A DNA stretch of 64,000 nt, from contig NZ_CP029191.1 in the NCBI RefSeq assembly GCF_008642335.1, positions 6,324,001-6,388,000 of the forward strand. Direction: 5' to 3'. Shown piece by piece: positions 1 to 64,000 of the stretch (position 1 is its first letter; the number at the start of each line of letters is the position of its first letter). The notes under the pieces are model-generated. The model worked only from the letters and a program-made list of their open reading frames with translations, had not been told where the DNA came from and made no database searches. The stretch comes from Streptomyces venezuelae (GTDB lineage Bacteria; Actinomycetota; Actinomycetes; Streptomycetales; Streptomycetaceae). The translations under genes were made by a program, and so were the position numbers.

Positions 1-560
1 CGGACGCGCCGCTCGCCGACGCCTTCAAGGCCGTCGGGCACCCCTTCTGGTCCGGTGTGATCAGCTTCGGCGCGGCCGTCGGACTCACCTCCGTCTGCAT
101 GATCCTGCTGCTCGGCCAGACCCGCGTGTTCTTCGCGATGAGCCGCGACGGCCTGCTCCCGCAGAGCTTCTCCAAGGTCCATCCGAAGTTCGGCACCCCG
201 TACCGCTCCACGATCCTGCTCGGCGTGATCGTCGCCGTCGTCGCCGGGTTCACCTCCATCGACGAGCTCGCCGAACTCGTCAACATCGGCACCCTGTTCG
301 CCTTCGTCGTGGTCGCCCTCGGCGTCATCCTGCTCCGCAGACAGCGCCCCGACCTGCCGCGCGCCTTCCGCACCCCGATGGTGCCGCTCGTGCCCGTCCT
401 GTCGATCCTCGCGTCGCTCTGGTTGATGCTGAACCTGCCCGCGGAGACCTGGGTGCGGTTCGGTGTCTGGATGGTCCTCGGCGTCGTCGTCTACTTCGTG
501 TACGGGCGCTCGCACAGCCGGCTGCACCAGCGCGACCCGCACGCGAACGACGCACGGTAG
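1..560 (+). CDS. Amino-acid permease, C-terminal part (gene starts before the window)
   Basis: The reading frame is open from the first bases (codons start at position 3) to a TAG at 560, giving about 185 residues. It contains the late membrane helices of an APC-superfamily permease, with the family-typical stretch around TRVFFAMSRDGLLP, followed by FGTPYRS and three to four hydrophobic segments, then a polar His/Arg-rich cytoplasmic tail. This region is characteristic of the cationic amino-acid transporter (CAT/YfnA) branch, which imports amino acids across the cytoplasmic membrane. Substrate cannot be assigned from the fragment. The next gene starts 9 bases downstream on the same strand, so co-transcription is possible. 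Confidence 0.88.
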   Translation, partial: DAPLADAFKAVGHPFWSGVISFGAAVGLTSVCMILLLGQTRVFFAMSRDGLLPQSFSKVHPKFGTPYRSTILLGVIVAVVAGFTSIDELAELVNIGTLFAFVVVALGVILLRRQRPDLPRAFRTPMVPLVPVLSILASLWLMLNLPAETWVRFGVWMVLGVVVYFVYGRSHSRLHQRDPHANDAR

Positions 561-569
561 TCACCCCGT

Positions 570-2081
570 ATGGTCGCGCCGCCCTCGGCGTCACCGCGCT
601 CCGTACGCCACCTCCGGGTGCCGGGCCCACGGAAGGAGCACGTCGCCGAAGGCGGTGCCCGGCGCCCCCGCGCCTACTGGGCCCGCCTGCTGCCCCTGCT
701 CGCCGCCCTCGCCTGCGCGACCCGGCTGCCCTCGTTCCGGTGGCCCCTGTGGAACCCCGACGAGGGGTACCTCGCCGTGCAGGCACAGATGCTGGCGCAC
801 GGCGGCGCGCTCTACGAAACCGTCGTCGACCGCAAGCCGCCGCTCGTCCCCTGGCTGTACGCGGGGGCCTTCGCGCTCTTCGGCGACGGCTCGCTCCTGC
901 CGCTCAAGGTGCTCGCGGTCGCCGCGCAGCTCCTGACGGCGGCGCTCCTCGTCTCCCTGGCCCGGCGCCGCTGGGGCGACGGCGCGGGCCGCACCGCAGG
1001 CGTGCTGTACCTCCTGATCTCCATCGGCCTCAACCCCGAGGACACCCAGGCCGCCGCCTTCGAGGTCTTCATGCTGCCCTGCACGGCCGCCGCCATGTGG
1101 TGCGCCGACCGGCGCCGCTGGGGAGCCGCGGGAACGGCGGTGGCCTGCGCGTTCCTCGCCAAGCAGACCGGGGGAGCGGTCCTGCTCCCGGTCGGCTGGC
1201 TGCTGTGGCGGGCCGGGGCCCACCGCCGCGACACGGTGCGCCTCGCGGCCGGACTCGGCGCGCCCGTCCTCGCCGCCGCCCTCCTGACGACCCCCGCGGG
1301 CTTCGTGTTCTGGACGGTGACGGGCTCGGGGGCCTACGCCTCCTTCACCGGCTCCGAACTCCACGTCCTGGGGCGGGGCCTGGTGAACGCCGCCGTCCTC
1401 GCCGCGGCCTGCGCGGGCATCGCCGCGCCCGTCGTACGCGTCCTGCGCATCGCCCGCACCGGGGCGCCGGAACTCTGGCTCTGGCTCGCCTCGTCCGTGG
1501 CCGCCGTGCTCCTCGGCTTCCACTTCTTCGGCCACTACTACCTGCAACTCATGCCGCCGCTCGCCCTCCTCGGCACGGCCGCCCTGCAGATCCTGCCGCG
1601 CGAGCGGACGGCCCGCGCGATCGCCGTCTCCGGCTGCGCGTGCGCCGTGTTCCTGGCGTGGGGCCTGCTCGCGCCGCGCCCCGAACTGGCCCACGCCACA
1701 CGCCTCGCGGAGGCCGTCAGGGACCGCACCGCGCCGGACGACCGCGTGCTGTTCTGGGGCATACACCCCGAGGCGTACTGGCTCGCCGACCGCACCCCCG
1801 CGAGCCGCTACCTCACCGCCGGACTCCTCACCAACTACAGCGGCGGCAGGAACGGGCCGCAGGTGGGCGAGAAGTACGCGGTCGACGGCGCCTGGCCGGT
1901 CTTCCGTGAGGAACTGCGCAGCCGGCCCCCCGCGGTCGTCGTCGACGACTCACGCGGCAAGCCGTTCGCCCCGGACCGCGTCCCGGCCCTGCGACGGTTC
2001 CTCGCGGTCGGATACGAGCCGGTGCTGCGGACCGGGGGAGCGGTGGTGTACGTACGGGTCACGGAGCAGGACGGGCGGTGA
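570..2081 (+). CDS. GT-C-type membrane glycosyltransferase (family 39-like)
   Basis: The product is 503 residues, a polytopic membrane protein with about ten hydrophobic segments. Near residue 62 lies a short acidic motif, WNPDEGY, in the first extracytoplasmic loop after helix 1. This is the position of the catalytic-type Asp-Glu in GT-C enzymes of the ArnT/PMT (glycosyltransferase family 39) superfamily. Members transfer sugars from polyprenyl-phosphate donors on the outer face of the membrane. A second family-like stretch, KPPLVPWLYA, follows at about residue 89. The C-terminal 120 residues form a soluble-looking extracytoplasmic domain. The first ATG is used; no clear Shine-Dalgarno is visible. 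Acceptor and donor are unknown. Confidence 0.75.
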   Translation: MVAPPSASPRSVRHLRVPGPRKEHVAEGGARRPRAYWARLLPLLAALACATRLPSFRWPLWNPDEGYLAVQAQMLAHGGALYETVVDRKPPLVPWLYAGAFALFGDGSLLPLKVLAVAAQLLTAALLVSLARRRWGDGAGRTAGVLYLLISIGLNPEDTQAAAFEVFMLPCTAAAMWCADRRRWGAAGTAVACAFLAKQTGGAVLLPVGWLLWRAGAHRRDTVRLAAGLGAPVLAAALLTTPAGFVFWTVTGSGAYASFTGSELHVLGRGLVNAAVLAAACAGIAAPVVRVLRIARTGAPELWLWLASSVAAVLLGFHFFGHYYLQLMPPLALLGTAALQILPRERTARAIAVSGCACAVFLAWGLLAPRPELAHATRLAEAVRDRTAPDDRVLFWGIHPEAYWLADRTPASRYLTAGLLTNYSGGRNGPQVGEKYAVDGAWPVFREELRSRPPAVVVDDSRGKPFAPDRVPALRRFLAVGYEPVLRTGGAVVYVRVTEQDGR

Positions 2082-2087
2082 CGGAGA

Positions 2088-2456
2088 TCAGGGGCGCACG
2101 GTTCGCGGGCCCGCGCACTCCGCGCCCGTCTCGCCCACCCTGCGGCGCAGCTCGCGGTCGGCCGTGACGACCAGGCAGGGCCGGCCCGCGGCCGCCGCGG
2201 CCACCTCCACGATCCGGTCGTCACCGCTCCCCGACGCGCTCTCCACGCGTACGCCCGGCACGGACTCCACACCGCGCGCCGCGCCCTCGACGACCAGGAC
2301 GACCTCCAGCGGCCCCGGGTGCCCGGGCAGCCCCTCCTCCGCGTACCGGACGAGGGAGTCCCGCAGCCGCTCGGCGGCTCCGCGGCGGTCGCGCCACCAG
2401 CCGTCGGGCACGGATCCGACGACGTTCGCGGCATCGACGACGACGAGAGTATGCAT
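2088..2456 (-). CDS. Small NYN/PIN-like nuclease-fold protein
   Basis: This 122-residue protein begins with a hydrophobic strand followed by the motif VVDAANVVGS and a conserved-looking WWRDR, then ends with a TADRELRRRV helix. That pattern (DxxN near the N terminus, later acidic strand ends such as SGDDRI and VTADREL) fits the NYN/YacP-like PIN fold, whose members are predicted RNA nucleases. The start was set at the ATG at 2456 because the downstream sequence matches the family start exactly, although the frame stays open further upstream. It converges with the preceding transferase gene, with stop codons 6 bases apart, and is divergent from the next gene. Target RNA is unknown. Confidence 0.7.
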   Translation of the reverse strand: MHTLVVVDAANVVGSVPDGWWRDRRGAAERLRDSLVRYAEEGLPGHPGPLEVVLVVEGAARGVESVPGVRVESASGSGDDRIVEVAAAAAGRPCLVVTADRELRRRVGETGAECAGPRTVRP

Positions 2457-2535
2457 GCGGCAAACGTAAACTAATGGGCGGAACACCGTGCGTCCGTGAA
2501 CGTGGTCCTGAACGTGGAAGGGATGGCGCAGAGTC
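2457..2535. promoter_or_regulatory. Divergent intergenic promoter region
   Basis: These 79 bases separate the start of the NYN-like gene (minus) from the start of the propeller-like gene (plus), so they must carry the 5' regulatory signals of both. A relatively AT-rich stretch (CAAACGTAAACTAATG) lies close to the NYN gene, and a purine-rich GGAAGGGA lies 12-20 bases before the plus-strand ATG. No consensus -35/-10 pair is convincing by eye. Confidence 0.45.
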
Positions 2536-3606
2536 ATGCCGTCGAGGTCAAGCAGCACCGGTGCGCCGGAGACCGCCCGCTGGCTGCTGCGCGGCCGTGA
2601 CGGCCGTCTCACCGCCTACGCCCGCGCCGAAGGAGGCCTCCTGCGCTGGACGGAGGCCCGGCCCGGCGGACCCGCCTGGGAGGGCCCCGACTTCTTCGAG
2701 GCGCCCGACCTGACCTACCTCACCCTCGCCCAGGGCACCGACGGATACGTGCACTTCCTGGGCCGCCGCGAACGGCGCGACCCCGACGGGAAACCCCTCG
2801 TCGACGTCGTGCACTCCATCCAGTACCAGTCGGGGCGGCCGCTCATGGACTGGCGCTCACTCGGCAACCCGCACACCAAGCTCGTCGAGCGCGCCCCGCA
2901 CCTCGGGGCGCCCGCCGCCGCGGTCGACGCCGCGGGCACCGTCCACGTCTTCGTGCGGGACGCGGTGGGCAGCGTCCGGATGCGCCGCGAGGGCAAGGGC
3001 GGCAAGTGGGAGGGCTGGAAGGACTTCAAGGTCCGCGGCACCCTGGACGGCACGGCCGCGGTCGCCACGTCGACGGGCCGCGTCGAGGTCCTCGCACCCT
3101 CGGGCAAGGCCACGCTGCGCTGGGCCCAGGAGAAGCAGGGCGGTGAGCTGGTGCGCGCCGACGACGTCCCGCTCGCCCCGGCCCCCGGCTCCGGCACGGC
3201 CCTGGAAACCGGCCCCGACCGCCTCACGTACTACGCGGCCGACGCCCTCGGCGACGGCGTCCTCGCCCACCGCACGGCCGACGGCGGCCCCGCGCTGCCC
3301 CTCGGCGGCAACCCCGGAACCGGCCCCACGGCGGCCGTCCGCACGGCCATAGACGGTTACGACTGCACGGTCCTCGCCCACCGCGCGAGCACCGGCCGGC
3401 CCGCGCTCGCCGCGTTCCCCACGGAGGACGAGGGGGCGGGCCTGTGGTGGGCCGAGACCGGCGAGCCGTGCCTGGGCGCGCCCGCGCTCGCGCTCGACGC
3501 GCGGGGCCGGGTGGTCATGGCGGCGATCGGCCTCGACGGGACGCTGCGGATCGCCCGCCAGAAGGCGGAGGCGGGGCTTGCGCTGGAGGCGTGGACCCGC
3601 GTCTGA
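2536..3606 (+). CDS. Hypothetical beta-propeller/lectin-like repeat protein
   Basis: The product is 356 residues, with no signal peptide and no membrane segment. It is built from roughly six repeats of about 50 residues, each with a small-residue beta strand, an Asp/Gly turn and an aromatic near the end (for example GRDGRLTAYAR, GTDGYVHFLG, DAAGTVHVFVRD, DARGRVVMAAIGLDGTLRIAR). This pattern resembles the PLL/tachylectin-like five- to six-bladed propeller fold found in lectin-like proteins of actinomycetes. The repeats are seen in the sequence; the fold is inferred and no ligand can be named. The gene is followed directly by a strong hairpin shared with the convergent fadB operon. Confidence 0.6.
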   Translation: MPSRSSSTGAPETARWLLRGRDGRLTAYARAEGGLLRWTEARPGGPAWEGPDFFEAPDLTYLTLAQGTDGYVHFLGRRERRDPDGKPLVDVVHSIQYQSGRPLMDWRSLGNPHTKLVERAPHLGAPAAAVDAAGTVHVFVRDAVGSVRMRREGKGGKWEGWKDFKVRGTLDGTAAVATSTGRVEVLAPSGKATLRWAQEKQGGELVRADDVPLAPAPGSGTALETGPDRLTYYAADALGDGVLAHRTADGGPALPLGGNPGTGPTAAVRTAIDGYDCTVLAHRASTGRPALAAFPTEDEGAGLWWAETGEPCLGAPALALDARGRVVMAAIGLDGTLRIARQKAEAGLALEAWTRV

Positions 3607-3612
3607 GCACAT

Positions 3613-3654
3613 AGAAGCGGGCCGTACGGGAGTTGTCCCGTACGGCCCGCTTCT
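3613..3654. terminator. Bidirectional hairpin terminator between convergent genes
   Basis: A perfect 19-bp inverted repeat has arms at 3613-3631 and 3636-3654 around a four-base loop (GTTG). It sits 6 bases after the propeller-like gene and 9 bases from the stop of fadB, so it can end transcription from both sides. There is no T-run, as is usual in Streptomyces. Confidence 0.9.
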
Positions 3655-3663
3655 GTTGCTGCG

Positions 3664-5796
3664 TTACGCGGGTACGCTCGCCACGCCCTGCGCCAGGAAC
3701 CGCTTGCCGTTGACGCGCTCGCTGACGCCCTCACGGTCCAGGTACGGCGTGATGCCGCCCAGGTGGAAGGGCCAGCCCGCGCCGGTGATCAGGCAGAGGT
3801 CGATGTCCTGGGCCTCGGCGACGACGCCCTCGTCGAGCATGAGCCCGATCTCCTGCGCCACCGCGTCGAGCACGCGGTCCCGCACCTGCTCCTCGGTCAG
3901 GACGGAGTCGCCCTGCTTCAGGAGGGCGGCGACCTCGGGGTCGAGCTCCGGCTTCCCGGAGTCGTACACGTAGAAGCCGCGCTTGCCCGCCTTGACGACG
4001 GCCGCGAGGTTCGGGGAGACCGTGAAGCGCTCCGGGAAGGCACGGTTGAGCGTCTCGGAGACGTGCAGACCGATGGCCGGACCGACCAGCTCCAGGAGCA
4101 CCAGCGGCGACATCGGCAGACCGAGCGGCTCGACGGCCTTCTCGGCGACGGCGACCGGGGTGCCCTCGTCGATGACGTTCTGGATCTCGCCCATGAAGCG
4201 GGTGAGGATGCGGTTCACGACGAACGCCGGGGCGTCCTTCACGAGCACCGCGGTCTTCTTCAGCTTCTTGGCGACACCGAAGGCCGTGGCCAGCGACGCG
4301 TCGTCGGTCTGCTCGCCGCGCACGATCTCCAGGAGCGGCAGGATCGCGACCGGGTTGAAGAAGTGGAAGCCGACGACCCGCTCGGGGTGCTTCAGCTTCG
4401 ACGCCATCTCGGAGACCGAGAGCGAGGAGGTGTTGGTGGCGAGGATGGCGTGCGCCGGAGCGACCGCCTCGACCTCGGCGAACACCTGCTGCTTGACGCC
4501 GATCTCCTCGAACACGGCCTCGATGATGAAGTCCGCGTCGGAGAAGCCCTCGGCCTTGTCCAGGACACCGGAGACCAGCGCCTTCAGGCGGTTGGCCTTG
4601 TCCTGGTTGATACGGCCCTTGAGGAGCAGCTTGTCGATCTCCTCGTGGACGTAGCCCACGCCCTTGTCGACGCGCTCCTGGTCGATGTCGGTCAGCACGA
4701 CCGGCACCTCCAGGCGGCGCAGGAAGAGCAGCGCGAGCTGCGAGGCCATCAGACCGGCGCCGACGACGCCGACCTTGGTGACCGGACGCGCGAGGTTCTT
4801 GTCGGGCGCCCCGGCGGGACGCTTGCCGCGCTTCTGCACGAGGTTGAACGAGTAGATGCCCGCGCGCAGTTCACCGCCCATGATGAGGTCGGCGAGCGCG
4901 GTGTCCTCGGCGTCGAAGCCCGCCTGCAGGTCGCCGTCCTTGGCGGCCTCGATGATCTCCAGGGCGCGGTAGGCGGCCGGAGCGGCGCCGTGCACCTTGG
5001 AGTCGGCGATGGCACGGCCGCGCGCGACGGCGGCGTCCCAGCCCTCGCCGCGGTCGATCTCGGGGCGTACGACCTCGGTCTTGCCGTTGAGGACGGACGC
5101 CGTCCAGATCAGCGACTGCTCCAGGAAGTCCGCGCCCTCGAAGAGCGCGTCGGCGATGCCGAGCTCGAAGACCTGCTTGCCCTTGAGCTGACGATTCTGG
5201 TTCAGCGAGTTCTCGATGATGACCGAGACGGCCTTGTCGGCGCCGATCAGGTTCGGGAGCAGCGCGCAGCCGCCCCAGCCCGGGACCAGGCCGAGGAAGA
5301 CCTCGGGCAGCGAGAACGCGGGCAGCGCCTTGGAGACGGTGCGGTAGGAGCAGTGCAGACCGACCTCGACGCCGCCGCCCATCGCGGCGCCGTTGTAGTA
5401 GGCGAAGGTCGGCACGGCGAGGCCGGAGAGCCGCTTGAAGACCTCGTGGCCGCCCTTGCCGATGGCGAGCGCGTCCTCGTGGCGCTTCAGCAGCTCCACG
5501 CCCTTGAGGTCGGCGCCGACGGCGAAGATGAACGGCTTGCCGGTGATGCCGACGCCGACGACCGTGCCCTCGGACGCCTCCTTCTCGACCTGGTCGATCG
5601 CCGTGTTCAGGTTGGCGAGGGACTGCGGTCCGAAGGTGGTCGGCTTGGTGTGGTCGAAGCCGTTGTCCAGGGTGATCAGCGCGAAGCGCCCGGCACCGTG
5701 GGGGAGGTCGAGGTGGCGCACGTGCGCCCGCGTGACGACCTCGTCGGGGAACAGCTCGGCCGCACCCTTCAGGAGCTCGGTGGTCGTGGTGCTCAT
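3664..5796 (-). CDS. fadB: Bifunctional enoyl-CoA hydratase / 3-hydroxyacyl-CoA dehydrogenase
   Basis: The product is 710 residues, the usual size of the FadB/FadJ alpha subunit. Residues 1-190 form the crotonase (enoyl-CoA hydratase) domain, including the oxyanion-hole region GAAMGGGVEVGLH and the LPEVFLGLVPGWGG catalytic segment. Around residue 315 a Rossmann motif (VGVVGAGLMASQLA) starts the NAD-binding 3-hydroxyacyl-CoA dehydrogenase domain, which includes EAVFEEIGVKQ and the FHFFNPV signature, followed by the C-terminal dehydrogenase repeats. The enzyme hydrates enoyl-CoA and oxidises the hydroxyacyl-CoA in fatty-acid beta-oxidation. The ATG at 5796 overlaps the fadA stop (ATGA), so the two subunits are translationally coupled. 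Cytosolic. Confidence 0.95.
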   Translation of the reverse strand: MSTTTTELLKGAAELFPDEVVTRAHVRHLDLPHGAGRFALITLDNGFDHTKPTTFGPQSLANLNTAIDQVEKEASEGTVVGVGITGKPFIFAVGADLKGVELLKRHEDALAIGKGGHEVFKRLSGLAVPTFAYYNGAAMGGGVEVGLHCSYRTVSKALPAFSLPEVFLGLVPGWGGCALLPNLIGADKAVSVIIENSLNQNRQLKGKQVFELGIADALFEGADFLEQSLIWTASVLNGKTEVVRPEIDRGEGWDAAVARGRAIADSKVHGAAPAAYRALEIIEAAKDGDLQAGFDAEDTALADLIMGGELRAGIYSFNLVQKRGKRPAGAPDKNLARPVTKVGVVGAGLMASQLALLFLRRLEVPVVLTDIDQERVDKGVGYVHEEIDKLLLKGRINQDKANRLKALVSGVLDKAEGFSDADFIIEAVFEEIGVKQQVFAEVEAVAPAHAILATNTSSLSVSEMASKLKHPERVVGFHFFNPVAILPLLEIVRGEQTDDASLATAFGVAKKLKKTAVLVKDAPAFVVNRILTRFMGEIQNVIDEGTPVAVAEKAVEPLGLPMSPLVLLELVGPAIGLHVSETLNRAFPERFTVSPNLAAVVKAGKRGFYVYDSGKPELDPEVAALLKQGDSVLTEEQVRDRVLDAVAQEIGLMLDEGVVAEAQDIDLCLITGAGWPFHLGGITPYLDREGVSERVNGKRFLAQGVASVPA

Positions 5797-7019
5797 GCTT
5801 CGCCTCCGGCGTCCTTGTGGTGGGGGTTCTCCCAGATGACCGTCGCGCCCATGCCGAAGCCGACGCACATGGTCGTGAGGCCGTAGCGGACCTCGGGCTG
5901 CTCCTCGAACTGCCGCGCCAGCTGCGTCATCAGGCGTACGCCGGAGGAGGCGAGCGGGTGGCCGAAGGCGATGGCGCCGCCGTACTGGTTCACGCGGGCG
6001 TCGTCGTCCGCGATGCCGTAGTGCTCCAGGAAGGCGAGGACCTGCACGGCGAAGGCCTCGTTGATCTCGAAGAGACCGATGTCGGAGATGCTCAGCCCCG
6101 CCTGGGCGAGGGCCTTCTCGGTCGCCGGGATCGGGCCGTAGCCCATGACCTCGGGCTCGACGCCCGCGAAGGAGTACGCCACGAGGCGCATCTTCACGGG
6201 GAGGTTGTTCGCCCGGGCGAACTCCTCGGAGGCGATGAGGGAGGCGGTGGCGCCGTCGTTGAGACCGGCGGCGTTGCCCGCGGTGACGCGGCCGTGGGTA
6301 CGGAACGGCGTCTTGAGGGTCGCGAGGCTCTCGAGCGTGGTCCCCGGCCGCATCGGCTCATCGGCGGTGGCGAGGCCCCAGCCGGTCTCACCGGCCTCCT
6401 CGTTCGTCCGACGCACGGAGATCGGCACGAGGTCGGCCTGGATCTTGCCGTCGGCGTACGCCTTGGCGGCCTTCTCCTGCGAGCGCACGGCGTATGCGTC
6501 GGCGCGCTGCTTGGTGATGCTCGGGTAGCGGTCGTGCAGGTTCTCGGCGGTCATGCCCATGAACAGGGCGGACTCGTCGACGAGCTTCTCGCTCACGAAC
6601 CGCGGGTTCGGGTCGACGCCCTCGCCCATGGGGTGGCGGCCCATGTGCTCGACACCGCCCGCGACGGCGATGTCGTACGCACCGAAGGCCACGCTGCCCG
6701 CGACGGACGTCACGGCGGTCAGGGCGCCGGCGCACATGCGGTCGATGGAGTAGCCGGGCACGGACTGCGGGAGCCCGGCGAGGATGCCGGCGGTGCGGCC
6801 GATCGTCAGACCCTGGTCGCCGATCTGCGTGGTCGCGGCGATGGCGACCTCGTCGATCTTGGCGGGGTCGAGGTCCGGGTTGCGGCGCAGCAGCTCCCGG
6901 ATGGCCTTCACGACGAGGTCATCGGCACGGGTCTCGTGGTAGATGCCCTTCGGGCCCGCCTTGCCGAACGGGGTGCGGACGCCGTCCACGAAGACGACGT
7001 CCCTGACGGTACGAGGCAC
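5793..7019 (-). CDS. fadA: Acetyl-CoA acyltransferase (thiolase), beta-oxidation subunit
   Basis: The product is 408 residues, typical for thiolase. The nucleophilic cysteine lies in SIDRMCAGALTA, about residue 93. The C-terminal motifs NEAFAVQ, GGAIAFGHPLASSG (catalytic His) and MCVGFGMGA (second catalytic Cys) are all present. The enzyme cleaves 3-ketoacyl-CoA with CoA to give acetyl-CoA, the last step of the cycle, and partners with FadB encoded by the overlapping downstream gene. The GTG start at 7019 was preferred over an upstream in-frame ATG because a GGAGGAG Shine-Dalgarno sits at proper spacing and family members begin PRTVRDVVFVDGVRTP. It is the first gene of the fadAB operon. Confidence 0.95.
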   Translation of the reverse strand: MPRTVRDVVFVDGVRTPFGKAGPKGIYHETRADDLVVKAIRELLRRNPDLDPAKIDEVAIAATTQIGDQGLTIGRTAGILAGLPQSVPGYSIDRMCAGALTAVTSVAGSVAFGAYDIAVAGGVEHMGRHPMGEGVDPNPRFVSEKLVDESALFMGMTAENLHDRYPSITKQRADAYAVRSQEKAAKAYADGKIQADLVPISVRRTNEEAGETGWGLATADEPMRPGTTLESLATLKTPFRTHGRVTAGNAAGLNDGATASLIASEEFARANNLPVKMRLVAYSFAGVEPEVMGYGPIPATEKALAQAGLSISDIGLFEINEAFAVQVLAFLEHYGIADDDARVNQYGGAIAFGHPLASSGVRLMTQLARQFEEQPEVRYGLTTMCVGFGMGATVIWENPHHKDAGGEA

Positions 7020-7638
7020 GATGGCTCTCCTCCAGGGTGCGGTTGCGCCACGCCTGCGGCGCGCTTCCTCCGTCCACCCTACTTGTCGGTAACTACGTGG
7101 CCAAGGGCGACGTCGGCGAGGCAAAGGTCACACTCCCGCGGCGGCCTCTTCCCGCACCCCACAGCCGGGCCTGCCCCGCCGCTCCGCGGCGGATTCCCCC
7201 CACCCACCCACCCGTTCACCCCGCACGTATATGCCCCGTAGGGGCGGGGTCTCGCTTGTCTGCCGCGGACCGCTGGGCTCGCCCTACCCCGCCGCTCCGC
7301 GGCGGACCCGACCCACCCGCCCACCCGTGCGCCCCGCACGTTCGTGTGCCGTAGGGGCGGGGCGGCTCGTTCGCCGTGCGGTGCGGGGTGAACGGGTGGG
7401 CGGGTGGGAGTGATCCGCCGCGAAGCGGCGGCACAGGGGCGCCTGAGTGTCTCGTTCACCAGGCGGGTGCGTGGGTGTGGGCCCTTGGCAGCGGCGAGGC
7501 ATGGGGCGGCGGCCCCTGGCAGGCGACGGGTTCTCCGCCCCTACGGGGCATATACGTGCGGGGTGAACGGGCGGGCGGGTGGGTGGAATCCGCCGCGGAG
7601 CGGCGGGGTAGGGGTCGCCACTGGGCGGCGCCGTGGGG
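7020..7638. repeat. 619-bp intergenic region with four copies of a ~75-bp palindromic repeat
   Basis: No credible gene lies here. The spacer carries two direct copies (about 7174-7249 and 7287-7362) and two inverted copies (about 7381-7433, shortened, and 7535-7610) of one repeat. Each copy has a 7-bp stem hairpin core (CCGCCGC with a TCC or near-identical loop) plus a Pro-codon-like C-rich tract. The full copies also have a second small dyad ending in CGTAGGGGCGG. The first and last copies are nearly identical in opposite orientation and could pair over about 75 bases. The region lies downstream of rnd and upstream of fadA, so hairpins near 7600 may end rnd transcription, while the fadA promoter should be close to 7030-7150. 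Confidence 0.8.
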
Positions 7639-8904
7639 TCAGGTGAGGGCCGTTACCAGGGCCGGGGTTACCTGGGTGATTTGCCAGGGGCGGGCGCCGT
7701 GCGAGGCGAGCGCCGCCGCGACAGAGGCTTCGTCGACCTGCACCGGCGGCTCCCAGCACACCCGCCGCACCGTATCCGGGGTGATCAGGTTCTCCTGGGG
7801 CATGTTGAGCTGCTCCGCCAGAGAGGAGATCGCCGCGCGCGCGGCGGAGAGCCGCGCCGCCGCCGCCGGGTCCCGGTCCGCCCAGGACCGGGGAGGCGGC
7901 GGACCGGTCACCGCTTGGCCCGGCTGCGGAAGCTCCGCGTCGGGCAGCGCCTTCGCGCGGTCGACCGCCGCCTGCCACTGCTCCAGCTGCCGCCGCCCCA
8001 TCCGGTGCCCGAAGCCCGACAACCCCGCCAGCGCGTGCACGTTCGGCGGCAGTCCGAGCGCCGCCTCGACGATCGCCCCGTCGCTGAGCACCTTGCCCGG
8101 CGACACGTCACGCCGCTGGGCCACCTTGTCGCGGGCGGTCCAGAGCTCTCGTACGACCGCCATCTGACGGCGACGGCGGACCTTGTGCATACCGGACGTG
8201 CGGCGCCAGGGGTCCTTGCGGGGCGGAGCCGGCGGCGCCGACGCGATGGCGTCGAACTCCTCGCGGGCCCACTCCAGCTTGCCCTGCCGGTCGAGCTCCT
8301 TCTCCAGCGCGTCGCGCAGGTCGACGAGGAGCTCGACGTCGAGTGCCGCGTAGCGGAGCCAGGGCTCGGGGAGCGGGCGGGTCGACCAGTCGACCGCGGA
8401 GTGGCCCTTCTCCAGGACGTAGCCGAGCACGCTCTCCACCATCGCCCCGAGACCCACGCGCGGGAACCCGGCGAGGCGCCCCGCGAGCTCCGTGTCGAAG
8501 AGCCGGGAGGGGACCATGCCTATTTCGCGCAGGCACGGCAGGTCCTGCGTGGCCGCGTGCAGGACCCACTCCGCGTCGCCGATGGCCGCGCCGAGCCCGG
8601 AGAGGTCGGGGCAGGCGACGGGGTCGATGAGCGCGGTGCCCGCGCCCTCGCGGCGGAGCTGGACGAGATAGGCCCGCTGTCCGTACCGGTAGCCGGACGC
8701 GCGCTCGGCGTCGACGGCGACGGGTCCGGTGCCGCCGGCGTACGCGGCGATCATCTCCGCGAGGGCCTCCTCGTCGGCGATCACCGGCGGAATGCCGTCG
8801 CGGGGCTCGAGCAACGGGGTCGGCGCCGTTTCGACGTCGTCCGGAGGAGCGCCTCCGGTGGTTCGCAGTGAGCTGTCTGCTGCGGTCTCTTGGGCGTCGG
8901 TCAC
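7639..8904 (-). CDS. rnd: Ribonuclease D family 3'-5' exonuclease
   Basis: The product is 421 residues. The DEDD nuclease domain occupies about residues 40-215, with VAVDAERA (first Asp/Glu pair), HAATQDLPCL, and YAALDVELL (last catalytic Asp with its Tyr). An HRDC domain follows at about residues 240-320 (RRRRQMAVVRELWTARD and SPGKVLSDGAIVEAA). RNase D trims the 3' ends of tRNA precursors and other structured RNAs. The GTG at 8904 is used. Downstream lies the repeat spacer; upstream is a hairpin that ends whiI transcription, so rnd is probably its own unit. Confidence 0.9.
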   Translation of the reverse strand: MTDAQETAADSSLRTTGGAPPDDVETAPTPLLEPRDGIPPVIADEEALAEMIAAYAGGTGPVAVDAERASGYRYGQRAYLVQLRREGAGTALIDPVACPDLSGLGAAIGDAEWVLHAATQDLPCLREIGMVPSRLFDTELAGRLAGFPRVGLGAMVESVLGYVLEKGHSAVDWSTRPLPEPWLRYAALDVELLVDLRDALEKELDRQGKLEWAREEFDAIASAPPAPPRKDPWRRTSGMHKVRRRRQMAVVRELWTARDKVAQRRDVSPGKVLSDGAIVEAALGLPPNVHALAGLSGFGHRMGRRQLEQWQAAVDRAKALPDAELPQPGQAVTGPPPPRSWADRDPAAAARLSAARAAISSLAEQLNMPQENLITPDTVRRVCWEPPVQVDEASVAAALASHGARPWQITQVTPALVTALT

Positions 8905-8930
8905 CTGTCAAGGGTATCTGTGTATGGACA

Positions 8931-8964
8931 GCGCCCGTCGACGGAACGTTCCGTCGACGGGCGC
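8931..8964. terminator. Perfect 34-bp palindrome, likely terminator of whiI
   Basis: Two 17-bp arms (8931-8947 and 8948-8964) are exact complements, with GTCGACGG at their heart. The element begins 18 bases after the whiI stop codon and 26 bases before the rnd start, so it fits a rho-independent-type terminator for whiI. The inner bases would form the loop. Confidence 0.8.
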
Positions 8965-8982
8965 TCGGGGGGTGTAAATCAG

Positions 8983-9645
8983 TCAGTGGATGATGCCGGT
9001 GCGCAGCGCGACCGCCACCATCCCGGCCCGGTCACCCGTGCCGAGCTTGCGCGCGATCCGGGCGAGGTGGCTCTTCACGGTCAGGGCGGACAGGCCCATC
9101 GAGACGCCGATGGCCTTGTTGGACTGGCCCTCGGCGACGAGGCGGAGCACCTCGACCTCACGGCCGGACAGCTCTCGGTAGCCGCCGGGGTGGCTCGGGG
9201 TGCCCGGAGGGCGACGGTGCATGCGGGCGGCGGCCGAACCGATGGGGGCCGCGCCGGGGCGGGTGGGGAGTCCGACGTTCGTGCGAGTGCCGGTGACGAC
9301 GTAGCCCTTGACGCCGCCCGCGAGGGCGTTGCGCACGGCACCGATGTCGTCGGCGGCGGAGAGGGCGAGGCCGTTGGGCCAGCCCGCGGCACGGGTTTCG
9401 GAGAGGAGCGTCAGGCCGGAGCCGTCGGGGAGGTGGACATCAGCGACGCAGATGTCCCGGGGGTTGCCGATGCGGGGACGAGCCTCCGCGATGGACGAGG
9501 CCTCGATGACGTCGCGTACACCGAGTGCCCACAGGTGGCGGGTGACGGTGGAACGGACGCGGGGGTCGGCCACGACGACCATGGCGGTCGGCTTGTTCGG
9601 GCGGTAGGCGACCAGGCTTGCGGGCTGCTCGAGGAGAACGGACAC
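8983..9645 (-). CDS. whiI: Sporulation response regulator WhiI
   Basis: The product is 220 residues: a receiver-like domain (about 20-125), a Gly/Pro/Arg-rich linker and a LuxR-type helix-turn-helix (about 155-215, YRELSGREVEVLRL and LSALTVKSHLARIARKLG). The receiver keeps the acceptor-type Asp in VADVHLPDGSG. It has only one acidic residue (VVVADPR) where normal receivers have a pair, and lacks the conserved Lys, so it is atypical, as described for WhiI of Streptomyces. In S. coelicolor WhiI works with BldM on late sporulation genes. GTG start with AGGAGG five bases upstream. Identity rests on sequence, on neighbours rnd and hemE, and on a sigma-WhiG-like promoter upstream. Confidence 0.82.
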   Translation of the reverse strand: MSVLLEQPASLVAYRPNKPTAMVVVADPRVRSTVTRHLWALGVRDVIEASSIAEARPRIGNPRDICVADVHLPDGSGLTLLSETRAAGWPNGLALSAADDIGAVRNALAGGVKGYVVTGTRTNVGLPTRPGAAPIGSAAARMHRRPPGTPSHPGGYRELSGREVEVLRLVAEGQSNKAIGVSMGLSALTVKSHLARIARKLGTGDRAGMVAVALRTGIIH

Positions 9646-9727
9646 CAGGCCTCCTGGATGGGGGGACGGGAGGGGGACCGGCTCGGGGATGAAGCCGGGA
9701 CGAACCGTGCTTTCAAGGTCACAAACC

Positions 9728-9755
9728 TCTTCGGCAGCAATCCCTGCCGCCTTTA
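9728..9755 (-). promoter_or_regulatory. Sigma-WhiG-type promoter of whiI
   Basis: Reading the minus strand, TAAA (9755-9752) is followed after 16 bases by GCCGAAGA (9735-9728). The sigma-WhiG consensus is TAAA, 15-16 bases, GCCGATAA, so the match is 4/4 and 6/8 with allowed spacing. It lies about 80 bases before the whiI start codon, giving an expected leader of about 75 bases. whiI is known to depend on sigma-WhiG in S. coelicolor, which supports the call. Confidence 0.75.
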
Positions 9756-9935
9756 GGAAATGATCACGATTTGGTGAGCAATAATTCGGGCAATTCGGAC
9801 ACGCGCTCGATCATCCGAAGATCAAACCGAACACGCCCACGTTCGAGTGACCCCTTATGAGACAAACCCCGGGGCAAGACGAACCCCGCGGCGCGGGCCG
9901 CGGGGGAGGAGGGTGAATGTTCGAGGGAGTGTTCG

Positions 9936-10640
9936 TCAGTGGGAGAGCGGGCCCCGCCGTTGCGGCAGCGACACCACGGAGGCGTCACCCGAGCCCGACC
10001 CCGAGCCCCCGGAGCCCGAGGCGCCCGGCCCCCCGGGACCCACCGGCGGCAGCCCCGCGACCTGGCAGAGCAGGTCGCACCACGCCGCCAGATGCGCGCC
10101 CGTGTCCGGCACCCCGCCGCTGCCCTCCCGCGGCGTCCACGACGCCCGGATCTCGATCTGCGAGGCGGGCGGCCGCTCCGAGAGCCCCCCGAAGTAGTGC
10201 GAGCCGGCGCGCGTCACCGTTCCGCTCGCCTCGTCCGCCGAGAGCCCCCGCGCGCTGAGCGCGCCGGTCAGCCACGACCAGCAGACCTCCGGCAGCAGCG
10301 GATCCGCCGCCATCTCCGGCTCCAGCTCCGCCCGTACGAGCGTGACGAGCCGGAAGGTGCCCTGCCACGCGTCGTGCCCCGCCGGATCGTGGAGCAGGAC
10401 GAGCCGCCCGTCGGCGAGGTCCTCGTCGTCCTCCACGACCGCCGCCTCCAACGCGTACGCGTACGGCGCGAGCCGTTGCGGCGGCCGCGTCGGGTCGATC
10501 TCGATCTCCGGCCGCAGCCGTGCCCCCCGCAGCGCGTCGACCGCCGCGCGGAAGGGCAACGGAGCCGAATCCGCCACCTTCCCCTCCGAACCGTCCATCT
10601 CGCCAGCGCCGTCCGACCGTTGTCCCTGAGCCGCAGCCAT
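9936..10640 (-). CDS. DUF3000 family protein
   Basis: The product is 234 residues, cytosolic, and matches the actinobacterial DUF3000 family. It has an early PFRAAVDALRGARLRPEIEI segment, RLAPYAYALEA, a charged LVLLHDPAGHDAWQGTFRLVTLVRAELEPEMA region, and a late HLAAWCDLLCQVAGLPP helix. The last 30 residues are Gly/Ser-rich low complexity. The biochemical role is unknown. The ATG at 10640 was chosen because the family begins close to MAAAQGQ, although the frame extends upstream over the divergent hemE start. It faces hemE divergently with an 85-base spacer and lies upstream of whiI, separated by the whiI promoter region. Confidence 0.8.
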   Translation of the reverse strand: MAAAQGQRSDGAGEMDGSEGKVADSAPLPFRAAVDALRGARLRPEIEIDPTRPPQRLAPYAYALEAAVVEDDEDLADGRLVLLHDPAGHDAWQGTFRLVTLVRAELEPEMAADPLLPEVCWSWLTGALSARGLSADEASGTVTRAGSHYFGGLSERPPASQIEIRASWTPREGSGGVPDTGAHLAAWCDLLCQVAGLPPVGPGGPGASGSGGSGSGSGDASVVSLPQRRGPLSH

Positions 10641-10725
10641 GCGGGGAAGGTTAAGGGGAACGGCGCCTTCGCGCAGGGAGAGACACCCGTCGGGGCGTTC
10701 CCGGTCAACGTGCGAGACTTTCCGC

Positions 10726-11799
10726 GTGAGTGCCAATGACAGCCGTGGCCCCGAGGGCCGGCAGAACACAGCGACGTACGACTCCCCCTTCATGAAGGCG
10801 TGCCGGCGCGAGGCAGTGCCGCACACACCGGTCTGGTTCATGCGGCAGGCGGGGCGCTCACTTCCCGAGTACCGCAAGGTCCGCGAGGGCACGGCCATGC
10901 TGGAGTCCTGCATGCGCCCCGACCTCGTCACCGAGATCACGCTGCAGCCCGTGCGCCGCCACAACGTCGACGCCGCGATCTACTTCAGCGACATCGTCGT
11001 CCCGCTGAAGGCCATCGGCATCGACCTCGACATCAAGCCGGGCGTCGGTCCCGTCGTCGAGAACCCGATCCGTTCGCGCGCCGACCTGGCGCAGCTGCGG
11101 GACCTCACGCCCGACGACGTCCACTACGTCACCGAGGCGATGGGCATGCTGACGGCCGAGCTCGGCTCGACGCCGCTCATCGGTTTCGCCGGTGCGCCTT
11201 TCACTCTCGCGAGCTACCTCGTGGAGGGCGGTCCGAGCCGTAACCACGAGCACACCAAGGCGCTGATGTACGGCGACCCGCAGCTCTGGGCCGACCTGCT
11301 CGACCGTCTCGCGGAGATCACCGCCGCCTTCCTGAAGGTGCAGATCGAGGCGGGCGCGAGCGCCGTGCAGCTCTTCGACTCGTGGGTGGGCGCGCTGGCG
11401 CCCGCCGACTACCGCCGCTCGGTGATGCCCGCGTCGGCGAAGGTCTTCGACGCCGTCGCCTCGTACGGCGTGCCGCGCATCCACTTCGGTGTCGGCACCG
11501 GCGAGCTCCTCGGCCTCATGGGCGAGGCCGGCGCGGACGTCGTGGGCTCGGACTGGCGGGTGCCGCTGGACGAGGCCGCGCGCCGCGTCGGTCCCGGCAA
11601 GGCGATCCAGGGCAACCTGGACCCGGCCGTCCTCTTCTCCACGCGTGAGGCCGTCGAGCGGAAGACGGACGAGGTCCTCGCCGCCGCGAGCGGCCTGGAG
11701 GGGCACATCTTCAACCTCGGGCACGGCGTCCTGCCCACCACGGACCCCGAGGCGCTGACCCGCCTCGTGGAGTACGTGCACACGCGCACGGCCGTCTGA
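10726..11799 (+). CDS. hemE: Uroporphyrinogen III decarboxylase
   Basis: The product is 357 residues, the normal length. Signatures include PVWFMRQAGRSLPEYR (the N-terminal UroD signature with substrate-binding Arg), YFSDIVVPL, GFAGAPFTLASYLVEGG (second signature), QLFDSWVGAL and FNLGHGVLP (conserved His). The enzyme removes four acetate carboxyl groups from uroporphyrinogen III to give coproporphyrinogen III. GTG at 10726 was selected because upstream codons have no family similarity and this start begins SANDSRGPEG, matching relatives. It belongs functionally with hemG and hemQ 2.5-5 kb downstream. A hairpin follows at 11861. Confidence 0.96.
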   Translation: MSANDSRGPEGRQNTATYDSPFMKACRREAVPHTPVWFMRQAGRSLPEYRKVREGTAMLESCMRPDLVTEITLQPVRRHNVDAAIYFSDIVVPLKAIGIDLDIKPGVGPVVENPIRSRADLAQLRDLTPDDVHYVTEAMGMLTAELGSTPLIGFAGAPFTLASYLVEGGPSRNHEHTKALMYGDPQLWADLLDRLAEITAAFLKVQIEAGASAVQLFDSWVGALAPADYRRSVMPASAKVFDAVASYGVPRIHFGVGTGELLGLMGEAGADVVGSDWRVPLDEAARRVGPGKAIQGNLDPAVLFSTREAVERKTDEVLAAASGLEGHIFNLGHGVLPTTDPEALTRLVEYVHTRTAV

Positions 11800-11860
11800 A
11801 CGGCGAGCGTCCACGCAGCGGGCGTGTGAACAGCGGGCGTCTGAAAGATGTCCGAAAAGA

Positions 11861-11884
11861 GTCCCTGTCCGATCGGGCAGGGAC
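11861..11884. terminator. Bidirectional terminator between hemE and the convergent disulfide reductase gene
   Basis: Ten-bp arms at 11861-11870 and 11875-11884, with one G-T pair, enclose the loop GATC. The right arm is followed by CCTTTT and the left arm is preceded by GAAAAG, so it has short T-runs in both directions, which suits the two convergent genes. Confidence 0.85.
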
Positions 11885-11909
11885 CCTTTTCGCGGCCTCG
11901 ACACAGGCC

Positions 11910-13310
11910 CTAGCCCTCCGACCGCACCGCCGCCACCGCCTTCCGTGCCGCCACCAGGACCGGGTCCCACACCGGGGAGAACGGCGGCGCGTACCCGAGG
12001 TCGAGTGCCGTCATCTGTTCCACCGTCATCTGCGCCGTCAGCGCGACGGCCGCCACGTCGACCCGCTTCCCCGCGCCCTCGCGGCCGACGATCTGCACGC
12101 CGAGGAGCCGCCCCGTGCGCCGCTCGGCGATCATCTTCACCTTCATCGGCGCGGCCCCCGGGTAGTAGCCGGCCCGGCTCGTCGACTCGATGGTCACCGT
12201 CACGAACCGGAACCCGGCGGCCAGCGCGTCCCGCTCGCGCAGGCCGGTGCGGGCGATCTCCAGGTCGCAGACCTTGCTGACGGCCGTGCCGACGACACCG
12301 GGGAACGTCGCGTAGCCCCCGCCCGCGTTGGAGCCGATGACCTGCCCGTGCTTGTTGGCGTGCGTGCCGAGCGGGATGTGCCGCTCGCGCCCCGACACCA
12401 GGTCGAGGACCTCCACGCAGTCGCCGCCCGCCCAGATGACCCCGCCCGCGTCGGTTCCGCGCACGCGCATCGCGAGGTCCGTGAGGAGTCCGCCGTACGC
12501 GCCGACCGGCAGCCCCGCCTCGCGTGCGAGCTCCGTCTCCGGGCGTACACCGATGCCGAGCACCACCACGTCCGCCGGGTACTCGGCGTCCGCCGTCGCC
12601 ACCGCCCTGGCCCGCCCGTCGTCGCCGGTCAGGATCGCGGTGACCTCGGCGCCGTTCACCATCCCGATGCCCATGCCCGTCATCGCGTCGTGCACGAGGC
12701 AGCCCATGTCCGGGTCGAGCGTCGACATGGGCTCCTTGCCGCGGTTGACGACCGTCACCTCGTAACCGCGGTTGACGAGCGCCTCCGCCATCTCGACGCC
12801 GATGTAGCCCGCGCCGATGACCACGGCGCGGCGGCCCGGCGTCCCGGCAAGGGTGTCGAGCAGGGCCTGCCCGTCGTCCAGCGTCTGCACGCCGTGCACA
12901 TTGGGTGCGTCGATGCCGGGGAGCGCCGGGCGCAGGGGGCGCGCGCCGGTGGCGATGACGAGCTTGTCGTACGCCGTCCAGTACTCCTCACCCTCCTCCA
13001 CGTCCCTGGCCAGGACGCGGCGTCCCGCGACGTCGATGCGCACCACCTCCGTGCGCATCCGCAGATCGATCGCCCGCTTGCGGTGCTCCTCGGGCGTCCG
13101 CGCGATCAGGTCGTCCCGCTCGCCGACGTCGCCGCCCACCCAGTAGGGGATGCCGCAGGCGGAGTACGAAGTGAAGTGGCCGCGTTCGAACGCGACGATC
13201 TCCAGTTCGTCGGGGCCCTTGAGCCTCCGCGCCTGCGACGCGGCGGACATGCCCGCCGCGTCGCCCCCGATGACCACCAGTCGCTCTCGTGTGCTGCTCG
13301 TACCGCTCAT
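11910..13310 (-). CDS. FAD-dependent pyridine nucleotide-disulfide oxidoreductase (CoA-disulfide reductase / NADH oxidase type)
   Basis: The product is 466 residues. An N-terminal FAD Rossmann motif (VVIGGDAAGMSAA) is followed by the single redox cysteine in YSACGIPYWVGG near residue 52. That is the pattern of CoA-disulfide reductases and NADH oxidases rather than of CxxxxC glutathione-reductase enzymes. A second Rossmann fold, VVIGAGYIGVEMAEAL, binds NAD(P)H. IWAGGDCVEV contacts FAD, and a dimerisation domain fills the last 120 residues. It likely uses NAD(P)H to reduce CoA disulfide, oxygen or a similar acceptor. ATG at 13310 is used; GTG at 13316 is an alternative. The stop of the upstream DUF4349 gene is 9 bases away, so the two may form one operon. 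Confidence 0.85.
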   Translation of the reverse strand: MSGTSSTRERLVVIGGDAAGMSAASQARRLKGPDELEIVAFERGHFTSYSACGIPYWVGGDVGERDDLIARTPEEHRKRAIDLRMRTEVVRIDVAGRRVLARDVEEGEEYWTAYDKLVIATGARPLRPALPGIDAPNVHGVQTLDDGQALLDTLAGTPGRRAVVIGAGYIGVEMAEALVNRGYEVTVVNRGKEPMSTLDPDMGCLVHDAMTGMGIGMVNGAEVTAILTGDDGRARAVATADAEYPADVVVLGIGVRPETELAREAGLPVGAYGGLLTDLAMRVRGTDAGGVIWAGGDCVEVLDLVSGRERHIPLGTHANKHGQVIGSNAGGGYATFPGVVGTAVSKVCDLEIARTGLRERDALAAGFRFVTVTIESTSRAGYYPGAAPMKVKMIAERRTGRLLGVQIVGREGAGKRVDVAAVALTAQMTVEQMTALDLGYAPPFSPVWDPVLVAARKAVAAVRSEG

Positions 13311-13319
13311 GGGCACACG

Positions 13320-14216
13320 CTACGGCGCACGCCGACGCCACCGGGGACGTACGACGCGCAGCCACAGCAGCACGAGCAGCGCGACGACCGCCGCGAACGG
13401 CAGGGCGGCCGCGAGAACGATCGCGATCCAGCGCAGCGCGGTCACGAACGCGTCCCAGCCGCCGCCGAGCGCGTCCCCGAACGACGGGTCGTCGTCCCCG
13501 GCGTCCGCCTTCGCCCCGTTCTCGGTGAGCGAGAGGGTGATCGTCGCCATGCTCGTCCGGTCCTTCAGCGACTCCTGCCGGGCGAGCAGCGCCTCCAGGT
13601 CGGACTGGCGGGTGCTCAGCTCACCTTCGAGGGTGACCACGTCGCTGAGCTTGGTCGCCCTGTCCATCAGCTCCCGTACGCGCGCCACGCTCGCCCGCTG
13701 CGACTTGATGCGGCTCTCGACGTCGACGACCTGGTCGGTGACGTCCTGGGCCTTCGCGTCCTTGCCGAGGAGCTTGCCGGTGCCTTCGAGGGCGGTCAGG
13801 ACGTCCTCGTACTTGTCCTGCGGCACGCGCAGCACGACGCGGGAGCGCTCGCGGCCCTCGCCGTCGCGCGAGGTGTTCTCGTTCCCGACGATGCCCCCGG
13901 CGTCCTCGGCCGCCCGCCGGGCGTCGTCCAGGGCATCGGGCACGTCCTTGACGCGGACGGTGAGCTTCGCGGTGCGGATGATGTGGGTGCCGGTGGGGTC
14001 GGGCTGTTTGCGGTCGGCCTTGCTGCCCGAGGCGCCCTTCCCGTTCCCTTCGGCCTGGAGGCCCGCGGCCTTGTCGTCGCCCCCGGCGCCGGAGTCGGTG
14101 TCGGCGCCGCCGTCCCCCGCGCTCGTGCATCCCGCGAGCGCGAGAGCGAGGGCCAGGACGAGGCCGGCCACGACCTGAATCATGCGACGGTGCCTGGACT
14201 TGCCGGACGTGTGCAT
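13320..14216 (-). CDS. DUF4349 membrane-anchored lipoprotein
   Basis: The product is 298 residues. It has a Tat/Sec-like signal with a lipobox (LALAGC, Cys about residue 30), then a 45-residue Gly/Asp/Lys low-complexity spacer. A DUF4349 domain follows, running from IIRTAKLTVRVKDVPDAL through a long coiled coil (about 165-225, RIKSQRASVARVRELMDRATKL). One C-terminal membrane helix (about 262-288) ends in an Arg-rich cytoplasmic tail. The protein is therefore tethered at both ends, outside the cell. Function of the family is unknown. It is the first gene of a likely two-gene unit with the disulfide reductase. Confidence 0.85.
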   Translation of the reverse strand: MHTSGKSRHRRMIQVVAGLVLALALALAGCTSAGDGGADTDSGAGGDDKAAGLQAEGNGKGASGSKADRKQPDPTGTHIIRTAKLTVRVKDVPDALDDARRAAEDAGGIVGNENTSRDGEGRERSRVVLRVPQDKYEDVLTALEGTGKLLGKDAKAQDVTDQVVDVESRIKSQRASVARVRELMDRATKLSDVVTLEGELSTRQSDLEALLARQESLKDRTSMATITLSLTENGAKADAGDDDPSFGDALGGGWDAFVTALRWIAIVLAAALPFAAVVALLVLLWLRVVRPRWRRRAP

Positions 14217-14352
14217 CGGCGTACCCCCGAAGAACGGTGACTGATGCTCCTACGACGGAGGAGCGGGGCGAAACGATGGTGTCCGTGCGGTCCCGATGCG
14301 GTCACGGTGGGGACTCGCCGGTCGCGACCGCGGGGTCTGAGAGAGTGGGGGC

Positions 14353-15816
14353 ATGCGCGCAACGGACACACGTACGGGAAACGGTCACGTCGTCGTCATC
14401 GGGGGCGGGATCGCCGGACTGGCCGCCGCGCACCGGCTGCTCACCGCCGACCCGGACCGCCGGGTGACCGTCATCGAGGCCTCGGACCGGCTCGGCGGCA
14501 AGCTCCACGCCGGTGAGATCGCCGGGGTCCGCGTCGATCTCGGCGCCGAGTCGCTGCTCGCCCGCCGCCCCGAGGCCGTCGCCCTCGCCCGCGAGGTGGG
14601 CCTCGCCGACCGGCTCCAGCCGCCCGCCACCGCGAACGCCGCGATCTGGACCCGCGGCGCCCTGCGCCCCATGCCCAAGGGGCACGTCATGGGCGTGCCC
14701 GGCGACGCGTCCGCCCTCGCGGGAGTCCTCTCCGAAGAGGGACTGCACCGCATCGCACGGGACGGTGAACTGCCGCCCACCGAGGTCGGTGACGACGTCG
14801 CGGTCGGCGAGTACGTCGCCGCGCGCCTCGGCAGGGAAGTCGTCGACCGGCTCGTGGAGCCCCTCCTCGGCGGGGTCTACGCGGGCGACGCGTACCGCAT
14901 CTCGATGCGCTCGGCCGTCCCGCAGCTCTTCGAGGCGGCCCGCACGCACACCTCCCTCACGGAGGGCGTCCGCGCCATCCAGGCGCGCGCGGCGAGGAAT
15001 CAGCAGACCGGGCCCGTCTTCATGGGCATCGAGGGCGGCGTCGGACAGCTGCCGCTCGCCGTCGCCGACGCGGTGCGCGCCCTGGGCGGCGACATCCGCA
15101 CGGGCACGCCGGTCACCGAGCTGCGGCGGACCCCGACGGGCTGGCAGGTCGGCACCGAGGCGGCGGTCATCGACGCGGACGCCGTGGTCGTCGCCGTGCC
15201 CGCCCACTCCGCCGCCGCGCTCCTCGGCGTCGAGGCGCCCGCCGCCGCGGCCGAGCTCGCCACGGTCGAGTACGCCTCCATGGCGCTGATGACCCTCGCG
15301 TACCGCCGCGGCGAAACCGACCTCCCCGAAGGCAGCGGCTTTCTCGTGCCGCCGGTCGACGGGCACACCATCAAGGCGTCCACCTTCGCGTCGCGCAAGT
15401 GGGGGTGGATCGCGGACGAGGACCCCGATCTCCTCGTCCTTCGCACGTCCGTCGGGCGGTACGGCGAGACGGAGATCCTGCGGCGCGACGACGCCGAACT
15501 GATCGAACTCTCGCGGCACGACCTGCACGCCGCCACCGGCCTGGACGCCGAGCCCGTCGCCACCCGCGTCACCCGCTGGCACGACGGCCTTCCGCAGTAC
15601 CCCGTCGGGCACCACGCGCGCGTGGCCCGCATCCGCGAGCACGTGGGCAAGCTGCCGGGACTCGTCGTGTGCGGAGCGGCGTACGACGGCGTGGGCGTCC
15701 CCGCCTGCATCGCGAGCGCCCATGCGGCCGTCGACCAGCTGGGCGGTGACACGGTCGGTGTGGAGGAGCTCACCCGCAACCCGGTGCAGAGTCTGCACGG
15801 CGGCGGAGGAGAATAG
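14353..15816 (+). CDS. hemG: Protoporphyrinogen/coproporphyrinogen III oxidase
   Basis: The product is 487 residues with an N-terminal dinucleotide motif, [16 protein letters not shown], then [13 protein letters not shown] and a [12 protein letters not shown] stretch typical of the HemY-type flavoprotein. The C terminus ends with the FAD-binding [16 protein letters not shown]. In actinobacteria this enzyme oxidises coproporphyrinogen III to coproporphyrin III (also named CgoX), not protoporphyrinogen, because the pathway ends with HemQ. hemQ lies 4 bases downstream and is surely co-transcribed. ATG at 14353 has a G-rich GGGGG just upstream as a weak ribosome site. Confidence 0.93.
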
Positions 15817-15820
15817 GGTC

Positions 15821-16540
15821 ATGAGTGACGACGCCCCCGCCAAGACGCCCAACGCGGGCAAGAAGGCCAAGGACCTCAACGAGGTCATCCGCTACACCCT
15901 GTGGTCCGTCTTCAAGCTGCGCGACGTGCTGCCCGAGCAGCGCGCGGGCTACGCCGAAGAGGTCCAGGACCTGTTCGACCAGCTCGCCGCCAAGGACGTC
16001 ACCGTCCGCGGCACCTACGACGTCTCGGGCCTGCGCGCCGACGCCGATGTCATGATCTGGTGGCACGCCGAGACCGCCGACGAGCTGCAGGAGGCCTACA
16101 ACCTCTTCCGCCGCACGAAGCTCGGCCGCGCCCTGGAGCCGGTCTGGTCGAACATGGCGCTGCACCGCCCCGCCGAGTTCAACAAGTCGCACATCCCGGC
16201 GTTCCTCGCCGACGAGACGCCCCGCAACTATGTCAGCGTCTACCCCTTCGTGCGCTCCTACGACTGGTACCTGCTGCCCGACGAGGACCGCCGCCGCATG
16301 CTCGCCGACCACGGCAAGATGGCCCGCGGCTACCCCGACGTGCGCGCCAACACGGTCGCGTCGTTCTCGCTCGGCGACTACGAATGGCTGCTGGCCTTCG
16401 AGGCCGACGAGCTGTACCGCATCGTCGACCTCATGCGTCACCTGCGCGCCTCCGAGGCCCGCATGCACGTGCGCGAAGAGGTCCCGTTCTACACCGGCCG
16501 CCGCAAGTCCGTGGCCGAGCTCGTGGCGGGCCTCGCCTAG
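15821..16540 (+). CDS. hemQ: Coproheme decarboxylase HemQ (chlorite dismutase family)
   Basis: The product is 239 residues. Family features include YTLWSVFKL, the catalytic-type Tyr region [33 protein letters not shown] (with the proximal His) and [15 protein letters not shown]. The enzyme oxidatively decarboxylates two propionates of iron coproporphyrin with hydrogen peroxide to yield heme b. The start at 15821 is fixed by a GGAGGAGAA ribosome site inside the end of hemG. Its stop overlaps the stop of the convergent peptidase gene by four bases, leaving no room for a terminator between them. Confidence 0.95.
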
Positions 16541-18138
16541 CGCTCCCTGGGGAGCGCCGCCCGCACCTCCGTGGACGGCCTGGGCTCCTTGTGCGGGGCG
16601 CACGACGCCGCGCGCCGCACGGGGAGCTCGCCCTTCAGGAGGTAGGCGTCCAGGTGGCTGTTCACGCACTTGTTGGGGCCGCCCGCGATGCCGTGCGTGC
16701 CGGCGGCGCGTTCGGTGACCAGGGCCGAGCCCGACAGTCTGCGGTTCAGCTCCCGCGCGCCCTGGTAGGGGGTCGCCGCGTCGCGTTCGGCGGCCAGGAT
16801 CAGGGTCGGCGGGAGCGCGCCCTCCGGCGTGCCCACGTCGACGGGCTGCTGCCGGGGCGCCTTCCAGTAGGCGCACGGCAGGTTCATCCACGCGTTGTCC
16901 CAGGTCTCGAAGGGCGCCACGCGCGCCAGCTCCGAGTTGTCGCGGTCCCAGGTGGCGAAGTCCGTGGGCCAGGCCGCGTCGTTGCACTCGACGGCCGTGT
17001 AGACCGCGTTGCCGTTCTCGCTCTGGGCGGCGCCGCGCGGCTCGGGCGCCGCCTGTTCGATGAGCGGCTTCGGGTTGCCCTTCAGGTAGGCGGAGAGCGC
17101 CGCCGCGCGGGTCGGCCAGTAGTCGTCGTAGTACCCGGCCTGGAGGAACGCGGACTGCAGCTGGCCGGGCCCGACCTTGCCGCCCGCGGGCTTGCGGGCC
17201 AGCGCGGCGTTCACCTTCTCGTAGCTGCGCAGGACGTCGTCGGGCGTCTCGCCCAGGTGGTACGTCTTGTCGTGCTTGGCCACCCAGGTGCGGAAGTCCG
17301 CCCAGCGCCGCTCGAAGGCCAGCGACTGGTCGAGGTTGTTGCGGTACCAGATCTGCTCGGGGTCGGGGTTCACCGCCGAGTCGAAGACCATGCGGCGCAC
17401 GTGTGACGGGTACAGCGTCGCGTAGACCGCCCCGAAGTACGTGCCGTACGACGCCCCCATGAACGTCAGCCTCTTCTCGCCGAGCGCCGCCCGCAGCACG
17501 TCGAGGTCGCGCGCGTTGTTCAGCGTCGTGAAGTGGCGTACGCCGGGGTTGCGTTTCATGCACCCGCGCGCGTACGCCTTCGCCCGCGCGATCCGCTTCT
17601 GTTTGTACGCGTCGTCGGGGTGCGTCGGCGCCTGGGAGGGCGCGTGCGAGAAGTCCTTCGGATCCTGGCAGGAGAGGGGTGCGGACCGGCCGACCCCGCG
17701 CGGCGCGTAGCCGACCAGGTCGTACGCCGCCGCGATGCGCTTCCACTCGGGCATGACGCCCACCAGCGGGAAGTACGTGCCCGACGCACCGGGGCCGCCC
17801 GGGTTGAAGACCAGCGCGCCCTGGCGTGCGACCGCCTTGCCCGCGCTCTTCTTCGTGGCCTTCGTGCGGCTGACGGTCAGTTTGATGCGCTTGCCGTCGG
17901 GGTGGGCGTAGTCGAGCGGCACGGTGACGGTGCCGCACCGGACGGACGGGGGGAGGCCTTCGGCCTTCGGGCAGGTGCCCCAGCGGATCCCGGCGGCCTC
18001 GGCGCGCTGGGCGGCGACGGCGACGCCGTGCTCCTCGGGGGAGGGAGGGGTGCCGGTCGCACTTCCCGCGGGGGCGGCGACGAGGGCGGTCAGGACCAGG
18101 GACCCGGCGGTTCCGTACCGGGCGGCGGCTGCTCTCAT
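16537..18138 (-). CDS. Secreted alpha/beta-hydrolase peptidase (tripeptidyl aminopeptidase, TAP-like)
   Basis: The product is 533 residues with an N-terminal signal peptide (hydrophobic [15 protein letters not shown]). The SlpD/SlpE-type peptidase fold shows NPGGPGASG (oxyanion region), the nucleophile in [10 protein letters not shown] (Ser about residue 231), an acid in [13 protein letters not shown], and the catalytic His in [16 protein letters not shown]-like C-terminal domain is present. Such enzymes remove tripeptides or single residues from peptide N termini outside the cell. ATG at 18136-18138. An AT-rich stretch (about 18146-18178) directly upstream probably holds its promoter, so it seems separate from the TIGR04222 gene upstream. 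Confidence 0.88.
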
Positions 18139-18224
18139 CGCGCTTGTCTATCTTGTGGTATTTGGCTATGTAAAGCACCGGCGTCCGGGTGTCGGTGCAA
18201 TGCCCTCCACTGGGCCCGGACCGC
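18139..18224 (-). promoter_or_regulatory. Intergenic region upstream of the TAP-like peptidase
   Basis: This short region is clearly AT-richer than its surroundings, notably around 18146-18176 (minus strand TTTACA, then 16 bases, GATAGA), which is a weak vegetative-type -35/-10 candidate. A small 6-bp hairpin near 18175-18198 may end the preceding TIGR04222 transcript. Both calls are tentative. Confidence 0.35.
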
Positions 18225-18977
18225 TCACCTGCGCGGCCGGTGGGCGAACGCCGCCCGCAGCTCCGGGTCCCCCGTGGCGCGCACCCCGCGCACGGCGACG
18301 GCCGTGAGCTCCTCGCCGCCCGACGGCACCGCACCGAGGAGCCGCTGGCCCGCGGGGGACGCCCACCGCGTGTACGGATGCACCTCGACGCGCGCGATGA
18401 CCAGACACGCCACGCACAGCAGCAGTGGCAGCGAGAACCAGACCGCGACCGGCACCTGGCCGGTCGCCGCGGGACCCTGGGCGGGCATCAGCACCGCCAC
18501 GGTGCCGAGGGCGAGCACCGCGCCCGTCGCCGCCCACACCTGCCGCACCGCGGCCGCGACCCCCGCGCCGAGGCCGTCCGGTACGGCCAGCCCCGCCGCG
18601 ACGAGCCGGTCCGCGAGCGCCCGCACCGGGTGTGCGGCCGAGGCGCCGAGGCGTATCGGCGCTATCCGCGACTGCCCGGCCGGGCCGATCGCGCCGAGCA
18701 CGGAACGCTCCATGTCGTCGCGGCCCACCGGGTCGACGACGGTCGCCCAGCCGGTGTGCGCGATCAGCAGGCGGCGCGCCCTGGCCATCGCGACGAGCGT
18801 CACGTCGGCCACCCGGGAGGGGCCTCCGGAGAGGAACGCCGTCTCGTACAGGGTGAGTTCGCGCCCGTCACCCGCGGACCGCTCCTGGACGGCGGCGCGG
18901 CTCGTGGCGAGGCAGAGCCGGCCACAGGACAGACCGGCGGCGGCGCAGGCGAGGAGGAGCAGAGGGACCCAGAACAT
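18225..18977 (-). CDS. TIGR04222 membrane protein, paralogue A (no Cys-rich tail)
   Basis: The product is 250 residues. A first membrane helix at the N terminus precedes the domain's typical YETAFLSGGPSRVADVTLVAMARARRL segment. Two more helices lie at about 135-155 and 163-185, and the end is a short basic tail. The order matches the TIGR04222 membrane domain. The paralogue at 19978-21024 has the same plan (EAAFLAGGPARVADALLAGLHEDGRL) but carries a long Gly/Ser/Cys tail that this copy lacks. It lies downstream of a DUF4142 gene, repeating the arrangement seen 2 kb upstream. Function unknown. Confidence 0.75.
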   Translation of the reverse strand: MFWVPLLLLACAAAGLSCGRLCLATSRAAVQERSAGDGRELTLYETAFLSGGPSRVADVTLVAMARARRLLIAHTGWATVVDPVGRDDMERSVLGAIGPAGQSRIAPIRLGASAAHPVRALADRLVAAGLAVPDGLGAGVAAAVRQVWAATGAVLALGTVAVLMPAQGPAATGQVPVAVWFSLPLLLCVACLVIARVEVHPYTRWASPAGQRLLGAVPSGGEELTAVAVRGVRATGDPELRAAFAHRPRR

Positions 18978-19063
18978 GGCGGTTTTCTATGCGAAGGCGC
19001 CGCATTGCGCCATGGCGTTTCCAGTATGTGGACACGGGGTGACGGGTGGGTAACGTTCCGTTT

Positions 19064-19825
19064 TCACGGTCGACCGGTGTCCGGCCTGGGGCGGGAGGCC
19101 GCGGGCGGCAGCGGGAACGTGGGCGAAGGGGTGACCGGGGTCGCGGAGCCGGGGGCGTCCGTGGGACCCGGCGGGGCCGGGGAGCGGGTCGCGGGGGCAT
19201 CGGGTCCGGTGGACGCCGCGTCCCGGGCGAGGCCCTCGAAGTCGACGAGGCCGGTCTGCTCGAGGACCGTGATGTGGTCGAGGACGGTCGTGTTCGTGTC
19301 GTCGGCCAGGTCGCGCACGAGCGAGTTGCGGGTGTTCGCGCGCACGTCGGCGACGACGGAGAACACCTTGCCGTGCGCGCGGCGCAGGATGTTCGCGAAC
19401 TCCTCGTTGTACGTCTCCCCGCGGGCGCTGCTCAACTCCGCGAGCCAGTCGCGCTGTTGGGCGTTCGGCTGGCTGGGCAGTTCGAGGTCGAGCCGGGTGG
19501 CGACCTCGCGTACGCGCGCGTCGAGGAACGTGTGGCCCTCCACGAGGTGCTTCCCCGCGGTCCGTATGGCTTTCGTGGTGCCGCGCTCCTCCGCCTGCTG
19601 CCCGGCGGGCAGCTCCCACAGCCCCGCGAGGCGGACCTTGGTGATGAAGTCCCGGTCCAGGGCGGAGAGCGGCCCGAAGTCGGTGGACACGGTGTCGGCG
19701 TCGAGCAGGTCGAGCGGGGTGCCGGAGCGGTCCTCGTAGGACCAGAGGGGAAAGAGCAGTGCGGCCAGGGTCGCGACGAGTCCCGCGACGATGAGGCCGG
19801 TGCCGTTGATGGTTCGTAATCGCAT
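19064..19825 (-). CDS. DUF4142 exported protein, paralogue A
   Basis: The product is 253 residues. An uncleaved signal-anchor or signal peptide (GLIVAGLVATLAALLF) is followed by a DUF4142 four-helix domain (about 55-200, DRDFITKVRLAGLWELPAG, EGHTFLDARVREVA, NTTVLDHITVLEQTGLVDF). The Pro/Thr-rich tail has wall-spacer composition. DUF4142 proteins are ferritin-like helical bundles outside the cytoplasm with unknown function. A GGAGGCACC leader precedes the ATG and is nearly identical to the leader of the paralogue at 22415-23182, evidence of duplication. Confidence 0.82.
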   Translation of the reverse strand: MRLRTINGTGLIVAGLVATLAALLFPLWSYEDRSGTPLDLLDADTVSTDFGPLSALDRDFITKVRLAGLWELPAGQQAEERGTTKAIRTAGKHLVEGHTFLDARVREVATRLDLELPSQPNAQQRDWLAELSSARGETYNEEFANILRRAHGKVFSVVADVRANTRNSLVRDLADDTNTTVLDHITVLEQTGLVDFEGLARDAASTGPDAPATRSPAPPGPTDAPGSATPVTPSPTFPLPPAASRPRPDTGRP

Positions 19826-19977
19826 GGTGCCTCCTGGTGCGGCACCGCACGTTAGTGCGCCGGGGGAGGTGCGCGGCCCGATACGGCGGGGAGTACGTCA
19901 CCTGCCGTACCGGGACGCTGAGTCGATGGGCGCGGCGTGCGCCCCCGCGGGACATCAGGGAGCGCAGGACGGTCCGC

Positions 19978-21024
19978 TCAGGACGACCCGCCCCCGCAGG
20001 ACGAGCCGCCGCCACCGCCCCCGCCGCACGAGGACCCGCAGCCACCGCCGCACGACGAGCCGCCGCCCGAACAGGAGGGACCGCCGCTGCCCGAGCAGGC
20101 GAAACCGCCGTCGTCGCCCGCGTCGATGCCGCACCAGGCCGGAGTGCCCCCGCCGCCACCGCCGCCCCCCGAGTTCCACGCGGCCGCGTTCTGGTGTCCG
20201 GCGCGCCCGGGCTCGTCGGCGGCCGTCGGCGGGACCCGGACGCGGGCCGCCGCGATCAGGTGGGACCGGATGTCCGGGTGGGCCCGCGAGAGGCCGCGCG
20301 TCGCCACTTGGTGCGCCGCGCCCGGCTGGTGCCGCGTCGCGGCGACGTACTGCCGCAGCGCGTACCGTCCCGCCACCGTGATCTGCTTCGAGGTGACCGC
20401 GAGGCAGACCGCGCCGCTCACGACGCCGAACGCGGCGCCGGGCAGCATGACCAGGATGTCGACGAGCGGCGACTGCGAACCGCCCGGCAGCTCGATGTCG
20501 CCGGCGGACAGCAGCAGCGCCGCGCCCGCGCACACCACGAACCCGACCAGGGTCAGGGCGACCTGCGTCCCGGCCCACGCGCGCCACTTCCGCTGGCGCC
20601 CCGGCCGCACCAGGAGCCCCCGGCGCGCGAGGGCCTCGCCCGTCTCCTGCACCGGCAGGCTGCGCATCACGGCGATCCGCAGCCCGTGCAGCGCGCCGCT
20701 GGGCGCCGCCGCGTGGGCGTCGATGACCGCCTGCTCGGCGGCGTTCCCGCCGGCCGGGCCGGTGATCCCGACGACGCCGGGGCCCACGACGACCAGTCGG
20801 CCGTCCTCGTGAAGACCCGCGAGCAGCGCGTCCGCGACGCGGGCGGGGCCACCGGCGAGGAACGCGGCCTCCAGCGTCCCGCCGACGTACACCCCGTGCT
20901 CGGCGTCGAGCGGCTGCCTGCCCCGGTACGGGGACCCGGTGCGGCGGGCCGCCGCCACGCCCCGGATCAGCTCGGTGGCGGCGAGCGCGACCACGACCGT
21001 GTACACCATCGCCACGACGGTCAC
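19978..21024 (-). CDS. TIGR04222 membrane protein with Gly/Ser/Cys-rich C-terminal tail, paralogue B
   Basis: The product is 348 residues. Membrane helices lie at about 3-19, 153-172 and 188-211, and the TIGR04222 core motif EAAFLAGGPARVADALLAG is at about 52-70. After residue 283 the sequence becomes almost pure Gly, Ser and Cys, with seven cysteines (298, 310, 318, 325, 329, 333, 343) in contexts such as SSCGGG. As I recall, this family is noted for low-complexity regions after the membrane domain. GTG start, 4 bases after the stop of the DUF692 gene, so translation is coupled to that enzyme. The tail is a candidate substrate for DUF692 chemistry; this is inference. Confidence 0.82.
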   Translation of the reverse strand: MTVVAMVYTVVVALAATELIRGVAAARRTGSPYRGRQPLDAEHGVYVGGTLEAAFLAGGPARVADALLAGLHEDGRLVVVGPGVVGITGPAGGNAAEQAVIDAHAAAPSGALHGLRIAVMRSLPVQETGEALARRGLLVRPGRQRKWRAWAGTQVALTLVGFVVCAGAALLLSAGDIELPGGSQSPLVDILVMLPGAAFGVVSGAVCLAVTSKQITVAGRYALRQYVAATRHQPGAAHQVATRGLSRAHPDIRSHLIAAARVRVPPTAADEPGRAGHQNAAAWNSGGGGGGGGTPAWCGIDAGDDGGFACSGSGGPSCSGGGSSCGGGCGSSCGGGGGGGSSCGGGSS

Positions 21025-21028
21025 GGCG

Positions 21029-22333
21029 TCACCGCCTCAGCAGGACCCGGCGGGTGGCGTGCAGCAGTCTCGCCGCGGGCCGCTTCGACAGCGGGGCGGG
21101 CCCGGAACGCTCAAGCCACCAGTCGCGCAGCTCCCGCCGGGCGTCCGCGTCCTCGGGGCGCCCCGCGAGCATCAGGTGCTCGGCGAAGGCCAGCGCGTCG
21201 TGCCGGTAGCCGCCGGTCATGGGCCGCGTGCGCGCGTACGCGAGGAACTCGTCGCGGTACGCCGCGCCGAGGATCTCCGGCAGCTCCGGCGCGACCTTCG
21301 CGACGACGTCGGCCCGCTTGGCGGCCAGCGCGCGGCTCTGCACCTTCAGGCGCGCGTGGTCGAAGCCCTCGGGCGCCGGGGTGCCCGCGACGAGCGCGGA
21401 GAGGAGGGCGGCCTGGGCGACGGCGGTGCGCTGCCGGGCCGCGTCGGAGGCGGCGGGAACGTCACGGCGCTCGCCGCCGGGGCCCACGACGAGGCCCCCC
21501 GACGTCTTCACCGTCGCCCGGATGGCGTCCAACTCCCGCTCCAGCTCAGCCGGTTCGGGGAAGTTCTCGTCGCGCTCCAGCAGGACCCCGGGCGGGGAGA
21601 CGCGCGACGCGAGGTCGGCGAGGATCGCGAGCACCGGCTCGGGCACGGGGTGCGCGTGGCTGTCGTGCCAGACGCCCTCCCGCTCGAAGCCGCCCGCCAC
21701 GTGGACGTACGCGATGGCCTCGACCGGCAGTTCGTCCAGCGCCTTGGCCGGGTCCTCGCCGCGGTTGACGTGGTTGGTGTGGAGGTTGGCGACGTCGATG
21801 AGGAGCCGTACGCCGGTGCGCTCCACCAGCTCGTACAGGAACTGCCCCTCCGTCATCTCCTCGCCCGGCCAGGAGATCAGCGCCGCGATGTTCTCGACGG
21901 CGAGCGGCACGGGCAGCGCGTCCTGGGCGACCCGGACGTTCTCGCACAGGACGTCCAGCGCGTCGCGCGTGCGCGGCACCGGCAGCAGGTGCCCGGCCTC
22001 GAGCGGCTGTGTCGCGGTGAGGGCGCCGCCCGCGCGTACGTACGCGATGTGCTCGGTGACCAGCGGCGCCCCGAGCGCCACGGCACGCTCGGCCAGCGCC
22101 GCGAGCCGCCCCTCGTCGGGACGGTCCGCGCCACCGAGCCCCAGCGAGACACCGTGCGGCACGACGGTCACCCCGCGCTCGCGCAGCCGTAGCAGCGAGT
22201 CGGGCAGATGCCCGGGACACACGTTCTCCGCGACGACCTCGACCCAGTCGATGCCGGGCATGTCCTCCACGGCGCCCGCGATCTCGGGCCGCCAGCCGAT
22301 CCCCGTTCCCAGCCGCTCTCTCGGCTGCCCCAT
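21029..22333 (-). CDS. DUF692/MNIO iron-dependent oxidative enzyme with helical C-terminal domain
   Basis: The product is 434 residues. The TIM-barrel DUF692 domain (1 to about 285) keeps the metal-ligand set of MNIO enzymes: [12 protein letters not shown] (His60), TEHIAYV (His95), LAVENIA (Glu147), [14 protein letters not shown] (Asp180, His185), YVHVAGG (His211), WHDSHAHPV (about 223-228) and LLERDENFP (Glu253). MNIO enzymes such as MbnB modify Cys, Asp or other residues of peptide substrates using a multi-iron centre. The last 145 residues form a separate helical domain, perhaps replacing the usual partner protein. ATG with GGGGGAG upstream; M13 of a longer frame was chosen. Immediately followed by the Cys-rich TIGR04222 gene. 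Confidence 0.88.
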
Positions 22334-22414
22334 GTCAGCTCCCCCTTCGTCCCCCGTTGCCAGGACCATGGCCCAGGCCGTTCGGATCGAACCCTCGGGA
22401 GGAGACGTTCAGAG

Positions 22415-23182
22415 CTACATTTGAGGTTCCGGCCGACCGGTGTCGATCTCCCCGGGCGGCCCCGGCGAGGGCCTCGACGTGGTGGAGACGTCGCCGCTCG
22501 GCCCGGCCGGCGCGGGCTCGGGAGGTGCGGCTCCGGAGGGCTTGGGCGGGCCTGTGGGGCTGGCGGTCGCGGTCGACGCGGCGCCGTTCGCGATCGCGTC
22601 GAAGTCGACGAGCCCGGTCGCCTCCAGCATCGTGATGTGGTCGAGGACGGTCTGGTTGGAGTCCGTGGCGAGCTGTCGGATCAGCGAGTTGCGGGTGCTG
22701 TCGCGGACCTGCGCGATGACGCTGAACACCTTCCCGTGCGAGACCCGCAGCAGGTTCGCGAACTTCCGCTGGTACGTCTCGCCGCTCGCCGCCGACAGTT
22801 CGTCGAGCCACCCCTGCTGCTGGTCGGTCGGCTGGTTGGGCAGCTCGACGCCGAGCTGCGCGGCCACGGTGCGCGTGCGCTTGTCGAGGTCGGTGTGCCC
22901 GACGATGAGGTGGTCGCCCGCCTCCTTGATGGCCTCGGTCGGCGCGCGCTCGACGGCCTGCTGCCCCGCGGGTATCTCCCACAGCCCGGCGAGCCGCACC
23001 TTCACGAGCAGGTCCCGGTCGGCCGCGGACAGCGGCCCCCACTGCGTGGCCACGGACCCGGCGGCCAGATTGGCGGGCCCGGTGCTCGACCGGTCGGCGT
23101 AGGACCACACGGGGAACGCGATGGCCCCCAGCGTGGCGACGAGTGCCGCGATGATCAGAGCCGTGCCGTTGACGCGCCGCAA
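22415..23182 (-). CDS. DUF4142 exported protein, paralogue B
   Basis: The product is 255 residues, clearly paralogous to the protein at 19064-19825. Shared blocks include DRDLLVKVRLAGLWEIPAGQQA, HGKVFSV and NQTVLDHITMLEATGLVDF. It has an N-terminal membrane/signal segment (ALIIAALVATLGAIAF), the DUF4142 helical domain and a Pro/Thr-rich tail. The start is TTG at 23182, supported by GGGAGG four bases upstream and by alignment with the ATG of the paralogue. It is the first gene of the run DUF4142, DUF692, TIGR04222, DUF4142, TIGR04222 on the minus strand. The role is unknown, presumably extracytoplasmic. Confidence 0.82.
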   Translation of the reverse strand: MRRVNGTALIIAALVATLGAIAFPVWSYADRSSTGPANLAAGSVATQWGPLSAADRDLLVKVRLAGLWEIPAGQQAVERAPTEAIKEAGDHLIVGHTDLDKRTRTVAAQLGVELPNQPTDQQQGWLDELSAASGETYQRKFANLLRVSHGKVFSVIAQVRDSTRNSLIRQLATDSNQTVLDHITMLEATGLVDFDAIANGAASTATASPTGPPKPSGAAPPEPAPAGPSGDVSTTSRPSPGPPGEIDTGRPEPQM

Positions 23183-23298
23183 GGTGCCTCCCGTGGTGCT
23201 CCGTGTCGCCGGTGATACCGGGGAGTACGGAAGATACGGGTGGGGTGTTCAGCGGCGCGAGATGTCGGTCGTGACGAGGTCGGTCGTGACGATGTCGG

Positions 23299-24048
23299 TC
23301 AGAGCCGCCTTCCGGGGCGCAGGGCCGGGTGGTCCGCCACGACCGTGCAGGAACCCGGGGTGATCTCGGTGAAGCCCGCGTCGCGGACCACCGGGAGTCC
23401 GCCCGTCGTGAGGTCGCGCCACCGGGCCGGGTCGGCGGTGCGGACCGAGAGGGGGAAGCCCGCGTCGCGCCAGGCCGCGCGATCCTCGGGGGACAGCTCC
23501 CACCACGCCAGCTGCGCGCCGTGCCCCGCCTGCGCCATCGACTTGCCGGCCGACATGTCGACCTCGGGGCTCATCCACAGGACGGGGTGCGCCGGGTCGG
23601 GCCCCGCCGGGGGCTCCGGGTCGTCGAGTTCCGTGCCCGAGACCTGGAGGCGCGCCAGATCCTTGGGCCAGCCGTCGAGGGGCACGGGCGGGTAGACCCG
23701 CACCTCCGCCGACTTGCCGGTGACCGTGATGCCCGGCAGCGCCTCGGCCCTGCGCCACTCCGCGCCGCGCGCCCTGCGCACCACCTTGCGGATCCGGGCG
23801 TCCTGCCAGTCGCGCATCGCCTGCGCCCAGGGGCCTTCGCCGAGGGACCGCTCGTCGCTCAGGATGGTCAGGACGGCGCGGGCCGCGGTCTCCAGGGCGT
23901 CCGTGCGGGCCGGGGGAGCGGCGCGCTCGATGCGGGCGACGAGCGGCAGCACGAACTGCGGTGCCTCGTCGCGCGAGGTGGTCTCGTGGCGGAACGGGCT
24001 GTCCTGCGGGTCCGGTGCGTCGGGAGTGGTCGGTTCTTCGTTGCTCAC
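23299..24048 (-). CDS. Peptidyl-tRNA hydrolase (PTH2) family protein
   Basis: The product is 249 residues. The C-terminal half carries the PTH2-type core: VDMSAGKSMAQAGHGAQLAWW (Lys/Gln/His pattern of the archaeal-type hydrolase) and a later CTVVADHPALRPG. The first 100 residues are an actinobacterial N-terminal extension with helical segments (VLPLVARIERA and WAQAMRDWQDARIRKVVRRARG). PTH2 enzymes cleave peptidyl-tRNA; whether this divergent copy does is unproven. GTG at 24048 was chosen over an upstream ATG that would overlap the divergent ABC gene. It stands alone between the DUF4142 gene and the ABC pair. Confidence 0.75.
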   Translation of the reverse strand: MSNEEPTTPDAPDPQDSPFRHETTSRDEAPQFVLPLVARIERAAPPARTDALETAARAVLTILSDERSLGEGPWAQAMRDWQDARIRKVVRRARGAEWRRAEALPGITVTGKSAEVRVYPPVPLDGWPKDLARLQVSGTELDDPEPPAGPDPAHPVLWMSPEVDMSAGKSMAQAGHGAQLAWWELSPEDRAAWRDAGFPLSVRTADPARWRDLTTGGLPVVRDAGFTEITPGSCTVVADHPALRPGRRL

Positions 24049-24100
24049 GTCCGTCAGTCTGCCAGCCGGGTGCCGCCGCCCGTGCGCGAGGATGACCCTC

Positions 24101-25015
24101 ATGGAACGTGATCTTGCGGTGCGGCTCGACGGGGTGGGCCGCCGCTACGGCGTGGGCGGCACGTGGGTGCTGCGCGGTGTCGACCTTGGCATACGGGCGG
24201 GCTCCCTGGTGCGCGTCGAAGGGGCCAACGGCACGGGGAAATCAACCCTGTTGAGGCTGCTCGCCGGGATCGACGCGCCGTCCGAAGGGCGGGTGTCCGG
24301 GCGTCGGCGCACGGCGTTCGTCCCCGAGAGGTTCCCCGCCGCCCTGCCGTTCACCGCCCTCGGCTACCTCACGCACATGGGCCGCGTGCATGGCCTCGGG
24401 GCCGGTGCGGCGCGGCGGCGCGCGAGCGAGTGGCTGGAGCTGTTCGGCGCCGCCGGATACGCGCGTACGCCGCTCTCGGAGCTCTCCAAGGGCAGCAGCC
24501 AGAAGGTCGCCGTGGCGCAGGCGCTGCTGGCCGAGCCCGACCTGCTGGTCCTCGACGAGGCGTGGACGGGTCTGGACGCGCCCGCCCGCTCCACGCTCGA
24601 CCGCGCGGTGGCCGACCGTACGGCGGCGGGCGGTTCCGTGGTCTTCGTCGACCACGACCCGCGGCGGCTCCGGGGGGTGGCGGACGAGACGTACGCCGTG
24701 GTCGGCACGGCGCTGAACCGGCGTACGCCAGAGGGCACTTCCGCCGCGTCGGGTGACATGCGCGACGGGGACGGGCCCGTCGTCCTCGTCGAGGTCCAGG
24801 GGCCGCGGGGCGCGGAGCTTCCGGGATCGGTGGCGGCGGCCGTGCGGATGCGCCCCACCACCTCCGACGGCGGCACCACGCGCCTCACCGTCCCTGAGCC
24901 GCACTCCGATCGTGTCCTGCGGGAACTCCTGACGGCGCGGCCGCCGTGGCACGTGGTGGCGGTGCGCGCGACGGCCGACGAGCGGCGCGGCGGCGGGCGG
25001 GGCGAGGAACTGTGA
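24101..25015 (+). CDS. ABC transporter ATP-binding protein
   Basis: The product is 304 residues. It contains Walker A GANGTGKSTLL, a Q-loop-like region, a variant signature LSKGSSQKVAVAQALL, Walker B LLVLDEAWTGLD and the switch His in VVFVDHDPRRL. The C-terminal 70 residues are an extra domain. The signature (SKGSSQK) is that of exporter-type proteins of the CcmA/NatA branch. ATG at 24101 is preferred to the ATG at 24092 because of GAGG nine bases upstream. The stop overlaps the GTG of the membrane gene (GTGA), so the two form a coupled ABC exporter. Substrate unknown. Confidence 0.85.
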   Translation: MERDLAVRLDGVGRRYGVGGTWVLRGVDLGIRAGSLVRVEGANGTGKSTLLRLLAGIDAPSEGRVSGRRRTAFVPERFPAALPFTALGYLTHMGRVHGLGAGAARRRASEWLELFGAAGYARTPLSELSKGSSQKVAVAQALLAEPDLLVLDEAWTGLDAPARSTLDRAVADRTAAGGSVVFVDHDPRRLRGVADETYAVVGTALNRRTPEGTSAASGDMRDGDGPVVLVEVQGPRGAELPGSVAAAVRMRPTTSDGGTTRLTVPEPHSDRVLRELLTARPPWHVVAVRATADERRGGGRGEEL

Positions 25016-25728
25016 AGCCTTCTCTGTCCTCGCTGCCCTCTCTGTCCTCTCTGGCCCCGCTCCCTGCTCTGTTGCGGTACCAGACCGCCCTGCTCGTCCG
25101 CTCCCAGCGCTGGCTTCCGCCCGTGATCCTCTACGCCGTATTCCTCGGCATCGGCGTACAGGGCGGTCAGCCGATCCTCGACTCGCTCGCGTACGCCGCC
25201 GGGGCGCTGCTGCCCGTGGCCGCCTGGCTGGTACGGATCTGCGTGACCAACGAGCCGCCCGCCGCCCGGAGTTGTACCGCCGCGGCGGCGGGGCCGGGGC
25301 GCGCGCATCTCGCCTCGCTGCTCGCGGCGTTCCTCGCGGCGTCCGCGCTGGGCGGCGTGGCGGCCGTCGTCGTCACGGCCATCAGCGACGCGACGAGCAC
25401 GAACGCGCGGGTGCCGGTGCCGCGGCTCTCCGCGGGTGCGGTCGGGCTGCTCGCGATGCTGGTGAGCGCGTTGCTCGGCACGGCGCTCGGCGCGCTGGCC
25501 AACTGGCCGCTGCTGCGTTCCGCGGGGCGGTCCGTGCCCGCGATGCTGCTCGGCGCGCTGCTCCTGCTCGTCACCACGGGCTCCCCGGCGAAGTCGGTCC
25601 TCACCGATCTGACCACCGGGTCACGGGAGGGCGTGGTGCCGTTGCCGCTGGGCGCGCTCGCGGGTGCGCTCGCCGTCGCTGCGGCGGCGATGTGGGGGGC
25701 GTGCGTGCTCAGTTCGCGGCGGGGGTGA
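25012..25728 (+). CDS. ABC transporter membrane protein
   Basis: The product is 238 residues with six predicted hydrophobic segments, starting after a basic patch (LLRYQTALLVRSQRWLPPVIL). It has no motif of its own, but the four-base GTGA overlap with the ATP-binding gene and the six-helix pattern make it the permease half of the exporter. The start at 25012 is defined by this overlap. The N-terminal Ser/Leu-Pro repeat (SLSSLPSLSSLAPLP) is encoded by a short imperfect tandem repeat at about 25021-25065. Confidence 0.75.
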   Translation: MKPSLSSLPSLSSLAPLPALLRYQTALLVRSQRWLPPVILYAVFLGIGVQGGQPILDSLAYAAGALLPVAAWLVRICVTNEPPAARSCTAAAAGPGRAHLASLLAAFLAASALGGVAAVVVTAISDATSTNARVPVPRLSAGAVGLLAMLVSALLGTALGALANWPLLRSAGRSVPAMLLGALLLLVTTGSPAKSVLTDLTTGSREGVVPLPLGALAGALAVAAAAMWGACVLSSRRG

Positions 25729-25742
25729 GCGGTGTGGTGGCG

Positions 25743-25808
25743 TCAGCCCGAGCGGCAGAGCACGCAGTCGGCGGTGGCTTCCGGTGTGACCCCGTCCTCA
25801 TCCGTCAT
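25743..25808 (-). CDS. Possible 21-residue peptide with a C-terminal CxxC
   Basis: This open frame of 22 codons starts at ATG 25808 and ends in DCVLCRSG. The upstream sequence GGGTGGCGGT could be a weak ribosome site. The start region is part of an 18-bp direct repeat (25801-25818 and 25823-25840), so a second ATG in the same context exists 22 bases upstream. It is too short for recognition; it could be a real small protein, a leader peptide or chance. No partner enzyme is adjacent. Confidence 0.3.
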   Translation of the reverse strand: MTDEDGVTPEATADCVLCRSG

Positions 25809-25840
25809 ACCGCCACCCTAAATCCGTCATACCGCCACCC

Positions 25841-26722
25841 CTAACCACGCGCCCCCGCACCCCCCGCCGCCCCGATCTGCTCCGACACCCGGACGAAGCG
25901 GAAGCCGCGTTCGCGCAGCTTCGGGATGATCGTGCGCAGGGCGCGTTCCGTCGCGGGGGCCGCGCTGCGTGTGCAGTGCATGACGACCACCGAGCCGGGC
26001 CGAACCCCGTCGAGGACCTGCCGGGCCACCGCCGCGGAGTCCGTCGCGAAGGCGTCGCCGCTGACCACGTCCCACTGCACGGCGGTGACGCCGCCGGGAG
26101 CGAGGGCACGCAGGGCCCGCTGGTCGTAGCAGCCGCCGGGGAAGCGGAAGTACGGCACCGGGCGCTCGACCCCGGCCGCGCGGAACGCGGCGAACGCGCG
26201 CTCCATGTCGGCGCGCATCCGGGCGGCGGGGACGGCGGGCAGTCCGTAGCAGCGGCCGGTGAAGGCGTGGTGGCTGTACGAGTGGTTGGCGACCTCGAAG
26301 AGCGGGTCGCGGCCGATGGCCCTGGCCTGCGCCGGGTACTCCTCGGCCCACCGCCCCGTCATGAAGAACGTCGCCGGTACCCTCAGCCGCCGCAGCGTGG
26401 CGACCAGCGCGGGGTTGTCGAACCGCTCGCCGGCCGCCGCGCGCGGGCCCTGGTCCGCGGTCATGTCGGCGTCGAAGGTGAGGGCGACGGTGCGGCCGCG
26501 GGACCGGGGGCCGTTCTCGAACACGGGGGTCAGGCCGGAGGGGCCGGGGGCCAGTGTGGGCGGGGCGGGCTGCGAGGGGGCTGCGGCGCTCGCCGGGGGG
26601 TGGGCGGGGCGGCCGACCTCACCGGGCGTGGCACCGGACGTGTCACCGGCGCAGCCGGCGAGGGCGGCGGTCAGGGTGCCGAGGGCGCAGAGCGCGGCGC
26701 ATCTCCGTACGAGAGTGATCAC
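25841..26722 (-). CDS. Polysaccharide deacetylase lipoprotein (NodB domain)
   Basis: The product is 293 residues. The signal peptide ends in a lipobox (ALAGC, Cys about 24), followed by a Pro/Ala-rich spacer and a NodB-homology deacetylase domain. Motifs seen are VALTFDADMT (catalytic Asp and metal Asp), NHSYSHHAF (metal-binding His pair), YFRFPGGCYD and VVVMHC. The protein would act at the cell surface on N-acetylated glycans such as peptidoglycan or teichoic-linked sugars. The start is GTG at 26722. It is monocistronic by appearance, with a tiny CxxC open frame just downstream. Confidence 0.88.
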   Translation of the reverse strand: MITLVRRCAALCALGTLTAALAGCAGDTSGATPGEVGRPAHPPASAAAPSQPAPPTLAPGPSGLTPVFENGPRSRGRTVALTFDADMTADQGPRAAAGERFDNPALVATLRRLRVPATFFMTGRWAEEYPAQARAIGRDPLFEVANHSYSHHAFTGRCYGLPAVPAARMRADMERAFAAFRAAGVERPVPYFRFPGGCYDQRALRALAPGGVTAVQWDVVSGDAFATDSAAVARQVLDGVRPGSVVVMHCTRSAAPATERALRTIIPKLRERGFRFVRVSEQIGAAGGAGARG

Positions 26723-26842
26723 CCGCTGAACATATGGGTGGAAATGCAGTAAATCCGACTATGGGGGACTGTGGGGCGGCTCGGGTCCGGGTATCGCCAC
26801 CCGTATGGGCCCGCCGCGCACCCGCGCCGGCCTCCGCGGCGT

Positions 26843-27535
26843 TCACAGCCAGCCGTCCAGCGACCCCATGAACCCCTCGAAGTCGTCCCGGTGGATCGTG
26901 TGCCCCGCGCCCCGCACCGTGCGGACCTCGAAGCCGCGCCGCGCCAGCTCCTCCGCGAGCGTGTCGGAGACGACGGTGCTCGGGTCCGCGACCTGCACGA
27001 GCGACGGCACGGCGGGCGCGGCCGGGGTGTGGTCGACGGCGCCCGCGCCGGAGATCGAGAGCGCGGTCTCCGGATCCCAGACCGCCAGCGTCGCCATCTC
27101 CACGTCCACGTCGGCCGCCTCCCAGCGCGGGTTGAACTTCGCCAGGACGTCGCGCGGGATGTGCCGGAACTCCACGAACAGGGCGGGGTCGACCGAACCC
27201 TCGCCGCCGAGCGCCCACGCCGGGTCGGAGTAGACGGCCCGCGCCGGCGCGAGCCGCTCCACCGCGAGGGACAGGGCGAGGCCGCCGAGCGAGTGCCCTA
27301 TCGCCAGCTCCGCACCCACCGGCAGCGTGTCGACGAGGTCGTCCGCGAAGATCTCCGCGCCGTACTCGCCGCGCCCGCTCGCGCCGTGGCCGCGCAGGTC
27401 GACGCCGATCACGCGGTACCCCTTGTCGGCGAGCGCGGGACCCACGCGCCGCCACGTGCGGTGGTCCGACATGATCCCGTGGACCAGGAAGGCGACGCGG
27501 TCGCCGGTTCCCCACTCGTGGGTGTGCAGCTTCAT
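26843..27535 (-). CDS. Alpha/beta-hydrolase
   Basis: The product is 230 residues and cytosolic. It shows VAFLVHGIMSDHRTWRRVG (oxyanion-hole region), GVDLRGHGAS, the nucleophile elbow AIGHSLGGLAL, an acid near LVQVADPSTVVSD, and the catalytic His in VRGAGHTIHRDDFEGF. The substrate cannot be predicted. ATG at 27535 was chosen because the conserved domain starts immediately (MKLHTHEWG) and AAAGG lies upstream; a longer in-frame start at 27649 would overlap the MFS promoter region. It is divergent from the MFS gene. Confidence 0.82.
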   Translation of the reverse strand: MKLHTHEWGTGDRVAFLVHGIMSDHRTWRRVGPALADKGYRVIGVDLRGHGASGRGEYGAEIFADDLVDTLPVGAELAIGHSLGGLALSLAVERLAPARAVYSDPAWALGGEGSVDPALFVEFRHIPRDVLAKFNPRWEAADVDVEMATLAVWDPETALSISGAGAVDHTPAAPAVPSLVQVADPSTVVSDTLAEELARRGFEVRTVRGAGHTIHRDDFEGFMGSLDGWL

Positions 27536-27661
27536 GGTGGCGGTGCCTTTCTCGTGCCCGGCCGGTGGCGTGTGTCGCCCCCGCTCGTCGGCGAGCATCC
27601 GTGCCATGTGGGTTTTGAAGTGAGCGATCCAGAATGTGCTAGCGTCCACCTTCGTCAGTTC

Positions 27662-27677
27662 TGAAGCGCTCGCTTCA
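27662..27677. promoter_or_regulatory. Perfect 16-bp operator-like palindrome upstream of the MFS gene
   Basis: TGAAGCG and CGCTTCA face each other across two bases (27662-27677), 40 bases before the MFS ATG and 126 bases before the divergent hydrolase start. The size and symmetry suit a TetR- or MarR-type repressor site. It does not match the inverted repeat in front of the tetR gene, so a different regulator may bind. Confidence 0.5.
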
Positions 27678-27717
27678 ATATGTGCCGGTCAAGTGTCAAC
27701 AAAAGGGGGCCGCCTTC

Positions 27718-28938
27718 ATGCCGCTCGCGGTGTACATGGTCGGGTTGGGCATCTTCACCCAAGGAACCTCGGAGTTCATGCTGTCCGGGCTCCTGCCGGG
27801 CATGGCCGACGACCTCGGGGTGTCCGTCCCCGACGCCGGACTGCTCATCTCGGCGTTCGCGGTCGGCATGGTCGTCGGCGCCCCGCTGCTCGCCGTCGCC
27901 ACCCTCCGGTGGCCGCGGCGCACGGCGCTCGTCTCGCTGCAGGCCGCCTTCGTCGTGGCGCACGTCGTCGGCGCCCTCGCGCCCGGCTACGCCGTCCTGT
28001 TCGTGACCCGCGTGATCGGCGCGCTCGCGTACGCCGGGTACTGGGGCGTCGCCGTGGCCACCGCGGTCGCGCTCGTCCCGGCGGACGCCAAGGCGCGGGC
28101 GGTCGCCGTCGTCGCGGGCGGGCTGACGCTCGCCACCATCGTCGGCGTCCCCGCGGGCACGCTGCTCGGCCAGGTCTCCGACTGGCGCGCCGCGTTCTGG
28201 GCGGTGGCGGCGGCCACCGCGGTCAGCGCGGTCTGCACCCTGCTCGTCGTCCCGGGCGGCCGCGGCGAGGGCGAGCGGCCCTCCGTCGGGGCCGAACTGC
28301 GCGCCATGGCGCGGCCGCAACTCTGGCTCTCGTACGCCGTGACCGCCTTCGCCTTCGGCGCCGTCATCGTCACCTTCAGCTACCTCGCCGCCCTGCTCAC
28401 CGAGGTGACCGGGGTGTCCGAAGGGTGGGTGCCCGCGGTCCTCGCGCTGTTCGGCGTCGGCGGGATGGCGGGCATCGTGATCGGCGGACGCACCGGCCAG
28501 ACACGGCCCCTCGGCACGCTCGGCGCGGGGCTCGGCGCCCTCGCCGTCTTCTCCGCGCTGCTCGCGCTGACGGCACACGTCACGGCCGCCGTGATCGCCC
28601 TCGTCTTCCTGCTCGGCCTCGTCGGCTACGTCACCAACCCCGCCCTGCAGTCACGGGTGTTCGCCCTCGCGCCGGGCGCGCCCACGCTGGTCGGCGCGAC
28701 CAACACGGCCGCGTTCAACGTCGGCAACACGGTCGCCCCGCTCCTCGGCGGCCTGACCATCGACGCCGGGTACGGCTACGCCTCGGTGGCCTGGGTCGGC
28801 GCCGCGCTGGCGGCAGTGGGGGCGGCGGGCGTGCTGTGGGCGGCGGTGCTGCAGCGGCGGACGGCGGGCGGTGCGTTTTGTAAGTCCGTTCCAAAACGTC
28901 TACCGTGGGGCCATGGCCAGACCCCGGGAGTTCGATGA
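27718..28938 (+). CDS. MFS drug-efflux transporter (Cmx/CmlR-like, 12 helices)
   Basis: The product is 406 residues with 12 hydrophobic segments. It begins MPLAVYMVGLGIFTQGTSEFMLSGLLPGMADDLGV, characteristic of the DHA1 chloramphenicol-resistance-type branch. The loop motif RWPRR lies after helix 2, and GVPAGTLLGQVSDWR (motif C-like) in helix 5. It likely exports a small molecule with proton antiport. ATG at 27718, with AAAAGGGGG ten bases before. The 3' end overlaps the tetR start by 26 bases and contains the tetR operator, so the regulator's promoter lies inside this gene. Export of the peptide product encoded 0.8 kb downstream is possible but unproven. Confidence 0.85.
   Translation: MPLAVYMVGLGIFTQGTSEFMLSGLLPGMADDLGVSVPDAGLLISAFAVGMVVGAPLLAVATLRWPRRTALVSLQAAFVVAHVVGALAPGYAVLFVTRVIGALAYAGYWGVAVATAVALVPADAKARAVAVVAGGLTLATIVGVPAGTLLGQVSDWRAAFWAVAAATAVSAVCTLLVVPGGRGEGERPSVGAELRAMARPQLWLSYAVTAFAFGAVIVTFSYLAALLTEVTGVSEGWVPAVLALFGVGGMAGIVIGGRTGQTRPLGTLGAGLGALAVFSALLALTAHVTAAVIALVFLLGLVGYVTNPALQSRVFALAPGAPTLVGATNTAAFNVGNTVAPLLGGLTIDAGYGYASVAWVGAALAAVGAAGVLWAAVLQRRTAGGAFCKSVPKRLPWGHGQTPGVR
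28874..28898. promoter_or_regulatory. Operator-like inverted repeat before tetR
   Basis: Seven-bp arms CGTTTTG (28874-28880) and CAAAACG (28892-28898) flank 11 bases, a symmetric 25-bp element 15 bases before the tetR start codon and inside the MFS coding end. This is the normal place for TetR autoregulation. Confidence 0.6.
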
Positions 28939-29518
28939 GGACCGCGTCGTCACCGCGGCCATGGAGACGTTCTGGCGGCACGGGTACGAAGCGACCTCGA
29001 CGCGCGACCTGTGCGACAGCACGGGGCTCGGGCCCTCCAGCCTCTACAACACCTTCGGCGGCAAGCGGCAGCTCTACCTCCGGGCCCTGCGGCGCTACCA
29101 CGACACCGCCACCGAGGAGCAGGTCGCGATCCTGCGCGGCGACGGGTCCGCGAAAGAGCGGCTGCGCGCCATGATGATGCACTCCGTCGACGCCGACCTC
29201 GGTGAGGGCGGCCGGGCGGGCGCGACGGATGCGGCGGGTACACGCGGGTGCTTCGCGATCAACGCGGCCGTCGAGGCCGCCGCGTACGACCCGGAGGTCA
29301 GGGAAGCCGTGCGGCGCAGCTTCGACCGGGTCGAGGACGAGCTGTGCGCGGTCGTCGAGGCGGGGCGCGCCGCGGGGGAGATCCGCGCGACCGGGGACGC
29401 CAGGGTCGTGGCCCGGCGGGTCCAGAGCACGTACTACGGGCTGCGCGTCCTCAGCCGCGTACAGGACGACCGCGACGTCCTCCTCGCCACGGTGGACGGC
29501 GCGCTCGCCGACCTGTGA
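28913..29518 (+). CDS. TetR/AcrR-family transcriptional regulator
   Basis: The product is 201 residues. The N-terminal helix-turn-helix (about 8-50) reads VVTAAMETFWRHGYEATSTRDLCDSTGLGPSSLYNTFGGKRQLYL, a clear TetR DNA-binding domain. The rest is the ligand-sensing helical domain (GCFAINAAVEAA, YYGLRVLSRV) resembling the AcrR/TetR_C_16-like group. It probably represses itself through the inverted repeat just upstream, and possibly the MFS gene. The ATG at 28913 fits domain spacing. It lies 141 bases before the AWYHWY peptide gene, so control of that locus cannot be excluded. Confidence 0.85.
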   Translation: MARPREFDEDRVVTAAMETFWRHGYEATSTRDLCDSTGLGPSSLYNTFGGKRQLYLRALRRYHDTATEEQVAILRGDGSAKERLRAMMMHSVDADLGEGGRAGATDAAGTRGCFAINAAVEAAAYDPEVREAVRRSFDRVEDELCAVVEAGRAAGEIRATGDARVVARRVQSTYYGLRVLSRVQDDRDVLLATVDGALADL

Positions 29519-29659
29519 CGGCGAGCGCGCGCATGCGGACCGCTGACGCTCCGCTCACGCGCGTCGCGTGGCCGTTTATCGGACGTTGATCGGGCGGGTC
29601 GATGCTCCTCGCAGGTCCATGTCCCGCATGGACGCCGACGGAACCGACCGGAGGTACAC

Positions 29660-29740
29660 ATGAAGGTTGTCCGCTCCCTCAAGAAGAAGATCACCGGCGA
29701 GAAGAGCCTCAAGGCGTACGCCTGGTACCACTGGTACTAG
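29660..29740 (+). CDS. RiPP precursor peptide of the tryptorubin/atropopeptide type (core AWYHWY)
   Basis: This 26-residue peptide has a basic leader (MKVVRSLKKK, ITGEKSLKAY) and ends in AWYHWY at the stop codon. The hexapeptide differs at one position from tryptorubin A (AWYIWY), the founding atropopeptide, in which a P450 cross-links aromatic side chains and backbone nitrogens. GGAGG at 29650-29654 is five bases before the ATG, an ideal ribosome site. A stem-loop and then a noncanonical P450 gene follow on the same strand. The leader is short and rich in Lys, as in that family. The product would be a rigid, carbon-carbon and carbon-nitrogen bridged hexapeptide with a central His. The assignment to the family is by motif and context. 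Confidence 0.9.
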   Translation: MKVVRSLKKKITGEKSLKAYAWYHWY

Positions 29741-29752
29741 GCCGGCCCAGTT

Positions 29753-29777
29753 GGTGACGGGCGGCCCGCCTGTCGCC
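29753..29777 (+). terminator. Hairpin between the precursor and P450 genes (attenuator-like)
   Basis: The two arms (29753-29764 and 29766-29777) pair over up to 12 bases, two of them G-T, with the central pairs opening as loop. The element starts 12 bases after the precursor stop and has no T-run. Position between a tiny precursor and its enzyme is typical of partial terminators or stabilising hairpins that keep precursor mRNA in excess. Confidence 0.55.
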
Positions 29778-29869
29778 GACTACAGGGACGTAATGCGCCG
29801 TTGAGGCCCGGGCCCGGCGTGCCGCGAACCGGCCGCCGGGCTCGGCCCTCCCGCCCTGGGAGATCCCCG

Positions 29870-30925
29870 ATGTCCATTTCCGGCACCGACCGGCTCGCGC
29901 GGACCACCGTCTTCACGCCGCGACTCCACGCCCTGCTGCGCGACCACCGCGGCCAGGACGTGTTCCGCCTGGACGACGACACCGTCGGCGTCGCCGGGCC
30001 CGTCCTCACCGACCAGATCCTCGCCGCGCGGCCCGCCACCGAGCTCGAACGCCCCACGTTCAAGCCACTGCACGGCCGTTCCATCCCGCGCACCGAGGCC
30101 GCCACCGTCATGCAGGCCATCGGCCGTGACGTGCGGGCGGCGCTGAAGAAGCCCGTGCCCGGACGGCTCGACCTCTCGGGGGAGTGGCCGCACATCGGCC
30201 ACGTCTACCTGCGCGACCTGATCCTCGGCGCCGACCCGTACCGGCTGCGCATCCTCATGGACCGCACGCTGGAGCTGACGCCCAAGCTCACGTGGACGGT
30301 CATCGCGACCGGCGCCGCCCTGCCCGGCAGGCTCCGCCCCGGCGCGCCCGTCACCAGCATCGCGGGGCTCACGGCGAACGCCGCGACGTACGGCGACCGC
30401 CGCTACGCCATGGGCCTGTACCGGCGCGCCGCCGCGCCCGTCTGCTTCACCGTGTCCACGCTCGTCGCCAACGCGTACTGGCTCGGGGCGCCCTTCGACG
30501 ACGAGACGCCCAACGAGCACATCCTGTACGAGTCCATGCGGCTGCTCCCGCCGTCCTGGAACATCCTGCGCAACGCGTCCCCCGAGTACACCGCCCTCGA
30601 CGCCCGCATCGGCACCGGAGACGACGTCCTGCTCCTGCCCCTGCTCAGCCACCGCGACCCGGAGCTCTGGGACGACCCCGACGTGTTCCGCGCCGACCGC
30701 TGGGCCACCCTGGACCCCGACGACCACCCCGGCTACCTCCCCTTCGGCCACGTCTCCGAGCGCTGCTGGGGCCGCCACATGGTGATGCCCCTGGCCGGCA
30801 TGCTCCTCGACATCCTGCGCGCCGAGGGCACGACGGTCGACCCCCGCCAGACCACGGCGAAGGTGCCGCTCGCCGGACTGCTCGGCGTCGACAAGGTACG
30901 GCTCGTCGGGGCGGGCCGGGGCTAG
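29870..30925 (+). CDS. Cytochrome P450, probable peptide cross-linking enzyme of the AWYHWY peptide
   Basis: The product is 351 residues, short for a P450 (about 400). It keeps the K-helix ESMR (221-224), HRDPELWDDPDVFRADRW and a heme-binding loop PFGHVSERCWG (291-301, Cys299). The loop departs from FGxGxHxCxG. The I-helix region (about 192-206) lacks the usual acid-alcohol pair. Such deviations are common in P450s that couple aromatic residues in peptides. ATG at 29870 with GGGAG upstream is preferred to an ATG at 29801 that would start inside a Pro/Arg-rich non-family stretch. It directly follows the precursor and is followed by a strong terminator, making a two-gene locus. Confidence 0.88.
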   Translation: MSISGTDRLARTTVFTPRLHALLRDHRGQDVFRLDDDTVGVAGPVLTDQILAARPATELERPTFKPLHGRSIPRTEAATVMQAIGRDVRAALKKPVPGRLDLSGEWPHIGHVYLRDLILGADPYRLRILMDRTLELTPKLTWTVIATGAALPGRLRPGAPVTSIAGLTANAATYGDRRYAMGLYRRAAAPVCFTVSTLVANAYWLGAPFDDETPNEHILYESMRLLPPSWNILRNASPEYTALDARIGTGDDVLLLPLLSHRDPELWDDPDVFRADRWATLDPDDHPGYLPFGHVSERCWGRHMVMPLAGMLLDILRAEGTTVDPRQTTAKVPLAGLLGVDKVRLVGAGRG

Positions 30926-30946
30926 AGATGTGAGCAACACCCTGAT

Positions 30947-30977
30947 GTCGGGCGCCAGTTGTGCACTGGCGCCCGAC
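30947..30977 (+). terminator. Strong terminator after the P450 gene
   Basis: A perfect 13-bp stem (30947-30959 with 30965-30977) and a five-base loop TGTGC lie 22 bases after the P450 stop. It closes the peptide-P450 transcription unit. Confidence 0.88.
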
Positions 30978-31215
30978 CGGCATGACAGGGCATGGTGGGA
31001 GTCCGCACTCAGGGAGTGATGAGCATGGCTGCGAACTATCGGCGCATGTGCGCCCGTTCCCACGGGATGTGACCCCGGTCGCCGGGGCCGGCCCCGGACG
31101 CAGCCCTGCCCTCCGACCCACGTCGGACGCGTCTCCGTCGGCCATTCGGCACCCCCCGGAATCCTGAAGGGATTCCGACCGTCACCCGCTCCGCCCTGCC
31201 GACGGAGGAACCGCC

Positions 31216-31395
31216 ATGACCACCATTCTCATCGAACTCGCCGCGGGAACACCTGAGTTCCTGCTCGCCGCTGTCGTCGTGATCGCCGTGACCTTTCTGG
31301 CCGCCCTCGCCATCGCGGTCCGGGGCACGGCCCCGGAGGAACGCGCGGCCGTCCTGCGCGCCTTCGCCCAGATCCTGCCGGTGCGACGGAGATAG
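31216..31395 (+). CDS. Small single-helix membrane protein
   Basis: The product is 59 residues. It starts with MTTILIELA, has one membrane helix at about 13-33 (EFLLAAVVVIAVTFLAALAIAV) and ends with a basic cytosolic-type tail (PVRRR) containing EERAAVLRAFAQ. GGAGGAA lies seven bases before the ATG, which supports real translation. It is not recognised. Upstream, between the P450 terminator and this gene (30978-31215), I see only a 8-bp stem hairpin near 31157-31177 and no other gene. Downstream is the sphingomyelinase gene. Confidence 0.6.
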   Translation: MTTILIELAAGTPEFLLAAVVVIAVTFLAALAIAVRGTAPEERAAVLRAFAQILPVRRR

Positions 31396-31519
31396 GAGGC
31401 GGGTGAACGGGCGGGCCCGAGAAGCGCGGACTGCGTTCACGCGATGTATCCCCAGGCGTAATCGCAGCTGCTTGGATGTGCGGGCCCGCAGCAATCACCC
31501 CCCACTCCGAGGAGTCTCC

Positions 31520-32503
31520 GTGTCGCATGCAGTGCCGCGCAGGACCCGTGCCGCTGTCGTCGCCGCCGCGGTCGCCGGTGCCACGCTCGTCGCCGTCGGC
31601 CCGGCGGCCGCCGCCGACGCGTCCGCCGCGCCGCCGCCGCTCAAGGTGCTCACGTACAACACCTTCCTGTTCAGCAAGACGCTCTACCCGAACTGGGGGC
31701 AGGACCACCGGGCGAAGGCGATACCGGCCGCCGACTTCTTCCGGGGGCAGGACGTCGTCGTGCTCCAGGAGGCGTTCGACAACTCCTCGTCCGACGCGCT
31801 CAAGGCGAACGCGGCGGGGCGCTATCCGCACCAGACGCCCGTCATGGGGCGCGGGAAGAGCGGGTGGGACGCCACCGGCGGTGCGTACTCGTCCGTGACG
31901 CCGGAGGACGGTGGCGTGACCGTGCTCAGCAAGTGGCCGATCGTGCGCAAGGAGCAGTACGTCTACAAGGACGCCTGTGGGTCCGACGCGTACTCCAACA
32001 AGGGCTTCGTCTACGCCGTGCTGGACGTGAACGGGGTCAGGACGCACGTCGTCGGCACCCACGCCCAGTCCACCGACCCCGGCTGCGGCAGCGGCGAGGC
32101 CGCGGCGACCCGCGCGAAACAGTTCAAGGAGATGGACGCCTTCCTGGACGCCAAGAACATCCCCGCCGGGGAACAGGTCGTCGTGGCCGGGGACTTCAAC
32201 GTCGACTCGCGCAGCCCCGAGTACGCCTCGATGCTCGCCGACGCGGGCCTCGCCCCCGCCGACGGCCGCACCGGCCACCCGTACTCCTTCGACACCCGGG
32301 ACAACTCGATCGCCGCCGAGCGCTACCCCGACGACCCCCGCGAGGACCTGGACCACGTCCTGCACCGCAAGGGCCACGCCCGCCCCGCCACCTGGCACAA
32401 CAACGTGATCAAGGAGCAGAGCGCGCCCTGGACGGTCTCCAGCTGGGGCAAGGAGTACACCTACACGAACCTGTCGGACCACTACCCCGTGACTGCTGGA
32501 TAG
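31520..32503 (+). CDS. Secreted sphingomyelinase C (neutral-type phosphodiesterase)
   Basis: The product is 327 residues. A twin-arginine-containing signal peptide (RRTRAAVVAAAVAGATL, cleavage near AAAADA) is followed by the exonuclease-endonuclease-phosphatase fold. Visible active-site elements are LTYNTFLF, VVVLQEAFD (metal-binding Glu), VGTHAQST, VVVAGDFNVDS (Asp/Asn) and the final LSDHYPV (catalytic His). The EDLDHVLH segment is characteristic of bacterial sphingomyelinases, which cleave sphingomyelin to ceramide and phosphocholine. The GTG start at 31520 has GAGGAG upstream. The gene converges with the DinB gene, 16 bases between stops. Confidence 0.88.
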   Translation: MSHAVPRRTRAAVVAAAVAGATLVAVGPAAAADASAAPPPLKVLTYNTFLFSKTLYPNWGQDHRAKAIPAADFFRGQDVVVLQEAFDNSSSDALKANAAGRYPHQTPVMGRGKSGWDATGGAYSSVTPEDGGVTVLSKWPIVRKEQYVYKDACGSDAYSNKGFVYAVLDVNGVRTHVVGTHAQSTDPGCGSGEAAATRAKQFKEMDAFLDAKNIPAGEQVVVAGDFNVDSRSPEYASMLADAGLAPADGRTGHPYSFDTRDNSIAAERYPDDPREDLDHVLHRKGHARPATWHNNVIKEQSAPWTVSSWGKEYTYTNLSDHYPVTAG

Positions 32504-32519
32504 GGTCCACCGGCACCTG

Positions 32520-33095
32520 CTACTGGCCCACTCTTCCGTCGACGCACTCGCGCAGCAGGTCCGCGTGTCCGCAGTGCCGCGCGTACTCCTCGACGCGGTG
32601 CACCAACAGCTCGCGGACCGACGTGCTGTCCTTGCCGAGCCGCTCGCCCAGGTCCGGGTGGGCGGCGAGGACCGCGTCGGTCGCGGCCTGCTCGCGTTCC
32701 AGCGCGGCGAACGCCTCGTCGACCACCGCCGGGTCCGCGACCGCACCGTGGAAGTCCGCGTCCTTCGGGCCCCACAGCCGCGGAGCCTGGTCCTCGCTGA
32801 TCCAGTTGCGCCAGTCCCGCTCCACCTCGGCGAGATGGCGGACCAGGCCGAGGAGCGACATCGGCGACGGAGGCACCGAACGGCGGGCGAGCTGCTCCGC
32901 GTCCAGGCCCTCGCACTTCATCCGCAGGGTCATGCGGTACCCCGACAGGAAGTCGAGCAGCGTCGGCAGCTCGCCGTCCGGACTGTTCCCCTCGCTGTCG
33001 CGCGGGTCGTCGTCCGGATCGGCCCACATGTCGGGGTAGATGGTGGCCCGGCCCCATCGCTCGGGGCGGTCGCTCAGGTCGCTCTGGTCGCTCAT
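32520..33095 (-). CDS. DinB-family (DUF664) protein
   Basis: The product is 191 residues and cytosolic. It has the DinB/DUF664 four-helix pattern: LLDFLSGYRMTLRMKCEGLDAEQLARR, MSLLGLVRHLAEVERDWRNWI (with the first metal-site-type His), and TSVRELLVHRVEEYARHCGHADLLREC (two more His). The three-histidine arrangement places it with the metal-binding DinB enzymes, some of which are mycothiol- or bacillithiol-dependent S-transferases. The actual substrate is unknown. The ATG at 33095 begins a polar N-terminal extension. Confidence 0.85.
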   Translation of the reverse strand: MSDQSDLSDRPERWGRATIYPDMWADPDDDPRDSEGNSPDGELPTLLDFLSGYRMTLRMKCEGLDAEQLARRSVPPSPMSLLGLVRHLAEVERDWRNWISEDQAPRLWGPKDADFHGAVADPAVVDEAFAALEREQAATDAVLAAHPDLGERLGKDSTSVRELLVHRVEEYARHCGHADLLRECVDGRVGQ

Positions 33096-33181
33096 GCCGC
33101 CCATGGTCGTGCGTGCGGAGCCGGGCCCGCCAGTGAATTGTCGCGGCAGTGAACTGTCGTGGCACCCCGCGACGCGTGCCC

Positions 33182-34543
33182 CTACTCGTGCCAGGGGCCC
33201 GTCACCGCGAACGTCGTGCCGGGCGTGTAGCAGTTCACGTACATCGTGTCGTGGTCGGGGGAGAACGTGACGCCCGCGAACTCGCCCCACTCGGGCTCTT
33301 CCGGGGTGCCGATGTTCTGACGGTTGCGGGCCATCGCGTAGACCTCGCCGCCGCGCGTGAGCCCGTACACGTGCTGGGCGCCGCTGCCGTCCTCGCACAC
33401 CATCAGGCCGCCGCTCGGCGCGAGGCAGATGTTGTCGGGGGACTCGCCCGGCAGCTGGATGTCGGTGCTCGGACCGAACACGATGACGAGGGTGAGGCGG
33501 CGCCTGGACGGGTCGTACCGCCAGATCTGGCCGAAGTGATCGGCCGCCGAGCCCTCCGCGCTGTGGGCGAACGACGAGACGAAGTAGACGGACGAGCCGC
33601 CCCAGTAGCAGCCCTCCAGCTTCTGCGCGTGCGTGATGCCCTTGGGGCCGAAGTCCTGCAGCCGGATGGGGGTCCGCGCCGCCAGCGGGTCCGGTACGTC
33701 GACCCACTCGATCCCGTCGAAGCAGGCGCCCGTCTCCTGCACGGCGGACAGGTCGGGCACGCCGGGCACCCGCATGGCCTGCAGCTTTCCGCCCGCGCGC
33801 AGCGAGCCGCGGCCGCCCTCGGGCTTCTTGGGCAGGAAGCGGTAGAACAGGCCGAAGGGCTTCTGGAAGGCGTCCTCGGTCTCGTAGACGACGCCGCGCT
33901 TCGGGTCGACGGCGATGGCCTCGTGCTGGAAGCGGCCCATCGCGGTCAGCGGCACCGCGCCGGTGCGGTGCGGGTCCACCGGGTCGACCTCGAAGATGAA
34001 ACCGTGGTCCTTGGTGTAGCCGTTCGTGCCGGCCTTGTCCTCGGTCTCCTCGCAGGTCAGCCAAGTGCCCCAAGGGGTCGGCCCGCCCGCGCAGTTGACG
34101 GCGGTCCCGGCGATGGCGACGCGCTCGCCGAGGACGTCGTTTCTCCGGTCGAGCGAGAGCGCCGTACAGCCGCCCTTGGCCATCGGGTCGTAGGTCAGGC
34201 CCTTGACGGTCGGCACGCCGATCTTGCCGGTGACGCGGTTCTCGTGGTTGCGCACGAGGTGGACGCCGCCGTGCCTGCCCCGGAAGGCGGCCATGCCGTC
34301 GTGGTTGCTGGGCACCTTGCCCTCACCGGACCGCAGTGCGTCGCCCTCACGGGAGAGCACCTTGTAGCGGAAACCTTTCGGCAGGTCGAGCAGACCCTTG
34401 GGGTCGGGGACGAGAGGGCCGTAACCGGCCTTGCCGTGCGCGGCCGCGGTGCCCGCGAAGAGTTCGGAGAGCGCGCCGGTGAAGGCGATTCCGGCACCCA
34501 CGGCGCCGGAACGGGCGAGCATCTGACGTCGAGTGGCAGACAT
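33182..34543 (-). CDS. DUF839/PhoX-family secreted phosphatase-like protein (Tat substrate)
   Basis: The product is 453 residues. It has a twin-arginine signal (RRQMLARSGAVGAGIAF, cleavage near TAAA) and a DUF839 beta-propeller. Motifs include VRNHENRV, GGCTALSL, TPWGTWLTCEETED, GRFQHEAIAVDP, and LPGESPDNICLAPSGGLMVCEDG. PhoX enzymes of this family use Fe/Ca clusters with Glu and Asp ligands in such motifs and release phosphate from esters outside the cell. This member is shorter than PhoX of Gram-negatives. ATG at 34543 with GGAGG nine bases before. No Pho box was searched by computation. Confidence 0.8.
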   Translation of the reverse strand: MSATRRQMLARSGAVGAGIAFTGALSELFAGTAAAHGKAGYGPLVPDPKGLLDLPKGFRYKVLSREGDALRSGEGKVPSNHDGMAAFRGRHGGVHLVRNHENRVTGKIGVPTVKGLTYDPMAKGGCTALSLDRRNDVLGERVAIAGTAVNCAGGPTPWGTWLTCEETEDKAGTNGYTKDHGFIFEVDPVDPHRTGAVPLTAMGRFQHEAIAVDPKRGVVYETEDAFQKPFGLFYRFLPKKPEGGRGSLRAGGKLQAMRVPGVPDLSAVQETGACFDGIEWVDVPDPLAARTPIRLQDFGPKGITHAQKLEGCYWGGSSVYFVSSFAHSAEGSAADHFGQIWRYDPSRRRLTLVIVFGPSTDIQLPGESPDNICLAPSGGLMVCEDGSGAQHVYGLTRGGEVYAMARNRQNIGTPEEPEWGEFAGVTFSPDHDTMYVNCYTPGTTFAVTGPWHE

Positions 34544-34669
34544 GATGGGCAACCTCCTGCTGGCGGACAGGAATGTGACCGGATGTGTGTACCACGCGCT
34601 CTGGTGCACGGGAACCACGCGCGTAGCTTCCGTTTCGCGTGCCGTCCCGTGTCACCGCCGCAGCAGCGA

Positions 34670-35758
34670 CTAGTCGCCCACGAGCCCCTTGGCGTCCCGC
34701 GCGAGCGCCGTGAGCCGCGAGATGGCACGGAAGTACTTCTTCCGGTACCCGCCGTTGAGCATGTCCTCGCTGAAGAGCCGGTCGAAGGGGACACCGGAGG
34801 CGAGCACCGGCACCTCTCGGTCGTACAGCCGGTCGGCGAGCACCACAAGGCGCAGAGCGGTCGACTGGTCCGGCACCGGCGTCACGTCGGTCAGACAGAC
34901 GGCGCCGAGGTCGTCGGTCAGCGCGCCGTACCGGCTCGGGTGGACCTTGGACAGGTGGTCGAGGAGGTGCGGGAAGTCGTCGAGGGAGGCGCGCTCGGTC
35001 GCGTACGCCGCCTTGGTGACCTGCTCCTCCGAGTACGGGGCGGGCGCCTCCGGAAGGCCGCGGTGGCGGTAGTCCTCGCCGTCGATCCGCAACGCCGTGA
35101 AGTGGGACGACAGGCCCTGGATCTCGCGCATGAAGTCCGTGGCCGCGAACCGGCCCTCGCCGAGCTTGCCCGGCAGCGTGTTCGAGGTCGCGGCGAGCGC
35201 CACGCCTTCCCCGACGAGCTTGGAGAGCAGCGAGGAGACGAGGACCGTGTCGCCCGGGTCGTCGAGCTCGAATTCGTCGATGCAGAGGAGCCGGTGTCCG
35301 CCGAGGGTGCGCACGGTCTGCTGGAAGCCGAGCGCGCCGACCAGGTTCGTCAGCTCGACGAACGTGCCGAACGCCTTCTGCTCGGGGGCGGCGGGCGTCG
35401 CGTGCCAGAGGGAGGCGAGCAGGTGGGTCTTGCCGACGCCGTACCCGCCGTCGAGGTAGATGCCGCGGGGGCCCGCGGGGGCGGCCGCCTTCTTCTGGAA
35501 CCAGCGGCGCTTGCCCGCGCCGCTGGCGTGCGCCCCGCCGAGCCCCGCCGCGAAGCCGCTCAGGACGCGGACCGCCTCGGTCTGGCTCGGCTGGTTAGGG
35601 TCCGGGATGTACGTGTCGAAGCGGGCCGTCTCGAAGCGCGGCGGCGGCACCATCTCGGCGACCAGCCGGTCGGCGGGGACGTGGGGCTCGCGGGCGCACA
35701 GCGACAGCGGAGCCACTTCGGCTATGGGGTGGTGCCCGGAGGCGGCGGAGGACGACAC
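34670..35758 (-). CDS. zapE: AFG1/ZapE-type AAA ATPase
   Basis: The product is 362 residues. Walker A is YLDGGYGVGKTHLL, Walker B is LLCIDEFELDDPGD, and a sensor region AATSNTLPGKLGEGRFAATDF follows, all diagnostic of the AFG1/ZapE family. In Gram-negative bacteria ZapE affects the Z-ring; the role in actinomycetes is unproven. GTG at 35758 was chosen because upstream in-frame sequence covers the divergent RibD-like gene and has no family similarity. The spacer to that gene is only 36 bases, so both promoters must be very compact. Confidence 0.88.
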   Translation of the reverse strand: MSSSAASGHHPIAEVAPLSLCAREPHVPADRLVAEMVPPPRFETARFDTYIPDPNQPSQTEAVRVLSGFAAGLGGAHASGAGKRRWFQKKAAAPAGPRGIYLDGGYGVGKTHLLASLWHATPAAPEQKAFGTFVELTNLVGALGFQQTVRTLGGHRLLCIDEFELDDPGDTVLVSSLLSKLVGEGVALAATSNTLPGKLGEGRFAATDFMREIQGLSSHFTALRIDGEDYRHRGLPEAPAPYSEEQVTKAAYATERASLDDFPHLLDHLSKVHPSRYGALTDDLGAVCLTDVTPVPDQSTALRLVVLADRLYDREVPVLASGVPFDRLFSEDMLNGGYRKKYFRAISRLTALARDAKGLVGD

Positions 35759-35794
35759 GGTTCCCCAGTTTAGGGGGCGTGCAAGACTGCGGAC

Positions 35795-36628
35795 ATGCGA
35801 CGCCTGTTCCCTGTGACCGACCAGACAGCCGACGTGACCGACCGGACACATGATCGGACAGCCGACCGGACACATGACCGGACGTCCCCTCGGACGGGTG
35901 ATACGGACGACCGGGAGTGGAGCCTCGACGAGCTGGCCGAGGCCTACGCCTACCCCGCGGGGGAGACGACCTGGCTGCGCGCCAACATGGTGTCCACCCT
36001 CGACGGCGCGGCCCACCACGACGGCCGTTCCCACCCGATCTCCGGCGCCACCGACATGCGGATCTTCGGCACCCTGCGCGGCCTCGCGGACGTCGTGATC
36101 GTCGGCGCCGAGACCGTCCGGAAGGAGGGCTACCGCCCGGCGAAGGCACGCGAGGTCTTCGCGCGCCACCGTGCCGACGCCGGACAGACGGAGGCGCCCG
36201 CCATCGCGGTGGTCAGCGCCGGGCTCGACCTGGACTTCTCGGTTCCGCTCTTCACCTCGCCCGTGACGCCCACGCTCCTCGTCACCGGGGCCGCCGCACC
36301 GGCCGACCGCATCGCCGCGGCGGAGCGCGCGGGCGCCGTCGTGGTGGTGGCGGGGGAGGGCGCGACCGTGGAGCCGGAGCGGGTGGCGCCCGCCCTCGCC
36401 GAGCGCGGGCTCACCCGGCTGCTCACGGAGGGCGGGCCCCGGCTGCTCGGCCAGTTCGTGGCCGCGGGGGCACTGGACGAGCTCTGCCTGACGGTGTCGC
36501 CGATGCTCACCGCGGGGGACGCGCAGCGGATCGCGGGCGGGTCCGCCCTGAAGGACCCCGATCAATTCGTACTGACGTCCGTACTGGAGGAGGCCGGGTT
36601 CCTCTACACCCGATACCGTCGAAGCTGA
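35795..36628 (+). CDS. RibD C-terminal-like pyrimidine reductase family protein
   Basis: The product is 277 residues. After a 40-residue repetitive Thr/Asp/Arg-rich start, the dihydrofolate-reductase-like RibD_C domain follows: WLRANMVSTLDGAAHHDGRS, ADVVIVGAETVRKEGY, LLTEGGPRLLGQF and a LDELCLTVSPMLTAG end. This is the fold of 5-amino-6-ribosylamino-uracil reductase. Without a deaminase domain or neighbouring riboflavin genes, a role in riboflavin synthesis is not certain. The N-terminal extension is encoded by a near-perfect 24-bp tandem repeat. Confidence 0.85.
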   Translation: MRRLFPVTDQTADVTDRTHDRTADRTHDRTSPRTGDTDDREWSLDELAEAYAYPAGETTWLRANMVSTLDGAAHHDGRSHPISGATDMRIFGTLRGLADVVIVGAETVRKEGYRPAKAREVFARHRADAGQTEAPAIAVVSAGLDLDFSVPLFTSPVTPTLLVTGAAAPADRIAAAERAGAVVVVAGEGATVEPERVAPALAERGLTRLLTEGGPRLLGQFVAAGALDELCLTVSPMLTAGDAQRIAGGSALKDPDQFVLTSVLEEAGFLYTRYRRS

Positions 36629-36742
36629 CAATCGGCGGAATCAGCCGTTCCGTTTGGCTTCGGCTGGGCACACTAGATCTCGCAGACCCCGTGCGGGCAC
36701 GGGGCAGGATGGTTTCCGCAAGGGCCTCAGGAGGGCCCACGG

Positions 36743-37243
36743 ATGAGAAGGGCGCCTGGCGTGTTCACAAGCGTATTGATGATCGAGAAGGCCCTGACGT
36801 CCGCCGACGTGGAGTTCGTCACGACCCTGCACGGCGACGAGCCCATCACCTTCCACGTGCTGCTCCAGCCGCGGGGCGACCAGGCGGACCGGCTGCTGCG
36901 CGCCATCGACGACGTCGCCCTCGGCGAGCTCGACGAGGCGGCGCGCGAGGGCGAGACCCCGGAGGGGCAGGACGCGGCGGGCTTCGGCGAGCGGGCGCTG
37001 CAGGTCTCCCTGACGGCACTGCGGGCGGCGGGCTGCGCGGCACAGGGGCAGCTCATCGAGAACCATCCGCTGGACGCCCTCAAGGCGCTGGTCGCCGAGG
37101 CGGGCGCCGACGAGGTCATCGTCCTGACCGACCCGCACTACGTGGAGGAGTTCTTCCACCGCGACTGGGCCTCGCGGGCCCGCCACAAGGTGGGCGTCCC
37201 CGTCCTGAAGCTGTTCTCGCACAGCCTGGCGGACGAGAACTAG
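36743..37243 (+). CDS. Conserved actinobacterial protein of unknown function
   Basis: The product is 166 residues and soluble. Its core pattern, FVTTLHGDEPITFHVLLQPRG, then a Glu-rich helix, SLTALRAAG, ALKALVAEAGADEVIVLTDPHYVEEFFHRDW and KVGVPVLKLFSH, suggests an alpha/beta universal-stress-like nucleotide fold. Relatives are sometimes labelled indole-3-glycerol phosphate synthase, but no barrel or catalytic motif of that enzyme is present. ATG at 36743 is supported by AGGAGGG seven bases upstream; GTG at 36761 is the shorter alternative. It lies directly before murC on the same strand, 101 bases apart. Confidence 0.75.
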   Translation: MRRAPGVFTSVLMIEKALTSADVEFVTTLHGDEPITFHVLLQPRGDQADRLLRAIDDVALGELDEAAREGETPEGQDAAGFGERALQVSLTALRAAGCAAQGQLIENHPLDALKALVAEAGADEVIVLTDPHYVEEFFHRDWASRARHKVGVPVLKLFSHSLADEN

Positions 37244-37344
37244 CCCGGAGCCCGGCGGGGGCCGGGTGCCTCGGGCGTCGTGTGCCGCGGGAGGCAATAG
37301 GCTGGGGCCTTCTCAGTCGTCGTACCACCAGGGGAGACACACGC

Positions 37345-38748
37345 ATGGCACCCGGCCTGCCCCAGTCCATGGCCGACATGGACCGACCGCACTTCATCGG
37401 CATCGGCGGCGCCGGAATGTCGGGCATCGCGAAGATCCTCGCGCAGCGCGGCTCCCGGGTCGCGGGCAGTGACGCCCGCGAGTCCGCCACCGCCGAGGCG
37501 CTGCGCGCGCTGGGCGCCACGGTCCACATCGGCCACGACGCCGCGCACCTCGCGCCCGACGCGACCTGCGTCGTCGTCTCCTCCGCCATCCGCGAGGACA
37601 ACCCCGAGCTGGCCCGCGCCGCCGAGCTCGGCATCCCCGTCGTGCACCGCTCGGACGCCCTGGCCGGCCTCATGGAGGGCCTGCGCCCCATCGCCGTCGC
37701 GGGCACCCACGGCAAGACCACGACGACGTCGATGCTCGCCGTCACCCTCGCCACCCTCGGCCTCGACCCGTCGTACGCGATCGGCGGCGACCTCGACGTG
37801 CCGGGCTCCAACGCGCTGCACGGCAAGGGCGACATCTTCGTCGCCGAGGCGGATGAAAGCGACCGCAGCTTCCACAAGTACGCGCCCGAGGTCGCCATCG
37901 TCCTCAACGTGGAGCTCGACCATCACGCCAACTACGCGTCGATGGACGAGATCTACGAATCCTTCGAGATCTTCGCGGGCCGGATCGTCCCCGGCGGCAC
38001 CCTGGTCGTCTCGGCGGACCAGCCGGGCGCCGTCGAGCTGACCAAGCGCGTCCGCGACCTCGGCGGGCTCAAGGTCGTCACGTACGGCGAGTCCGAGGAC
38101 GCCGACCTGCGCATCCACAAGATCACGGCGCGCGGCCTGACCAGCGAGGTCACCGTCCTCCTGGACGGCAAGCTGCTCACCTTCACGGTCTCCGTGCCCG
38201 GCCGCCACTACGCGAACAACGCCGTCGCGGCCCTCGCCGCGGGCATCGCCCTCGGCATCCCGTCCCGGAACCTGGCGGGCGCCCTGAAGTCGTACACGGG
38301 CGTGAAGCGCCGCCTCCAGCTCAAGGGCGAGGCCGCGGGCGTCCAGGTCATCGACTCCTACGCCCACCACCCCACCGAGATGACGGCCGACCTGGAGGCG
38401 ATGCGATCCGCCGCCGGCGACTCCCGCATCCTCGTCCTCTTCCAGCCCCACCTCTTCTCGCGCACCCAGGAACTGGGCACCGAGATGGGCCAGGCCCTCT
38501 CCCTCGCCGACGCCTCCGTGGTCCTCGACATCTACCCGGCCCGCGAGGACCCGATCCCCGGCATCACCAGCGCCCTGATCGTCGACGCCGCGCGCGAGGC
38601 GGGCGCCGAGGTCACGGCCGTCCACGACAAGGCGGAGGCCGTCCGCGCGATCGCGGGAATGGCGAAGCCCGGTGATCTCGTTCTCACCATGGGAGCGGGC
38701 GACGTCACGGACCTCGGCCCGCAGATCCTGGCCGAGCTGTCGAAGTAG
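37345..38748 (+). CDS. murC: UDP-N-acetylmuramate--L-alanine ligase
   Basis: The product is 467 residues. The N-terminal Rossmann-like domain reads FIGIGGAGMSGIAKIL, the ATP loop is VAGTHGKTTTTSML, the central EADESDRSF and NVELDHHANY motifs follow, and the C-terminal ligase part has IDSYAHHPTEM and FQPHLFSRT. These are diagnostic for MurC, which adds L-alanine to UDP-MurNAc in the cytosol, the first stem-peptide step of peptidoglycan. It is unlinked to a dcw cluster here, as is known for Streptomyces. msrB follows after 40 bases and may be co-transcribed. ATG at 37345 with GGGGAG upstream. Confidence 0.96.
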   Translation: MAPGLPQSMADMDRPHFIGIGGAGMSGIAKILAQRGSRVAGSDARESATAEALRALGATVHIGHDAAHLAPDATCVVVSSAIREDNPELARAAELGIPVVHRSDALAGLMEGLRPIAVAGTHGKTTTTSMLAVTLATLGLDPSYAIGGDLDVPGSNALHGKGDIFVAEADESDRSFHKYAPEVAIVLNVELDHHANYASMDEIYESFEIFAGRIVPGGTLVVSADQPGAVELTKRVRDLGGLKVVTYGESEDADLRIHKITARGLTSEVTVLLDGKLLTFTVSVPGRHYANNAVAALAAGIALGIPSRNLAGALKSYTGVKRRLQLKGEAAGVQVIDSYAHHPTEMTADLEAMRSAAGDSRILVLFQPHLFSRTQELGTEMGQALSLADASVVLDIYPAREDPIPGITSALIVDAAREAGAEVTAVHDKAEAVRAIAGMAKPGDLVLTMGAGDVTDLGPQILAELSK

Positions 38749-38788
38749 GCCGAGCTGTCGAAGCAAGTCGAAGTGAGGGGAAGGCACC

Positions 38789-39196
38789 ATGTCGTACGAC
38801 GTCGAGAAGCCGGACGAGCAGTGGCGGGCGGAGCTGACCCCTTCGGAGTACGCGGTGCTGCGCCAGGCCGGCACGGAGCCCGCCTTCGTCGGTGAGTACA
38901 CGGACACCAAGACCGAGGGCGTCTACTCCTGCCGGGCCTGCGGCGCGGAGCTGTTCACCTCCACGGAGAAGTTCGAGTCGCACTGCGGCTGGCCGAGCTT
39001 CTTCGACCCCAAGGACACGGACGCGGTCGAGCTGCTCCAGGACACCTCGCACGGAATGGTCCGCACCGAGGTCCGCTGCGCCCGCTGCGGCTCGCACCTG
39101 GGCCACGTCTTCGAGGGCGAGGGCTACCCGACCCCGACGGACCAGCGGTACTGCATCAACAGCATCTCGCTGCGGCTGACGCCGAGCGAGGGCTGA
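38789..39196 (+). CDS. msrB: Peptide-methionine (R)-S-oxide reductase
   Basis: The product is 135 residues, a complete SelR/MsrB domain. The structural zinc is held by YSCRACG and VRCARCGSH, the substrate motif FESHCGWPSFFDP is present, and the catalytic cysteine is in QRYCINSISLRL. The enzyme reduces methionine-R-sulfoxide in damaged proteins with thioredoxin. A GAGGGGAAGG ribosome site precedes the ATG. A strong hairpin follows at 39211. Confidence 0.96.
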   Translation: MSYDVEKPDEQWRAELTPSEYAVLRQAGTEPAFVGEYTDTKTEGVYSCRACGAELFTSTEKFESHCGWPSFFDPKDTDAVELLQDTSHGMVRTEVRCARCGSHLGHVFEGEGYPTPTDQRYCINSISLRLTPSEG

Positions 39197-39210
39197 GGCG
39201 CGAGTGTAAG

Positions 39211-39237
39211 GGTCGGCGCGCTCCGGGCGCGCCGACC
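39211..39237. terminator. Bidirectional hairpin terminator between msrB and the M28 aminopeptidase
   Basis: Perfect 10-bp arms (39211-39220 and 39228-39237) enclose a seven-base loop. It is 14 bases after the msrB stop and 10 bases from the convergent aminopeptidase stop. A further 16-bp palindrome at 39242-39257 spans the aminopeptidase stop codon itself. Confidence 0.85.
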
Positions 39238-39247
39238 CCCCGACGTT

Positions 39248-40720
<1,473 letters not shown>

Positions 40721-40776
40721 TCAGCCACGTCCGTTTTCCGGACACCTCTGCGGGGGTGCGGTTCGGCCGACGGCCG

Positions 40777-41166
40777 TCAGAAGAAGACGCCGCACCTCAG
40801 CAGCACATTCGCGTACGGCCGTGCCTCACCGGTCCTGACCACCAGACGGGCACCCGCCGAGAGCCCCTTGAGCTCCTCGTGCGGGACGAGGGCGAGCGAC
40901 GGGAGGCTGTCGCGCAGCAGCCGGTCCGTTTCCGGATTCGCCTCGCGTACTTCCTGTGCCGCCGTCCCGCCCTCCACCACCAGCTCGTCGAGGAGCCCGT
41001 CGAGTACCTCCGCGAACGACGGGACCCCGGCGCGGAACGCCAGGTCCACGACGCGCGGGCCCGCAGGGATCGGCATGCCCGCGTCGCAGACGAGCACGGT
41101 GTCGCTGTGGCCCAACTCGGCCAGCGCGCCCGCGAGATGGCGGTTCAGGATGCCCGACCTCTTCAC
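40777..41166 (-). CDS. rbsD: D-ribose pyranase
   Basis: The product is 129 residues with the RbsD pattern KRSGILNRHLAGALAELGHSD (catalytic His), VCDAGMPIP (Asp), VDLAFRAGVPSF and the C-terminal RTGEARPYANVLLRCGVFF with the Tyr-Asn active-site tail. It converts beta-pyranose to the furanose form of ribose, feeding ribokinase. The GTG at 41166 overlaps the rbsK stop (GTGA), so translation is coupled. Last gene of the ribose operon. Confidence 0.95.
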   Translation of the reverse strand: MKRSGILNRHLAGALAELGHSDTVLVCDAGMPIPAGPRVVDLAFRAGVPSFAEVLDGLLDELVVEGGTAAQEVREANPETDRLLRDSLPSLALVPHEELKGLSAGARLVVRTGEARPYANVLLRCGVFF

Positions 41167-42095
41167 CGGGACGGGCCCTCCTCCGGAACGGCCTCGGCGA
41201 GCTCCGCCGCGGTCGGGTAGGAGTCCTGCGCGCCCTTGCGCGTGACCGCCGCCGACCCCACGCGGACCGCGTACGCGACCGCCGTCGGCAGGTCCTCGCC
41301 GAGGCCGAGGCGCCAGCCGAGCGCCGCGGTGAAGGCGTCGCCCGCGCCGGTCGTGTCCACCGCGTCGACCTTCGGGCTCGGCACCCGTACGGCGCTCCCG
41401 GCCGAACCCTCCGCGGCCAGCGCGCCCTCGGCGCCCAGCGTGATCACCACCGAGCGCGGGCCCAGCGCGAGCAGTCCGCGCGCCCACTCCTCGGGCGAGT
41501 CACCCGCGTCGTCACCGAGGATGACGCGGGCCTCGTGCTCGTTCACCACCAGCGGATCGCACGCCGCGAGGACCTCGTCGGGCAGCGGGGCGGGCGGCGA
41601 CGGGTTGAGGACGAAGCGGGAGCCGGGGCGCAGGGCGCGTACCACCTCGGCGACCGTCTCCAGCGGAATCTCCAACTGGGTGGAGACCACCCGCGCCGCC
41701 GACACCAGGCTGCCCGCCGCGCGGATGTCCTCGGGGGTGAGGCGCCCGTTGGCGCCGGGGGAGACGACGATGCTGTTGTCGCCCGACGGGTCGACCGTGA
41801 TCAGCGCGACGCCGGTGGGCGCGCCGCCCACGAGGACGCCGACGGTGTCCACGCCGGCCGCCCGCTGCGCGTCCAGGAGAAGCGTGCCGTGGGCGTCGTC
41901 GCCGACCCGCGCGAGCAGGGCGGTGCGGGCGCCGAGGCGGGCCGCGGCGACCGCCTGGTTGCCGCCCTTGCCGCCGGGGTGGACGGCCAGGTCGGAGCCG
42001 AGGACCGTCTCGCCGGGCGCGGGGCGGCGCTCCACGCCGACCACCAGATCGGCGTTGGCGGAGCCCACGACCAGCAGCTCGTAGTCGTCGTTCAT
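41163..42095 (-). CDS. rbsK: Ribokinase
   Basis: The product is 310 residues of the PfkB family. It shows the N-terminal signature GGKGGNQAVAAARLGA, and the C-terminal DTTGAGDAFTAALGW holds the catalytic Asp and anion hole. VVGSANADLVV opens the domain. It phosphorylates D-ribose to ribose-5-phosphate in the cytosol. It lies 120 bases after the transporter gene and is coupled to rbsD through a GTGA overlap. Confidence 0.94.
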   Translation of the reverse strand: MNDDYELLVVGSANADLVVGVERRPAPGETVLGSDLAVHPGGKGGNQAVAAARLGARTALLARVGDDAHGTLLLDAQRAAGVDTVGVLVGGAPTGVALITVDPSGDNSIVVSPGANGRLTPEDIRAAGSLVSAARVVSTQLEIPLETVAEVVRALRPGSRFVLNPSPPAPLPDEVLAACDPLVVNEHEARVILGDDAGDSPEEWARGLLALGPRSVVITLGAEGALAAEGSAGSAVRVPSPKVDAVDTTGAGDAFTAALGWRLGLGEDLPTAVAYAVRVGSAAVTRKGAQDSYPTAAELAEAVPEEGPSR

Positions 42096-42173
42096 GGGTA
42101 ATTGTTCCTGCTTTCGTACGATGAGGTGCCGATGTGACGGTACTCGGTGTGACCCCCGATCGGTGGACGGCGG

Positions 42174-42215
42174 TCAGTGGCCGTCCATCAGTGGCCGTCC
42201 GTCAGTGGCCGTCGG
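42174..42215. repeat. Three tandem 14-bp repeats ending at the rbsCB stop codon
   Basis: Three copies of a 14-base unit beginning TCAGTGGCCGTC (42174-42187, 42188-42201, 42202-42215) abut the stop codon of the permease/binding-protein gene on its 3' side, within the 120-base spacer before rbsK. Copies two and three differ by one or two bases at the end. Confidence 0.75.
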
Positions 42216-44162
42216 TCAGGAGAAGTCCTTCACGTTCTTCGACGTGACGACCTTCACCGGCACCTTCACCGTCCCCTGGACCTTCTTGCCCTGCGAGGCC
42301 CGCACCGCGTTGCGCACGGCGATCTTCCCGAGCTCCTTGGGCTGCTGCGCCACGGACGCGTACAGCGTGCCCGCCTCGACCGCCTTGAGCCCGTCCGGGG
42401 TGCCGTCGAAGCCGACGACGGGGACGGACTTGCCCGCCTTGTCGCCGAGCGCCTTGACCGCGCCGAGCGCCATCTCGTCGTTCTCGGCGAAGACGCCGGT
42501 CACGCCCTTGTTGGACTGCAGGAGATTCGTCATGACGTCCAGGCCCTTGGTGCGGTCGAAGTCCGCGGGCTGCTTGGCGACGACGTCGATGCCGGGGTAC
42601 GCCTTGATGCCCTCGGCGAAGCCCTGTCCGCGCTCGCGGCTCGCGGAGGTGCCGGGCGTGCCCTGGAGGACGACGACCTTGCCCTTGCCGCCCAGCTTCT
42701 CGGCGAGCGTCTTCGCCGCCAGCCTGCCGCCCGCCACGTTGTCGGAGGCGACGAGCGTGGCGGTCTCCGCCTTGTTCACGCCGCGGTCGGCCGCGACCAC
42801 CGGGATGTCCTGCTTGTTGGCGCCCCGCACGGCGGGGCCCGCCGCGTCGGAGTCCACCGGGTTGACGATGATCGACTTCACGCCCTCGCCGGTGAAGTTC
42901 TGCAGCTGGTTGGACTGCTGCGACGCGTCGTTCTGCGCGTCGGTGACCGTCAGGTCGACGCCCGCCTTGTCGGCCTCGGCCTGCGCGCCCTCCTTCATCT
43001 GCACGAAGAAGGGGTTGTTGAGCGTGGAGAGCGACATGCCGATCTTCGTGCCCGTGCCGGAGGAGCCCGAGTCGAAGAAGGAGACGGCGCCGACGACGGC
43101 CGCCACGACCACGGCGGCGACCGCGTACTTCACCGCCTGCGGCCCCTTGCCGCGTACCCCTCCCGCCGTGCCCGACGAGGCCCCCGGCGTGGCCCCGGCC
43201 CGTCGCCGCAGCGTGTCGAGGAGGACCGCGAGCGCGATGACCACACCGATCACGACCTGCTGCCAGAAGGCGGACACGGAGAGGAGGTTGAGGCCGTTGC
43301 GCAGCACCGCGAGGATCAGTGCGCCGATGAGCGTGCCGGACGCCTTGCCGACGCCGCCCGCGAGGCTCGCGCCGCCGATGACGACCGCGGCGATCGCGTC
43401 GAGTTCGTAGCCCTGCGCGGCCTGCGGCTGCGCGGAGACGAGGCGGGAGGCGAGGACGACACCCGCGACGGCCGCGAAGAGACCGGCGAGTGCGTAGATC
43501 ACGAGCTTCTGCCGCTTGACGCGCAGCCCGGACAGGCGGGCCGCCTCTTCGTTGCCGCCGATCGCGTACATGGAGCGGCCGATGAACGTACGCCCGAGGA
43601 CCAGCGCCGTGACGAGACCCATCGCGACCATCACGATCACCGGGACGGGCAGCCAGCCGCCGATGGTGTCGCCCAGGTGGGAGACCGAGTCGGGGAACGC
43701 GATCGGGCTGCCCTGCGAGATCACCAGGGAGAGGCCGCGGGCCACCGACAGCATCGCGAGCGTCGCGATGAACGGCGGGAGTTTCCCGTACGAGACGAGC
43801 AGGCCGTTGACGAACCCGCACGCCATGCCCGTGGCGACGGCGAGAACGACCGCCAGCCACACCGGCAGGCCCTGCGACGTCGCCGTCCAGGCGAGGACGG
43901 TGGCGGACAGCGCCGCCACCGAGCCGACCGACAGGTCGATGCCCGCCGACACGATCACGAAGGTGACACCGAACGCGAGGATCGCGGTGACCGCGGCCTG
44001 CACGCCGACGTTGAGGAGGTTCTGCGTGGTCAGGAAGTCGCCGGAGAGCAGCGACATCGCCACGACGAGGACGATCAGGGCGCTCAGCGCGCCGTTGTCG
44101 AGCAGGACGCGGCGGAGCGAGGCCGTGCCACCCGCGTCGCGCTTCAGGGTTTCAGTGGCCAC
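42216..44162 (-). CDS. Fused ribose-type ABC permease and substrate-binding protein (RbsC-RbsB)
   Basis: The product is 648 residues. Residues 20-325 are an RbsC-type permease with eight to ten helices (AFGVTFVIVSAGIDLSVGSV, IGGNEEAARLSGL, VIGGASLAGGVGKASGTLIGA). After a Gly/Ala linker a further helix (about 345-365) leads into a periplasmic-binding-protein-like sugar domain (370-648: IGMSLSTLNNPFF, VNPVDSDAAGPAV, VVAADRGVNKAETAT, VFAENDEMALGA). The sensor is therefore tethered to the permease rather than made as a free lipoprotein. It overlaps the end of rbsA by 11 bases. Together they import ribose or a related pentose. Confidence 0.92.
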   Translation of the reverse strand: MATETLKRDAGGTASLRRVLLDNGALSALIVLVVAMSLLSGDFLTTQNLLNVGVQAAVTAILAFGVTFVIVSAGIDLSVGSVAALSATVLAWTATSQGLPVWLAVVLAVATGMACGFVNGLLVSYGKLPPFIATLAMLSVARGLSLVISQGSPIAFPDSVSHLGDTIGGWLPVPVIVMVAMGLVTALVLGRTFIGRSMYAIGGNEEAARLSGLRVKRQKLVIYALAGLFAAVAGVVLASRLVSAQPQAAQGYELDAIAAVVIGGASLAGGVGKASGTLIGALILAVLRNGLNLLSVSAFWQQVVIGVVIALAVLLDTLRRRAGATPGASSGTAGGVRGKGPQAVKYAVAAVVVAAVVGAVSFFDSGSSGTGTKIGMSLSTLNNPFFVQMKEGAQAEADKAGVDLTVTDAQNDASQQSNQLQNFTGEGVKSIIVNPVDSDAAGPAVRGANKQDIPVVAADRGVNKAETATLVASDNVAGGRLAAKTLAEKLGGKGKVVVLQGTPGTSASRERGQGFAEGIKAYPGIDVVAKQPADFDRTKGLDVMTNLLQSNKGVTGVFAENDEMALGAVKALGDKAGKSVPVVGFDGTPDGLKAVEAGTLYASVAQQPKELGKIAVRNAVRASQGKKVQGTVKVPVKVVTSKNVKDFS

Positions 44163-45693
44163 GGGAGCCCTCCGCCTCTTCTTCGTTCCGTACCGCCGCG
44201 GTGCTGACGGCGAGTGCCATCACGGCGTCTTGAGTGGCCTCTTCGGCCGTGAGTTCACCGGCGATCCGGCCCTGTGCCATGACGAGGACCCGATCGCTCA
44301 TGCCGAGCACCTCGGGCAGGTCGCTGGAGATCATCAGGACCGCGTGCCCGGACGCCGTCAGTTCGTTGATGAGCTGGTAGATCTCGACCTTCGCGCCCAC
44401 GTCGATGCCGCGCGTCGGCTCGTCGAGGATGAGGACCCGGATGTCGGCGAGCAGCCACTTGCCGATGACGACCTTCTGCTGGTTGCCGCCGGACAGCGTG
44501 CGGACGTGCTGGCCGAGCCCGGCCATGCGCACCCCCAGTTGTTCGGCGATCCGCGCGGCCGCCCGCTCCTGCCCCTTGAGGTCCACGAGCCCGGCGCGCG
44601 TCGCCGAACGCAGCGTCACCAGGCCGAGGTTCTCCCGCACGGAGGCGTCGAGGACGAGCCCCTGCCCCTTGCGGTCCTCGGGGACCAGGCCGATGCCCGC
44701 GCCCATCGCCGCGTTCACGTCGTGCCGGGGCAGCCGCTCGCCGTCCACGTCGACGGAGCCGCCGTCGTACGGATCGGCGCCGAAGACCGCGCGCGCCACC
44801 TCGGTGCGGCCCGCGCCGACCAGGCCCGCGAGACCGACGACCTCGCCGGCCCGCACCTCGAAGCTGACGTCGTGGAAGACGCCGTCGCGGGTCAGTCCCT
44901 CGACGCGGAGCAGCGGCGGCCCGGTGGTGTCCGCGTCCGGGCGTTCGCGCGGATACTGCTGCTCGATGCTGCGGCCCACCATGAGGCGTACGAGCTCGTC
45001 CTCGTCGGTCGACGCGGGCACCTGGTCGACGCTGCGGCCGTCGCGCAGGACGGTGACGCGGTCGCCCAGCGCGGCGATCTCCTCCAGGTGGTGGGTGATG
45101 AAGACGATGCCGACGCCGTCAGCGCGCAGGGTGCGCACGATGGCGAAGAGCTTGTCGACCTCCTCGGAGGTGAGGACGGCGGTCGGCTCGTCCATGATGA
45201 GCACCCGCGCGTCCAGGCTCAGCGCCTTGGCGATCTCGACCATCTGCAGCCGGGCGATGCCCAGTTCGCGCACCGTGGCGCGCGGCGAGACGTCGACGCC
45301 GACCCGCTGGAGCAACTCGTCCGCGTCGGCCTCCATCTTCTTCCGGTCGACCAGGCCGAAGCGGCGCGGCTGCCGTCCCAGGAAGATGTTCTCGGCGACG
45401 GTCAGGTCGGGGACGAGGTTGAACTCCTGGTAGATCGTGGCGATGCCGAGCCGCTCGGCGTCCTGCGCGCCGTTGATGCGGACCTCGCGGCCCTCGGCGA
45501 AGATCCGTCCGCTGTCGGGGCGGTAGGCGCCGGAGAGCATCTTGATGAGGGTGCTCTTTCCCGCGCCGTTCTCGCCGAGCAGCACGTGCACCTCGCCGCG
45601 GCGCAGGTCGAAGTCGACGGAGTCGAGCGCGACGACGCCGGGGAACGTCTTGCGCATCGACTCGATGCGCAGCAACTCGTCCTGGTCGCTCAC
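44152..45693 (-). CDS. rbsA: Ribose-type ABC transporter ATP-binding protein
   Basis: The product is 513 residues with two nucleotide-binding domains. The first is complete: Walker A LLGENGAGKSTLIK, signature LGIARLQMVEIAKAL, Walker B RVLIMDEPTAVL, switch VFITHHLEEI. The second has the degenerate P-loop AGLVGAGRTEVARAVFG normal for this family, plus LSGGNQQKVVIGKWLL and ILDEPTRGIDVG. It energises sugar uptake with the fused RbsC-RbsB. The GTG at 45693 overlaps the lacI-type stop (GTGA). Confidence 0.95.
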   Translation of the reverse strand: MSDQDELLRIESMRKTFPGVVALDSVDFDLRRGEVHVLLGENGAGKSTLIKMLSGAYRPDSGRIFAEGREVRINGAQDAERLGIATIYQEFNLVPDLTVAENIFLGRQPRRFGLVDRKKMEADADELLQRVGVDVSPRATVRELGIARLQMVEIAKALSLDARVLIMDEPTAVLTSEEVDKLFAIVRTLRADGVGIVFITHHLEEIAALGDRVTVLRDGRSVDQVPASTDEDELVRLMVGRSIEQQYPRERPDADTTGPPLLRVEGLTRDGVFHDVSFEVRAGEVVGLAGLVGAGRTEVARAVFGADPYDGGSVDVDGERLPRHDVNAAMGAGIGLVPEDRKGQGLVLDASVRENLGLVTLRSATRAGLVDLKGQERAAARIAEQLGVRMAGLGQHVRTLSGGNQQKVVIGKWLLADIRVLILDEPTRGIDVGAKVEIYQLINELTASGHAVLMISSDLPEVLGMSDRVLVMAQGRIAGELTAEEATQDAVMALAVSTAAVRNEEEAEGSRGH

Positions 45694-46751
45694 GGGTTGC
45701 TCCTTCGTGCGGGGGTGGTCTCGCCGGGCGCGTCGCCGCGGCCGGACGGTGCCTCGCCGCAGGAACGGCGGACGACGAGACGGGCGGGCAGGGTCACGGA
45801 CCGCGGGCTCCTGCCCTCGATCCGGTCGATCAGCGCGTGCACGGCGGCGCGGCCGAGGTCGGCGGTCGGCTGGGCGATCGCGGTGACCGGCGGGTCGGTG
45901 TGCACGAACCACGGGATGTCGTCGAACGCGGCGAGCCCGATGTCGTCCGGAACGCGCAGGCCGTGGGCGCGCAGGGCGTCGAGGGCGCCGAGAGCCATCA
46001 GGTTGTCGGCGGCGAAGACGACCTCGGGCGGCTCGGGCAGGGCGAGGAAGCGCTCGGTGGCGCGGCGGCCGCTGTCCGCCTGGAAGTCGCCCTGTCCGAT
46101 GTAGGCGTCGGGCAGCGCGACGCCGTGCTCGCGCAGCGCTTCGCGGAAGGCCTCGACACGCTCGCTGCCGGTGGTCGTGGCGGCCGGGCCCGCGATGATG
46201 GCGAGCCTGCGGTGGCCGAGTCCGTGCAGGTGGGCGACGAGGTCACGGACGGCCTGCCGGCCGTCGGAGCGGACGACGGGGACGTCCACGCCCGGGATCC
46301 ACCGGTCCACGAAGACCATCGGGGTGCCGGCGCGCACGGCGTCGAGCATCAGCGGGGACCCGCCGTCGGTGGGGGAGACGAGCAGGCCGTCGATCCGCCG
46401 GTCGAGCAGGGTCCGTACGTGGTGGTCCTGCAGCTCGGGGCGTTCGTCGGCGTTGCCGATGATCACGCTGTAGCCGAGCGCGCGGGCGGCCTCCTCGACG
46501 GACCTGGCCAGCTCCGTGAAGTACGGGTTCAGGACGTCGCTGATGACCAGGCCGAGGGTGCGGGTCTGGTCGGTGCGCAGGGAGCGGGCGACGGCGTTGG
46601 GCCGGTAACCGAGCGCCTCGACGGCGGCCAGGACCCGGGTGCGGGACGCGGGGCTGACGGAGGGGTGCCCGTTCAGCACGCGCGACACGGTGGCGACGGA
46701 CACGCCGGCCTCGGCCGCGACGTCCTTGATGCCCACCGAACTCGGGGTCAT
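45690..46751 (-). CDS. LacI-family repressor of the ribose operon
   Basis: The product is 353 residues. The N-terminal helix-turn-helix is IKDVAAEAGVSVATVSRVLNGHPSVSP, followed by the hinge YRPNAVARSLRT and the sugar-binding core (GLVISDVLNPYF, FVDRWIPGVDVPVV, FAADNLMALGAL). First gene of the operon, coupled to rbsA by a GTGA overlap. Two operator-like sites lie 19-54 bases upstream of its start, so it most likely represses the whole operon including itself until ribose or a derivative binds. The C-terminal 25 residues are a low-complexity extension. Confidence 0.93.
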   Translation of the reverse strand: MTPSSVGIKDVAAEAGVSVATVSRVLNGHPSVSPASRTRVLAAVEALGYRPNAVARSLRTDQTRTLGLVISDVLNPYFTELARSVEEAARALGYSVIIGNADERPELQDHHVRTLLDRRIDGLLVSPTDGGSPLMLDAVRAGTPMVFVDRWIPGVDVPVVRSDGRQAVRDLVAHLHGLGHRRLAIIAGPAATTTGSERVEAFREALREHGVALPDAYIGQGDFQADSGRRATERFLALPEPPEVVFAADNLMALGALDALRAHGLRVPDDIGLAAFDDIPWFVHTDPPVTAIAQPTADLGRAAVHALIDRIEGRSPRSVTLPARLVVRRSCGEAPSGRGDAPGETTPARRSNP

Positions 46752-46769
46752 CGTCGGTCCACCTCCTTG

Positions 46770-46805
46770 TGGAATCGATTACACGGAGGATTGGAAACGA
46801 TTACA
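46770..46805. promoter_or_regulatory. Tandem LacI-type operators upstream of the ribose operon
   Basis: Two 14-bp sites (46770-46783 and 46792-46805) match the LacI-family pattern TGNAANCGNTTNCA on one strand or the other (TGGAATCGATTACA and TGGAAACGATTACA). Their centres are 22 bp apart, two turns of the helix, so two dimers would bind the same face. They lie just upstream of the repressor gene start. Confidence 0.85.
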
Positions 46806-46904
46806 CGGGGGCGTGACAAGGGGTGGACCGGGCGGAAAGTGCGAGTGAGACCTGATCGTGATGATCGACGGGAACGGGTCGGGAACGGTCGGGAACGTTC
46901 GGCC

Positions 46905-48218
46905 CTACTGGAACGGCACCGTCAGCCAGGGGCTGTCCGGGTCCGTGGTCAGGGCGCGGTGGGCCCGCAGCACGTCCGTGTACCAGGAGCCGAACGACTC
47001 CTCGTCGAAGTGCAGGCACCGGCCCAGGACGTAACCCGCCGAGAACCCCTCCCAGGAGGTGTACGTGGCACGGGCGGCCTCGGAGGCGCGCTCCAGAGCC
47101 TTGATCATTTCCGCGTGCGTGGCGTACCGCGCGCCCCTGCCCCAGCGCGCCATCTTCGAGGCGCGCCCGATGTCCCACGCCGCGACCGTGCCCACGTGCC
47201 CGTCGGGCGGCAGTAGTTCGTCGGCGCGGAACCGCGCCTCGTAACGGAGCACCTTGCCGACCAGACCGCGCAGGTGCGCCACGAACTGGTCGAGCTCAGG
47301 GTCCTCGCCGGGCCGGTGCGGCTCGCCGGGCCCGCCGGTCTCCACCACGCGATGCCGGAGCGCCGCCTCGACCCGGTCGCGCCACAGCTCGGCGTCGACC
47401 CGGGGGCCGTACCGCCGCGCCAGGGCCGTGCGGGCGTCCAGGACGAAGTCCCAGTACCAGGGGCTGACATCACGGGTGAGCAGCCGCTCCTGGAGGGACA
47501 GCCAGTCGTCGCGGTCGTGCACACCCCACCACTCCTCCAGGCGGCCGATCTCGTTGTGGTGGCCCGCGCCGTGCCAGTCGACGGTGTTCCAGGCGTCGCC
47601 GTTGGTGAAGCACAGGTGCGCCCCGCACGCCAGGCCGTGCAGGAGACGACTGCCTGCCTCGGGCGCGCCCGTGCGGCGGGTGTCGATGCGGTTCCCCAGG
47701 CCGTCGGCGCGGTGGTACTGGTCGTGCAGGTCCGACCAGACCTCGCGCTCGTCGTCGGTGGTCAGGAAGAACTGCTGGCACGGTGTCGCCGCGTTGACCA
47801 CGAGCAGGTCGACGTCGTCGGGGCAGCCGTGGGCGAGCGAGTCCAGCGTGACGTACTCGTAGACGACGGCGGGGTGCGGGCGGGGCAGCACTCCCGCCGT
47901 GTAGACCTGCGCGACCTTCCTGCCGTCCGGCAGGTCGACGGTGAGCAACTCGCTCTCGCTGTCCGTGCGTTCCGTGCGGCCCGCCTCCGTGACCGGCACC
48001 GGGCGGTACAGGCCCTCGACGGCTATCGCCCGCAGATAGCCGTACGCGTCGTCCTCCTGGCACAGCTCGTACAGGTGCTCCTCCAGGTCGGCGGGCGCCT
48101 GCCAGGGGCTGCCGTCCGCCGGGGCCGGGAAGTCGGGGAAGACCTCGTCGTGGAGTTCGGCCTCGATGTCGTACGCGCCACCGGGGGCGGCGTGCTCGTC
48201 GTGCAGGGGGTCGTGCAT
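46905..48218 (-). CDS. DUF1266 family protein
   Basis: The product is 437 residues, soluble and acidic. The C-terminal 230 residues match DUF1266: EEWWGVHDRDDWLSLQERLL, VAAWDIGRASKMARWGRGARY, TSWEGFSAGYVLGRCLHFD and ending SPWLTVPF. The N-terminal 200 residues are a separate beta-rich part (LTVDLPDGRKVAQVYTAG, DLLVVNAATPCQQFFL) similar in style to SseB-like domains. DUF1266 proteins occur near toxin and conflict loci in many bacteria, but no activity is known. ATG at 48218. Monocistronic; the operon with the P450 upstream is possible (48 bases apart). Confidence 0.82.
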   Translation of the reverse strand: MHDPLHDEHAAPGGAYDIEAELHDEVFPDFPAPADGSPWQAPADLEEHLYELCQEDDAYGYLRAIAVEGLYRPVPVTEAGRTERTDSESELLTVDLPDGRKVAQVYTAGVLPRPHPAVVYEYVTLDSLAHGCPDDVDLLVVNAATPCQQFFLTTDDEREVWSDLHDQYHRADGLGNRIDTRRTGAPEAGSRLLHGLACGAHLCFTNGDAWNTVDWHGAGHHNEIGRLEEWWGVHDRDDWLSLQERLLTRDVSPWYWDFVLDARTALARRYGPRVDAELWRDRVEAALRHRVVETGGPGEPHRPGEDPELDQFVAHLRGLVGKVLRYEARFRADELLPPDGHVGTVAAWDIGRASKMARWGRGARYATHAEMIKALERASEAARATYTSWEGFSAGYVLGRCLHFDEESFGSWYTDVLRAHRALTTDPDSPWLTVPFQ

Positions 48219-48266
48219 GGTGTGTCTCTCCGCTCGGGCGCTGCGAGGTTCTCGCGATCTTGCACC

Positions 48267-49574
48267 CTACGCGGGCGCCTCGACCCGTACCGACTTCAGG
48301 CCGTTGATGAAGTGCGAGACCAGACGGCGCGGCGGGGCGGCGAGGCGCAGGACGGGCAGGGCGCGGGCCACCTCCTCGTGGAACACGCGCAGTTGCAGCC
48401 GGGCGAAGTGTGCGCCGAGGCAGACGTGCGGTCCTTCGCCGAACGCCACGTGGGGGTTGGGCGAGCGGGACAGGTCGAGGCGGTGCGGGTCGGTGAAGAC
48501 GCGCTCGTCGTGGTGGGCGGACGCGTGGAACACGACGACCTTGTCCCCGGCCGCGATGCGCGTCCCCGCAAGCTCGGTGTCGCGGGCCGCGGTGCGCCGG
48601 AAGCTGAGCACCGGCGGGTGGCGGCGCAGGAGTTCGTCGACGGCGGCCCTCACGCCGACCGCCCCGGTCCGCAGCCGCTCGTACTCGCCGGGGCTCTCCG
48701 CGAGCGCGACCAGGCCGCCGGGCGCGGCGCTGCGCACGGTGTCGTTGCCCGCGACGGTGAGGAGGAAGAAGAACATCTCCAGTTCGGGGACGGTGAGTTC
48801 GGGGTCGTGGGCAAGAGTCGTGAGGACGTCGTCGGCGGGGTGGTCGCGTTTGTGCGCGGCCAGCGCGCGGGCGTACGCGAACATGTCGGCCAGCATCGCG
48901 GGCGAGCGCGGGTCGACCGGCTCGCCGTCGGGGCCGAGCACGGGTGGCGGTGCCTCGTCCGGGTCCTGGTAGCCGATGACGCGCTGCGTCCAGTGCAGGA
49001 GCAGACCGCGGTCGGCGGGCGGGATGCCGAGCAGGTCGGCGAGGTTGAGCAGGGCGTAGTCGTCGGTGACGGCGGTGACGACGTCGAAGGTGCCGTCGCC
49101 GGCGCGTGCCTGCTCCACGGCGGCGGCGATGAGCGTACGGGCCCGCTCGCGCACCCGGGCCTCGAAGCGCTCGACGAGGCGGGGGGTGAAGGCGCGGCTG
49201 ACCAGCCTGCGCAGCCGCCCGTGGTCGCCGGCCCCCGCGACGGGGGCGGTGGCGGTCGCCGTCGCGGGGTCCTGGTTGAGCATCATGCGCCGGATGAACG
49301 GCAGATCGTCCGGGGCGGGGTCGCGGATCTGGGTGGCGCCGAGGTACGAGGAGTACGTCGCCGCGTCCTTGAGGACACGCACGACATCGGCGTGCCGGGT
49401 GACCGCCCAGAACCCGGGCCCCGCGGGCCAGCCGAGCACGGAGGGCTCGTGCTGCCGGGCGACGGGGTGGTGGTCGCGGAGGATGCGGTAGCGGTCGTGG
49501 GGGACGCCTGAGGCGTAGAGGCGGGGGTCGAAGACGTCGGGGACGGCGGGGTCGTCCGGGGCGCTGGGGGTCAC
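48267..49574 (-). CDS. Cytochrome P450 (CYP107/105-like soluble enzyme)
   Basis: The product is 435 residues. The I-helix is LLTVAGNDTVRSA, with Asn-Asp-Thr in place of the more common Glu/Asp-Thr-Thr. The K-helix is ELLRRHPPV and the heme loop is VAFGEGPHVCLGAHFAR. The FNQDPA-type B'-C region (MMLNQDPATA and HGRLRRLVSRAFTPR) is that of type I bacterial P450s. It should accept electrons from a ferredoxin, not encoded nearby. GTG at 49574 overlaps the hydrolase stop (GTGA), so the two enzymes are translated together and may act on one substrate. The substrate is unknown. Confidence 0.9.
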   Translation of the reverse strand: MTPSAPDDPAVPDVFDPRLYASGVPHDRYRILRDHHPVARQHEPSVLGWPAGPGFWAVTRHADVVRVLKDAATYSSYLGATQIRDPAPDDLPFIRRMMLNQDPATATATAPVAGAGDHGRLRRLVSRAFTPRLVERFEARVRERARTLIAAAVEQARAGDGTFDVVTAVTDDYALLNLADLLGIPPADRGLLLHWTQRVIGYQDPDEAPPPVLGPDGEPVDPRSPAMLADMFAYARALAAHKRDHPADDVLTTLAHDPELTVPELEMFFFLLTVAGNDTVRSAAPGGLVALAESPGEYERLRTGAVGVRAAVDELLRRHPPVLSFRRTAARDTELAGTRIAAGDKVVVFHASAHHDERVFTDPHRLDLSRSPNPHVAFGEGPHVCLGAHFARLQLRVFHEEVARALPVLRLAAPPRRLVSHFINGLKSVRVEAPA

Positions 49575-50410
49575 GCGACGCCGCCGTCCCCCTCCGTGAG
49601 GTCGTCCTCGCCGGTGAACCCCTCCACGCCCTCGCTCACCTCGCCCTCCGCGCGCAGGAAGTCCTCGACCGTGCGGAGCAGTTCGAGAGGCACCTCGTCC
49701 ATCGCGTAGTGCCCGGCCCCCGGCAGCTCCGCCAGCTCGCCCTGCGGGTACGAGCGCAGCCAGGTGCGGCGCATCAGGTCCGCGGAGAGCGCGGGGTCGA
49801 GCGCCCCGGTGACCGCGAGCGCCGCCACGGGCGAGCCCTCGACCTCGGTGTGGAAGTCGTCGCCCGCCCAGGAGTCCAGCCAGGCGCGGAACGCCTTCGC
49901 GTCGCTGACGGCGAGCGAGCGGCGCACCATCCGGTCGAGCCAGGCCCGGGGACGTACGCCACCCGTGGTGATGTCGATGATGGTGCGGCGGCTCTCCGGG
50001 GTCTGCGCGGCCGAGGCGAACAAATCCCACTGTTCGGGCGGCAGTTGCAGCCCGGACGCGGGCACGGGCGACACGCCGACCAGACGGCGCACCCGATGCG
50101 GTGCCACGGCCAGGACGCGCTGGGCGACGCTGCCGCCCATGGAGTGCCCGATCAGCGAGAACCGCTCCCAGCCGAGGTGGTCCGCCAGGTCGAGGACATC
50201 GGCGGCGCCCTCGCCCGTGGTGTACGCGCCGGCCGTGTCCTTGGCCTCGCCGTACCCGCGCAGGTCCACCACCGCGTATGTGAACGCGTCGGTGTCGAGG
50301 TCCGCGAGCACCGGCCCGTACGCCGACCGGTCCGCGAACCAGCCGTGGACCGCGATCACCTGGTGCGGTCCTTCGCCGAGCAGGGTGTGGGGCAGCAGAA
50401 ACGAGTTCAC
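49571..50410 (-). CDS. Alpha/beta-hydrolase coupled to the P450
   Basis: The product is 279 residues. It shows VIAVHGWFADRSAYGP, VVDLRGYGEA, the nucleophile elbow LIGHSMGGSVAQR, an acid in AVTGALDPALS, and the His in LPGAGHYAMDE. These are the full catalytic set of an esterase/lipase-like hydrolase. GTG at 50410 is favoured: GGAG sits seven bases upstream and the upstream in-frame sequence is a His/Pro/Arg-rich non-family stretch. It is the first gene of a two-gene unit with the P450, divergent from the GAP1-like operon across 211 bases. Confidence 0.85.
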   Translation of the reverse strand: MNSFLLPHTLLGEGPHQVIAVHGWFADRSAYGPVLADLDTDAFTYAVVDLRGYGEAKDTAGAYTTGEGAADVLDLADHLGWERFSLIGHSMGGSVAQRVLAVAPHRVRRLVGVSPVPASGLQLPPEQWDLFASAAQTPESRRTIIDITTGGVRPRAWLDRMVRRSLAVSDAKAFRAWLDSWAGDDFHTEVEGSPVAALAVTGALDPALSADLMRRTWLRSYPQGELAELPGAGHYAMDEVPLELLRTVEDFLRAEGEVSEGVEGFTGEDDLTEGDGGVA

Positions 50411-50621
50411 AGCGGCTCCGATCGCCGACGGGGTCCGGGGCGGCACCGGGCGGTGCGGGACGTGACCACGGTGTCCCGGGCCGCGGTGTCGCGCAAGGGT
50501 GCGCGCGTCGTCCGTTCCCGTGTTCGAGCAGGGGCGAGGGGTGCGTCGGGCGTGTTGCCGGGGCGGGGGTGAACTTGGCGGACGGCCTGCGGTGCGGTGC
50601 CGCGGTTGGTCAGAATGTGGC
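50411..50621. promoter_or_regulatory. Divergent spacer between the hydrolase-P450 unit and the GAP1-like operon
   Basis: The region is 211 bases, GC-rich throughout, with no gene. It must hold promoters in both directions. I see no clear consensus promoter or palindrome by eye. Confidence 0.4.
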
Positions 50622-53177
50622 ATGGCCATCCGTCGCCTCAGCTACCGGCTCGGCAAGGAGCCGGACACCGGAGCCGTCAGTCTCTTCCCGCCGGACCCGG
50701 ACAACCCACAACTGTGCCCGCACGAAGGTCAGTTGCGAGGCGCCGTCGCGCGTGTCATGGGTGCGCCTCCCCCCTCCGGGGAGGCGGGGTCCGAGCTGAG
50801 CTACAGCCTGCTCCCGGACGGCGGCCGCCTCCTGTGCGCGGCGCTCCCGGGGCAGCGGGTGGAGGCGCTGCACCTGAGCGCGGACACGCCCGGCCCGGGG
50901 CCCGTCTGGCCCATCGACACGTGGCGCTCCGAGTCGTGGGCGGGGGAGCGGACCGAGTCCGAGTCGCTGTCCCTGGGCTCCGGCTTCGTCGAGTCCGAAC
51001 TCCCCGTGCCGGAGGCCCACTTCGACCGCGAGCTCCTCGTCACGTTCGCGCGGGAGCGCGCCGACCGTGTCGCGCCCTTCCTCGCCGACGTGCGCCGGCT
51101 CTTCGAGGACCCGGCGGGGCGGCAGATCGTCCTCGTCGAGGACGACTCCGAGACCGTGGCCCGGTGGATCGCCCTCGCCTGCGCCTCGCTTCCCGAGGCG
51201 TACGTCTCCGCGCTGACGTTCACCACCTGGACCGCCGACCCGCGCCGGGCCCCGCAGCGCATCATCGGCATCGGACCGGACGCGGAGTTCGACCGGTCGG
51301 ACGACGCGGTGGTGGAGTACCTGTACCGCGTCCACGACGGTACGGGGGTCGGCCCGGAAAGCCCACCCACCGAGCCGGACGCGTGGGCCCGCCTGACAGC
51401 CGAACGCTGGCTCACCGGAAACCCACCGCGCCCCCCGCGCGGGGCGGTGACGGGGCCCGAGGGCCCCTTCGCCCTCATCCCGCTGGTCGCGGGGGTGTTG
51501 GGGGAGTCCGTGCGTCCTCATGACGGCGTACGTACTCGGAGTGTCGAGGACGCCGAAGGTGCCGGGCGTACTGCGGGCGACGCGACTCCTGATGGTGACG
51601 GACGCGCTGAGGGTCCCGACGGCCCCGAACCCGCCGCGAACGCCGCGAACGCCGAAAACGCCGAAAACGCCGACTTCGCCACGAACGCCGCATTCGCGGG
51701 ACTCCGTGGCGACACCCTGCGCGCCGTCCTCGAAGCCTTCACGCACTCCGTGGCCAGGGGCGAGGCCGACGACCGTACCCTTGCGGAGCTCGACCGGCTC
51801 TGCCGGGGGCTCGACGGGGATCAGGCCCTCGCGGCGCGGCCGCTCGCACTCGCCCTCGTCAGGCACCGGCTCGACGCGTGCCGAGGGAGCGGTGCCCTTC
51901 CCGATCTGGCCGCCTTCGAAGGGCTGCCGCTCGGGCAGGAGGCCTGGCGGAAGCTGCGCGAGGAGTACGGCGACCGCGCCGACGACGCCCTGCGCGCCCG
52001 GCTCCGCGACCCCGTCAGCACCTGGACGGAGCCACTGCGCCTCGCCCTCGCCGTGGGTGCCGACGGCGGGCCGGGGCTCGACAAGGCCATGGAACGCCTC
52101 GCGGACGCCCTGCTGCACCCGGAGCGGCGCGACTGCGCGCAGGCCGTCCAGGTGCTGGCCGAGCTCGACCACACCCCCCTCACCCGCCGCGTGCTCCGGC
52201 TCCTCATCGCGAACTTCACCGAGCGCAAACTGGACCGCCTGCGCGCCCTCGCCGACTCGCCCCAGGGCGACTGGCTGCGACGCAACATCGACGACGCGCC
52301 GCTCACCGTCCGCCTCGCCGCGGCCGCCGCGTACTGGCACGGCCCGCCGGACCGGCTGCGGGGCGTCGAACTCTTCGAGCGGCTCACCGAATTCCTCCCC
52401 GCCCGAGGGATCGAGGACGTCAGGACGCTCAACCTGCTGTGGCGCCTGGTGTGGCGCAACGACCCGCCCGACCGCGCCGAACAGCCCCGCGTGGCCCGCC
52501 TCTGCACCCCGCGCCTGATCATCGAGGCGGACCTCGGCCGCCGCGTCATGGGATGGCTCAAGGAGCCCGACCGCTGCGACCGCGAACTCGTCGACTTCGC
52601 ACGGGCGATGTGCGAGGACTCCAAGCTCGGCGCCCAGGACCGGGACACCGCGGAACTCCTCGTCATCGCCCAGGACCTCGCCGACGGGCGGCTGGCCGTC
52701 GGCAAGCTCTCCGTCGACCGGCTCAGGGAACTGAAACGCAAGGTGTCGCCGCTCGGCATGGTCCTGCGCAAGGGCGTAGAGGAACGAGTGGGCCGTGCCC
52801 TCGCCGGGGCCAACCCGCTCGACGTGTGCGAGGCCCACGGCCTGGACATCCTCGTCGCCGCGGGCCCGGACCTCCTCGGCGCCTACCGCGCCCACCTCCT
52901 GGCGGAGCCGACGCGCGACCGTCTGGAGCGTGAGCTGCCCAACTGCCCCGCCGAGCTGGCCGCCTACTACCACGTGTGGCGGCCCCGCCGACGGCACGGC
53001 GTCTGCGCCGGCTGGCGTGACGTCGCCGCCGAACTCCTCGACCAGGTCCTCGCACCCGTCCTCGCCCATCTGGACGACCACCGCCTCGGCCAGGTCGCCA
53101 CCGTCCTCCAGCGGGAGGGCCAGGACGTACAGGAATGGACGGCGTGGCGGCACCGGGTCGCCCAGGAGCAGAGCTGA
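50622..53177 (+). CDS. GTPase-associated protein 1 (GAP1)-related protein
   Basis: The product is 851 residues, soluble. The N-terminal 120 residues have the GAP1-N-like pattern ending WPIDTWRSESW. Residues 130-235 resemble the GAP1-M domain: FDRELLVTFARERADRVAPFLADVR, GRQIVLVEDDSETVARWIALACASLP, VSALTFTTWTADPRRAPQRIIGIG. A low-complexity, Asn/Ala/Glu-rich linker follows (about 300-355, encoded by short tandem repeats near 51640-51690), then a long all-helical repeat region. GAP1 proteins are predicted adaptors of NTP-dependent conflict systems. First gene of an operon with vWA, PP2C and kinase genes. ATG at 50622 lacks a clear ribosome site. Confidence 0.72.
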   Translation: MAIRRLSYRLGKEPDTGAVSLFPPDPDNPQLCPHEGQLRGAVARVMGAPPPSGEAGSELSYSLLPDGGRLLCAALPGQRVEALHLSADTPGPGPVWPIDTWRSESWAGERTESESLSLGSGFVESELPVPEAHFDRELLVTFARERADRVAPFLADVRRLFEDPAGRQIVLVEDDSETVARWIALACASLPEAYVSALTFTTWTADPRRAPQRIIGIGPDAEFDRSDDAVVEYLYRVHDGTGVGPESPPTEPDAWARLTAERWLTGNPPRPPRGAVTGPEGPFALIPLVAGVLGESVRPHDGVRTRSVEDAEGAGRTAGDATPDGDGRAEGPDGPEPAANAANAENAENADFATNAAFAGLRGDTLRAVLEAFTHSVARGEADDRTLAELDRLCRGLDGDQALAARPLALALVRHRLDACRGSGALPDLAAFEGLPLGQEAWRKLREEYGDRADDALRARLRDPVSTWTEPLRLALAVGADGGPGLDKAMERLADALLHPERRDCAQAVQVLAELDHTPLTRRVLRLLIANFTERKLDRLRALADSPQGDWLRRNIDDAPLTVRLAAAAAYWHGPPDRLRGVELFERLTEFLPARGIEDVRTLNLLWRLVWRNDPPDRAEQPRVARLCTPRLIIEADLGRRVMGWLKEPDRCDRELVDFARAMCEDSKLGAQDRDTAELLVIAQDLADGRLAVGKLSVDRLRELKRKVSPLGMVLRKGVEERVGRALAGANPLDVCEAHGLDILVAAGPDLLGAYRAHLLAEPTRDRLERELPNCPAELAAYYHVWRPRRRHGVCAGWRDVAAELLDQVLAPVLAHLDDHRLGQVATVLQREGQDVQEWTAWRHRVAQEQS

Positions 53178-53224
53178 CCGATGACCAAGAGCACTTCCCC
53201 GCGCATTCCCACGAAAGGACCAGC

Positions 53225-53932
53225 GTGAGCGACACCAGCGAGACCGTCGTCGACAACTTCCCCGGCGGCAGCATGGCGAGCCGCCCCGTGCACTTCATCT
53301 GGATGCTCGACTGCTCGGGCTCCATGGGCGTGAACGGAAAGATCGGCGAGCTGAACTTCGCCATCCGTGAGGCCATCCCCGAGATGCAGCAGGCCGCCCA
53401 GTCCAACCCCGCCGCGTCCCTGCTGGTGCGCGCCATCACCTTCGCCAGCGGCGCGAGCTGGCACGTCGGCGAGCCCACCCCCGTCGACCGGTTCTCGTGG
53501 GAGGACGTGCACATCTACGGCGGCACCGACATGGGCGCCGCGTTCAAGCTGGCGGCCGGCGCGCTGCAGACCCCGCCGATGCCGCAGCGGGCCCTGCCCC
53601 CCGTCCTCGCCCTCGCCTCCGACGGGCAGCCCACCGACGACTGGCGGGCCGGGCTGCGTGCCATCGACGGCACCCCGTGGGGCAAGCGCGCCGTGCGCGT
53701 CGCCGTGGCCATCGGCGACGACGCGGACAAGAGCATGCTCAAGGAGTTCCTCGGCAACCCCGAACTGGAGCCCCTGCAGGCGAAGAACCCGCGCCAGCTC
53801 GCCGCCGCGATCCGCTGGATGTCCACCGCCGTCGTCAAGGACGCCTCCACCCCGAAGGTCGACGACGGCGCGAAGCCCGCGACGCCGATCGACGTGCCGT
53901 CGCTGACCAAGGGCGAAGACGACATCTGGTGA
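53225..53932 (+). CDS. vWA-domain protein, TerY type
   Basis: The product is 235 residues, essentially one von Willebrand A domain. The metal-ion-dependent adhesion site is complete: DCSGSM at about 29-34, the Thr in IYGGTDMGAAF, and the Asp in LASDGQPTDDW. The closing segment QLAAAIRWMSTAVVK is typical of TerY. TerY-type vWA proteins occur with a PP2C phosphatase and a kinase (the TerY-P triad), and both follow here. GTG at 53225 with AAAGGA upstream; its stop overlaps the GTG of the PP2C gene. Likely cytosolic scaffold binding Mg-dependent partners. Confidence 0.88.
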   Translation: MSDTSETVVDNFPGGSMASRPVHFIWMLDCSGSMGVNGKIGELNFAIREAIPEMQQAAQSNPAASLLVRAITFASGASWHVGEPTPVDRFSWEDVHIYGGTDMGAAFKLAAGALQTPPMPQRALPPVLALASDGQPTDDWRAGLRAIDGTPWGKRAVRVAVAIGDDADKSMLKEFLGNPELEPLQAKNPRQLAAAIRWMSTAVVKDASTPKVDDGAKPATPIDVPSLTKGEDDIW

Positions 53933-54855
53933 CCGGGCCGGAGACGACCACCGGACCCGGACCCGGACCCGCGGCGGCCGGGCCCTGGGCGCTGCTCAGC
54001 GGCGCGGTCAAGGGAGTGGCCAAGAAGTACAGCCAGGACCGCAGCGCCGCCCTGCCCGTCGCGGGCGGCCGCGCGGTCGTTCTCGCGGTGGCCGACGGGC
54101 ACGGCAGCGCCGCGCACTTCCGCAGCGACCTCGGCGCGTACTGGGCGGTCGAGGAGTTCACCGCGTGCGCGGCCGCGTTCGCGCGCGAGGCCGCACGGGT
54201 CGGCGACGACGCGGCGGGCTGGACCGCACTGCGCGAGGAGGCGCGCCGCCTGCCGCAGCGGGTGGCCCACCTGTGGCACGAGCGCGCCCTGTACCACGAC
54301 GCCAACTCGCCCGCACACGGCGTACGTTCACGGCGGTCCGCTGACCGTACGGGACACGGCGACCGACCCGACGTACCGGATCTGGCCGCCTACGGAAGCA
54401 CCCTCATCGGCGCCGTCCTGACCGAACACACGCTGTTCTGCTGGCAGCTGGGCGACGGCGACATCGTGCTCGTCGACGACGGCGGCGCCCCGCACACCCC
54501 GCTGTCCACCGGGCCCGACATGGGCGACGAGACCGACTCGCTCTGCGAGCCCGAGCCCTGGCGCAAGATGCGGGCGCACTGGCAGCCGTTCACCGGCGGC
54601 GCGCCGCCGTGCGTCCTGCTGTCCACGGACGGGCTCTCCAAGAGCTTCGCCGACCACCAGGGCTTCCTGGACTTCGCCACCGGCCTCGGCGAGCGCGCCG
54701 CCGGCCAGGGCGTCGATGCGGTCCAGGCGCAGCTGCCGGACTGGCTGGCGCGGGCCGCCAAGTACTCCGGGGACGACACGACGCTCGTGGGCGCCATAGC
54801 GGTACCCGCACAGACGCAGCAGACGCAGCAGACGCAGAGAGGAACAGAATGGTGA
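53929..54855 (+). CDS. PP2C-type protein phosphatase
   Basis: The product is 308 residues. Metal and catalytic motifs of PP2C are present: KKYSQDRSAA, VLAVADGHGSAAHF, FCWQLGDGDIVLV, VLLSTDGLSKSF and YSGDDTTLVGAI. It should remove phosphate from Ser/Thr residues, most likely those set by the kinase encoded next. GTG overlaps the vWA stop (GTGA) and its own stop lies within the start of the kinase gene, so the triad is translationally coupled. The C-terminal Gln/Thr repeat (QTQQTQQTQ) comes from a 9-bp tandem repeat at about 54811-54840. Confidence 0.9.
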   Translation: MTGPETTTGPGPGPAAAGPWALLSGAVKGVAKKYSQDRSAALPVAGGRAVVLAVADGHGSAAHFRSDLGAYWAVEEFTACAAAFAREAARVGDDAAGWTALREEARRLPQRVAHLWHERALYHDANSPAHGVRSRRSADRTGHGDRPDVPDLAAYGSTLIGAVLTEHTLFCWQLGDGDIVLVDDGGAPHTPLSTGPDMGDETDSLCEPEPWRKMRAHWQPFTGGAPPCVLLSTDGLSKSFADHQGFLDFATGLGERAAGQGVDAVQAQLPDWLARAAKYSGDDTTLVGAIAVPAQTQQTQQTQRGTEW

Positions 54856-56198
54856 ACGGCATGCTCGCCGCCGGAAAGACCCTGGTGGCCGAGTCGGGGG
54901 AGAAGCTCAAGGTCGCCGAGCTCTTCGGCTCCGGCGGCCAGGGCGAGGTCTACCGCGTCCAGACGCCCACCGGGGACCGCGCGGTCAAGTGGTACTACCC
55001 CCAGCTCGCCGACGCCCGGCAGCGCGAGATCCTCGAAGGGCTCATCGCCAAGGGCTGGGACGACCCCCGCTTCCTGTGGCCCCGCTCCATCGTGATGGAC
55101 CCCGAGGGCAAGCAGCCCGGCTTCGGCTACCTCATGGACGTACGCCCCGCACGCTTCTGCGATCTGCCCGCCCTGTTCCGCCGCGACCCGTCCGTGGCGT
55201 CCGCGACGATGCGGACCCTCGTGACCGTGGCCCTGCACACCGTCGAGGCCTACCGCGCCCTGCACTCCCGCGGCATCGCCTACCGCGACATCAACTGGGG
55301 CAACATCTTCTTCGACCCGCGCACCGGTGACGTCCTGATCTGTGACAACGACAACGCCGTCGTCGAGGGCGCCGAGGCCGGCGTCGCGGGCACCATGGAC
55401 TTCATGGCGCCCGAACTGGTCCGCGGCGACAAGGGCAAACAGCCCGGCACCCAGACCGACCTGCACTCCCTGGCCGTGCTGCTCTTCCTGCTCCTGATGA
55501 ACGACCACCCGTTCAACGGCGCCCTCGCCCTGAACATCCGCTGCATGGACGAGGCCGCCAAACGCAGGCTGTACGGCACCGACCCGGTCTTCGTCTACGA
55601 CCCGGCCGACACGCGCAACCGCCCGGTGCCCGGCGAACAGCCGACCGTCGTGGCGACGTGGGGCGCGTTGCCGCAGATCCTCCGCGATCTGTTCGTCCAC
55701 ACGTTCACCAAGGGGCTGCGCGACTCCGCGCAGCGGGTGCGCGAGACGGTGTGGCGCGACGCGCTCAGCCAGGTCCTCGACGCCATCACACAGTGCGGCG
55801 CGTGCGGCAAGCAGAACCTCACGCAGCCCGACGGTGCGCCGCCCACCTGCTGGAAGTGCCGCACCGTCCTCACGCTGCCGCCCCGCCTCGAACTCGTCAC
55901 CGGCACGGGGAGCCTCCGCACCAGGCGCGGCATCCGGCTCGCGCCGAGCGCCCGCGTCTACGCCCACCACCTGAGGGACGATCCCGAACGCCACGACTTC
56001 TCCGCCGTGGTCGGCGAGGTCACCGAACACCCGCAGCAGCGCGGCAGGTTCGGCCTTACCAACCGAACCAAGTCGGTGTGGACGGCCCGCAAGGACGACG
56101 GGACGGTACGAGACGTCGACCCGGGCAAGACGATCGCGCTGCGGTCGGGGCTGCTGATCGAGTTCGGCGGCGGGACGGAGGCGGTGGTCAAGGAGTAG
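54849..56198 (+). CDS. Ser/Thr-kinase-like protein with zinc ribbon and FHA-like tail
   Basis: The product is 449 residues with no membrane segment. The kinase domain has GSGGQGEVY (27-35), Lys47 in AVKWYY, a catalytic loop AYRDINWGN (Tyr instead of His before Arg-Asp147), a metal motif DND (166-168) in place of DFG, and MAPEL (186-190). A zinc ribbon follows (Cys316, 319, 334, 337), then about 100 residues (345-448) shaped like an FHA domain (FGLTNRTKSVW, VDPGKTIALRSGLLIEFGGG). ATG at 54849 overlaps the PP2C end by 7 bases. It completes a TerY-P-like triad. Activity is likely, since Lys, Asp and Asn remain, but unproven. Confidence 0.87.
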   Translation: MVNGMLAAGKTLVAESGEKLKVAELFGSGGQGEVYRVQTPTGDRAVKWYYPQLADARQREILEGLIAKGWDDPRFLWPRSIVMDPEGKQPGFGYLMDVRPARFCDLPALFRRDPSVASATMRTLVTVALHTVEAYRALHSRGIAYRDINWGNIFFDPRTGDVLICDNDNAVVEGAEAGVAGTMDFMAPELVRGDKGKQPGTQTDLHSLAVLLFLLLMNDHPFNGALALNIRCMDEAAKRRLYGTDPVFVYDPADTRNRPVPGEQPTVVATWGALPQILRDLFVHTFTKGLRDSAQRVRETVWRDALSQVLDAITQCGACGKQNLTQPDGAPPTCWKCRTVLTLPPRLELVTGTGSLRTRRGIRLAPSARVYAHHLRDDPERHDFSAVVGEVTEHPQQRGRFGLTNRTKSVWTARKDDGTVRDVDPGKTIALRSGLLIEFGGGTEAVVKE

Positions 56199-56255
56199 CG
56201 GGTCCTTGCGCGCCGGCAGCGCGACCCCGGCCCGCCTCCGTCCCGGCGTGTCCGT

Positions 56256-58382
56256 TCAGGCCCACCAGGTGCGCCAGCGCCGCCACCACGTGCCCCAACG
56301 GGTCGGCGCGGGCGGCGCCGGGGGTGGTGGGGGCGGGGGCGCGGCGGGCAGGGTCGCGCGGGCCGGGCTCGGGTCGATCGACACGGCGTCGGGGCGGGGG
56401 AGCGGTGTCACGGTGATGACGCACTCCTCGGCCGACACGGGAAGGTCGACGGGGCGTCCCGCCCGGTGCGCGCTGCGGGCGATGCGCCGTTCGCCGCCGT
56501 GCCGTCCGTCGGTCCATGCCGCGCGGACCAGGACCGCGGGCTCGGGCCAGTCGAAGCGCAGCTCGGCGCGGTCCGCGCCGACCCGGCGTACCGACAACTC
56601 CCTTATGGCGGCCGGGTGTTCGATGACGAGACTCGGACCGGACACGGCGCGCCCGCCCAGCACGCTCACCGCGGTGACCCGCATCCGCCGCTCGGGTTCC
56701 GGCGTCAGCTCGGCGTGCGACTCGGCGCCGACCGCGGTCGCCGGGATCCGGTCCACGCCGCCCACGACGTCGGACACGTCCGTGCCCGGCGCGACCGGCG
56801 CCGTCGTCCACGGCAGGAGCAGCCCGTCGCCGAGCGCGGGCGGCCGCCACGCGATCGTCACCCGCTCGCCGTCCGCGTGCCGTCGCACGCTGAGCTCCTC
56901 CACGGGCGACGGCCACTGCTCGGCGCGGGCCGTGACGGTCACGCCGCGCGACCAGACGAGGTCGCCGTCCGGATCGCGGTAGCCGCAGCGCACTTCGTAG
57001 GTGTACGTCCCCGGGGCGAGCGGCGCGTCGAGGACCCTGTCGTGCTCGCAGGGGACCCGGACCAGCGACGACTCGCCCCAGCCGCCGGTGTCCGCCCCCG
57101 TGCCGGACCGTGTCACGCGCACCTCGGCCGCCGCCGGGTCGGGCCGCCAGCGCAGACGCAGCCCGCCCGGCACGACGGTGCAGCGCAGTTCCGTCACCAC
57201 CGGCGTGAGCAGCACCGGAGCGGTGACGCGCGGAACGCCCGCGACGCGGTCCCGGCCCCGGTCCCGGTCCCGGTTCATGGGGACGACGGCGTACCGCACC
57301 GGGCGGCCGACGGGGGCGTCCGGGTCGACGGACGCGGGCCGGGGCTCGGCCGCCGCGGTCTCCACGGCCAGTTCGGGGGCGCCGTCGGGAAAGCGCAGGA
57401 CGCGGTACGTGACGTCGGCCCGACGCGCGGGCGCGCACCAGGACAGGCGTACGGCGCGGTCGTCGGGGACGGCCGTCACGGCGGAGTCCGCGCGCGTGCC
57501 GGCGTCCCGGCTCTCGTCGGCGAGGAGCGCGGCGACGCGCAGCAGGCCCGTCTGGGCCGCCGGGTCGTCCCGGGCGAGACGGAGCGCGCCCAGCCAGGCG
57601 CCGGCCGCGGTGCGCAGCGCGCCGCCGGCCTCCGCGGCGGAGCCGTCGGCGGTCAGGCGGCCCACCTCGGCGGACCGGGCGCGGATGCCGTCGACGAGCG
57701 CGGCGAGGCGGTGGTCGTCGGGGCCGTCGGCGTACTCGGAGGCGCGCGGAAGCCGGGCCGCGAGCCGCTCGGCCTCGCGCAGTCGCACGCCCGGCCAGAC
57801 GTCGTTGAGGGTCTCGGCGGCGTGCCGGGCGGGTCCGGTCGCGGGGAATCCGGCGGCGACGGCGGAGGCGAGCAGTCCCGCTTCGCTGCGGTGCACGCCG
57901 AGGGCGACGGCGTCCGACTCGCCGGGCCGCTCGCCGCCGTCCCGCAGCAGGCAGCACACCTCCCACAGGACGAGCCGCCGCAGTCCCTGCGCGTCGTCCC
58001 GTACGAGGGTCTCCAGGGTGTCGACCACGGCGGCGGCGGAGTCGGCGCGCGGATCCGACGAGGACAGCCACCGGCCGCGGGCCCGCCGCACGTACGCCAG
58101 GTCGACGCGGTGCCAGATGCCCCCGCGCCCCGGGAACCAGAGCCCGTCGAGGACACGGAAACCGTCGTCCGTGGTGACCTTCGGCAGCGTGCCGAAGACG
58201 GCGTCGTGGGCGGGGGCGGGTTCGGGCGCGCGAAGGGCATCGGCAGCATGCCGAAACCGCAACGCCCTCACGTTGTCGTGCAATTGCCGGTACCCCCGCA
58301 GACCGGGGCAGCGGGGGAGGGCGGGCAGGGGAGGCCGCCCGCCGCTCGCCTTCGGGTGTTCGCCGGGACGCAGGACGGCCAT
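56256..58382 (-). CDS. Multi-domain beta-sandwich (fibronectin III-like) protein
   Basis: The product is 708 residues with no signal peptide. The first 290 residues are helical (SRLP-type Leu/Ala/Arg helices, LETLVRDDAQGLRRLVLWEVCCLL). From about 300 to 660 several FN3-like modules repeat (for example VRLSWCAPARRADVTYRVLR, LRLRWRPDPAAAEVRVTRSG, PGTYTYEVRCGYRDPDGDLVWSRGV, VTIAWRPPALGD, AELRFDWPEPAVLVRAAW). A poly-Pro stretch and a Trp/Arg-rich end close it. Last gene of the minus-strand operon, 3 bases after the MotB-like gene. It probably offers interaction surfaces within the complex. Its 3' end converges with the kinase, 57 bases apart. Confidence 0.75.
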   Translation of the reverse strand: MAVLRPGEHPKASGGRPPLPALPRCPGLRGYRQLHDNVRALRFRHAADALRAPEPAPAHDAVFGTLPKVTTDDGFRVLDGLWFPGRGGIWHRVDLAYVRRARGRWLSSSDPRADSAAAVVDTLETLVRDDAQGLRRLVLWEVCCLLRDGGERPGESDAVALGVHRSEAGLLASAVAAGFPATGPARHAAETLNDVWPGVRLREAERLAARLPRASEYADGPDDHRLAALVDGIRARSAEVGRLTADGSAAEAGGALRTAAGAWLGALRLARDDPAAQTGLLRVAALLADESRDAGTRADSAVTAVPDDRAVRLSWCAPARRADVTYRVLRFPDGAPELAVETAAAEPRPASVDPDAPVGRPVRYAVVPMNRDRDRGRDRVAGVPRVTAPVLLTPVVTELRCTVVPGGLRLRWRPDPAAAEVRVTRSGTGADTGGWGESSLVRVPCEHDRVLDAPLAPGTYTYEVRCGYRDPDGDLVWSRGVTVTARAEQWPSPVEELSVRRHADGERVTIAWRPPALGDGLLLPWTTAPVAPGTDVSDVVGGVDRIPATAVGAESHAELTPEPERRMRVTAVSVLGGRAVSGPSLVIEHPAAIRELSVRRVGADRAELRFDWPEPAVLVRAAWTDGRHGGERRIARSAHRAGRPVDLPVSAEECVITVTPLPRPDAVSIDPSPARATLPAAPPPPPPPAPPAPTRWGTWWRRWRTWWA

Positions 58383-58385
58383 GGC

Positions 58386-58874
58386 TCAGCCGCCCGGCGC
58401 GGTGTAGAAGTAGACGCGGACCACGGCGGTCTCCGCGCGCTTGCCGAGGGCGTGGTAGTCGTCCGTCGCCGTCTTCTCGGTGAACATCTCCGGACGGGCC
58501 TCACCGAGGAGCCCGTTGACGCGGTGGGCGTACACCGTGCCGTTCGAACTCCCGCCGAAGGTGAGGACGAGCGCGGCCTCACGCCCCGACCACTTGCGGG
58601 TGTCCTTCGCGATCTGCTTCACGAGGTCACCCTTCTTCCGCCCGGCGACCGTGAACTCCTGGGGGTGCCGGTCCACGGAGCGCGGCGCGGTGGGGGCGGG
58701 TGGTTCGGTCGTCTCGGTCTTCGACGGCTCGGGAGTGGGCCGGTCGTTGGCCTTGGGGTCCGGCCGGTCGGCCATCGACACGAGCGCGAGCACGAGCAGC
58801 AGATCCGCGAAGAGCCACCCGGCGAGCACGACGACCCCGGGCCGCCCCCCGCGCCGCCCCCGCCCACGACTCAC
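58386..58874 (-). CDS. MotB/ZorB-like protein: one membrane helix plus OmpA-like domain
   Basis: The product is 162 residues. After a basic start (MSRGRGRRGGRPG) comes one helix (13-34, GWLFADLLLVLALVSM) containing an Asp at position 24 in the context FADL, comparable to the proton-carrying Asp in MotB (YADF). A Pro/Thr-rich linker (about 37-66) leads to a C-terminal domain with OmpA-like features (AALVLTFGGSSNGTVYAHRVNGLL). The GTG overlaps the stop of the two-helix coiled-coil gene (GTGA), so the two are made together. Family membership is inferred from the helix and layout. Confidence 0.65.
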   Translation of the reverse strand: MSRGRGRRGGRPGVVVLAGWLFADLLLVLALVSMADRPDPKANDRPTPEPSKTETTEPPAPTAPRSVDRHPQEFTVAGRKKGDLVKQIAKDTRKWSGREAALVLTFGGSSNGTVYAHRVNGLLGEARPEMFTEKTATDDYHALGKRAETAVVRVYFYTAPGG

Positions 58875-60565
58875 GCGCCCCCTCCACTCCGCGGCCGAGG
58901 CGGTGGCAACCGCGTGGTCGGCGCGTCGAGGGGCGTGCCTTGATCGGCGGCGGGGGTGTCCGCGGAGGGCTCATGGGGCGGCCCCCCATCGCTCACGGCG
59001 CTGCTGCCACTGTCGTACGCACCGTCTGCGGAACCACTGTCCGTACCGTGCCCACCGCCCGGAGAACCGTTCCCCGCACCGGACCCGCCGGCAGCAGCGC
59101 CGAAGAGGCCACCGGCGGAACCACCACCCGCGCCGTACGCCCCGCTCACGGACCCACTACCCGCGCCGTACGCCCCGTTGGAAGAGCCGCTTCCCGTGTC
59201 GTACCCACCGGCGGACGAGCCACCATCCGTGCCGTACGCCCCGCTCCCCGAACCACCACCCCCGCCGTACCCACCGGCCGCACTGCCGTACGGGCCACCC
59301 GTGGCCGCGCCGCCCGCGCTATAGGCCCCGCCCCCGCCATACGCCCCGTTCGCCGAGCCGTACCCGCCGCCCACCGGCGCCGGAGCCGGAGCCGGAAGTG
59401 CGCCCGTCAGGGTGGCCAATCTCGCGTCCAGGCGGGCTGCCGCGTCCTGCCAGTGGGCCGCTGCCGCGTCCCAGCGTTCCGTGGCCTCTCGCATGCCGTC
59501 CACCGCGTCGCCCGTGCGGCCCGCGCTCGTGACCAGGGCCTGCGACGCCAGTTCCGTCGCCTTCGCCACTGACTCGGACCTGGTCACGAGGGACTGCTGG
59601 GCCGCGACCAGGGCCTTCAGGGACGCCTCGACCGTGTCACCCGCCGTCTTGACGTGGTCGACGATGCCGCGCGCCGCCTGCGCGTTGGCGCGGCCCGCCT
59701 TGGCGGTCTCGTGCGTGCCGTCGCGCAGCGTCGTGTTGATGCGGTCCGTCGCGTCGCCGAGCTTGGGCACCTCCTTCGTGAGGGCCCTGGCCGCCTGCCG
59801 GAGCGCCTCCGTGGCCTGGCTCACCGACGCCGTCGCGCCGGTCAGCGCGTTGTGGCTGCGCTCCGCCTTGGTCGTCACCTGCTGCATCTTCAGCGCGGCC
59901 TTCGTGAGCTCCGCCGTGAACTGCTGCGGCGAGGCGCTGCGGTGCGACGCCAGCAGCATCTGCGTGCGCGTCAGGACCGCCGCCAGCTCCGCGAGGAGCC
60001 GGTCCTGCTCCGCCTCCCGTGCGTCCTCGGCGCGCTCGGTCCGGACCCGCACGCGCGCGTGCCACACGGAGAGCCCCACGAGCAGGGCGATCAGGAGCAC
60101 CGCCATCAGGGCCACGTTCTCGAAGCGCCCGAGCGACGACAGATGGCCGCCGAAGCCCGACTGCCAGAGCTGGAGGAAGGGCCGTGTGGCCTGTTCGGGG
60201 TTCTCGTCGGCCAGTTCCCCGTAGGCCCGCACCGCCTCCCGCAGGCCGAACCAGGTGATCAGCAGGGGAATGAAGACGAGGACCCCCAGGGCGGCTTCCA
60301 GCAGGCGGTCGTGCCTCCCGGACGTCCTGTCCTGCGACGTACGGACGCTCTCCGGGCGTACGTAGGCCTGGACGAGGTCGATCTCCGCCCATCGGTCGAG
60401 CTGGTTCGAACCGCTCAAGTCCTGGTGCAGCACGGTCAGTTCGGCCGAGCGCGGCGTCAGCGCGGGCAGGGCCGCCAGCCGCCGCAACTCCTTGACGATC
60501 AAGGCTTTGTCGAGCAGTTGTGCGGGCGTCAAACGGTTCCCTCCCTGACTCGCGGGATGCTTCAC
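58871..60565 (-). CDS. Two-helix membrane protein with long coiled-coil and Gly-rich tail (MotA/ZorA-like layout)
   Basis: The product is 564 residues. Two membrane helices lie at about 91-108 (LGVLVFIPLLITWFGL) and 150-168, with a 40-residue loop between. They are followed by about 210 residues of helix with chemoreceptor-like heptads (ATASVSQATEALRQAARAL, KAGDTVEASLKALVAAQ-style repeats). A Gly/Ser/Ala/Tyr-rich disordered tail (about 398-530, units like GAYGAGSGS) and an acidic-Pro end close it. GTG at 60565 overlaps the upstream Hsp70 stop (GTGA); TTG at 60532 with GGGAGG is an alternative start. The coupled MotB-like partner suggests a channel-type pair. Confidence 0.7.
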   Translation of the reverse strand: MKHPASQGGNRLTPAQLLDKALIVKELRRLAALPALTPRSAELTVLHQDLSGSNQLDRWAEIDLVQAYVRPESVRTSQDRTSGRHDRLLEAALGVLVFIPLLITWFGLREAVRAYGELADENPEQATRPFLQLWQSGFGGHLSSLGRFENVALMAVLLIALLVGLSVWHARVRVRTERAEDAREAEQDRLLAELAAVLTRTQMLLASHRSASPQQFTAELTKAALKMQQVTTKAERSHNALTGATASVSQATEALRQAARALTKEVPKLGDATDRINTTLRDGTHETAKAGRANAQAARGIVDHVKTAGDTVEASLKALVAAQQSLVTRSESVAKATELASQALVTSAGRTGDAVDGMREATERWDAAAAHWQDAAARLDARLATLTGALPAPAPAPVGGGYGSANGAYGGGGAYSAGGAATGGPYGSAAGGYGGGGGSGSGAYGTDGGSSAGGYDTGSGSSNGAYGAGSGSVSGAYGAGGGSAGGLFGAAAGGSGAGNGSPGGGHGTDSGSADGAYDSGSSAVSDGGPPHEPSADTPAADQGTPLDAPTTRLPPPRPRSGGGA

Positions 60566-62487
60566 GGGGGCGGTTCGAGTGACCTCTGTCCGAGGACGTC
60601 CCCCCTGCCGCGCCGGTTCCTTCCGTCGCGGTTCAATCGCCGCAACAGCGCATCCGCCTCGGCGTGTTCAGGGTCCCACGTGAGGCACTTCCCCAGGGCC
60701 TCAATCGCCTCATCCCGCTCCCCGCGCCGGTCCAGCTCGACGGCGTGCCGGAACGTGCGCTCGGCGAGCAGCCCGCGTACCCGTACGTTCGTCGGATCAT
60801 GGTTGTACGCACAGTTGAGCCACTGCTCCGCGTCGGCGAAGTGCTCGGGCGACATGTCCGCCATCGCGGCCGCGCAGTGCACGTCGATCATCGCGTCCAG
60901 CATGTCGGCCCCCGCGGGCCGGGTCGCCGCGTCCTGCCAGGCGATGTGGGAGGCCTGCACGGCGTGGTCGTACCGGCCGAGCGACAGCAGGGCCCGCGCC
61001 CGGGCGATCTGCCGCCGTGAGGTGTAGTCGAGCACGGGGGCGGGGGTCGGACCCGCCGTGGGGGGAGGCGGGGACGACGACGACCGTTGACCCGGACCCG
61101 GACCCGGACCCGGACCCGGAGCCGCGGCCTCGGCCGGAGGCAGTGAGCGCGGCTCAGCCCCCCTCCGCTCCAAGCCGTCCAACAGCGCCTGCGCCTCCGC
61201 GATCACCCCCCGCAGCACCGCCGCCGCCTCCGCCTCCCGCCCCTCCCGTACGAGCCGCCGCGCCCCCTCCACGTCCCGTGAAACGTCCCGTGACCAGTCC
61301 CGCGAGATCCCGCCCCCCTGTTCCTCCGCGCCCACCAGCGTCGCCGTGAGCGGAGGCGCGTCGGAGAGGGTGTCGTGGGCCGTGGCCGCCGGTTCCAGCG
61401 GGCCCTCCTCCAGGGCCGCGGGGCCCGAGGATGCCGCGCCGCCCGCGAGGCGCACCGCGTGCTTGAGCGCGCCGAGCGCGAGGAGCTCCGGCGGCGCCTG
61501 CACGCACCGCCCGCCGCCCAGCGCCGTGACGCGCGAACGCACTTGCTCCATCCGGGTGTTGCCGCCGACGAGCAGCAGCGTGTCGACGTCCGCGGGGGTC
61601 ATGCCCGACTGGTCGAGCAGCGCCCGCGCCCGGTCGAGCGTGCGCCGCACATGTCCCTCCAGGAACGCGTCCAGGTCGGGCCGCGCGATCCGCACCCAGA
61701 GCGCGGGCCCGGCCCCCAGTTCGAGATCGAGGACCGCCGCCTCGGGGCCGTCCGGCGCCCCGAGCGCCTCGCGCGCCTCCTGCCCCCGCGCGCGCAGGCC
61801 CTGCCACACCGCCGCGTCGATCCCGTGCACCGAGCCCGCGCCGCGGTGCCTGCGCAGCAGCCGGACCGCCGACGACAGCGTCGCCGTGTCGAACGCCCGC
61901 CCGCCCGACGTCGCCCCGCCCTCGTAGCCGAGCGACCTGAAGTGCCCGCGGACGCTGCGGACCAGGCCGATCTCGAACCCCTCGTACCCCATGCCGTAGA
62001 CCAGGCACGTGCCGCTGTCCCGCTCCGTCATATGACCGATGACCGCGGCCATCGAGTCGCTGACGAGCCGCGTCGGGTCGAGGCCCGCCTCCCGCGCCGC
62101 GTCCCGCAGCGCCGCCCGCTGGGCGGACCCGAAGCGCGCGGGCACGCTGATCACCGTCTGCGCCACCCGCCCCCGCGTCGCCGCCTCGACGCGTTCCCGC
62201 ACCGACCGCAGGAGGCGTACGACGACCCGGTCCGCGTCGACCGGTTTGCCCCCGAGATGCACCGGACGCCCGCTGCCCACCCGGCTCTTGAGGCTCGGGA
62301 ACGTCACCGGGAGCTCGCCGGTCTCCGCCTGCTCGCACAGCAGCCACGGCCCGTCGCCCCACTCCGCGTCGAGGCGCCGGCCCGGCCCGTCCGGCGGCGC
62401 GTAGAGCGCACGGATGCCCGTGGCGCCGAAGTCGATGCCGAGGCTGACGGGGACCGGAGCCCCCCGCGCGGGCCCTGCCTGTGTCAT
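60562..62487 (-). CDS. Divergent Hsp70-like ATPase-domain protein with C-terminal TPR-like helices
   Basis: The product is 641 residues. Residues 12-350 follow the Hsp70/actin nucleotide-binding domain: LGIDFGATGIRAL (phosphate 1), TVISVPARFGSAQRAALRDAAREAGLD, and LLLVGGNTRMEQVRSRV (adenosine). The phosphate-2 motif, normally DxGGGT, reads YGMGYEG, so ATP hydrolysis may be altered. The substrate-binding domain is missing. In its place are a Pro/Gly linker (about 455-490, encoded by a PG repeat) and helical TPR-like repeats (RARALLSLGRYDHAVQASHIAW, RGERDEAIEALGKCLTWDPEHAEA). ATG overlaps the stop of the preceding Hsp70 gene (ATGA). Confidence 0.82.
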   Translation of the reverse strand: MTQAGPARGAPVPVSLGIDFGATGIRALYAPPDGPGRRLDAEWGDGPWLLCEQAETGELPVTFPSLKSRVGSGRPVHLGGKPVDADRVVVRLLRSVRERVEAATRGRVAQTVISVPARFGSAQRAALRDAAREAGLDPTRLVSDSMAAVIGHMTERDSGTCLVYGMGYEGFEIGLVRSVRGHFRSLGYEGGATSGGRAFDTATLSSAVRLLRRHRGAGSVHGIDAAVWQGLRARGQEAREALGAPDGPEAAVLDLELGAGPALWVRIARPDLDAFLEGHVRRTLDRARALLDQSGMTPADVDTLLLVGGNTRMEQVRSRVTALGGGRCVQAPPELLALGALKHAVRLAGGAASSGPAALEEGPLEPAATAHDTLSDAPPLTATLVGAEEQGGGISRDWSRDVSRDVEGARRLVREGREAEAAAVLRGVIAEAQALLDGLERRGAEPRSLPPAEAAAPGPGPGPGPGQRSSSSPPPPTAGPTPAPVLDYTSRRQIARARALLSLGRYDHAVQASHIAWQDAATRPAGADMLDAMIDVHCAAAMADMSPEHFADAEQWLNCAYNHDPTNVRVRGLLAERTFRHAVELDRRGERDEAIEALGKCLTWDPEHAEADALLRRLNRDGRNRRGRGDVLGQRSLEPPP

Positions 62488-64000
62488 CCGCCCGCCGTCT
62501 CTTCCGCGAAGCGGAGGATGCCCTCGTAGTCGGGCCGGTCGGGGAGCGTCGGCACGGCCCGCTCGGACTGGGCGACCGCCACCAGGTTCACGAGGTTGCG
62601 CGCCTGCTGGGCGGTGCCGATGCTGTTGCCCTGCCGGTGCGCCTGCTTCACGTACTCGACCGCTTCGTTGATCCGCCGGACCGTCTCCGGCGGCGCGCCC
62701 TCAGAGGCCAGCTCGGCCTGCCGGAACTGGCTCGCGAGGCCGCACTGCCGGTACATGTCGTCGAGCAGCAGTTCGGTGAGCCGCTTGTACTCGCCGCTGT
62801 CGCCCATCGCGGCCGCCCGCTGCGCCTGCTCGATGTCGCGGCGCACCTTCATCGCCTGCACGGGCTCGATGTAGGGCCCGTACCGCTTCAGGAAGTGGTC
62901 GGCCTCCCGCTCGGCGTAGCCCAACTGCTCGCGCAGCGAGGCGCTGTCGAGGACCTCGACGGGCTCGGGCGGCGGCGTGCGCGGCTTCTCCCGGTTGGGG
63001 GTCGCCTCCAGGACCATGTCCGTGCCACGCACGGAGATCTTCACCGTGATGATGCGGTCCGCGGAGTAGTTGAAGGAGACGTCGACCTGGCGGTTGATCT
63101 CGATCTCCTGCGGCAGCTCGAACTCGACGACGCCCTGTTCGTGGTTCTCGCTCGCGACCTTGCTGTCGCCCTCGTAGACCGGCACGCGGATGCGGCGGCT
63201 GTCGGTGGTGTGGAAGGTGCGCTGGCGCGGCTCGGAGAGCGGGTAGGGCGAGCCCGCCTCGATGATCTCGACGAACACGTCCCGCTGGCTGCCCTTGATC
63301 GCCGCGATGCCCATCGCCATCGGCGTCGACTCGTACAGCCCCGTGTCGCCCTTGGAGCGCCCGTCGGCGAGACTGCGGCCGCACTCCGTGCAGGAGTCCG
63401 CCCCGTACTCGTTGACCTTCGCGCACTCCGCGTCCGAGCACTCCACACCGCGCAGCGTCTCGGCGAGCACCCCCGCGCCGAACGCCACGCACTCCATCGG
63501 GTTGATGTTCCTGCGGACCTTGTCGGCGCCGAAGAACGCCTCGACGGCCTCGTACACCGGCCGGGTGAGGGTGCCGCCGCCCACCAACAGCACGTCGGAG
63601 ATGTCGTCGGTGGAGAGTTCGTAGCGGGCCAGGGACTCCTGGACGAGGTTCATGGTCCTGGCCACCAGCGGCGCGATCATCCCCTGGAACTCGCCGCGCG
63701 TCAGCTTCATCTCGACGTCGAGGACGCCGTTCTCGCTGCGGTACGCGGCCGGGATCACGATGTACGTCTCGGGCAGGTCGTTCAGCTCGCGCTTGGCGCG
63801 CTCGGCGGCCTTCTTCGCCTGGAACAGGAACGCCTTGTCGCCGGCCGGGTCCACGTGGTGCTGCTCGCGCATCCACCCGATGATCCGCTCCACGATCGCC
63901 AGGTCGAAGTCGTCGCCGCCCAGCCAGATGTCGCCCGCCGACCGCAGGACCTGGAACTGGCTTCTGCCCTCCTGGTCCTTCACGGCGTTGAGGATCGAGA
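62484..64000 (-). CDS. Hsp70 (DnaK-family) chaperone with zinc-ribbon insert, C-terminal part
   Basis: The frame is open to the window edge, so at least 505 residues are seen and the start lies outside. It includes the rest of the ATPase domain (SAGDIWLGGDDFDLAIVE, LLVGGGTLTRPVYEAVEAFFG, NPMECVAFGAGVLAE). An inserted zinc-ribbon-like segment follows (VECSDAEC and SCTECGRSL), then the beta substrate-binding domain (GIAAIKGSQRDVFVEIIEAGSPYP, ELPQEIEINRQVDVSFNYSAD) and a helical lid. It is thus a full chaperone, unlike its downstream neighbour, with which it is coupled (ATGA). It is distinct from housekeeping DnaK by the zinc insert. Confidence 0.9.
   Translation of the reverse strand, partial: SILNAVKDQEGRSQFQVLRSAGDIWLGGDDFDLAIVERIIGWMREQHHVDPAGDKAFLFQAKKAAERAKRELNDLPETYIVIPAAYRSENGVLDVEMKLTRGEFQGMIAPLVARTMNLVQESLARYELSTDDISDVLLVGGGTLTRPVYEAVEAFFGADKVRRNINPMECVAFGAGVLAETLRGVECSDAECAKVNEYGADSCTECGRSLADGRSKGDTGLYESTPMAMGIAAIKGSQRDVFVEIIEAGSPYPLSEPRQRTFHTTDSRRIRVPVYEGDSKVASENHEQGVVEFELPQEIEINRQVDVSFNYSADRIITVKISVRGTDMVLEATPNREKPRTPPPEPVEVLDSASLREQLGYAEREADHFLKRYGPYIEPVQAMKVRRDIEQAQRAAAMGDSGEYKRLTELLLDDMYRQCGLASQFRQAELASEGAPPETVRRINEAVEYVKQAHRQGNSIGTAQQARNLVNLVAVAQSERAVPTLPDRPDYEGILRFAEETAGG

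Follow-up and report, generated by a model that had tools for sequence, protein, structure and literature searches.

Sequence analysis of a tryptorubin-family (atropopeptide) locus with the core AWYHWY in Streptomyces venezuelae

The locus and its flanks

The stretch of Streptomyces venezuelae DNA analysed here, 64,000 nucleotides in all and referred to below as the window, carries on its forward strand a very small gene followed by a cytochrome P450 gene (Table 1). The small gene reads as 26 codons from an ATG start and encodes the 26-residue peptide MKVVRSLKKKITGEKSLKAYAWYHWY, which the NCBIfam model NF038372.1 (“tryptorubin family RiPP precursor”) matches from end to end at 56.6 bits against a cut-off of 33. 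The sequence GGAGGT before it is the same in all six aligned rows of the window’s clade. A preliminary description had proposed a tiny gene with a ribosome site and a peptide ending in AWYHWY, and both the GGAGG site and the 56.6-bit match confirm it.

Pfam PF00067 recognises only residues 218-305 of the P450, and its AF2 model, with a mean pLDDT of 83.6, has a fold that matches P450s. Cys299, E221 and R224 are invariant across 50 aligned P450 sequences, the last two forming what we take to be the ExxR motif, and the GGAG before the gene is retained in 6 of 6 rows of the clade. Among the loci examined, the nearest P450 is that of S. atriruber, which is 93% identical (27 differing positions) and adjoins an AWYIWY precursor. 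A P450 that shares 71% identity over 346 columns comes from S. laurentii; in that species LauB1 and LauA together yielded tryptorubin B. Elsewhere in the window genome the P450 search found two matches, at 30-32% identity, and the precursor model matches the genome only once, so that it seems to hold a single locus of tryptorubin type.

Table 1. Features of the locus, in window coordinates
Feature	Position	Strand	Basis
Upstream block CGTTTATCGGACGTTGATCG	29573..29592	+	two GTTKATCG units 11 nt apart; clade conservation
Shine-Dalgarno GGAGG, precursor gene	29650..29654	+	sequence reading; 5 bases before ATG
Precursor gene, product MKVVRSLKKKITGEKSLKAYAWYHWY	29660..29740	+	NF038372.1 match; homologues adjoin homologous P450s
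KSLK leader motif, residues 15-18	29702..29713	+	defining motif in PMC11450843; K(-3) and L(-4) conserved on tree
Core hexapeptide AWYHWY, residues 21-26	29720..29737	+	aligns with AWYIWY, AWYLWY and AWYFWY cores of relatives
Intercistronic hairpin	29803..29850	+	between precursor stop and P450 start; shuffle test, family excess, compensatory changes
Ribosome site GGGAG, P450 gene	29858..29862	+	sequence reading
Atropopeptide-type cytochrome P450, 351 aa	29870..30925	+	Pfam PF00067; homology; P450 fold model
3' hairpin (possible U-less terminator)	30947..30977	+	13-bp perfect stem, no T run; z -3.67

The block upstream of the precursor gene reads GTTTATCG-N3-GTTGATCG in the window and is possibly a regulator site. 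Its clade pattern, GTTYAWCG-N3-GTTGATCG, occurs in 6 of 97 upstream regions, namely all six rows of the window’s clade and none of the other 91, and a second pair, TTGAC-N18-23-KKYACT, occurs in 36 of the 97 (shuffle mean 0.16) and in none of that clade; as the patterns were written after the sequences had been viewed and many rows are related, both counts serve as leads only. The genome has this one exact match of the block and four others at 2-3 mismatches, one of which precedes a gene whose product looks WhiB-like by eye.

At the 3' end, the strong terminator with which the preliminary description had closed the unit could not be upheld: the hairpin there is weak evidence, and a better conserved one, absent from that description, lies between the genes. 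Measured against an intrinsic terminator (a G+C-rich stem and a T run), it has the stem and lacks the T run, the terminator scan found no terminator-like site at 30947-30977, and it is rejected as a conserved element of the unit, since the stem does not recur in S. silaceus, S. atriruber or WAC 01529. In S. atriruber (L049) a convergent methyltransferase gene (Pfam Methyltransf_25; 7050-7817, minus strand) directly follows the P450 gene; it is broken into shorter frames in L106, and the window and S. silaceus carry different sequence there.

Upstream of the locus, at 27682-29518, lie a Cmx/CmrA-type MFS exporter gene (487.5 bits, cut-off 400) and then a TetR-family regulator gene. All 5 close relatives have both genes next to the locus and none of 7 further loci searched (L052-L056, L081, L116) does, which does not support them as part of the cluster; the next downstream gene, of the exo/endonuclease/phosphatase family, is likewise present in all 5, so plain synteny explains this neighbourhood. 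As to a mobile origin, the locus has no phage match, and its plasmid matches comprise 18 records from Streptomyces clavuligerus and Embleya.

Family membership and distribution

Judged by its sequence, the window locus is a genuine two-gene atropopeptide (tryptorubin-family) RiPP locus, a member of a family already known. PMC11450843 defines atropopeptides by a family P450, a KSLK motif and Trp at core position 2, and the bitryptide subfamily by an xWxxWx core together with KSLK. The leader of the window peptide has KSLK at residues 15-18 and the core AWYHWY has Trp at position 2, as well as at position 5 as in bitryptides; the P450 is placed in the family by the precursor neighbours of its homologues in 46 of 46 genomes. 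Two other memberships were ruled out. Biarylitides are described with a five-residue precursor from an 18-bp gene, against 26 residues here, and roseovertin-like cyptides follow a Trp(i)-His(i+3) spacing, whereas the window core has His at i+2 and Trp at i+3.

The pair is widespread within the genus. Among 392 same-genus genomes, with five candidates per genome scored in the P450 search, the precursor exceeded the cut-off in 42 (44 at E <= 0.001) and the P450 reached E <= 1e-60 in 48; the P450s of two of the latter (G241, G303) are distant, at 39-40% identity, and the remaining 46 genomes have a P450 of at least 60% identity. Comparing the coordinates of both searches places a model-scored precursor just upstream of it in 44 of the 46; in the remaining pair, G304 and G351, the precursors are of the KSQPSLK and KNEPSLK types and go unreported by the NCBIfam model. 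The proposal of a minimal atropopeptide locus is thereby borne out, with 46 of 392 genomes having such a P450 and all 46 a precursor within about 300 bases upstream. Two checks set beforehand, on a P450 belonging to an unrelated clade and on conservation of the peptide beside it in relatives, point the same way: homologues of at least 60% identity sit beside tryptorubin-type precursors, and all 46 genomes have the peptide next to the enzyme gene.

Beyond the genus, a family-wide sample, which overlaps the genus sample, gave 49 of 394 genomes above the precursor cut-off, in 7 of 17 genera, and the best 80 of 118 P450 relatives in the named collection span Streptomycetaceae, Pseudonocardiaceae and several Pseudomonadota. 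These 80, 44 others and the window made up a first set of 125 loci, 101 of them with distinct P450s; all 101 have such a precursor upstream (97 by pattern, four by a wider look). Adding 27 loci and removing duplicates gave 117 distinct P450s with an assigned core (four assigned by hand). Four of 20 extra precursors entered the 117-row tree and 16 were left out, as were L207, L208, L212 and L213; the rows of the P450 tree exclude any characterised P450.

Several relatives depart from the usual sequences. Leader motifs outside the published list are RSFK in L116 (core AWYHWY), TSLK in L123 (AWALWY) and KNLK in L062 and L025 (AWYIWY), and L204 (genome G453) has the core AWYRWV, with Arg at position 4. 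According to PMC12352619, ScaB rejects Arg at this position (I25R), so the natural L204 pair could show how Arg is tolerated.

The hairpin between the two genes

From the precursor stop to the P450 start there are 129 bases, and they hold a long predicted stem-loop. For region 29778-29869 of the window z is -2.90, with 3 of 200 shuffles as good. A best hairpin of -25 kcal/mol or lower occurs in 112 of 117 loci, a level that G+C-rich shuffles reach in 53 of 115. The stricter test, on the 115 regions of at least 45 nt (two of the 117 left out), gave a median z of -3.5, and 77 of 115 regions beat all 40 dinucleotide shuffles; for the control, sequence ahead of the precursor gene at these loci, the median z was -0.8 and 14 of 96 beat all shuffles. 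Of the 11 regions from Pseudomonadota, 8 beat 39 or all of their 40 shuffles. At 17 of the 115 loci, the AWYHWY loci L081 and L116 among them, the hairpin is equalled by more than 4 shuffles out of 40, and the S. rimosus-type loci L092, L098 and L152 are without it.

Compensatory changes were assessed in 28 loci with similar-looking arms, 24 of which were aligned (L087, L096, L165 and L166 were dropped by hand). The choice of loci, together with a structure drawn from them, favours the hairpin and related rows are not independent, and with this reservation the drawn structure has 87.7% of cells paired, against 36-46% when slid, 26 cells changed on both sides, against 9.7 in shuffles, and a covariation score of 0.227, against 0.140 (0 of 500 shuffles as high for either). 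Two coarser measures give a less clear picture: changes on both sides occur in 7 of 17 pairs, a number reached by 19 of 500 shuffles, and there are 18 further pair types, a number reached by 45 of 500. RNAalifold independently recovered 11 pairs of the drawn structure.

The T run expected of a terminator is mostly missing, at least five T in the next 10 nt being found in 7 of 112 loci. Within 28000-33000 Rfam has nothing at gathering score, and the words “hairpin”, “terminator”, “stem-loop” and “intergenic” are absent from the main text of either atropopeptide paper. PMC5974421 reports an inverted repeat at the same site in lasso-peptide clusters, which suggests that the hairpin works like a known RiPP device; it would be a partial 3' end or a processing or stability site that favours the precursor over the P450. 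In PMC11450843, a ribosome site added before svaB raised the yield 100-fold, consistent with P450 levels being held down. If the hairpin does limit P450 supply, it would explain that gain and offer a practical handle on yield.

The histidine, the predicted product and known systems

Among the 117 loci the core is AWYIWY in 34, AWYLWY in 24, AWYFWY in 20, AWYHWY in 13 (the window included) and AWYGWI in 12, and ten other cores account for 14. The 13 distinct AWYHWY loci belong to several lineages, and on this sequence comparison the core is recurrent, not unique. The string WYHWY is absent from the main text of either atropopeptide paper, whose core lists sit in supplementary files, and a literature text search for it gave only matches unrelated by title. 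On the careful 101-row tree the AWYHWY label (nine rows, L116 uncounted) needs five changes, at least three of them forced by well-supported branches, and on the quick 117-row tree His at position 4 needs seven; change counts on P450 trees cannot separate gain from loss. The backgrounds of the His are the window’s clade, the L052/L054/L135/L165 group, L081, L116 and L203. In the window’s clade His is found in five of six rows; the exception is the sister, S. atriruber, with Ile, which is therefore likelier the later state there. Within the close L052-L055/L134/L135 group both His and Leu occur.

Core positions 1 to 6 show 4, 0, 1, 26, 0 and 6 changes on the 117-row tree, the cross-linking residues W2, Y3 and W5 thus accounting for 0, 1 and 0. 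In the leader the counts are 0 at K(-3), 1 at L(-4), 3 at S(-5), 9 at K(-6) and 20-28 at positions -7 to -12, where they may be inflated, as leader positions were numbered back from the C-terminus with no gaps allowed. Part of the invariance at W2 and K follows from how the loci were chosen: they were sampled by similarity to the window’s P450, and, outside the four hand-assigned rows, the search pattern called for Trp as well as a KSLK-like motif. The 26 changes at position 4 owe nothing to this selection. Position 4 thus appears to drift like a loose leader site within a frozen cross-linking frame. The natural AWYxWY-type cores of the 117 loci form a substitution series (I, L, F, G, H, A, V, R) at this position with the frame fixed, which makes its effect on bridging and activity directly testable, and the window and S. 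atriruber provide a His/Ile pair with 93%-identical P450s.

The preliminary description had regarded the His as a replacement that could alter the cross-links or bind metal. This is not supported, in view of the 13 of 117 loci that share the core, the 26 changes at position 4, the P450 columns and a mutant of ScaA. In a comparison of low power, none of the 12 top-ranked P450 columns (by enrichment, out of 40 tested) agrees with the His in more than 1.5 of the 5 independent contrasts. According to PMC12352619, ScaB cyclises ScaA-I25H, in which His takes the same core position, directly ahead of the second Trp, and a WPHWY product was observed; as ScaB makes one bond only, this shows tolerance of His rather than a three-bridge cage around it. 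A variable position, no tracking column among those 12, a 93%-identical P450 that serves Ile and an accepted ScaA-I25H together make the His most likely a spectator side chain, by sequence and by analogy, and a His cross-link or metal binding in the window product is unsupported.

The best explanation, to which we give a probability of about 0.75, is an atropopeptide locus whose P450 would cross-link W22, Y23 and W25 of AWYHWY into a tryptorubin-like cage, with the His likely free. By analogy with characterised relatives, the P450 would grip the leader at KSLK and form W2-Y3 C-N, W2-W5 C-C and W5-backbone C-N bonds with a net loss of 4 H. Release of AWYHWY (921.368) by a housekeeping protease would follow, and loss of Ala would give WYHWY (850.331). 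On this analogy the product would most likely be AWYHWY that has lost 4 H (m/z 921.368) and keeps its imidazole free. The hairpin, for its part, would be a processing site or partial 3' end through which more precursor than P450 is made.

The number of bridges may differ from this expectation. The same P450, SvaB, gives one- and three-bridge products (PMC11450843) and ScaB makes one bond only, even on the WYIWY of LauA (PMC12352619), so the core alone does not set the bridge pattern. Both precedents lend some weight to a reduced, scabrirubin-like product with a single Trp-Trp bond (-2 H), trimmed to WYHW or WYHWY. The neighbouring rows of the P450 tree, which contains no characterised P450, serve AWYxWY cores, and the 71%-identical P450 comes from S. 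laurentii, whose enzyme makes three bridges; such a product is therefore unlikely here. Participation of His4, with the P450 bonding the imidazole to Trp or Tyr or a free imidazole binding metal in a new atropopeptide subtype, seems slightly less probable again. Related RiPP P450s do join Trp or Tyr to His, as described for SroB (Trp(i)-His(i+3)) and biarylitides, and recurrence of His4 in several lineages (13 of 117) may mean selection. Against this stand the AWYIWY precursor served by the nearest P450 examined, the mixture of His and Leu in the L052-L055/L134/L135 group, the 12 top-ranked P450 columns (at most 1.5 of 5 contrasts, at low power) and the i+3 position of His in roseovertin-like cores, compared with i+2 here.

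A locus with intact genes that are unexpressed or do not cooperate is the most remote of the alternatives: its 3' end varies among close relatives, but the frames and ribosome sites are intact, the peptide is conserved in 6 of 6 clade rows and the intercistronic hairpin covaries. A broader scenario can be imagined in which AWYHWY evolved repeatedly as a cage that presents, or cross-links through, an imidazole, an ionisable or metal-binding subtype, with a covarying hairpin setting the precursor-to-P450 ratio family-wide; in its entirety we consider it improbable, about on a par with the single-bond product.

The window locus shares parts of its design with several known systems. Roseovertin-like cyptides also have a P450 next to a small precursor, with His at i+3 from Trp rather than at i+2. 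The P450s of L209, L210 and L211, loci that are probably of roseovertin type, are 38-40% identical to that of the window and adjoin precursors that end in DEDLA(N/S)HAWVLHVI and lack KSLK. Lasso-peptide clusters, according to PMC5974421, likewise have a terminator-like inverted repeat between the precursor and maturase genes; they are another RiPP class with other enzymes, and the hairpin of the window type is usually without a T run. Scabrirubin (ScaA/ScaB, TWFIWYS) and varsorubin (SvaA/SvaB, SWYQWL) fall under the same family definition as the window locus, but have different core ends and bridge numbers; the P450 of L212, whose core is TWFIWYS, is 63% identical to that of the window. A polar residue at position 4 is found there as the natural Gln of the SvaA core and the mutant His of ScaA-I25H, and the window has a natural His. 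Closest of all are the tryptorubin and laurentirubin clusters (trp and lau; core AWYIWY), which likewise combine a precursor with KSLK and a family P450. The lau cluster includes a second P450, LauB2, whereas none adjoins the window locus; W2, Y3, W5 and Y6 are identical in the two cores, and position 4 is Ile in trp and lau and His in the window.
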